IMG/VR virus record: IMGVR_UViG_3300024529_000013
Location: 1 to 26,669 of that record
DNA: 26,669 nucleotides
Reading direction: 5' to 3' (one strand)
DNA from: a virus
Positions 1-26,669 of the stretch are shown one piece after another. The notes below the pieces were generated by a model that ran no database searches, was not told the DNA's origin, and saw only the letters and a program-made list of their open reading frames with translations. A program made the translations under genes and the position numbers. Position 1 is the first letter of the stretch; each line of letters starts with the position of its first letter.

Positions 1-495
1 AACTGTGGTATCATCTTGTTCAATGTAAAAACCATTCTCTGCTCCAAAGTAACCTACTCTTTGTCTTAGATTAGTCTTTGCAGTATCCATTACAAAAGTA
101 TTCATAATTAATAAAGACTTACCTGGTTGATAAGCAAATACTTTATTTGACTCTTTTATAATTTGATCACCACTAGCTGTACCTACATTTAATTCTACTA
201 ATCCTTGATCAGCATTAAAAGTAGAAGATGCAGTGCCAGTTATATCTTCATTAAATAAATCATTTTCTGCGTATCTATGAGATGAATCAAATAAAGTTAA
301 AGGAGAAGATACTCTTAATCTTCCAAAAGCATCTGAAGCTGTACCATCAAATGATACATTTGTATCACCACTAGTGTTACTATCAATATCTTTTAGTTTC
401 TTAAGCATTTCATAATGCCAAGTATACCACTCAGGATGTTGAGCATATCCATCTAGATAGAATCTTCTTTGTTTGTTTTGTTTATCGTTAGCCAT
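1..495 (-). CDS. Virion structural / tail-fibre-like protein, N-terminal part (cut by window edge)
   Basis: Translating the minus strand from the ATG at 495 gives an open frame of 165 codons that runs off the left edge, so only the N-terminal part is present. It begins MANDKQNKQRRFYLDGY and contains DAFGRLRVSSPLTLFDSSHRY at about residues 55-75. An AFGRLR(V/T)S..TLFDS block of this kind is one I associate with fibre-like or other virion proteins of marine phages; that is recalled family knowledge, not a search. There are no membrane segments. The start lies 3 nt after the stop of the small ORF at 499, which suggests coupled translation. It continues the virion-protein series to its right. The exact role (fibre, baseplate or capsid decoration) cannot be told from this fragment. 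Confidence 0.75.
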   Translation of the reverse strand, partial: MANDKQNKQRRFYLDGYAQHPEWYTWHYEMLKKLKDIDSNTSGDTNVSFDGTASDAFGRLRVSSPLTLFDSSHRYAENDLFNEDITGTASSTFNADQGLVELNVGTASGDQIIKESNKVFAYQPGKSLLIMNTFVMDTAKTNLRQRVGYFGAENGFYIEQDDTTV

Positions 496-498
496 TGT

Positions 499-650
499 TT
501 ATCTTTCTTTACCCTTATGTAGACCATGCTTTACATGTTGTTTACCTGCTTTTGTAGCAGCTCTTCTTTTCTTGTCCATGCTGGAGTGGATCCACCTTTT
601 TTGTACATCCCAGGCACTCTCACTCCATTTGAATTATATACTGGTTCCAT
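499..650 (-). CDS. Small basic VPGM-motif protein, apparently split over two frames
   Basis: Two short overlapping frames together look like one small phage protein. The first starts at ATG 650 (MEPVYNSNGVRVPGMYKKGG) and stops at 531 after 39 codons; its last 15 residues look unnatural. The second, in the -1 frame, runs from an ATG at 579 to a stop at 499 and reads MDKKRRAATKAGKQHVKHGL plus a short basic tail. The N-terminal part matches the start of the neighbouring 88-aa protein (YNSKGMRVPGMFEKGG), and the C-terminal part is basic and ends 3 nt before the next gene. One extra base near 575-580 would join them as ...GGSTPA-MDKKRR.... It may be a natural frameshift, a sequencing error or two tiny coupled genes. 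Function unknown. Confidence 0.5.
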
Positions 651-655
651 AATTA

Positions 656-961
656 CTATGATTTGTAAGTCATTCCAGGAACTTTTATTCCTTGATTATT
701 ATAATATGGTTGTCCACCATGTTTAGCTTTCCCGGTTTTTGCACCCATTCCAACTCTACGTTTTTCAGCAACAAGTGCTTCTTTTTTATTACTTACTTCA
801 CTCCATGTTTTAGGAGTTTTACTAGAAATCTTTTTTTTAGGTCTGCATTTTTTAATACCTTTAGTTTCAGAACTACCACAAGGTTTACCATTTTGGTCAG
901 TCCATTCTTCTTTTAACCAACGTCTTAAATTAGCGCCTTTTTTAGATTTTTTGTAAGCCAT
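656..961 (-). CDS. DUF5872-like small basic protein
   Basis: This is a 101-aa, lysine-rich protein starting MAYKKSKKGANLRRWLKEEW. The order GANLRRW-KEEW near the N-terminus, then KPCG, then KKCRPKKKISSKTPKTW, is the pattern I remember for DUF5872 proteins, found in marine phages and some large viruses; their function is unknown. No fold or catalytic motif is visible. The C-terminus ends in YYNNQGIKVPGMTYKS, repeating the VPGM peptide found at the N-termini of both neighbouring small proteins. Its ATG at 961 overlaps the stop of the upstream gene (TAATG), so the two are translationally coupled. The position among virion genes suggests a small virion-associated or DNA-binding protein, but that is inference. 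Confidence 0.75.
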   Translation of the reverse strand: MAYKKSKKGANLRRWLKEEWTDQNGKPCGSSETKGIKKCRPKKKISSKTPKTWSEVSNKKEALVAEKRRVGMGAKTGKAKHGGQPYYNNQGIKVPGMTYKS

Positions 962-1227
962 TATTTTTTACTTTTATTACCCCAGTTTGAGGCACCTACT
1001 TTTCTACATTTACCAAGAGCTGCGCTAGCATAACCGCTAGGCCAGATCTTATATCTAGATTTAACTTTATGATAGCATGCATCTTTTGTTGCGCCACCTT
1101 TTTTCATATGGTCAGAATCTTTCATTAATGTGCCATCTGGCATAAAATGATATCCTTTAGGTGCAGCTCCACCTTTTTCAAACATTCCGGGAACTCTCAT
1201 ACCCTTACTATTATAAATTGGATTCAT
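961..1227 (-). CDS. Small basic VPGM-motif protein, unknown function
   Basis: This is an 88-aa basic protein. The N-terminus NPIYNSKGMRVPGMFEKGG carries the YN-x-x-G-x-(R/K)-VPGM peptide shared with the products at 499-650 and 656-961. The C-terminal half (ACYHKVKSRYKIWPSGYASA, then LGKCRKVGASNWGNKSKK) resembles a conserved small-protein block in marine phages, recalled rather than searched. Two cysteines (CYHKVK and KCRKVG) are about 20 residues apart and could bind metal, but there is no CxxC pair. It sits 3 nt after the 224-aa gene and shares a TAATG with the next gene, so it belongs to one operon. I know no function. Confidence 0.75.
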   Translation of the reverse strand: MNPIYNSKGMRVPGMFEKGGAAPKGYHFMPDGTLMKDSDHMKKGGATKDACYHKVKSRYKIWPSGYASAALGKCRKVGASNWGNKSKK

Positions 1228-1230
1228 ATC

Positions 1231-1905
1231 TTATCTATTTGGATTTACTTTATTATCACCATCTTCAGGCGGTACACTAACAGTCATCATCATTGATTTA
1301 ACAACCTCTAGCTCTATTTCAGCAAATAAAGCTTCCGGAATATTTATTTCTTGATTATATCTTGGAACACATTTTTCAGTTTCTTCACAAAGCCATTGTC
1401 CAATGTTATCATCAAATACTCCTTCTATTTTTATAGCATCCCAATCAACATCTGGTAAATACAAGTAACCATTAAGATACCAGAAGTATTTTTTCTTATT
1501 GTATTTAAAAGATGTTGTTTTAGTCATAGATGTATATGTACCTGGTTGAGTTGCTTGAGTTTCAATTGATCCATCAATAGAACTAACTGTTCTAATAAGC
1601 GGCCCCCAATAACCTTCAATCATATCAGGAAGCTTATCTTTTGTTCTTTTTATGGTACATCCGCTTTCAATTCCTGTACAACTAGCTTCAACTTTATCTA
1701 CATCAATAAGTTCTACATAAGGTAAAGTTTTCCATACAGCATTAAATTTCATTAGTTTATTTGCAAAGTCTTGTCTTCTCATAAGCATTTGAGCATGCTT
1801 TGTAATTAAACTATATATGTAACGGTCTGTAACAAATGAATCTTGTACTTCAGCTTTTACCTGACCACGGATTCTCGATATAACCTCAGTTATTGTTGTT
1901 GCCAT
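1231..1905 (-). CDS. Putative head-tail connector / neck protein (second of two)
   Basis: This is a 224-aa soluble protein beginning MATTITEVISRIRGQVKAEV. The helical N-terminus contains SRIRGQVKAEVQDSFVTDRY followed by a second helix (ITKHAQMLMRRQDFANKLMK). A mostly beta region with aromatic residues follows, and a helical C-terminus (IPEALFAEIELEVVKSMMM). This layout (helical ends, beta middle, about 220-240 aa) is like the neck and ring proteins of crAss-like and related phages, and like the protein at 11044-11751 here, but I see no diagnostic motif. It starts 2 nt before the preceding stop at 1908, so it is likely translated with the 188-aa protein. It could equally be a tail-completion protein. 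Confidence 0.6.
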   Translation of the reverse strand: MATTITEVISRIRGQVKAEVQDSFVTDRYIYSLITKHAQMLMRRQDFANKLMKFNAVWKTLPYVELIDVDKVEASCTGIESGCTIKRTKDKLPDMIEGYWGPLIRTVSSIDGSIETQATQPGTYTSMTKTTSFKYNKKKYFWYLNGYLYLPDVDWDAIKIEGVFDDNIGQWLCEETEKCVPRYNQEINIPEALFAEIELEVVKSMMMTVSVPPEDGDNKVNPNR

Positions 1906-1907
1906 AA

Positions 1908-2474
1908 TTACATTTCAAATTCGTTATAATCTTCAAGCTCTTTTGAATCAAGTTTATTTTGATACAAATGGGCTATTTGATATTTATTTTGTATAATTTT
2001 ATATTTATTCCAATTTTTAGGATATTCTGCAGCAACAGATCTTTTAAATTCTCTACATGCCTCAAATTTCCAAAGCTCTCTATTTTTAAATTTATACTTA
2101 GCTGATGCGTTTGTATAAAATATCTTACCTATATTTCCATCAGTGTCCCAATTATTATTTGTAAGCATTTTTCCATATTGAGCTGATTTAGCATAATTTA
2201 TATTTGTATTATTATACTTAGCCGGTGAACATGTTCCTATAAAAAGGTAACCTAATGAATCAGGTAACTCTACACCATCTCTATATTTAATAACTCCACT
2301 CCATAAATTTTTATTATAAAGTCTTATTATCTTCTTTAACTTTTCATTACTAATAGCCCCATATTTTGGATACTTATTTTTAAATTCCTCAAATAATTTT
2401 TTATTTAAAAAGCTTAATCTTTTTTGTCTAAATCTAGGTCCGTTTAAATTAGGACTTTTAAAAATTTTTGTCAT
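1908..2474 (-). CDS. Conserved-looking phage protein of unknown function
   Basis: This is a 188-aa, Lys/Asn/Tyr-rich, basic protein. The central stretch LPDSLGYLFIGTCSPAK followed by KMLTNNNWDTDGNIGKIFYT, and an aromatic region ending WNKYK, look like a family I recall from Bacteroidetes phages with no known role. There is no signal peptide, membrane helix or catalytic motif. It is the first gene after the A/T promoter-like motif at 2479-2503; the leader between the motif and the ATG is only about 5-10 nt. The next gene follows within 2 nt. The surroundings suggest a virion assembly or neck role, but nothing in the protein itself shows this. Confidence 0.65.
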   Translation of the reverse strand: MTKIFKSPNLNGPRFRQKRLSFLNKKLFEEFKNKYPKYGAISNEKLKKIIRLYNKNLWSGVIKYRDGVELPDSLGYLFIGTCSPAKYNNTNINYAKSAQYGKMLTNNNWDTDGNIGKIFYTNASAKYKFKNRELWKFEACREFKRSVAAEYPKNWNKYKIIQNKYQIAHLYQNKLDSKELEDYNEFEM

Positions 2475-2478
2475 AATA

Positions 2479-2503
2479 CTTATATTATAATTTACAAAAA
2501 AAA
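2479..2503 (-). promoter_or_regulatory. Putative phage A/T-rich promoter before the 188-aa gene
   Basis: On the minus strand this reads a T-run, GTAAATTATAATATAAG, then the start codon shortly after. It is nearly identical to the motif before the 185-aa gene (T-run, GTATATTATAATTGTAAG) and has the TATAAT form of a -10 element. If it is a promoter, the transcript leader is only a few nucleotides long. Confidence 0.5.
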
Positions 2504-2532
2504 CAGCACTTAAAAAAGTTAAACATTAAAAT

Positions 2533-3732
2533 TTAGTCAGCCAAGTAAGTAAATTCACAAATATTCCCTTTATTTGGTGATTGAAGTTCTATTTTACCAG
2601 ATCTTTTATTGCCTGTATATTTTTTGTGATAATGATAATAATCTGTTTTTGATAAACTTGGTAAAGTTTTATGTATAAACCCTGCAGTCTCTGTTGTAGT
2701 AATATATTCTACTTTCCTATTTTGATGAAAATGACCTGTAAATAAGGTTCTATGTTTTGTCTTACCCCACTCTTCTGAAAATTCAGTTGCATAAATAATT
2801 GGTGTATTTTTATTCATAGCATCTCCGTGCTCAAAACCATTAAAATTACTATGCCATACATGCACTTTTCTTTCTTCATATTCTATATCCCATTCTATAT
2901 CATCGGAAAGAATTGATTTAGATAAAGCATGAACTAAGTGAAAAGAAGAAAGTCTATCATGATTCCCAGGAATATATACTACTACTAATTTTTCACAGTA
3001 TGATTTTAAAAGATTTATTGCCCAATGCATAGCATCAAATGCTTTTATATAGGCATCTGTTGCTGTCATAGAATTATCTAATGGTGTACCACTTGTTGTT
3101 GTTCCAGCAAAAGTATCCATGTTTATTAAATCCCCACCAACAACAAAGTATAACTTTTTAATATCGTGACAGACTATAGATTTGCTTATCAAATAAATTA
3201 TTGTATCTTCAAAATCTTTATCAATAGTTTCATTACCTTCTTTTCCAAAATGAATGTCTTGTAATGACATTATACCACACACTTCTTCTTTGTTGTTACT
3301 ATTAAAATTTTTTTCTTTACGTAGATCTGGGATTTTGTATCTTTTGGGATTCCAATTTTCAATTAGTGCACCTATTAAATTTTCAGAACTATCATCTTTT
3401 ATTTTAGTAACTAATGCTGAAATACGCCAATGATCTGACATTTGTTTATTCCAATATTGAGAAAGTTTCCATTTAGTAGTGTCAATATTTAAAAGCTTTA
3501 TTATTTCATCTGAATTTTTTGGTTCAGATACGCTTTTTCCTGAAAATTTAGCCGTACCTGCTTCTAGATTAACAAAACTACTTGACTGATCATTATTTGC
3601 AATTGATTCTTTTTTAAGTTTCGTTTTAATATTGATGTATTCATCTACAGATATACCTAATTTTTTTGCACAATATTTAACACTTTTTTTTAATCTAAAC
3701 GTACTGTAAACTTTTTTTTCTAAATTTGTCAT
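2533..3732 (-). CDS. Calcineurin-like metallophosphoesterase with N-terminal helix-turn-helix
   Basis: A 399-aa enzyme with the full set of metallophosphoesterase motifs: DIH at residues 159-161, GGD at 199-201, GNHD at 256-259, a metal-binding His in EHGD near 302, and GHFH at 333-336. These bind a two-metal centre that hydrolyses phosphoesters; relatives include Mre11/SbcD nucleases and many phage phosphoesterases. Residues 1-45 (KSVKYCAKKLGISVDEY) look like a helix-turn-helix, so it may act on DNA or bind an operator. Residues 50-150 are of unknown function. It stands alone between a strong terminator (3772-3806) and the next promoter motif, so it is probably expressed apart from the virion genes. 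The substrate cannot be read from sequence. Confidence 0.9.
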   Translation of the reverse strand: MTNLEKKVYSTFRLKKSVKYCAKKLGISVDEYINIKTKLKKESIANNDQSSSFVNLEAGTAKFSGKSVSEPKNSDEIIKLLNIDTTKWKLSQYWNKQMSDHWRISALVTKIKDDSSENLIGALIENWNPKRYKIPDLRKEKNFNSNNKEEVCGIMSLQDIHFGKEGNETIDKDFEDTIIYLISKSIVCHDIKKLYFVVGGDLINMDTFAGTTTSGTPLDNSMTATDAYIKAFDAMHWAINLLKSYCEKLVVVYIPGNHDRLSSFHLVHALSKSILSDDIEWDIEYEERKVHVWHSNFNGFEHGDAMNKNTPIIYATEFSEEWGKTKHRTLFTGHFHQNRKVEYITTTETAGFIHKTLPSLSKTDYYHYHKKYTGNKRSGKIELQSPNKGNICEFTYLAD

Positions 3733-3771
3733 TAATAGTTTTTTATTTATTTGATAAATATAAGAATTTTT

Positions 3772-3806
3772 TTAAAAAAACAAAGCCCAGAATAAACTGA
3801 GCTTTG
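3772..3806 (-). terminator. Rho-independent terminator closing the Cys-rich virion block
   Basis: On the minus strand: CAAAGCTCAG, loop TTTATT, CTGGGCTTTG (10-bp stem with one G-T pair), followed by seven T's. It lies 40 nt after the stop of the 181-aa gene. This is the classical form and the best terminator in the left half. Confidence 0.9.
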
Positions 3807-3845
3807 CAACTTTAGCAATAAAAACCAAACAAAATATTGCTTCTG

Positions 3846-4391
3846 TTATAATGTTGTAAATAATATTTCTACACTATCACATGTACCAACACCATCTGTT
3901 GATTGCAATTTTACTTTATAATCAGTTGCTGTTATAAGACCTGTTAAAGAAAATTGCAATACTGCAGGAGATACAGTACCTGCTGATATATATCCAGCAC
4001 CAGCATCATAGAATATTTCTATTGCTGTAGTTAAAGTTGATTCTCCATTCCATAATATCATTGCAGAACTAGCTGTTATAGTTGTAGCATAAACATTATA
4101 TGGCGCATGATGAACATCATCCGCTGTACAAACACCTACACCTTGACTTAACATTAATGCAAATTTTTGAATTATAGAATCCAATCTTTCACCTGTTTCT
4201 ATTTTAATTATTTCAGTATCTATCCCAATCTGAAATGATGTACCACAATAACTAACACACTCAGTACACTGAACATCAACACATCTTTCACTACCTACAC
4301 TACAATCTGTATACGTGCAAGGATTGGTTATTGCTGGATCAGAACAACCGCATGGTTTAGCCGGATTACATTTATTACAATTACATGCCAT
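3846..4391 (-). CDS. Cys-rich virion protein with C-terminal fibronectin-III-like domain
   Basis: A 181-aa protein. Residues 1-50 are very rich in cysteine (MACNCNKCNPAKPCGCSD, then CTYTDC, C-VDVQCTECVSYC), suggesting metal binding or disulfides. Residues 50-85 form a helical piece (GERLDSIIQKFALML) like the GDTVSDVVGKLATELC piece in the 1197-aa protein upstream. Residues 95-181 (APYNVYATTITASSAMILW through LQSTDGVGT) have the beta-strand spacing of a fibronectin-III fold. Fn3 and Ig-like domains are common on phage tails and heads and may bind cell-surface glycans. It is the last gene of the block, 18 nt after the 1197-aa gene and followed by a terminator. It is likely a tail or fibre accessory protein. 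Confidence 0.8.
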   Translation of the reverse strand: MACNCNKCNPAKPCGCSDPAITNPCTYTDCSVGSERCVDVQCTECVSYCGTSFQIGIDTEIIKIETGERLDSIIQKFALMLSQGVGVCTADDVHHAPYNVYATTITASSAMILWNGESTLTTAIEIFYDAGAGYISAGTVSPAVLQFSLTGLITATDYKVKLQSTDGVGTCDSVEILFTTL

Positions 4392-4409
4392 TTTAATTCT
4401 TTTTATTTA

Positions 4410-7400
4410 TTAAGGTGTACAAGATGCACAATTAATATGTCTACTAGTTAAAGTTGTAACAAGCTCTTGTGCTGTTGAAGAACAGTTATCAAGTATTGTT
4501 ACACATTTATTTGTTAATGTTGTCCAATCTGCTCTACCAGCACCAGGTGAGAATGTAGCTCCTGGATTATTTAACTTAATCACCGTACCATTAGATATTG
4601 TACCACAAGATTGCCCTCCTATTCTTACAAAATATACATCGCTTGTTGAGCAGTCTTCTACCTCATATACATTAAGCGCTGGTAAAGTTGATGCAGGATA
4701 AGTGTTAGCACATCCTTTTAGCGATCTTGTTAATCTTTCTCTAAAGTCTCCATCACCATTGTCAATCTCATTATTGAAGACAGTGCTGCTATATTCTTGA
4801 TCAAGAAAAGCCAATGTTCCAAAATTAGTTTTTTCAAACAATTGAGTTATTGTATTTGTTGGAGTTGTAGCACCTGTATATGGCATTGAAGCCGCAATAC
4901 CTTGTAATATATAACTTGTTACATTTGGAGCTGTTTTAATACCATATTTACTAGGTGGAATCAGTTGTGCTGTATACGCAGAAATCATTTGCAATATATT
5001 TGCTGCATCTGCAGATCCTGATCCATTTACAGTCATTGGATAAAGAATACAAGATAAACCATCTGGAAATTGATTCTGAGTGATACCTAAAGTTTGAGCC
5101 CACGTACTTGTTTGAGTCCCAGCAAGCATATCAATCAATGAATCATAATCTTCCTTGTATATAGTAGTTGGTTGTGCTGTTACTCCACTTCCATATCCGG
5201 CAGCTAAAGTTGAGTCATGATAATCTCCACTTGAATTATTAGAAAATATCATCACAGTTGCTGTATTTTTATATACACCAGTTCCAGATCCACCAGGCCA
5301 AGATGTTGGTAAATCTTCCAACGCTTGCCATGCTAAATCTGAAGATTGTAACCAACTAGCTCCATCATCTACAACAGCTTTAAAATAACCCAACCATCTT
5401 TTAGAATCTGTAGGTATAAAGTAAATATTACCTGTAAATCCAAATTCAGAATTCCAATATGTATCTAGTTGAGCAAATCCATTTTTAAGTTGTGCTCCTT
5501 CAGCAGAAGTTATCCCCGTTGTATTTACAAAGACATATAAATCTTGATCAGAATAAGTTAATTTAACTTCACAACTAATCATTTGAACTTGTACTGTAAA
5601 TGTATCCAATGAACAATTACCTGTTCCAGCAATAGTTGGTTGCAATTGTACTTGGAATGTATCTGCATAATCTGCGCTTCCTGATGGATTTATTGCAGTA
5701 TATGTAAACTCATTTGCAATAGCCCCTTGAACTACTGTTCCAAGAACAGGGCTTGTTATTATTGTCATATCCGGTTCACCTGCACCTAATACATATGGTA
5801 GTGTAATATTTACAGAGTCTCCATCATGACCACATAAAATTTGAATTGGATCAGATAATATAAATACAGGACAAGCACAACATTCAACAACAGATCTTAC
5901 ACTATTTGTTGCATTATCCCATCCAGCATAAATATATCTTGTTGTTGAACCATCAACTCTTTTAGCTATATAGAACCAATAACTTTCCGCAGAACCTCCA
6001 AATACTGTATATGTACTTGAACCGCATTCTAAATATTGTCTTCCAACTTCAACACCTGCTGCACAACCAGAAGTTAATGATGTATCAGCACACTCTTGAG
6101 GACTTTGAATTGTTGTCCAAGCTTCTGTTTCAAAATCATATCTAATGATTGTAGGAATACTCTCAATAGGCCCTGTACAAGTAGTTTGAACTTTTATATA
6201 AACAGAACCGTTTGTTGCTCCTGTTGCTATTGTTCTTACACCGCTTGAACCTGAAGTTAAACCTAAGTATGTTATACCATCAACACTATAAGATATTTCG
6301 GCACTAACAGGAGAAGGTTCAGTACCATAACTTACAGTAACTGCAACATCACCTGGTGTACCAAGATAATCCATTGTAGGACTTGATAGTATAGGAGAAT
6401 CACAAGGTATGTTTGCACCAACATTTTCTGTTTTAATTAAACCGCTGGTATAATCATACCAATATCTATTAATGCTAACCCCATTATCATATAAACCTAA
6501 AAATACATCATTGGCATTTACACTAGCCGTAGATGGAGTTACAACTTCTATATCGCTGCATATACTACCTGGAATTGTAGCTGTTTGTACAGGGCAGCTA
6601 TTTCTAGATGTAGGTCCTGCTATTACAGTTATTTGAACATCATAGGTGTCACCTGGAGTAACTCCTGTAAAACTATGACTTACAGAAGTAGTAGGACTTG
6701 TGATAGTTGTAGTTCCTAATACAGCACCTGTAGTTTGACTTGTAACTTCTATTTCATAAACAACAGATGATCCTAGAGTATTTGAAAAACTTACATTAAC
6801 AGCTGTAGGAGATCCCGTTACTGAAACCGAAGAAGGACATGGTACATTTAATGGAATTATTACTTGTTGTCTATCAGCACATTGAGAATTCCCATCTGTA
6901 ATACAAAATGGAATTGTTAAATTCAAAGAAGAAAGTGTATTTAAACTTGAAATATCAATATTTACACCGCTTGTTGCTGTAACCAATCCCGTTACATTTA
7001 TATTTTGTGATATAGATGATCCATTTGAATCTGTAACAGTTACTGTTGTTACACCACCACAATCAGTAAATCCTGCAGGAATTACACATGCTTGAAAATT
7101 TAAATTAATAGTATCTGGAACACCATTGCCTGAATTATCTAATGTATTATATGTAAATACAAAACTTGTATTATCACAATTTGCAGGTAATGCAGCTTGT
7201 ATATCAGACACGGCAGCATAAAGATCTCCAAGTAATAACCATTGATTTGTATTAGATTCAGCTAAGTTTGAAGGTGAACTAATCCAACCATTAATATCAC
7301 CAAGTGTACCATTTACAGCTAATCTTGTATCTGAAGAACTGACAGGTTGAGATGCTATTGCTGTATTTATCATTGGTGTTGACCCAACAGCATCTGTCAT

Positions 7401-8003
7401 ACTACAAAGTCGAGACTCAATTGCTAAAACTAAAGTTGATATTGAAACTTCTTGTCCTGGAAAAATACAGTTAGATATCATCAAAAAATCAGACGGTGTG
7501 TTTGGATCACATGGAAGTACGCAAGCTTCTAAAACTGCTATTCTAGACTCTATGTTTAAAAGATTTTGATTTATTGTTGCTATTGAACTTATTAAATTAC
7601 ATAGTTGATTTCCTATATATACAGCCCAATCATTTCTGTCTAAACTTGTAACTAAGTTACCAAGAGGATCATTATAATGCAAACAAGTAGGGAGTGCAAA
7701 ATTACTAAGAGTAATTGTTGGATCTTGTGCACAAACATAATCTATAATCTCTTGTAATGTAGCAACAAGACCTTCCGGTGTTGTTGTAGTAATACAGCTA
7801 ATGTCTAATCCAGTAAGATCTGGATTACATTGACAAGTCGCATCTATTAATGCGCAAAGTTCTGTGGCTAATTTTCCAACAACATCGCTAACAGTATCAC
7901 CATTACATAAGTTAATGCAGGATATATCAGGACCTTGCCATAGTACACAGTTTGATGAAACTGGTGTGCAAGGTGAAGTATTATTTGTATTTGATGGTAA
8001 CAT
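4410..8003 (-). CDS. Large multidomain Cys-rich virion protein (tail/adhesin-like)
   Basis: At 1197 aa this is the longest product in the window. Residues 1-180 contain repeated Cys-rich segments (CINLCNGDTVSDVVGKLATE, then CQCNPDLTGLDISC, then CVLPCDPNTP) around helical pieces and resemble trimerising N-termini. Residues about 385-480 (CPSSVSVTGSPTAVNVSF onwards) look like a fibronectin-III domain, and several Thr/Ser-rich beta domains follow to about 800. Residues about 810-1010, from YSDQDLYVFVNTTG, have alternating strands and helices reminiscent of a von Willebrand A-type fold, but the usual Asp of the metal site is Asn here, so this is weak. The Ser/Thr/Gly-rich composition fits an extracellular adhesive or receptor-binding tail protein. 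A possible promoter lies directly upstream. Confidence 0.85.
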   Translation of the reverse strand: MLPSNTNNTSPCTPVSSNCVLWQGPDISCINLCNGDTVSDVVGKLATELCALIDATCQCNPDLTGLDISCITTTTPEGLVATLQEIIDYVCAQDPTITLSNFALPTCLHYNDPLGNLVTSLDRNDWAVYIGNQLCNLISSIATINQNLLNIESRIAVLEACVLPCDPNTPSDFLMISNCIFPGQEVSISTLVLAIESRLCSMTDAVGSTPMINTAIASQPVSSSDTRLAVNGTLGDINGWISSPSNLAESNTNQWLLLGDLYAAVSDIQAALPANCDNTSFVFTYNTLDNSGNGVPDTINLNFQACVIPAGFTDCGGVTTVTVTDSNGSSISQNINVTGLVTATSGVNIDISSLNTLSSLNLTIPFCITDGNSQCADRQQVIIPLNVPCPSSVSVTGSPTAVNVSFSNTLGSSVVYEIEVTSQTTGAVLGTTTITSPTTSVSHSFTGVTPGDTYDVQITVIAGPTSRNSCPVQTATIPGSICSDIEVVTPSTASVNANDVFLGLYDNGVSINRYWYDYTSGLIKTENVGANIPCDSPILSSPTMDYLGTPGDVAVTVSYGTEPSPVSAEISYSVDGITYLGLTSGSSGVRTIATGATNGSVYIKVQTTCTGPIESIPTIIRYDFETEAWTTIQSPQECADTSLTSGCAAGVEVGRQYLECGSSTYTVFGGSAESYWFYIAKRVDGSTTRYIYAGWDNATNSVRSVVECCACPVFILSDPIQILCGHDGDSVNITLPYVLGAGEPDMTIITSPVLGTVVQGAIANEFTYTAINPSGSADYADTFQVQLQPTIAGTGNCSLDTFTVQVQMISCEVKLTYSDQDLYVFVNTTGITSAEGAQLKNGFAQLDTYWNSEFGFTGNIYFIPTDSKRWLGYFKAVVDDGASWLQSSDLAWQALEDLPTSWPGGSGTGVYKNTATVMIFSNNSSGDYHDSTLAAGYGSGVTAQPTTIYKEDYDSLIDMLAGTQTSTWAQTLGITQNQFPDGLSCILYPMTVNGSGSADAANILQMISAYTAQLIPPSKYGIKTAPNVTSYILQGIAASMPYTGATTPTNTITQLFEKTNFGTLAFLDQEYSSTVFNNEIDNGDGDFRERLTRSLKGCANTYPASTLPALNVYEVEDCSTSDVYFVRIGGQSCGTISNGTVIKLNNPGATFSPGAGRADWTTLTNKCVTILDNCSSTAQELVTTLTSRHINCASCTP

Positions 8004-8005
8004 AG

Positions 8006-8024
8006 TCTATATATAATATAATAA
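8006..8024 (-). promoter_or_regulatory. Putative A/T-rich late promoter before the 1197-aa gene
   Basis: On the minus strand: TTATTATATTATATATAGA, ending a few nt before the ATG at 8003. It shares its core with motifs at 10618-10636 and 16094-16110. A transcript from here would be nearly leaderless, so it may instead be A/T leader sequence. Confidence 0.4.
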
Positions 8025-8035
8025 TTTTTATTCTT

Positions 8036-8254
8036 TTATGCTAAGTTGTCACAATTAATAGATTGACTAATCAGACCATCTGTTCTAGTAAGAGTAGTAT
8101 TTTTTAATTCTTCCCAACTACATGCATCACGTTTAATTTTAATAGATTCTAAATCATAGTAACAACATGAGCTAATACCAAATCTTACAGCCATAAAACT
8201 TTTATACGCTGCATTTGCAAATTCAGTTTCTATTTTTATTTTTTCATCGCTCAT
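8036..8254 (-). CDS. Small protein of unknown function in the tail block
   Basis: A 72-aa protein starting MSDEKIKIETEFANAAYKSF, with a vicinal cysteine pair (ISSCCYYDLES) and further cysteines in DACSWEEL and SINCDNLA. No known motif is recognised. Its ATG overlaps the stop of the 56-aa zinc-ribbon-like gene upstream (TAATG), and the 1197-aa gene begins 32 nt further on. Its place between Cys-rich virion genes suggests a small virion or assembly partner, perhaps of the 1197-aa protein. Function unknown. Confidence 0.7.
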   Translation of the reverse strand: MSDEKIKIETEFANAAYKSFMAVRFGISSCCYYDLESIKIKRDACSWEELKNTTLTRTDGLISQSINCDNLA

Positions 8255-8424
8255 TATAATAGATTAGATTTGGCTACATTAAGTGTATTAGTTAAACTAT
8301 TGCTTGATGTATTAATCTTACTATTGTATTCTGTAAGACACGTTTTATGAACAGTTTTTCCATCTTTAGCTTTAGTCTTTTGGCACCCGCAAGAGAAGCC
8401 TTTATTACAACTTGGACAATTCAT
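8254..8424 (-). CDS. 56-aa zinc-ribbon-like small protein
   Basis: The ATG at 8424 gives MNCPSCNKGFSCGCQKTK and ends NTLNVAKSNLL at a TAA that overlaps the next start (TAATG at 8254). Two CxxC-type pairs at the N-terminus (CPSC and CGC, with a further Cys in HKTCLTEYN) resemble a small metal-binding ribbon. The rest is polar and helical. It is 56 residues long and fills what would otherwise be a 180-nt gap. The leader TTAAAAAACCAATATATG is of the recurring AAACCAA type. It may be a structural metal-binding protein of the tail block; no biochemical role can be assigned. Confidence 0.75.
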   Translation of the reverse strand: MNCPSCNKGFSCGCQKTKAKDGKTVHKTCLTEYNSKINTSSNSLTNTLNVAKSNLL

Positions 8425-8435
8425 ATATTGGTTTT

Positions 8436-8993
8436 TTAACAGTTACTAGGTGATGTAGAACAAAGTATTTTTCTAAGTCTTTTCATTGCATAATTGTACA
8501 ATTCCATCCCTTTTCTAGGATTAATACAATATTCAACTTGAGCTTTGGCCGAATCAATTAAAGTTCTTATATAGTTAACTTCCTTGATTAGAGCTTCTTT
8601 TTCTGAAGAAGGTTCACAGGCAGCCAGGTTTAATCCACACAATACTTCGTAATATAAATTTAAAATTGATACTGTACGTAAATAATTATACTCTACATAT
8701 ACTTTATCATTTGGTGATAAACTATATCGGATGACATAAATTCCATCTGGAAGTGCCGCATTTTTAACACCACAATCTGTTGTTTGTATTTGTAGATCGC
8801 ATGCTGCTAAATTTAAATCAAAACCTGGAGTAACACTGATTAAAGCAGGGCTATTAAATCCGGGTGTAGTAATAAGAAGCTCTGGGCAATCTTTTGCAAT
8901 AACATCAGAATACTGACTTGTATCTCTTATAGATAAAATTTCACAGTTTCCAACAATAGGAATCTCCAAACTTAATATATGTTTCTCAGCCAT
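8436..8993 (-). CDS. Cys-containing virion/tail accessory protein, unknown
   Basis: A 185-aa protein in two parts. Residues 1-105 are mainly beta (HILSLEIPIVGNCEILSI through LPDGIYVIRYSLSPNDKVYV). Residues 105-180 are helical, with LNLYYEVLCGLN, then LIKEVNYIRTLIDSAKAQVE and GMELYNYAMKRLRKILC. The layout is one I recall from marine Bacteroidetes phage tail regions, with no assigned function. Seven or more cysteines are spread along it, as in its neighbours. It is the first gene after the promoter-like motif at 9013-9037 and the terminator of the 490-aa gene, so it probably begins a new transcript. A role as adaptor for the larger tail proteins is plausible but unproven. Confidence 0.7.
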   Translation of the reverse strand: MAEKHILSLEIPIVGNCEILSIRDTSQYSDVIAKDCPELLITTPGFNSPALISVTPGFDLNLAACDLQIQTTDCGVKNAALPDGIYVIRYSLSPNDKVYVEYNYLRTVSILNLYYEVLCGLNLAACEPSSEKEALIKEVNYIRTLIDSAKAQVEYCINPRKGMELYNYAMKRLRKILCSTSPSNC

Positions 8994-9012
8994 GAAATAA
9001 AATTATTTACGC

Positions 9013-9037
9013 TTACAATTATAATATACAAAAAAAC
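9013..9037 (-). promoter_or_regulatory. Putative A/T-rich promoter before the 185-aa gene
   Basis: On the minus strand: T-run, GTATATTATAATTGTAA. It is nearly the same as the motif at 2479-2503 and lies just after the terminator at 9045-9085, as expected for the start of a new transcript. It is about 20-40 nt upstream of the ATG at 8993. Confidence 0.55.
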
Positions 9038-9044
9038 CTACAAT

Positions 9045-9085
9045 AAAAAAAGAAAGGTAGGATATAAAATCTTACCTTTCTTTTT
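9045..9085 (-). terminator. Rho-independent terminator after the 490-aa virion gene
   Basis: On the minus strand: AGAAAGGTA, a 13-nt loop region, then TACCTTTCT followed by a T-run. The stem is 9 bp and extends by A-T pairs. It lies 17 nt after the stop codon at 9102. Confidence 0.85.
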
Positions 9086-9101
9086 AAGTATAGTGTTAGG
9101 G

Positions 9102-10574
9102 TTACAGTCCTGTGTCAAGATCAACAGTATAGTTACCTACATTTGCACACTCTGTTTCAATTTCTCCCCAAAGCGTATCTAAGGCCGCAATAGCAGCTGC
9201 ATCACTAGATTTTGCAAATACTTGATATAAGTATTGGTCATTATCAAACACGCCACTTGGATTATTAAGACGAGGAACACTGTGTTGTAAATAGTAAACT
9301 ACATAAAGTGAATCTCTATCAACAGCAGATAAAATTGGATCAAATCCTTCAATTTCACGAATTCTTGCAGAATCACGGTTTCCTTGATTGTATGGGTTTT
9401 GACCATATCTTTCAGTCATTAATAAAGAACGCAATACAGTTTCACCTGATGTTTGTGCCATTTGTCCAGGAGTGTTAGTAGCAACACCACAATCATTACA
9501 AGAATCTCCTGTTTCGTCTAATGCTGAAACAATAATTGATACAGGTTCTTTTTCATAATGATCTCTAGTATCAAATGAACAATTTCCAAATTTAGTATCA
9601 ACGTATGCTCCAACTAAACAAACTTTAGCAGAAACTTGATCACCTACTGGATCAGTAGACGGTGTATATGTACCATCAAGAACTTCAGAAATAGTATAAA
9701 CTGTAATTGTACCAGCAACATTAACTTGCATACCATGACCGGCTGTAACTGTAAGAGTTGCAGTTTCATCATCAGATGCACCACCACCTTGTACAATTGT
9801 AATTACATCACCAGTAGTATATCCAGATCCTGGATTAGCTACAGTAACAGCTGTAACGTTACCGGTAGTAACAGTAATATCAACAGTTAAACCTGTACCA
9901 GTACCACCTGTAGTTGCAACACCAGTTGCAGTTGAATAACCTGTACCAACTACAGCACCTAAAGTAATTCCTGTAACACCAGGAGCTTCAGCAACAAATG
10001 GAGATACAATTGGATCAGCTAATACCATTTGCATAGAAGCAGCAAGAGCAACAGCAGGATCAAGATAAGTTTGTCCGTCTATACAACAAACAGCAGAGAT
10101 TGGTCCACCATTAGCAGCAGCATCCCCTGAACTATCTCCAATAGCGTAAGCATTGTGATTCAAAAAACGTAATGCAGGAGATCCTTTAACATCCAAACGT
10201 ACAAAAAGGTTTTCTCCACAAGGAGCACAATCTGAAGCTACTTCAAGACAAGCAGTTGCTTGCTTAGATTCAACAACAGCTGCTTTACCAAGTCGGCTAA
10301 TGTAGTTAAAGTTAATTCCTTTTGATTTGATAGATTCTTGGTATCCTCCATGTCCTGGGTTATTACCAATATTATCTGAAGTACGGAAGTTTCCGCCTAC
10401 TAGATAAGCTAAGTGTTTAGCAGTAGCAATATCAGCAGCAGCATCCACTTCCCAAGTTCTCCCATCTACAAGACCAAGTTGACCAGCAGTCAACGCGCTT
10501 GTAGCGGTGCCATCAGCAGGAGCAGCACCTACAGCTAAAAAGCTTTTTGCAAAAGCATGATTAAAATAAGCCAT
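9102..10574 (-). CDS. Major virion protein (tail or head surface) with inserted Gly/Thr-rich beta domain
   Basis: A 490-aa protein starting MAYFNHAFAKSFLAVGAAPA. I recall a marine-phage family with the start MAYFNHAF and the following GG(Y/F)QES-SKGIN block, linked to virion structure, but could not search for it. Residues about 198-290 form a Gly/Thr/Val-rich insert with GYSTATG, GSGYTTGDVITI and repeated TV strands, typical of a beta domain slotted into phage surface proteins. The rest carries cysteine pairs (CAPCG, CC, CNDCG) and a C-terminal region ending LDTLWGEIETECANVG. High expression is suggested by its own promoter motif, a leader with an inverted repeat and its own strong terminator. 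It could be a major tail protein or a second head protein. Confidence 0.75.
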   Translation of the reverse strand: MAYFNHAFAKSFLAVGAAPADGTATSALTAGQLGLVDGRTWEVDAAADIATAKHLAYLVGGNFRTSDNIGNNPGHGGYQESIKSKGINFNYISRLGKAAVVESKQATACLEVASDCAPCGENLFVRLDVKGSPALRFLNHNAYAIGDSSGDAAANGGPISAVCCIDGQTYLDPAVALAASMQMVLADPIVSPFVAEAPGVTGITLGAVVGTGYSTATGVATTGGTGTGLTVDITVTTGNVTAVTVANPGSGYTTGDVITIVQGGGASDDETATLTVTAGHGMQVNVAGTITVYTISEVLDGTYTPSTDPVGDQVSAKVCLVGAYVDTKFGNCSFDTRDHYEKEPVSIIVSALDETGDSCNDCGVATNTPGQMAQTSGETVLRSLLMTERYGQNPYNQGNRDSARIREIEGFDPILSAVDRDSLYVVYYLQHSVPRLNNPSGVFDNDQYLYQVFAKSSDAAAIAALDTLWGEIETECANVGNYTVDLDTGL

Positions 10575-10605
10575 TTTTTAAAATTTAAAAATTAGAAACA
10601 AAATT

Positions 10606-10620
10606 TGTCCACTTTGGACA
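10606..10620. repeat. Perfect inverted repeat TGTCCA-CTT-TGGACA in the leader of the 490-aa gene
   Basis: A 6-bp perfect inverted repeat with a 3-nt centre, directly beside the A/T promoter-like motif and about 35 nt upstream of the ATG at 10574. In RNA it forms a tight hairpin in the 5' leader, which could stabilise the transcript. In DNA it could be an operator. It is G+C-rich in a very A+T-rich spacer. Confidence 0.7.
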
Positions 10621-10636
10621 TATATAATATAATAAA
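10618..10636 (-). promoter_or_regulatory. Putative A/T-rich late promoter before the 490-aa gene
   Basis: On the minus strand: TTTATTATATTATATATGTC, nearly the same as the motifs at 8006-8024 and 16094-16110. It is 45-60 nt upstream of the ATG at 10574 and immediately upstream of the inverted repeat at 10606-10620, which would then lie at the start of the transcript. Confidence 0.55.
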
Positions 10637-10654
10637 AGTTTTTTATATAATCAA

Positions 10655-11041
10655 TTATCCAAGAAAAATTAATTTGTACTTGGTTTTATCAATTAAAGAT
10701 TTAATCACATCTAGTTCATTGATTATTTCTGAGTACATACATTCTTTTTGATAATTTGTTATAGCGGTATGTAATTTTCTTAAATACTCAATTGCATTTT
10801 CTGGAGTAGTAATAGGCACAACTTCTATTCTTGGATAGTCTAAAAGTTTTTCTGTAACACCTTGATATTGTTCTGCAACAGAATCAACTAAATCAGGTAA
10901 TTCATCATAAAAATCATTTAAGGCCATATGGGCCGAAAAACTTGTTGTCTTTAAATGGGTCATGTGAGTTTTTGTTGCACCATGCAATAACTCTGCAATT
11001 AAAGCACCCATCTTTGATGTTGTTCTTGAAATCTGTTTCAT
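10655..11041 (-). CDS. Dps/ferritin-like protein (DUF5856-type)
   Basis: A 128-aa, mostly helical protein. Residues 26-57 align without gaps to the ferroxidase segment of Dps: H26, H38, D53 and E57 have the spacing 12, 15, 4 found in E. coli Dps (H51, H63, D78, E82), and the local pattern DLVDSVAEQ resembles Dps DHLDTMAER. H29 is an alternative first ligand. The protein is shorter than Dps (about 160 aa) and lacks its basic tail. I recall such proteins in crAss-like phages as DUF5856. Proposed role: a ferritin-like helical bundle that binds iron, or a virion component with the old metal site retained. It starts 2 nt before the stop of the connector-like gene, in the same operon. Confidence 0.75.
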   Translation of the reverse strand: MKQISRTTSKMGALIAELLHGATKTHMTHLKTTSFSAHMALNDFYDELPDLVDSVAEQYQGVTEKLLDYPRIEVVPITTPENAIEYLRKLHTAITNYQKECMYSEIINELDVIKSLIDKTKYKLIFLG

Positions 11042-11043
11042 TG

Positions 11044-11751
11044 TTAGTTAGATCTTTCGGCAGCTTGTTGTTCACGCTGCGCTTGATTAAAGTTATCAAT
11101 ATCTCCTGCTATAATTGCAGCTGTTTCATCTAAAATTAATTCTACAATATCATCTTTAAATTCGGATTCTACATCTATTGTAGATACCACCCCTGTGTAT
11201 GGATTTAGAACACCGGTTATTTCAATATATCTAGGTCTTTTATAATATGTTAAAACGGGATCTACAATACTAAAATCCGCATTTCTATATATTCTTATTT
11301 TATTCCCTAGCATGGTAAAGAAAGTTTCGGCCCAATCATAATCAGGTCTTTTAAGAGCATCTCTTAAAACAAGATTAACATTCGCTTCTTCTGATAAATA
11401 AATAGACATTGGAAGGTTATTAGTACAGCATTCATTACTTGCATATGCACTAATTCTTTTGAATTCTAAATAATCTTCTGTTGGAAAATTATCTGATTCA
11501 AAATAATTATCCGTTTCTGTTCCTGTTAGTGGTAACTCCGTTAATAAAATTTGTAAGTCATCTATACGTCTTTTGGAAAACTCGTCTCCTTCTTTATAAA
11601 GATTCCCTCCGTGTAGCTGTCTTCTGCACCATTCTACGGCTGCTTTGTTAAAGGCTTCAATAATCTGCCACTTTTCAATGTTATCATAATCATTGCTGGC
11701 TATTTTATTTAACCTTTGTTTAAGTTTTATTTCAAGAGTAAAATTATTCAT
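11044..11751 (-). CDS. Putative head-tail connector / neck ring protein
   Basis: A 235-aa protein. I chose the ATG at 11751 (MNNFTLEIKLKQRLNKIAS) because it overlaps the upstream stop as TAATG; the frame extends 4 codons further only by using TTG. The N-terminus is helical (EKWQIIEAFNKAAVEWCRRQ). A middle block YLEFKRISAYASNECC, then PMSIYLSEEANVNLVLRD, then AETFFTMLGNKIRIYRNADF, is one I associate with Bacteroidetes-phage neck proteins. The C-terminus is helical (FKDDIVELILDETAAIIAGD). It lies after capsid and portal genes and before the tail genes, where connectors are expected. The precise ring position is unknown. Confidence 0.7.
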   Translation of the reverse strand: MNNFTLEIKLKQRLNKIASNDYDNIEKWQIIEAFNKAAVEWCRRQLHGGNLYKEGDEFSKRRIDDLQILLTELPLTGTETDNYFESDNFPTEDYLEFKRISAYASNECCTNNLPMSIYLSEEANVNLVLRDALKRPDYDWAETFFTMLGNKIRIYRNADFSIVDPVLTYYKRPRYIEITGVLNPYTGVVSTIDVESEFKDDIVELILDETAAIIAGDIDNFNQAQREQQAAERSN

Positions 11752-12767
11752 TATGAATTCCAATAAGGTTCAAGTTTATCTAATAGAGATTTAAGTATCT
11801 CATCATTTTCAGGATTGCTTAAAAACAATACAACTTCACTTGGTAGTTTACCTAATCTAATACTATTATCTAAAGGTTCAATATAACCATTTGATTTTAC
11901 TAAAATAAATCTGTAGAACATTGCATCTTTTACCAAAGCTCTAAGTTTTAAGTTTTTCATTGTGTCATCCGCAGCTTCAATGAAAGAATTGGCAGCACGT
12001 TTTTTACTAGTCTCCGTACCTTTACCATTAATGTAAGCATCCATATTTTCATATATGATATCTAGCGGAGTTGATTTGCTGTATTGAACACTATCTGCAT
12101 CAACAACTTTAGCAACATACATAAGTTTATTAGAATCCTTTGTATAAAGGTTTTCTAATTTATTGATAGCTTTATTTTTAAGTTTAGTATACTCAGTTCT
12201 TGTAGATACAGTTTCATCCATTTGGTCTAAGTAAAACTTTTTCATATTAACAGAGCTTCTCGCATCTTTTAATGATTTAGCAATCATAGAAAAACCACCT
12301 GCATTAATAGCATGAAGTTTAATTAAGTCATAAGGATCTGTATCAGGATCTAAAAAAACAGGATCATTACCACATCTAAGTTCTATTTTAGACCAGAACT
12401 TATCATTATCCGGTTTTAAAAGTTGTACTTTATTCCAAAAATCTTTATCTTCTGGATCAATAATATTTGCAGCAAGCTCTGCTTCTAATTGTGCTACAAC
12501 ACGTCTTATATCTTTTACTTTTGATTCTTTTTCCGCAGGACTTAATCTTTTTATTTCTGGAGCAAATTCATTTAATCCTGTAACATATCTTTTAATACCG
12601 TTTAATTCTAAACATGCTAAAGATTCTTGGTGCCACACACCGTCATGAAGCGCCATGCCATATTGCTCTAATCCCATATTTTCTCTATCAGGATTAAAAA
12701 ATGGCCTAATGGCAATAGATGAATTTTTTGTTTGTTGGTACTTTTCTACAATAGTGTAATTTTCCAT
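11751..12767 (-). CDS. Virion-module protein of unknown function
   Basis: A 338-aa soluble protein, mixed at the N-terminus (SIAIRPFFNPDRENMGLEQY, with a W/H-rich ALHDGVWHQESLACLELNG) and then largely helical, with charged stretches such as LSPAEKESKVKDIRRVVAQL and KLKNKAINKLENLYTK. No catalytic or binding motif is seen. It overlaps the connector gene by TAATG and is the first gene downstream of the hairpin at 12843-12871; its leader has the AAAACCAA element. The place between capsid and connector genes suggests a head-completion or inner-virion protein, which is inference from position only. Confidence 0.7.
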   Translation of the reverse strand: MENYTIVEKYQQTKNSSIAIRPFFNPDRENMGLEQYGMALHDGVWHQESLACLELNGIKRYVTGLNEFAPEIKRLSPAEKESKVKDIRRVVAQLEAELAANIIDPEDKDFWNKVQLLKPDNDKFWSKIELRCGNDPVFLDPDTDPYDLIKLHAINAGGFSMIAKSLKDARSSVNMKKFYLDQMDETVSTRTEYTKLKNKAINKLENLYTKDSNKLMYVAKVVDADSVQYSKSTPLDIIYENMDAYINGKGTETSKKRAANSFIEAADDTMKNLKLRALVKDAMFYRFILVKSNGYIEPLDNSIRLGKLPSEVVLFLSNPENDEILKSLLDKLEPYWNS

Positions 12768-12842
12768 TTGTTTATTGGTTTTTAATTATTAATTATTACT
12801 CAAAAATACATAATTATGTACAATATTAATTAATATTTCTAA

Positions 12843-12871
12843 AGTCAGGCATGACCTGACTAAGTTTTTTT
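12843..12871. terminator. Strong hairpin with T-run on the plus strand
   Basis: The plus strand reads AGTCAGG-CATGA-CCTGACT, then AAG and seven T's, which is a good rho-independent terminator for plus-strand transcripts. On the minus strand, where the genes are, the same stem lies about 12 nt after the stop at 12877 but has no T-run after it (TTAGAAAT). It may block antisense transcription or protect the 3' end of the 64-aa gene's mRNA. Confidence 0.6.
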
Positions 12872-12876
12872 GAGTA

Positions 12877-13071
12877 TTATGCTGTAACAATTTTCACTGC
12901 TCCAGTTGTAGTATATAAATCTCCAACATTTAAACCAGCAGCTACAGCAGCAGCATTATTAGCAAATTCACGTAAATCTAAACCGCTCCCTTTAGATGCA
13001 ACAACTTTAGATGTATTAGAATTTGTAAACTCTGTTACTTTCTTACCTGGACTTTTTTTATAAATTGACAT
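12877..13071 (-). CDS. Small virion-associated protein (head decoration or fibre-like)
   Basis: A 64-aa protein right after the major capsid gene. The N-terminus is basic (SIYKKSPGKKVTEF). The C-terminus, AAAVAAGLNVGDLYTTTGA followed by VKIVTA, is a short motif (A-x-GL-x-x-G-x-LY-x-T-x-G-x-x-K-x-V) that I recall at the ends of various phage head fibre and virion proteins, where it may help trimerise or attach. It stands between two terminator-like hairpins (13092-13118 upstream, 12843-12871 downstream) and so can be produced in an amount different from the capsid protein. Alternatives: an unknown peptide tag or scaffold-derived remnant. Assignment is moderate. Confidence 0.6.
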   Translation of the reverse strand: MSIYKKSPGKKVTEFTNSNTSKVVASKGSGLDLREFANNAAAVAAGLNVGDLYTTTGAVKIVTA

Positions 13072-13091
13072 AGTTAAAGTTTTAAAAGATT

Positions 13092-13118
13092 AAAAATAGG
13101 GGAGGAAACCCTCCCCTT
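13092..13118 (-). terminator. Rho-independent terminator after the major capsid gene
   Basis: On the minus strand: AGGGGAGG, loop GTTT, CCTCCCCT, then ATTTTTAAT. The 8-bp stem is very G+C-rich for this genome. It starts about 14 nt after the stop codon of the capsid gene at 13132. Confidence 0.9.
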
Positions 13119-13131
13119 ATTTTATTTATTC

Positions 13132-14751
13132 TTAGAATGATCCTCCAGTAACTGGGTTTCTCATTACAATTTTAAGAACTTTAGTCGGATCTTTTACCCA
13201 AATTGCAGGCATTACTTGACTCATATATACACGGTATCCGTTAAAGTTACCTGTAGAAGCAAATCCTTGAGTACGACCCATATAGTCCATTGTACCATTT
13301 TGGTAGAACCACTTAAGTTGATTATCCCATGATAATTTCAACAAGTGAATGTTATCATTTCCATTGTCAGTTACATCAAAAATGATAAAGCTAAATGAGC
13401 TAAGAGGACGTCCATCAATCAATGGATTCTCAATATCATTTGTATGTAAGTTATCAAATGCAGGATTAAGAACAAACTTAACATTAGCTAAGAATGGAAT
13501 AGTAAAGCTTGTATAAGCAAAACCAAAATCAAGATCCATTCCTTTACCTGTTACAGCTCCAATATCACTAGCATTTTGTACTAAACCTGAACCGTATACT
13601 TCGTTTGCAATTGCTTTGTTAATTAATTGCATACCACCAATACCTGTTTGTACAATAAGTTGACGTTTTGGATCTGGCCCTTTGAATTCAACTTTACCTT
13701 GATAAAAGTTATATAATTCAGATTTGAACATATCAAGAGTGAAAGAAGATTTGTTAAACACTCGTTTAAATGAGTTATCTAACTGTCCCCAAAGACCAAC
13801 AGATAATCTAATATCATCTGGACCATCTTGTTTAACTCGTCCACCTTTACCCCACATTAAGTAAGTTTCAATATCATTTGCAATTTTAGATAAATGCGCG
13901 GCTTCCATGTTTGTGATGAAAGTTTTAGATAAAGTTCCATTTTCATAAGCATCTCTAGCACCTGCTTTACCCATACTTGCAACTAATTCTTCAATAGAAG
14001 AAACAGAAGGATTGTTAGGATCTTGGTTAAAGTTTCTCCAAATTTCAGTTACTGGAACCTCACCATCAGTATTTAATCCACCTTTCATCATCAACTCTGC
14101 ACGAGAAGAAATTGAATAATGAACATGAGCTTCTGCTCCACCAACAAAGTTATAGAACTCACGGAATCCAGATGAAGTTTCAATATCAGAGAATCTTTCA
14201 CCATACTCTCCACGAGCAGAACCTTTTCTAAAATACTTTGTTCCAGGAACTAAATATAAAGAAGCATCTAAAGTAGCAGTACTGCTATTATTTACTAACT
14301 GAACTGTATAGATAAAACCATCACCAGCAGGAATAATGTCTTCTGCAGTAATGTAAAGTTCAAGACCATTATACTTATCATAAGTGATAATATCACCATG
14401 ACCAAATGATCTTTTAGAAAGCTTAATTCTAAAAGTGGTACCATCAGTACCAAGATTATTTGAAGCTTCAATATTAGAAACAATAAATGGAAGATCTTGC
14501 GCAATTGGAGTTTGCCACTTATACTCACCACGAGCATTGTCTACCATAATTGTATTTTTTCCACCAAATGAAGCCATTTGATAGAGGGGCATTTCAACTT
14601 TTTGAGTCATTGCCCATAAATCAACCGGTCCCATATCCATAGGTTCGCTAGAACCTAACATTTGAGACAAGTGATAAGAATCAACATGAGAGGATGCCTT
14701 ATAGGTTGTATCTCTCAGGAAAATCCCATTGTTTAAAACTGGAGTTGCCAT
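13132..14751 (-). CDS. Major capsid protein (HK97-fold candidate)
   Basis: A 539-aa protein. Its position (portal, acidic scaffold-like gene, this gene, strong terminator) and size match the major capsid protein of crAss-like and related Bacteroidetes phages. Residues 20-40 (SSHVDSYHLSQMLGSSEPMD) and the later stretch VPGTKYFRKGSARGEYGERF are features I would expect in that family. The sequence is rich in beta and alpha elements with no membrane segment, and the final part contains RVYMSQVMPAIWVKDPTKV. There is no separate protease domain. The ATG is at 14751, 36 nt downstream of the scaffold-like gene. The HK97 fold itself cannot be demonstrated without structure comparison. Confidence 0.85.
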   Translation of the reverse strand: MATPVLNNGIFLRDTTYKASSHVDSYHLSQMLGSSEPMDMGPVDLWAMTQKVEMPLYQMASFGGKNTIMVDNARGEYKWQTPIAQDLPFIVSNIEASNNLGTDGTTFRIKLSKRSFGHGDIITYDKYNGLELYITAEDIIPAGDGFIYTVQLVNNSSTATLDASLYLVPGTKYFRKGSARGEYGERFSDIETSSGFREFYNFVGGAEAHVHYSISSRAELMMKGGLNTDGEVPVTEIWRNFNQDPNNPSVSSIEELVASMGKAGARDAYENGTLSKTFITNMEAAHLSKIANDIETYLMWGKGGRVKQDGPDDIRLSVGLWGQLDNSFKRVFNKSSFTLDMFKSELYNFYQGKVEFKGPDPKRQLIVQTGIGGMQLINKAIANEVYGSGLVQNASDIGAVTGKGMDLDFGFAYTSFTIPFLANVKFVLNPAFDNLHTNDIENPLIDGRPLSSFSFIIFDVTDNGNDNIHLLKLSWDNQLKWFYQNGTMDYMGRTQGFASTGNFNGYRVYMSQVMPAIWVKDPTKVLKIVMRNPVTGGSF

Positions 14752-14787
14752 AATTAATTTGTGTTTATTTGTTTATATAATTGATTG

Positions 14788-16065
14788 TTAAAATCTTTTA
14801 AAAATATTGGATGGTTTTGGAATTTTTCTTCTTTGTGGTTTTGATTCTTTTTCTTTTTCAGCTACACCTAATGAAGAGCTTCCTTTATCAGCTTGCTCCA
14901 TTTTAAGTTTTCTAACTGTTTTTTCAGTATTTTGTTTTGCACCAATTTCCATAATTTTAGCTTTGTAATCTTTTGGATCCGCTAATAACCAAAGTGCTTC
15001 TGAAATTAATGCATAGTTAGGCTCTTGAAATTGATATTTTTCTAATAAGTGTCCTAATAAATTTGTATTCTTACCACTAACAGAAGGATATGCAGGTTGA
15101 ACTAAACCATTATATAATAATGATTGTGTTTTTTTATCTATTTTCATATCACCTAATGATCCATCTTTTAATGTATTATAAACATTATTCATGTATTGTT
15201 TAGATGCTTCTGCTTGTTGAGCTTGTTTTAATTGTTGTTCTTGTAACTTTTTGGCTAGAAGCTTTTCTTGCATTGCGTCTAATTTAGGTTTAAACTTCAT
15301 TGCCTGTTGTTCCAGTTTACCTAAATCTTTCCAAAGTTCAATTTCTTCTAAAATTTCTTCAGGTGTACCATAACCAGTATTTGTTAAATACTCACGTATA
15401 ATTCCTTCTTGTCCTGATTCAGTTGAAACATCAAGCTCAAAAGTTTCTTCAGCTTGTGCTAAACTTTTAAATAAACTTTTAAGATCTGTACCTCCATCAG
15501 CAACATACTGAGCTGCAACTTTTAGTTCATTAGGAAGTGCATCAAAAAATTGTTTAGGTGTTTCACGTCTAACTTGATTTTTTATTTCTTCCATGTTTGC
15601 CTCAAGAAGCTCTTCAATATCTTTTGCAGAATATTCATTTAAAGGTTTATCATCATCAAAAGCAAAAATTTTTTCTGCTTTTACCATTTTATTTATAACA
15701 TCTGCAAAGCCGTCAATAGATTTTCTACCTCTAGTTTTAGTTTTTTCATTATCATCATCATTATCATCATCATCAAAATCCAATGCACCTAAAATATCTT
15801 CCGCTGCTTTTTTATCATCCTCATTTAAATCTAAAGATGATAGCTGTGTTTCATCATTCTCATCTTCAGGTTCATCATTTAAATTTTTATTTTCAGGAGA
15901 TTCCGCAAATGAAAAATCAACATTTTGATTAGGTCTTTCAAAAATATTTGGTTTTTTATTTTCTTCAGGTAAAGTTATATTATCCACTCCCGCGCCAAAC
16001 ACTTCATCAATATCAATGTCTATTTTTTCTACGGTGGTGTTTTCCATGTTTTGTGTGTTACTCAT
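14788..16065 (-). CDS. Acidic scaffolding-like protein
   Basis: A 425-aa protein between portal and capsid genes. Residues 1-110 are very acidic, ending in a polyaspartate stretch (DFDDDDNDDDNEK). Residues 115-180 are mixed. Residues about 240-300 form a long Lys/Gln/Ala coiled coil (KPKLDAMQEKLLAKKLQEQQ). The C-terminus is strongly basic (KPQRRKIPKPSNIFKRF), typical of the capsid-binding end of scaffolds. Scaffolds guide capsid assembly and are then removed or cleaved. No protease motif is recognised. It has its own promoter-like motif at 16094-16110 and the leader AAAACCAAATATT. A head-tail or inner-head protein is a less likely alternative. Confidence 0.8.
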   Translation of the reverse strand: MSNTQNMENTTVEKIDIDIDEVFGAGVDNITLPEENKKPNIFERPNQNVDFSFAESPENKNLNDEPEDENDETQLSSLDLNEDDKKAAEDILGALDFDDDDNDDDNEKTKTRGRKSIDGFADVINKMVKAEKIFAFDDDKPLNEYSAKDIEELLEANMEEIKNQVRRETPKQFFDALPNELKVAAQYVADGGTDLKSLFKSLAQAEETFELDVSTESGQEGIIREYLTNTGYGTPEEILEEIELWKDLGKLEQQAMKFKPKLDAMQEKLLAKKLQEQQLKQAQQAEASKQYMNNVYNTLKDGSLGDMKIDKKTQSLLYNGLVQPAYPSVSGKNTNLLGHLLEKYQFQEPNYALISEALWLLADPKDYKAKIMEIGAKQNTEKTVRKLKMEQADKGSSSLGVAEKEKESKPQRRKIPKPSNIFKRF

Positions 16066-16093
16066 AATATTTGGTTTTTAATTTAATTAAGCT

Positions 16094-16110
16094 GTCATAT
16101 ATAATATAGG
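16094..16110 (-). promoter_or_regulatory. Putative A/T-rich late promoter before the scaffold and capsid genes
   Basis: On the minus strand: CCTATATTATATATGAC, about 30-45 nt upstream of the ATG at 16065. It shares TATATTATATATG with the motif at 10618-10636. It lies in the only large gap (154 nt, 16066-16219) between portal and scaffold genes. The rest of the gap is A/T-rich with a weak 4-bp hairpin and no other signal I recognise. Confidence 0.55.
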
Positions 16111-16219
16111 ATAAACATTTCAAATAAACTTAAATTATTTGATATTTATAATAAGTTCTTTCTAGTATTATAGCTAACGCTAAAAATTTTTTTCTAAATA
16201 AATTATATTAGTTTTGTGA

Positions 16220-18988
16220 TTATTTATTTTTCTTCTTTTTATTTTCTTCACTATTAGCTTTAACATCATACTTATTCTTATTCTCTCTAGCTATTTCCAA
16301 ATTTGTATTTGCTATAGATTGCTGTGTTCTAAGACGTTCTCTTTCAATATCCATTTTAGATTTTGCTTCTGATTGCTTCATGATGGTTTCATCTCTTTTC
16401 ATATTCATCTGCTCTCTATATCTTGCAGTTTCTTTCATATCATTCATAGCATCTTTAAAATCAGAAACTTGATTAAGGTTTATATCCGATTGTGCGCCAT
16501 ATCCAGCAGCTCTAATTTCAGCAATCATTAAATCTGTTTGTCTATTCTTTTCATTTTCTTGCTGTTCAAACTCAAGCTTCATTCTAGCTTCTTCTTGTTT
16601 TGATTTAATTTCTTCTTGCTGTTGCTGTTGTTGTTGCTGCATTTCTTGCTGTTTTATTTGTTGCATTCTAATTTCAGCATCTTTAAGTATATCTGAAACT
16701 TCTGCAATTGACTCAGCTTTAATTATATTTCCAAGATCGTAAATGCTAGCACCAGAAGTATTATTTGTTAAAGCCATTTGTTTTAATTGATCTAAAATAG
16801 CTCTATGATTTGTTTTAGTTGTAGTAAATATATTGAAGTCACGTAATAAAAGATCCGTTCCATTTATCACAAAGTTCACTTTTTCAGCTTCAGTTGTTAT
16901 ATAACTTAACCTAACACTTGGATTAGTACTATGATAAAATTGAGATAAATCGGTTCTCATTTTATGAACTCTAGGCATAAGTTGGTCTGAATGTTGTGTA
17001 AAGTACATTTCTGTTTGAGCATAGGATTGATTTAATGCTTGTACTACACCGGTAGCTGTTTCTTGACCCATAGGAGCCCCTAAACGTTGTTGATTTACAC
17101 CTATTGCCTCAAATGCTTGTTGTTTAAAATAGTTAGCTAATTGTATCCTTGACATTAATCTATTAGTCTGTTCTAAATTTAAAGTTTGATAATGATTAAA
17201 GTTTGTAGCATTTTCTGTATTTGTAATTGATGTATCTAATGGCAACATGCTAAAATCTTTCATAGCAGTATATGCCTTAGCATAATTATGTTTACCCCAA
17301 TCTTCACCCATTGAATGTCTTGGTAATGCATTTTGGTCAAACATAATAACCGTACCCAACTCATCAATAAGGATATCTGCAATTTGGTTATTAACCATAT
17401 TATATCCAATCTGATAAGCTTTCATTAAATCTACTAGTGATGTAGATCTTGTATTTCTATCTGAAAATACACGCCCCTCAATAGGAAGTTTACAACCATA
17501 TATTGTTTTATCACCTTTGAATTGAAATGGTATTCTTCCAGGTTTAGTTCTATTTATTCCTAAATATATTGGGTTTATGTTATCTCCCATATTAGATCTC
17601 CAATATGCCGGAAGATTCGGTCCTATTTTAACACCACCACATACTTCATTAATCCAAATCCAATCTATGTGTTCACCTTCAAGTAAGTTTTCTTTAGACT
17701 TTTGTTTAAATATTGTAGTGTCGTATACAGGAGTTTCAGTAATTTTATAATTCTCATCAATAATTTCTTGAATGATTTCTCCATCTTTTTTAATTCTGGT
17801 AAGATGTCCAAGTTTACGTTGAGTTTTCCAGTATGTTGTAGTAACACGCATTAATTCAGATTCACCCCAAATACCTACATCCTCACCTTCATTTAAAATC
17901 ATACTTATAATATCCCCACCTTTAGCCGGATCACTTGACCAATTACTTACATATCTTCTGTAATCTAAGCCAGGCATTTGTGTATTCCATTCATGTGAAC
18001 GTGAAGAATCATAATATGAACCATCATTTTGGTAACCATTGACTTGATATAATGCAGATCTTGCCGGATATATTTCTTGTAATGAATGTAATTGTTTTTC
18101 AGTCATTAAATACCCATATTTATCAACAACATCAGATACAGTCATTAAATCAATTTTACCAGCATAATTTGCATTAGATATATATCTAACATCTGGAGAC
18201 TTTTGATAGAATGTTAATACAGGATTCCAAAGTTCTAAATCATAATCATCTTCCAACATTTTAAAATGCCAAAATTCTCTATCAGCAATAAGCATATCAC
18301 GAAAAGCTCTTTCCTCAAGTTCTTGCATTTTAAATCTTTCCTCATCCACTTTTAATTGATGACTTGCCCATTCTTCAATTAAACTTCTATAGTCTTTGCT
18401 AAAAAAATCTTCAATTTCCGGTAAAGATTTTATATTTTCAGGATTCAGTTGTTGCTTTGCTTCTTCAGATGCTGGATCCATTCCCATGTCAATCATCTTT
18501 GCTTTCAACTTAGCATACGCATCTGAAAGTAAGTTTTCTTCAATCATGGCTCTTTTATCCTCAAGCATCTCATTATATGAGGTATCATCAACAGCTCTAA
18601 ATTGTACCTTTGAATATCTATTTGAGAATTCTCCGGAAAGAACATTTATAACATTTGGAATTATCGGATAAAACTTTAACTCTAATGCGGAACCATCTTC
18701 CTTTGTAAGGACATCCATTAGATCTTTATATTCATTGTCTTCTTCAACAATGTAATCTGTTTTGTCAATAATACCTTTAGCTAATTTATAATTTTTTAAA
18801 AGTTTTCTTGCATTATATCGCAAGAACTCAATACCTTGTAGTTCTAACCAATCTATATTCCAAGCAAACCAATCATCATTTTTCTTTTTGGCAGGTAAGA
18901 ATTGTATAGGTTGTGTTAAGCTAGATGAAGCGGCCTGACCTTCACCCTTTGCACCATTTTTTAATTGTAAAGCGTTAAATACTTTCAT
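16220..18988 (-). CDS. Portal protein
   Basis: A 922-aa protein directly after the terminase gene (TAATG overlap at 18988). The size and order fit the portal of crAss-like and similar phages: a dodecameric ring at one capsid vertex through which DNA passes. The N-terminal third has the helices and ASHQLKVDEERFKMQELEERAF region, the middle contains a long mixed domain (WKTQRKLGHLTRIKKDGEII, TKPGRIPFQFKGDKTIYGC), and the helical crown region includes QRLGAPMGQETATGVVQALNQ at about residues 640-660. The C-terminal 150 residues form a Gln/Glu/Lys coiled coil with an uninterrupted stretch of eight glutamines. No signal sequence. Confidence 0.9.
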   Translation of the reverse strand: MKVFNALQLKNGAKGEGQAASSSLTQPIQFLPAKKKNDDWFAWNIDWLELQGIEFLRYNARKLLKNYKLAKGIIDKTDYIVEEDNEYKDLMDVLTKEDGSALELKFYPIIPNVINVLSGEFSNRYSKVQFRAVDDTSYNEMLEDKRAMIEENLLSDAYAKLKAKMIDMGMDPASEEAKQQLNPENIKSLPEIEDFFSKDYRSLIEEWASHQLKVDEERFKMQELEERAFRDMLIADREFWHFKMLEDDYDLELWNPVLTFYQKSPDVRYISNANYAGKIDLMTVSDVVDKYGYLMTEKQLHSLQEIYPARSALYQVNGYQNDGSYYDSSRSHEWNTQMPGLDYRRYVSNWSSDPAKGGDIISMILNEGEDVGIWGESELMRVTTTYWKTQRKLGHLTRIKKDGEIIQEIIDENYKITETPVYDTTIFKQKSKENLLEGEHIDWIWINEVCGGVKIGPNLPAYWRSNMGDNINPIYLGINRTKPGRIPFQFKGDKTIYGCKLPIEGRVFSDRNTRSTSLVDLMKAYQIGYNMVNNQIADILIDELGTVIMFDQNALPRHSMGEDWGKHNYAKAYTAMKDFSMLPLDTSITNTENATNFNHYQTLNLEQTNRLMSRIQLANYFKQQAFEAIGVNQQRLGAPMGQETATGVVQALNQSYAQTEMYFTQHSDQLMPRVHKMRTDLSQFYHSTNPSVRLSYITTEAEKVNFVINGTDLLLRDFNIFTTTKTNHRAILDQLKQMALTNNTSGASIYDLGNIIKAESIAEVSDILKDAEIRMQQIKQQEMQQQQQQQQEEIKSKQEEARMKLEFEQQENEKNRQTDLMIAEIRAAGYGAQSDINLNQVSDFKDAMNDMKETARYREQMNMKRDETIMKQSEAKSKMDIERERLRTQQSIANTNLEIARENKNKYDVKANSEENKKKKNK

Positions 18989-21168
18989 TATCTAAAATTT
19001 TTAAATCCACTCCTTCTAACCTTGTCTTGTTTATTTAGTTTAGAACGACCTATGTTTTTAAATGGACTATACTTTAATTTATATAAATTTTTTGAGTTTT
19101 GCAAGAAAGAATCAGTTTCTTTAATTTTTAAATATCCCCTATTTGATTGCTGTACTTTAGCAAATGCAATTAGTGCCGCAAAAGATACCAATCTATCCAC
19201 GTTGACTCCAGGTTGATACGCAAGCATTTCTTTTAATAACATAGGATCTGGGATTCTTTCAATACCTAAAATTGAGCTAATAACATTTCCTTCGTCATCA
19301 AGTTCTTCATGTATCTCTTCACGTAAAAATTCAATAGCATATGAAATCAAATGGCTCTTAAAAAGATTTCCTGTATTTTTCCACCCATACTCTTGATATA
19401 CAGTTTTATTAGACCCTATATCTTTAAGAAATAAAATTTGTTGTTTTGGTACAAGGTATTTTTGTTTTTTCTTAGACATCATATATTGAATAAACAATGA
19501 TATGTTGTTTTCTACAACCGTCCAAGCATTATACCATTCTATGATTAATTCAAGTTGTTTATGTGTTTTGTTGATATCATCATATCTACCACACCATGCA
19601 GCAACCAACTTGTCTTGTTCAATTATTTGTTCTACACCTTCTGGAGTTTCTCGTGTTATTTCAATAGCATTTTTATAAACATAAATACTACACAAAGAAT
19701 CTGATGTTGTTGTCTTACCTTCTGATACGGGGTCAACAGAAGCATAGTAAGCACCCCACTCTGGATTTTTTACAGGTCTTTCCCAAACAACTAAAGAACC
19801 GCTTTTATCATGCATTTTCTTATCTACCGGAAATGTAGATATTGGAAGCTTAGATGTTCTTTTTGCTTCTATTCCTTTTTGCGTTCTTTCTAATTCTATA
19901 TGCTCATAAGAGTATTCTTTATCTTCAATTTTTTTAAGTTGTTTTTGAATGATTCCCGGTGGAAATATTGATTCTTTTCTATAAGCAAATCCTTCAGCTA
20001 TGTTAGTTGGTTTTTGTGATATACGTAATTGGTATTGTTCCGGATTTAATTTTAATCTCCAATCTTCACGTTCTTTTTTTATTGCGTTTAAAGCTTCAGT
20101 TACTTTAGAGTTACCGTAATCATCAATATAAGGTGGCATAGACCATTGTTCAGGTATAAATAGACCTGCTAGTCCAACTGTACCATCTGCGTCCATTAGA
20201 TCTGTTTCTACGGCATATATATCATTTGCTGTAGGATTAAGAATCATATCTTTCAGTGGTTCGCATTGATCAAGATCTCCAACAGATCCTGCTGCTATAA
20301 ACATACCTGTTGTCATCATACCTGAAGACATTGCAGGACGTAAGTATTCATATGTCTGCATCATCTTTGGTGCAATACCCGCTTCTTCATGGAAGAAGTA
20401 TGTAGTTGGCCCCCCTACACCAGTTGTTGCATTCTTTTCAAAAGAAGCACCTTGTATTTTAGATTTTAAACCTTTTTTAGTTTTTCTATTTCCTATTCTT
20501 ACTTCAATTTGCTGTTGCCATAGTAAAACTTTTTCGGGATTGCTAGGTCTGTACCATGCTGTATGTTCATTAAGAAAATCTTTATATTCATCTAAAAATT
20601 TCCAAGAACCTTTATCATTAATATAATCTTTAAGAGATGCACCAATTTTACAAACACTACCTTCTTCAAACCAGTAAGTATTTATAATTTTACCCATATG
20701 AAAATAAGAAGATGCTATCTGACGTTTCTTAAATATAGCCGCATGTTTGTTGCTAAGTTCTGCTAATAGTTCATATAATGCCATATGGTACTGAGCATCA
20801 CGTACTTTAGCAAAACCATAAGACTTTTCCTCTTTATCATAAATAGGAAGGAAATTTAACCACATGTAATAATCCCTAGTAAGATACCAAGTTTTATTTT
20901 TATTTTTAAATATTACACCTTTTCTGCATTTATTTTTTTGGTCATCCCAATAAGTAATAAAATCTTTTGATCTAAGGGGTGCGTTGCAATAATAATTTCT
21001 TTTATTAAATATTTCGGCTTGCTCATTAAATATTGAAGATGTCTCATCAAAATCATATTGGCCAGGTTCTTTAAATAATGATAATAAAAAATCCAACCAC
21101 TCTTGATCAGTTTCAAAAGTGGTTGTAGTCCATCGACCATTATCATATGTTGGTATAACTTTATTCAT
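18988..21168 (-). CDS. Terminase large subunit (TerL)
   Basis: A 726-aa two-domain DNA-packaging motor. ATPase domain: residues 148-160 (KRQIASSYFHMGKI) form a degenerate Walker-A-like segment; TTYFFHEEAG at about 255-264 is the Walker B motif with its catalytic Glu; AAGSVG near 292-297 fits the coupling motif. Nuclease domain (RNase H fold): D479 in YYASVDPVSEG, E553 in VVENN and D658 in GVNVDRLVSF are the expected acidic residues. It cuts and translocates phage DNA into the prohead through the adjacent portal. The ATG at 21168 overlaps the co-chaperonin stop by 8 nt, and its own stop overlaps the portal start. No small subunit is clearly recognised nearby. Confidence 0.93.
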   Translation of the reverse strand: MNKVIPTYDNGRWTTTTFETDQEWLDFLLSLFKEPGQYDFDETSSIFNEQAEIFNKRNYYCNAPLRSKDFITYWDDQKNKCRKGVIFKNKNKTWYLTRDYYMWLNFLPIYDKEEKSYGFAKVRDAQYHMALYELLAELSNKHAAIFKKRQIASSYFHMGKIINTYWFEEGSVCKIGASLKDYINDKGSWKFLDEYKDFLNEHTAWYRPSNPEKVLLWQQQIEVRIGNRKTKKGLKSKIQGASFEKNATTGVGGPTTYFFHEEAGIAPKMMQTYEYLRPAMSSGMMTTGMFIAAGSVGDLDQCEPLKDMILNPTANDIYAVETDLMDADGTVGLAGLFIPEQWSMPPYIDDYGNSKVTEALNAIKKEREDWRLKLNPEQYQLRISQKPTNIAEGFAYRKESIFPPGIIQKQLKKIEDKEYSYEHIELERTQKGIEAKRTSKLPISTFPVDKKMHDKSGSLVVWERPVKNPEWGAYYASVDPVSEGKTTTSDSLCSIYVYKNAIEITRETPEGVEQIIEQDKLVAAWCGRYDDINKTHKQLELIIEWYNAWTVVENNISLFIQYMMSKKKQKYLVPKQQILFLKDIGSNKTVYQEYGWKNTGNLFKSHLISYAIEFLREEIHEELDDEGNVISSILGIERIPDPMLLKEMLAYQPGVNVDRLVSFAALIAFAKVQQSNRGYLKIKETDSFLQNSKNLYKLKYSPFKNIGRSKLNKQDKVRRSGFKNFR

Positions 21169-21427
21169 TTATAATTTTAGCAAATATCATATCTATGTTA
21201 ACTAATATACAGTTATCACCATCATGTTTCATGTTAATACCTGTTGCGTGTTCATGATATTTAACCGTATCTCCAACTTTTAAAGTATCAACATCTTCAC
21301 CTACAGCAATAACTTCTGCTATAAATTCTTTTTCAACTTCTGTCTTTATTATCTTTGTTCCTGGATAATATTGAGACGGTTGGGCATCTTTTATCAGAAC
21401 TTTTTTCCCCAGTGGTACTATCTTCAT
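21161..21427 (-). CDS. GroES-like co-chaperonin
   Basis: An 88-aa Cpn10 family protein. It shows the family pattern: KIVPLGKKVLIKD at the start, a mobile-loop-like YYPGTKIIKTE at residues 20-30, EVIAVGEDVD at 38-47, VGDTVKYHEHATG at 51-63, and the end CILVNIDMIFAKI. The usual GroES length is about 95 aa. Phages such as T4 (gp31) and some marine phages encode co-chaperonins that replace or adjust host GroES to fold the capsid protein with host GroEL. No phage GroEL is present in this window. It lies in the operon directly before TerL, with an 8-nt overlap. The leader contains the AAACCAATA element. Confidence 0.9.
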   Translation of the reverse strand: MKIVPLGKKVLIKDAQPSQYYPGTKIIKTEVEKEFIAEVIAVGEDVDTLKVGDTVKYHEHATGINMKHDGDNCILVNIDMIFAKIINE

Positions 21428-21512
21428 TTTTATCTTGTTTTATTGGTTTCTCTTTTTTCCATTTTGGTTCATCCCAATAAAGGAATGTAAGTTTATTTTT
21501 TTTATTGGTCAT
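21333..21512 (-). CDS. 59-aa Lys-rich ORF overlapping the co-chaperonin gene
   Basis: The ATG at 21512 gives MTNKKNKLTFLYWDEPKWKK and runs to a TGA at 21333, overlapping the last 11 nt of the 171-aa gene and the first 95 nt of the co-chaperonin gene in another frame. The first half (about 30 residues, aromatic WDEPKW then Lys-rich) fills the 74-nt space before the co-chaperonin and looks protein-like; the second half (DSTTGEKSSD onwards) is likely constrained by the overlapping gene. It may be a short real protein that couples translation of the two genes. No function can be proposed. Confidence 0.5.
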   Translation of the reverse strand: MTNKKNKLTFLYWDEPKWKKEKPIKQDKNEDSTTGEKSSDKRCPTVSILSRNKDNKDRS

Positions 21513-22017
21513 ATGCTAACCCTCCACCGCCTCTTACAGATGTTGTTTGTTCATCTTTAAGATCTTTATAGGCACCTTTAAATGATTGTCTAATTGCATC
21601 AAAATCTTTTGCTACAGCTCTAATTTGGCTAATATTCCCATCTCTACCATCTGTGATTTGTGTGTTAGCCATATATGTGGCCATATTATCTAAAGCTTTT
21701 TTTATTCCCATATATGCCCTAGATGTTGGTGTTTCATACATTTTAGCGCACATATCTAAAGCATATCTAATTTTAGGATCTTCAGGAGACTCTTCTAAAC
21801 CTACTTCTTCTATAATCATATCTTCTTTTTCATGTTCAGGTAAATTAAAGAATGGGTTTAAATCAGGATCCGGACATGTCATATAAAATAAATAAGTATA
21901 TATTGGCATATGCGTATCTGGATATTCATCCATTATTTCTTTTAAAAAATTTAAAGTGTAACAATGTTCAGTCACAATAACACTATTATTCTGTACATCA
22001 AATAATTTCACTATCAT
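21502..22017 (-). CDS. Conserved-looking protein before the terminase cassette, unknown function
   Basis: A 171-aa soluble acidic protein. The N-terminal half contains an unusual proline/aspartate-rich stretch (YMTCPDPDLNPFFNLPEHEK), followed by helices (IRYALDMCAKMYETPTSRAY, IKKALDNMATYM) and a polar C-terminus ending SVRGGGGLAYDQ. No motif is recognised. Its ATG overlaps the nuclease stop by 4 nt (ATGA). Its position directly before the co-chaperonin, terminase and portal genes suggests a packaging or assembly role, and a small-terminase role is conceivable given its helical make-up, but there is no motif evidence. Confidence 0.65.
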   Translation of the reverse strand: MIVKLFDVQNNSVIVTEHCYTLNFLKEIMDEYPDTHMPIYTYLFYMTCPDPDLNPFFNLPEHEKEDMIIEEVGLEESPEDPKIRYALDMCAKMYETPTSRAYMGIKKALDNMATYMANTQITDGRDGNISQIRAVAKDFDAIRQSFKGAYKDLKDEQTTSVRGGGGLAYDQ

Positions 22018-22838
22018 ACAAGAGTATTTTTATTTTGTTTTAACCAATTAATAATGCTTATAACTTCATTTTTTAAGTAAGGCATGTCATACATTACAAT
22101 ATCGTCTATAACAGGCTCACCGTCAATGTGTTGATTAATAGGATAGCCATTTTTATCTTTGGCTAGTTCTACAAACTTTACATGTTGGATTGTTAATTTA
22201 CCTATTTTAAGTTTAGGATTATGCTTCTTTATAATATAAGCATAAATACTTAACTGTAAATTATAATGGTTTAAATTGCAATCATCCAGGTGTGCTATAG
22301 GAGCGTACATTTTAGACGTAATTCCTTCCCAATTAGTGTAGGCTTTGGTTTTAATTTCTTTATTTGTTTTGTAATCATTGATGTTTATACATCCATCAAC
22401 AACTTCTACAACATCAGCTTGACCGCAAATACCAACAGATTTTAAATAAACCAAATGTTCTGGATATACGCCATCAGTTAACTTTTGATCAGGTGCTAAT
22501 TTTACACCACTTTCATTTACAATAGGTTTAACAATAGGTACTTCAATTCCATTACGTTCAATGGTTTTAAAATCAAGCATATCTTTCTCTCTTTGATTAT
22601 GGTAATAATTACCAAGATTAATTGCCCTATTAGATTCATTATCCCAAACCTGTAATATCTCTTTCGGTGTCATACCATACCATTTAGATTTTTTGTTTTT
22701 GGATGACTTTACAGCTTGTTCTTTTGCATTAAATTTTGGTTTAAACATTGCAATTAGTGAGGTAACACTTACCCAGTCTATTTTATCATTATCAACACTT
22801 TCGTATATATGCCCGTCTTCTTTAAATTGTAATGCCAT
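22014..22838 (-). CDS. PD-(D/E)XK family nuclease (RecB/Cas4-like)
   Basis: A 274-aa predicted nuclease. Key elements in order: a His in LGNYYHNQRE (H80), the acidic residue in GQADVVEV (D142), DYK at 155-157 in INDYKTNK (the core D-x-K), and a downstream Q in LQLSIYAYIIKK (Q195). This matches the metal-dependent endonuclease fold shared by RecB and Cas4 exonucleases. Phages use such nucleases in replication, recombination or DNA processing; crAss-like phages are known to carry them. It lies in the operon before the terminase cassette, overlapping the 171-aa gene by 4 nt. The substrate (ends, nicks, flaps) cannot be inferred. Confidence 0.85.
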   Translation of the reverse strand: MALQFKEDGHIYESVDNDKIDWVSVTSLIAMFKPKFNAKEQAVKSSKNKKSKWYGMTPKEILQVWDNESNRAINLGNYYHNQREKDMLDFKTIERNGIEVPIVKPIVNESGVKLAPDQKLTDGVYPEHLVYLKSVGICGQADVVEVVDGCININDYKTNKEIKTKAYTNWEGITSKMYAPIAHLDDCNLNHYNLQLSIYAYIIKKHNPKLKIGKLTIQHVKFVELAKDKNGYPINQHIDGEPVIDDIVMYDMPYLKNEVISIINWLKQNKNTLV

Positions 22839-22848
22839 AATTTTATTT

Positions 22849-23148
22849 TTATATAAATAAATCTTCCTCTTCTTTTTCAGTTAAAACAGCTTCCCATTTA
22901 TTTAAAGGACATGAGCTTGATAAAGATCTTATTTTAAAAGACATGCTACAACCACATTCACCACAACAAGGCTTTGTGCCAGGAACCGTGCATTTACTTC
23001 CTTCTATATCAAGTGAATCACATTTAATGCAATGCTGTTCCCATCTTTGTTTAGCAATAACTTCAACATGCTCCTTTTTAAAAAGTTTATTTTTTATACC
23101 CTCTAAAATTTCTTTTCTGTTGTTGTATATATTTTTTATTGCTTTCAT
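22849..23148 (-). CDS. Cys-rich putative zinc-binding protein
   Basis: A 99-aa protein with a basic N-terminal helix (KNIYNNRKEILEGIKNKLFK), then HCIKCDSLD (CxxC, residues 40-43), then KPCCGECGCSMSFKIRSLSS with five cysteines in about 20 residues, and CPLNKW. The grouping suggests one or two zinc ribbons. The C-terminus is acidic (LTEKEEEDLF). It sits 10 nt after the IHF-like gene and 10 nt before the nuclease gene. It may bind nucleic acid or act as a structural zinc protein; the fold is not identified. Confidence 0.75.
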   Translation of the reverse strand: MKAIKNIYNNRKEILEGIKNKLFKKEHVEVIAKQRWEQHCIKCDSLDIEGSKCTVPGTKPCCGECGCSMSFKIRSLSSSCPLNKWEAVLTEKEEEDLFI

Positions 23149-23157
23149 TTTCTTATC

Positions 23158-23523
23158 TTACATGTTTTTATTTTTTTCTTTAAATTCTTTTTTTAATGCG
23201 ATTGATTCTTCTAGCTTTTTTAAAACTTCTTCAAATTTTTTGATTTTATTTTTTGTATTGATTGTCTTATCATAACCATTATATGTATGATTATGCAAGT
23301 TACCCAAATAACTTTTATTTTTAATTATTGCTTTTTCAAGTCTCGCTTTTCTTATTGAGAGCGTGCCCAAATTATCAATATAAATATTTAAATCATCAAT
23401 GTTAGATAAAGAGTTTCTTATTTTAGAATAATAGAAAGAAATTAAATCATCTACTACTGATTGATTAACTCCCACTTCATCAGCAATGTTATCTTTAAAA
23501 ACTTTATAATTTTTTGGAATCAT
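23158..23523 (-). CDS. IHF/HU-like DNA-binding protein
   Basis: A 121-aa protein. Residues 1-60 (EVGVNQSVVDDLISFYYSKI, then LSNIDDLNIYIDNLGTLSIR) match the HU/IHF pattern of two helices followed by the beta sheet with the typical NLGT turn; the second half is a charged coiled coil (KKFEEVLKKLEESIALKKEF). IHF/HU proteins bend DNA as dimers. crAss-like phages encode related IHF subunits near their packaging genes, so this is plausible in phage DNA packaging or replication. The usual IHF arm is not obvious and the coiled-coil tail is unusual. It overlaps the 118-aa gene by 4 nt (ATGA). Confidence 0.75.
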   Translation of the reverse strand: MIPKNYKVFKDNIADEVGVNQSVVDDLISFYYSKIRNSLSNIDDLNIYIDNLGTLSIRKARLEKAIIKNKSYLGNLHNHTYNGYDKTINTKNKIKKFEEVLKKLEESIALKKEFKEKNKNM

Positions 23524-23876
23524 TCACCTAAAATTTTAAAATCTAATAAAACCAACCCTTTTGCTTCAACTCCCATATCTTTTGATAACATTATATTCTT
23601 TTTAATTTTTCCATTTTTAAAAATTAAATCTTTCTTAAATGCTTTATTTACCGCATTGCGCGCGGATTGAGCACTTTTAAATATATTTTTATCAACGGCA
23701 ATTTTACAAAAATCAGTTAATTCATGTTCTCCTAAAGAAGCTAATAATACTAAACAATTTAAATCCGCATTACTAACCTGAACATCTTTAAAAAAACAAT
23801 AAGTTAGTATTTGATATTTTAAAGTCTGATCCAAAGTAGTTCTGACTTTCTTTGATATTTTAGTTACTTCAGCCAT
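23520..23876 (-). CDS. Small alpha-helical protein, possible winged-helix/DNA-binding, unknown
   Basis: A 118-aa protein. Residues 20-50 (LKYQILTYCFFKDVQVSNAD followed by LNCLVLLASLGEHEL) and 65-85 (FKSAQSARNAVNKAFKKDLI) are helical, and a beta-like stretch follows (IFKNGKIKKNIMLS). The spacing resembles a winged helix and the protein lies next to an IHF-like gene, but no DNA-binding motif is proven. A small terminase subunit is a possibility given its place before TerL. It starts 2 nt before the endolysin stop at 23879. Confidence 0.6.
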   Translation of the reverse strand: MAEVTKISKKVRTTLDQTLKYQILTYCFFKDVQVSNADLNCLVLLASLGEHELTDFCKIAVDKNIFKSAQSARNAVNKAFKKDLIFKNGKIKKNIMLSKDMGVEAKGLVLLDFKILGE

Positions 23877-23878
23877 AG

Positions 23879-24808
23879 TTATAATTTTAAAATTACTTCA
23901 ACAAGACGTTCATCAGGATAACAATCTGATTTATCACGTCTTACATTTGTATGTGTTAGCAATCCTTTTACTTTTCCATAATAAGCATCTTCTTGAAATT
24001 CAAATGCACGTTTAGGACCAAGCTTTTTAATCCATTGCTGTAATCCCAATCTCATATCAATTTTATCTCTTTCAGCAATATATCTCAATAATTTTTCTAC
24101 TTGATCTATTTGTTTATCTGAATACTTATGCCAATATTTATATTTCTTAAATGGATCATTTAATTTTATTACTTGATCTTCATGTACTGATGATTCAAAA
24201 TAAGTGTAATAATTACCCATATCTTCTTCAAGATATCCAGCTGAACAAAGTTCTATACCAACAGATTGACTATTCATAGAACCAGATCCTGTTTTACCTA
24301 AATGCCAACCATAACCATTTTCAGGAAAAGCTTGTACTACAACCCCATCATGCTTAGATGAATTATCATTATGAGATTGACCCCCTATAACAAATTCCGT
24401 GGCAATTCTACCCCGGGTATCTTTGTTCCAAGAATCAATCACCCTGTATGGATCTTCCCAACCTGCTGTATGATGTAGAAAACAATATTCGTTTTTACCC
24501 TTCTTTGCAAGGTATTCGCTTTTATCTAAATAATATTTATGGATAAGCTGATTATATTGCGTTCTAAAATGCTGAGACATTGTATCAGTATCCTCATCAA
24601 TAGCTTCATGATTAGATTTAGTCAATGACAACATCTGCCATGTCTGAGTTCCAACAATACCATCAACTTTTAATTGCTTCTCTAATTGAAACCGCATAAC
24701 AGCTTTTTCAGTTTGTGGACCAAAATTACCATCAGGTATAACGTTAAGGATTTTTTGTAATCGTACAACCTCTGTACCCTTATCACCCTTTTTCAATAAC
24801 CTATTCAT
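23879..24808 (-). CDS. Endolysin: peptidoglycan-binding domain plus N-acetylmuramoyl-L-alanine amidase
   Basis: A 309-aa lysis enzyme. I chose the ATG at 24808; a longer reading would use TTG two codons upstream. Residues 2-60 are a PG_binding_1 domain (LLKKGDKGTEVVRLQKILNV, with FGPQTEKAVMRFQ and VDGIVGTQTWQML). Residues 105-300 are an Amidase_2 domain: HHTAGWEDP (H112/H113), GYGWHLGKTG (H169), GIELCSAG (E186), and HTNVRRDKSDC (H286, C296); a Cys as last zinc ligand also occurs in T7 lysozyme. It cuts the amide bond between muramic acid and L-alanine to lyse the host. No signal peptide, so a holin is expected, though none is recognised here. Confidence 0.93.
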   Translation of the reverse strand: MNRLLKKGDKGTEVVRLQKILNVIPDGNFGPQTEKAVMRFQLEKQLKVDGIVGTQTWQMLSLTKSNHEAIDEDTDTMSQHFRTQYNQLIHKYYLDKSEYLAKKGKNEYCFLHHTAGWEDPYRVIDSWNKDTRGRIATEFVIGGQSHNDNSSKHDGVVVQAFPENGYGWHLGKTGSGSMNSQSVGIELCSAGYLEEDMGNYYTYFESSVHEDQVIKLNDPFKKYKYWHKYSDKQIDQVEKLLRYIAERDKIDMRLGLQQWIKKLGPKRAFEFQEDAYYGKVKGLLTHTNVRRDKSDCYPDERLVEVILKL

Positions 24809-25133
24809 TGTCAAGTACTTTTTTTAATCTTCTTTTGGGAGCATCTTCATTAAGCGTTTCGTTTTTCATTTTTTCAAATTCTTTTTGCGCTTCCTTATTA
24901 GCTTCCGACACTTCACCATCATCCTTTGCACCCTCAATTTCCATATAAGCATTTGCTAGAAAAGCTTGAGCTTGCATTCTCTTAGCTCTGTTTTCTTCAA
25001 TTTCAGTCATGAGTCTTTCATACTCTGCCTGCACCTTAAGATGTGGAATTTGGTCTTTATAGAATTTAGTAATTTCAGCTCTTCTTGCCTTTACTTCTTC
25101 TTGGGATAATTGTCCATTATTTTCCTCGTTCAT
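24801..25133 (-). CDS. Small coiled-coil protein, unknown function
   Basis: A 110-aa charged, almost entirely helical protein (SQEEVKARRAEITKFYKDQI, then LKVQAEYERLMTEIEENRAK, then QKEFEKMKNETLNEDAPKRR). Ala-rich and Glu/Lys-rich heptads suggest a coiled coil. No known motif. It is the first gene after the Bacteroidetes-type promoter at 25159-25189, and its stop overlaps the endolysin start by 8 nt. Its leader TTTAAAAACCAAATATAATG is a nearly complete copy of that in front of the scaffold-like gene. It could be a lysis regulator or a packaging/virion component; position only. Confidence 0.7.
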   Translation of the reverse strand: MNEENNGQLSQEEVKARRAEITKFYKDQIPHLKVQAEYERLMTEIEENRAKRMQAQAFLANAYMEIEGAKDDGEVSEANKEAQKEFEKMKNETLNEDAPKRRLKKVLDNE

Positions 25134-25158
25134 TATATTTGGTTTTTAAAATTCGTAC

Positions 25159-25189
25159 CAAATGTAATCAAAACTTTTTAAAAATCAAA
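25159..25189 (-). promoter_or_regulatory. Bacteroidetes-type promoter for the minus-strand lysis/packaging operon
   Basis: On the minus strand: TTTG at 25186-25189, a 19-nt spacer, then TACATTTG at 25159-25166. This matches the Bacteroidetes primary-sigma consensus (-33 TTTG, -7 TAnnTTTG, usual spacing about 19 nt) exactly. The predicted transcription start is about 20 nt upstream of the ATG at 25133. Confidence 0.8.
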
Positions 25190-25231
25190 AAAGTTTACAA
25201 AACAAAATTTTATTATTACAAGACAGGGGTT

Positions 25232-25621
25232 TTAATTTTGTGTGAGTTCGTCCATTATTTTTTTAAGCTCCTCACAACGCAAATAATATTCAGGCTCATC
25301 CATCCCAAGGAAATAATCAATCATACCCTCAAGCTGATCCTTTCCAATTCCACTTACAGGATCATAAATCATCAAAGCAGGGGAATCGTTCTCACTCTCA
25401 TTCTTCACTAAATTAGTAAAGCTAATTTTATTTGTAAGTACCATATAAGAATTTTCAAAGGCCTTCTCAATAATTCCTTCTAACATCTCATCAAATAAAT
25501 CATCATCATATTCCTCCATGCTTACTTCTTTATACAAGTAATATACTAATTTTTGGTGACTTTCCCTTGGACATATTTTTAAAATTTTTTCCCCCAAATT
25601 TTTTACTTCTGTGTTTTGCAT
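25232..25621 (-). CDS. Acidic 129-aa protein, unknown function
   Basis: A 129-aa acidic soluble protein, first gene of the minus strand at the divergent junction. Helical regions include KNLGEKILKICP and LFDEMLEGIIEKAFENS. The middle (PALMIYDPVSGIGKDQLEGM) contains a G-IGKD turn that looks like but is not a P-loop. No known motif. It starts 84 nt from the plus-strand gene at 25705, so the two share a divergent intergenic region. It might be an early or regulatory protein; nothing in the sequence decides. Confidence 0.7.
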   Translation of the reverse strand: MQNTEVKNLGEKILKICPRESHQKLVYYLYKEVSMEEYDDDLFDEMLEGIIEKAFENSYMVLTNKISFTNLVKNESENDSPALMIYDPVSGIGKDQLEGMIDYFLGMDEPEYYLRCEELKKIMDELTQN

Positions 25622-25644
25622 TCTGTTGGGGTCCTATAAATTTG
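25615..25644 (+). promoter_or_regulatory. Bacteroidetes-type promoter for the plus-strand 97-aa gene
   Basis: TTTG at 25615-25618, an 18-nt spacer, then TAAATTTG at 25637-25644, fitting the TTTG / TAnnTTTG consensus. The predicted start near 25651 leaves a 5' leader of about 55 nt containing the hairpin-like GGGGGCCACCCC. The promoter overlaps the first codons of the divergent minus-strand gene. Confidence 0.75.
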
Positions 25645-25704
25645 CTCCCCGGCTATCTTTTGAGTTGGGGGCCACCCCTTATGTCTAATAAAAATTTTTA
25701 CAAA

Positions 25705-25998
25705 ATGGAAAATTCAACAAAATTCAGCAAGACACAAGGTCTTATAGACTTTTTAATCTCACAAGGTGCTAACACTTGTAAGATGATGCGTAACCCACAC
25801 ACAGGCAACAGATTCTTTGCCGTGGAGGGTACTGACCTCACAGGACATGTATCCTCTAAGGTCGGTGAAGAACTATCTGCGGACCTACGTGTCTCTTGGA
25901 TAGAAGGAGTAAATCAAAAGGGTGAAGCTTTTGCAATGTACTCCTTGCACCGTCAAGGGTCTTCGGAGAACACCTTGGATACATTCTCTGTACAGTAG
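25705..25998 (+). CDS. 97-aa protein of unknown function, higher G+C than its neighbours
   Basis: A complete small plus-strand gene: MENSTKFSKTQGLIDFLISQ, then KMMRNPHTGNRFFAV, ending ENTLDTFSVQ. I chose the ATG at 25705 because A-rich leader sequence precedes it; an in-frame ATG at 25681 would add 8 residues. The mixed alpha/beta layout with the RNPHTGNRFFAVEGTD segment recalls short phage proteins with no known function. Codons such as GCC GTG GAG, GCG GAC CTA CGT GTC make it visibly richer in G+C than the rest, suggesting strong expression or transfer. It is driven by the promoter at 25615-25644, and its stop codon sits in a hairpin (25986-26005). Confidence 0.75.
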   Translation: MENSTKFSKTQGLIDFLISQGANTCKMMRNPHTGNRFFAVEGTDLTGHVSSKVGEELSADLRVSWIEGVNQKGEAFAMYSLHRQGSSENTLDTFSVQ

Positions 25999-26005
25999 TA
26001 CAGAG
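25986..26005 (+). other. 8-bp perfect hairpin spanning the stop codon of the 97-aa gene
   Basis: CTCTGTAC-AGTA-GTACAGAG is a perfect 8-bp stem with a tetraloop. The TAG stop (25996-25998) occupies the end of the loop and the first stem base. It begins a chain of hairpins (26004-26016 and 26022-26056) leading into the two structured RNA elements. It may affect termination of translation or mark processing. Confidence 0.8.
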
Positions 26006-26021
26006 GGTGTAACCCTTTAGC

Positions 26022-26056
26022 TGATTGGTGGAAGGCATTGCTACTTTCACCAATCA
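26022..26056 (+). other. 13-bp hairpin in the structured 3' region
   Basis: TGATTGGTGGAAG pairs with CTTTCACCAATCA (13 bp including one G-T), loop GCATTGCTA. An immediately preceding short hairpin (26004-26016) is AGGGT-GTA-ACCCT. There is no T-run after it, so it is not a typical terminator; it abuts structured element 1. Confidence 0.85.
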
Positions 26057-26059
26057 TTT

Positions 26060-26143
26060 AAACTCTTATCCAATTGCAGGTGATACTCTGAGTAGTATTA
26101 ATTAGCGGAAGCACAAGTCAAGGATTGCAACCTTGTAAGAGTA
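26060..26143 (+). ncRNA. Structured RNA element 1 of a pair, family unknown
   Basis: The element is closed by ACTCTTA (26062-26068) and TAAGAGT (26136-26142). Inside the 5' side is ATCCAATTGCAGG. On the 3' side is a hairpin CAAGG-ATTGCAA-CCTTG (26119-26135), whose loop could pair GCAA with the 5' TTGC (26074-26077), giving a pseudoknot. Between these is another hairpin, TGATACT/AGTATTA. The same ends and 3' hairpin recur in element 2 (26319-26439), with a T-A to C-G compensatory change in the closing stem. I do not recognise it as a known riboswitch, ribozyme or intron core. Confidence 0.7.
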
Positions 26144-26289
26144 CATTATATATTGGGAGTATGTGACCATGAAAGAGGCATACATTTATTAACCTTTCCA
26201 TGTTTGTGTAAACATAGGTAGTTCAGGATAAACTATAAAATCTTAGTCAGGATGTGACGAGCTGAGTACGCAGTATATGAACGTGCCTT

Positions 26290-26318
26290 GCAGAGGAGAG
26301 ATCCATGCTCTGCTTTTT
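26290..26318 (+). terminator. Rho-independent terminator-like hairpin before element 2
   Basis: GCAGAG (26290-26295) pairs with CTCTGC (26308-26313) and is followed by five T's. The stem is 6 bp with a 12-nt loop. It could end the transcript containing the 97-aa gene and element 1, so that element 2 and the HNH gene would need readthrough or another promoter. Confidence 0.65.
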
Positions 26319-26439
26319 ATAAACTCTCATCCAATTGCAGGGATAAATAATATAATTTTATAATACAGTAGGCAATCTGATTCCTCTGGGTTTAAACAAC
26401 TATATCAGGCAAGGGCTAAGCAACCTTGTGAGAGTTTAT
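26319..26439 (+). ncRNA. Structured RNA element 2 of a pair, before the HNH gene
   Basis: Closed by ATAAACTCTCA (26319-26329) and TGAGAGTTTAT (26429-26439), an 11-bp perfect stem. Inside are the same ATCCAATTGCAGG as in element 1 and a 3' hairpin CAAGG-GCTAAGCAA-CCTTG (26410-26428), whose GCAA could again pair with TTGC (26335-26338). The middle part differs (A/T-rich, then CAATCTGATTCC) and is longer by about 35 nt. Conserved ends with a variable middle are the normal look of an RNA family. The HNH gene starts 38 nt downstream. Confidence 0.75.
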
Positions 26440-26477
26440 TTAATTAGTTTGTCTCCAGCGTTATTAACTTGTCAATT

Positions 26478-26669
26478 ATGAGAAAGAAGTGTAAGGATTG
26501 TAATAAACCAGCAGCTAGTGATTTTAGTATAAGATGTTTTGATTGTAAAATAAAACTTAAAAGAGAAACACAAAAGGCTAATAAATTAAAACACAATTAT
26601 CATAAAAAACCTAAGCATAGATATGCTACATATAAAAGAGGTGCTGTTAGTAGAGGTGTTGAGTTTAGT
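26478..26669 (+). CDS. HNH endonuclease-like protein, N-terminal part (cut by window edge)
   Basis: The ATG at 26478 opens a frame of 64 codons to the window end. It starts RKKCKDCNKPAASDF with a CxxC pair, then IRCFDCK with a second CxxC, a basic helix and YATYKRGAVSRGVEFS. The zinc-ribbon plus YK-GA-x-RG-EF-S layout is typical of HNH homing endonucleases common in phages; the HNH catalytic motif itself would lie beyond the edge. Such genes are mobile and often sit inside or next to introns. The base usage is A+T-rich, unlike the 97-aa gene upstream. Confidence 0.8.
   Translation, partial: MRKKCKDCNKPAASDFSIRCFDCKIKLKRETQKANKLKHNYHKKPKHRYATYKRGAVSRGVEFS

Follow-up and report, generated by a model that had tools for sequence, protein, structure and literature searches.

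Described systems and how element A compares

crAss-like phages count among the most numerous viruses infecting Bacteroidota, and phage-encoded orphan RNAs are as such not new. GOLLD, ROOL, the stable RNAs C and D of T4 and the RAGATH motifs are orphan structured phage RNAs encoded near tRNA or tmRNA genes or ribozymes; we know of no description of wholesale exchange of an internal domain in any of them. Integron attC sites are imperfect palindromes whose ends are conserved and whose terminal part, 20-100 nt long, varies. In T4-type phages, PeSL cassettes combine an early promoter with a terminator stem-loop (Arbiol 2010, Comeau 2014; cited in PMC4503421).

The element described here, element A, occurs twice in a window of 26,669 nt (IMG/VR record IMGVR_UViG_3300024529_000013, positions 1 to 26,669). 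From 5' to 3' it consists of one strand of a closing stem (P1), a junction TCCAA(TT)GCAGG, an insert, a hairpin P3 (CAAGG-loop-CCTTG) and, without a linker, the 3' strand of P1. P1 has 7 bp and frequently one extra pair, the insert is 31-156 nt long and the whole element measures 74-200 nt. Like GOLLD, ROOL, T4 RNAs C and D and the RAGATH motifs, element A is intergenic, structured and found in phages, but it is far smaller than GOLLD or ROOL. Element A resembles PeSL cassettes in being a short conserved intergenic element located where shuffled phage segments meet, and differs in generally having neither promoter nor terminator, in its covarying junction fold and in the internal position of the exchanged part. 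Conserved ends and a variable part also recall integron attC, whereas the R''/R' core RYYYAAC/GTTRRRY is missing and the variable part is internal and RNA-constrained. With bacterial Y RNAs and tRNA-like RNAs it shares 7 bp and 5 bp helices stacked without a linker, a loop-to-junction contact and a variable module, but it has neither a T-loop nor a CCA end, and a Ro60-like protein is rare among its carriers.

A search of the window against Rfam 15 gave no match at the curated threshold, and the best relaxed matches were implausible and sub-threshold; in the relatives, only tRNA, permuted tmRNA and Hatchet were matched, all outside element A. These searches bear out the view of an earlier note on this DNA that no known riboswitch, ribozyme or intron class is present, while its suggestion of a reduced intron-like element fails, there being no Rfam intron match, too little length and no splice context. 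A group I intron was rejected because Intron_gpI was not matched and the element, at 74-200 nt, lies between ORFs. A tRNA or tmRNA was rejected because the window contains no tRNA by either the ARAGORN or the Rfam criterion and element A has no T-loop and no CCA end. The sequence 3' of P1 is ACNA in about half of the elements and ACCA in 14 of 134; since the nucleotide after AC is not fixed, a tRNA-like CCA end was rejected as well. Hatchet, or any other known self-cleaving ribozyme, was rejected as the identity of the element, the Hatchet matches lying 0.6-0.9 kb from A. A PeSL cassette was rejected because the window copies carry no plus-strand terminator and a T-run follows only 19 of 134 elements, the promoter half of this test being weak because the promoter scan covered sigma-70 only. 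An integron attC site was rejected for want of the RYYYAAC/GTTRRRY core, P1 being ACTCTCA/TGAGAGT or a variant of it in all 134. No paper describing the element A motif in a phage context was found in the literature searched (open-licence papers, no preprints).

Two copies of element A in the window

The DNA of the window represents part of a crAss-like phage genome, as indicated by its capsid gene (PF23898, E 4.5e-28) and by a terminase and a portal of PHROG families. Both copies of element A are real, lie about 180 nt apart within 26060-26439, as the earlier note had proposed, and are accompanied by the following features.

26062..26142, plus strand: element A copy 1 (covariance model R1 match 26061-26143, 72.5 bits, with copy 1 in the training set)
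26062-26068 and 26136-26142: 5' and 3' strands of P1, copy 1
26069-26080: junction of copy 1, TCCAATTGCAGG
26081..26118, plus strand: insert of copy 1, 38 nt
26119-26123 and 26131-26135: P3 of copy 1, with loop ATTGCAA at 26124-26130
26153..26187, plus strand: element D, TTGGGAGTATGTGACCATGAAAGAGGCATACATTT, between both A copies
26290..26319, plus strand: possible intrinsic terminator GCAGAG..CTCTGC-TTTTTA, 3 nt 5' of copy 2, read from the sequence and absent from the consensus-scan output
26323..26435, plus strand: element A copy 2 (covariance model R1 match 26322-26436, 58.6 bits, E 1.3e-10; copy 2 is outside the training alignment and E-values are rough)
26323-26329 and 26429-26435: 5' and 3' strands of P1, copy 2
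26330-26341: junction of copy 2
26342-26409: insert of copy 2, 68 nt
26410-26414 and 26424-26428: P3 of copy 2, with the 9-nt loop GCTAAGCAA at 26415-26423
26478 to contig end: downstream ORF, 64 aa, incomplete at the contig end

Two exact blocks are common to both copies, TCCAATTGCAGG at 26069 and 26330 and GCAACCTTGTRAGAGT at 26127 and 26420, and the hairpins read CAAGG-ATTGCAA-CCTTG in copy 1 and CAAGG-GCTAAGCAA-CCTTG in copy 2. One T-A pair of the closing stem ACTCTTA/TAAGAGT in copy 1 is C-G in that of copy 2, ACTCTCA/TGAGAGT, the single compensatory change to which attention had been drawn. The middle region is variable, again as previously noted: the inserts of 38 and 68 nt are unrelated to each other. 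The folding energy of each copy alone is ordinary (z -0.67 and -1.02), and element A is therefore not detectable from energy alone; the case for it is a comparative one, built on 134 distinct relatives in which P1 covaries. An adjoining HNH gene, part of the original description, was not confirmed, since neither Pfam nor PHROGs yielded an HNH family match for the downstream ORF. Relatives of the gene neighbouring the element in the window were also sought, and none was found.

The family and its constant frame

The first scan used a gapped pattern drawn from the junction and the 3' hairpin only and matched 31 viral contigs; the closing stem is present in 27 of these as well. Among 85,462 species genomes scanned there was no true copy; eight pattern matches were attributed to chance, with P1 or P3 missing. 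The closing stem is missing in all eight, so the search pattern does not itself create the stem. Further scans brought the collection to 170 elements, 134 of them distinct, on 160 viral contigs or loci, a sample biased by the search pattern and uneven in independence among contigs. P1 and the insert were left free in the searches, although the collection filter demanded at least six of seven P1 pairs; parts of the junction and P3 were fixed, and their apparent invariance is thus partly by construction.

The most frequent P1, ACTCTCA/TGAGAGT, is found in 95 of 134 elements, and other variants include TCTCTTA/TAAGAGA, AACTCTA/TAGAGTT, TCTCCTA/TAGGAGA, GTTCTTG/CAAGAAC and GTTCCCG/CGGGAAC. Among 48 aligned members, 99.2% of P1 cells pair and two-sided changes occur at all eight P1 pairs examined (the 7-bp stem and one flanking pair). 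Across 13 pairs of P1 and P3 there are 60 two-sided cells, with far lower values in slid controls, and none of 500 shuffles matched the observed covariation values. The pattern of substitutions thus shows a frame under RNA-level constraint, and the expectation of a functional RNA family with further homologues and compensatory stem changes is borne out by the 134 distinct elements. On this comparative evidence, element A represents a predicted family of small structured RNAs, not listed before, that is carried by crAss-like phages from the environment.

The P3 loop reads RTTGCAA or TGCAA, and its composition depends on the junction. Where the junction has no TT, the loop contains TTGC in 72 of 72 elements; where TT is present, the loop is without TTGC in 24 of 61. 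The combination of a TT-less junction with a TTGC-less loop is consequently 0/72, against 24/61 with TT (Fisher p 4e-10, a value that ignores shared ancestry, the TT indel nonetheless recurring within three insert types), and a dedicated scan for this missing combination found none. It appears that TT may be absent from the junction only where the loop has TTGC, a co-dependence that supports a contact between junction and loop and with it the pseudoknot-type TTGC/GCAA pairing suggested at the outset. We read this as two possible registers of one short helix, TTGC/GCAA or GCAG/TTGC.

Wholesale replacement of inserts

The family contains at least 76 insert types. Forty-seven locus pairs, not all independent where pairs share a phage, have both 80-nt flanks at least 80% identical; 38 of them have identical inserts and nine have unrelated ones. 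Insert identity in these pairs is either exactly 1.0 (38 pairs) or 0.08-0.59 (nine pairs), with nothing between 0.6 and 0.9, while the flanks of the nine differing pairs are 81-100% identical on both sides. In L049/L093 the flanks are 100% and 99% identical and the insert 23%; in L074/L230 the values are 95%, 99% and 8%. The remaining pairs are L110/L133, L133/L237, L110/L237, L030/L154, L109/L151, L151/L244 and L041/L123. Direct alignment shows that L120 and L125 likewise differ in the insert of A and also in that of a second element, B (see below), with the sequence between and around them nearly identical. Conversely, in 90 pairs the same insert type is found at loci with unrelated flanks; that of copy 1 recurs, about 90% alike, in contigs L008, L024, L027, L031, L054 and L068. 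As judged from these comparisons, insert variation is replacement and not drift, and a pressure to diversify may be acting on the inserts.

The inserts fold better than random segments from the same contigs (p 0.002), stems inside them show two-sided changes within types, and the hairpin TGATAC..GTATTA/C of the copy 1 insert covaries. By these measures the inserts are shown to be structured and constrained themselves. Support for a shared basal stem, P2, is partial (10.9 observed vs 9.6 +/- 0.3 in re-paired controls). Comparison of inserts with phage sequences revealed no excess of complementarity or similarity at the level of 14-mers, the sole exception being an unmasked partial A copy in L099, and an antisense or shared-sequence role of the insert was rejected on this ground. 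The feature that we rate as new is an internal RNA domain apparently exchanged inside a constant frame.

Neighbouring RNA families

In crAss-like phages, element A belongs to arrays of RNA modules. Family B lies downstream of A in about 23 independent locus groups and consists of TGCACCA, a hairpin with loop TTCCCAAGG, then CAGTTGTAAT, a variable insert of 34-157 nt and ATTACAACTGAGTGCAGAGGG. Its hairpin occurs as CTCAC/GTGAG, TCTAC/GTAGA, CCTGA/TCAGG, CTAAC/GTTAG and CTTAT/ATAAG. These changes are compensatory, as are those in its insert stem, and B has the same frame-plus-insert design as A; the loci scanned gave no Rfam 15 match for it. Families C and D are smaller. C, often located 3 nt 3' of A, has a stem that varies from GCAG/CTGC to GACG/CGTC, and the stem of D is GTATG/CATAC in the window and GCATG/CATGC in relatives, D being present in five other contigs (L003, L074, L087, L117 and L119).

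L120:8140-8330, L125:8897-9030, L110, L133, L041, L048 and about 40 more: family B
L133:9361, L110:11376, L038, L090:11824 and L023:3435 (positions on the element strand): family C, GAAAGGCAGTGATATTCTGCGTATACCTGAGCATGTAGACAAACTGCTC

Carriers and genomic setting

Crass_capsid scores above cut-off in 32 of 42 element-carrying records, the remainder including short fragments. Cultured carriers are Flavobacterium phages, namely FpV20 and FpV21 of F. psychrophilum and FPSV isolates, in which element A is unannotated and lies in a gap between two genes. It is absent from the cultured phages Fpv1, Fpv2, Fpv3 and FpV4 and is therefore not essential. FpV21 and Fpv1 differ by a 762-nt gain or loss comprising two small ORFs and element A and ending 8 nt past the 3' end of the element, which shows that element A is dispensable and travels with neighbouring genes. 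Covariance-model matches in the gut references crAss001 and DAC15 were dismissed as chance, being inside coding genes on the opposite strand, as was one in crAss002 with the motifs missing.

Most records have one copy, and some have two to four. With a simple ORF caller, the upstream ORF is codirectional in 61 of 68 cases and the downstream ORF in 54 of 59. A stop codon lies 4-14 nt before the 5' end of seven of 61 elements, and an ATG follows the 3' end of 14 of 54 at a distance of 21-53 nt (about 34 nt); no spacing to neighbouring genes is fixed across loci. No conserved partner gene was found beside element A, the neighbour proteins having no common family, and a special association with HNH genes was rejected on the same basis, with one GIY-YIG in 122 neighbour proteins. 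In related phages, element A is often the point where homology begins or ends (47 upstream-only and 33 downstream-only pairs), and among the contigs compared there is no empty site missing element A alone.

Proposed function and alternatives

The reading that we favour, with somewhat less than even confidence, is that element A is a trans-acting phage RNA in which the frame would bind a common partner and the insert would set specificity. Each copy would be a small phage-encoded structured RNA, transcribed as a discrete RNA, and the frame would provide a stable fold recognised by one common partner, such as a host RNA-binding protein, a nuclease or a ribosome-related factor. Specificity would reside in the insert, which might, for example, serve as a decoy or antagonist when the phage faces host defence or a competitor phage, and diversity would then be selected. 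Inserts would probably be exchanged by homologous recombination in co-infected cells, through the constant arms of about 18 and 27 nt that flank them. In favour of this reading are the covariation of P1, the junction/loop co-dependence, the strand bias, the exchange, folding and covariation of inserts and the presence of Crass_capsid in 32 of 42 records; against it count the lack of a partner gene and of insert complementarity, the single copy in most records and the cultured phages that do without the element.

A broader proposal, which we hold more tentatively still, is that crAss-like phages of environmental Bacteroidota possess an RNA cassette system. Its constant frames (A, B and perhaps more) would draw exchangeable structured inserts from a common pool, which for A comprises at least 76 types; recombination would move these inserts between phages, and conflict with hosts or competing phages would maintain their diversity. 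If true, this would be an RNA counterpart of exchangeable protein specificity domains. Replacement of the entire inner domain of a conserved RNA frame, in genomes otherwise nearly identical, would give phages a novel means of varying RNA function, and it points to interactions, so far unseen, with hosts or rival phages. The cultured carriers FpV20 and FpV21 and the natural non-carriers Fpv1 and FpV4, with identical capsid protein, make these ideas directly testable.

Position between codirectional genes, at times close to a stop codon or an ATG, and the T-run after 19 of 134 copies would also suit a cis-acting intercistronic element, that is, a processing site, stabiliser or expression control in a polycistronic phage mRNA with the insert as a tolerant peripheral domain. 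We consider this unlikely, since neither neighbour gene nor spacing is conserved, insert types retain compensatory pairs, and a tolerant domain should drift gradually, whereas matched loci have either the same insert or an unrelated one. A DNA-level recombination joint or mobile cassette, whose conserved ends would serve the shuffling of phage segments in the manner of PeSL or attC, would account for the homology breaks at element A and for the end of the 762-nt difference 8 nt past it. This is distinctly unlikely, as compensatory changes in P1 and inserts, strand bias and junction/loop co-dependence are constraints of the RNA type, and an empty site missing A alone, the RYYYAAC/GTTRRRY core and a promoter consensus are all lacking.

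An improbable candidate is a new self-cleaving ribozyme or RNA-processing element with P1, junction and P3 as its catalytic core and P2 as a free peripheral domain. Such an element would fit the contact between junction and loop, the unpaired nucleotides that do not vary and the peripheral domain that does, and Hatchet occurs in the same RNA-rich stretches of L110, L118 and L133, but P1 is conserved in sequence beyond the needs of a ribozyme stem (ACTCTCA/TGAGAGT in 95 of 134), known ribozymes do not match and co-occurrence with Hatchet is rare (1 of 42 whole records). Element A was rejected as a Y RNA, and a Y-RNA-like scaffold for a phage Ro60-like (TROVE/DUF2828) protein is very improbable. 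Such a scaffold is suggested by the constant end stem with a variable module and by the DUF2828-DUF7788 gene that immediately follows A and B in L090, L120 and L125; these three are, however, one syntenic locus with proteins 81-96% identical, and Ro60-like proteins are rare among carriers, being encoded in 4 of the 45 uncultivated records (TROVE in 2 of 42).

Other structured RNAs and genes near element A

The Ro60-like DUF2828-DUF7788 protein found downstream of A and B (phrog_850) is also encoded in crAss001 at 96903-98219. Upstream of copy 1 in the window, a very stable hairpin at 26022-26056 (TGATTGGTGGAAG..CTTTCACCAATCA, region z -4.68) follows a plus-strand ORF (25706-25998) and is possibly a terminator or another RNA. 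Noncoding stretches dense with stem-closed units occur at L023:490-3030 (about 2.5 kb) and in FpV21 at L166:4100-5900 (about 1.8 kb); L023 has three A copies and a T-arm-like GAGGTTCAACTCCTC, and the element A insert at L033:9033-9151 contains a T-arm-like GTGGTTCAAATCCAC. The Hatchet ribozymes (L118:8591-8727, L110:2899-3036 and L133:968-1104) are on the same strand as A and 0.6-0.9 kb upstream of it. Phage tmRNA is present at L007:6889-7122 and L017:4160-4540, that of L007 matching the permuted tmRNA family and lying 190 nt after A.
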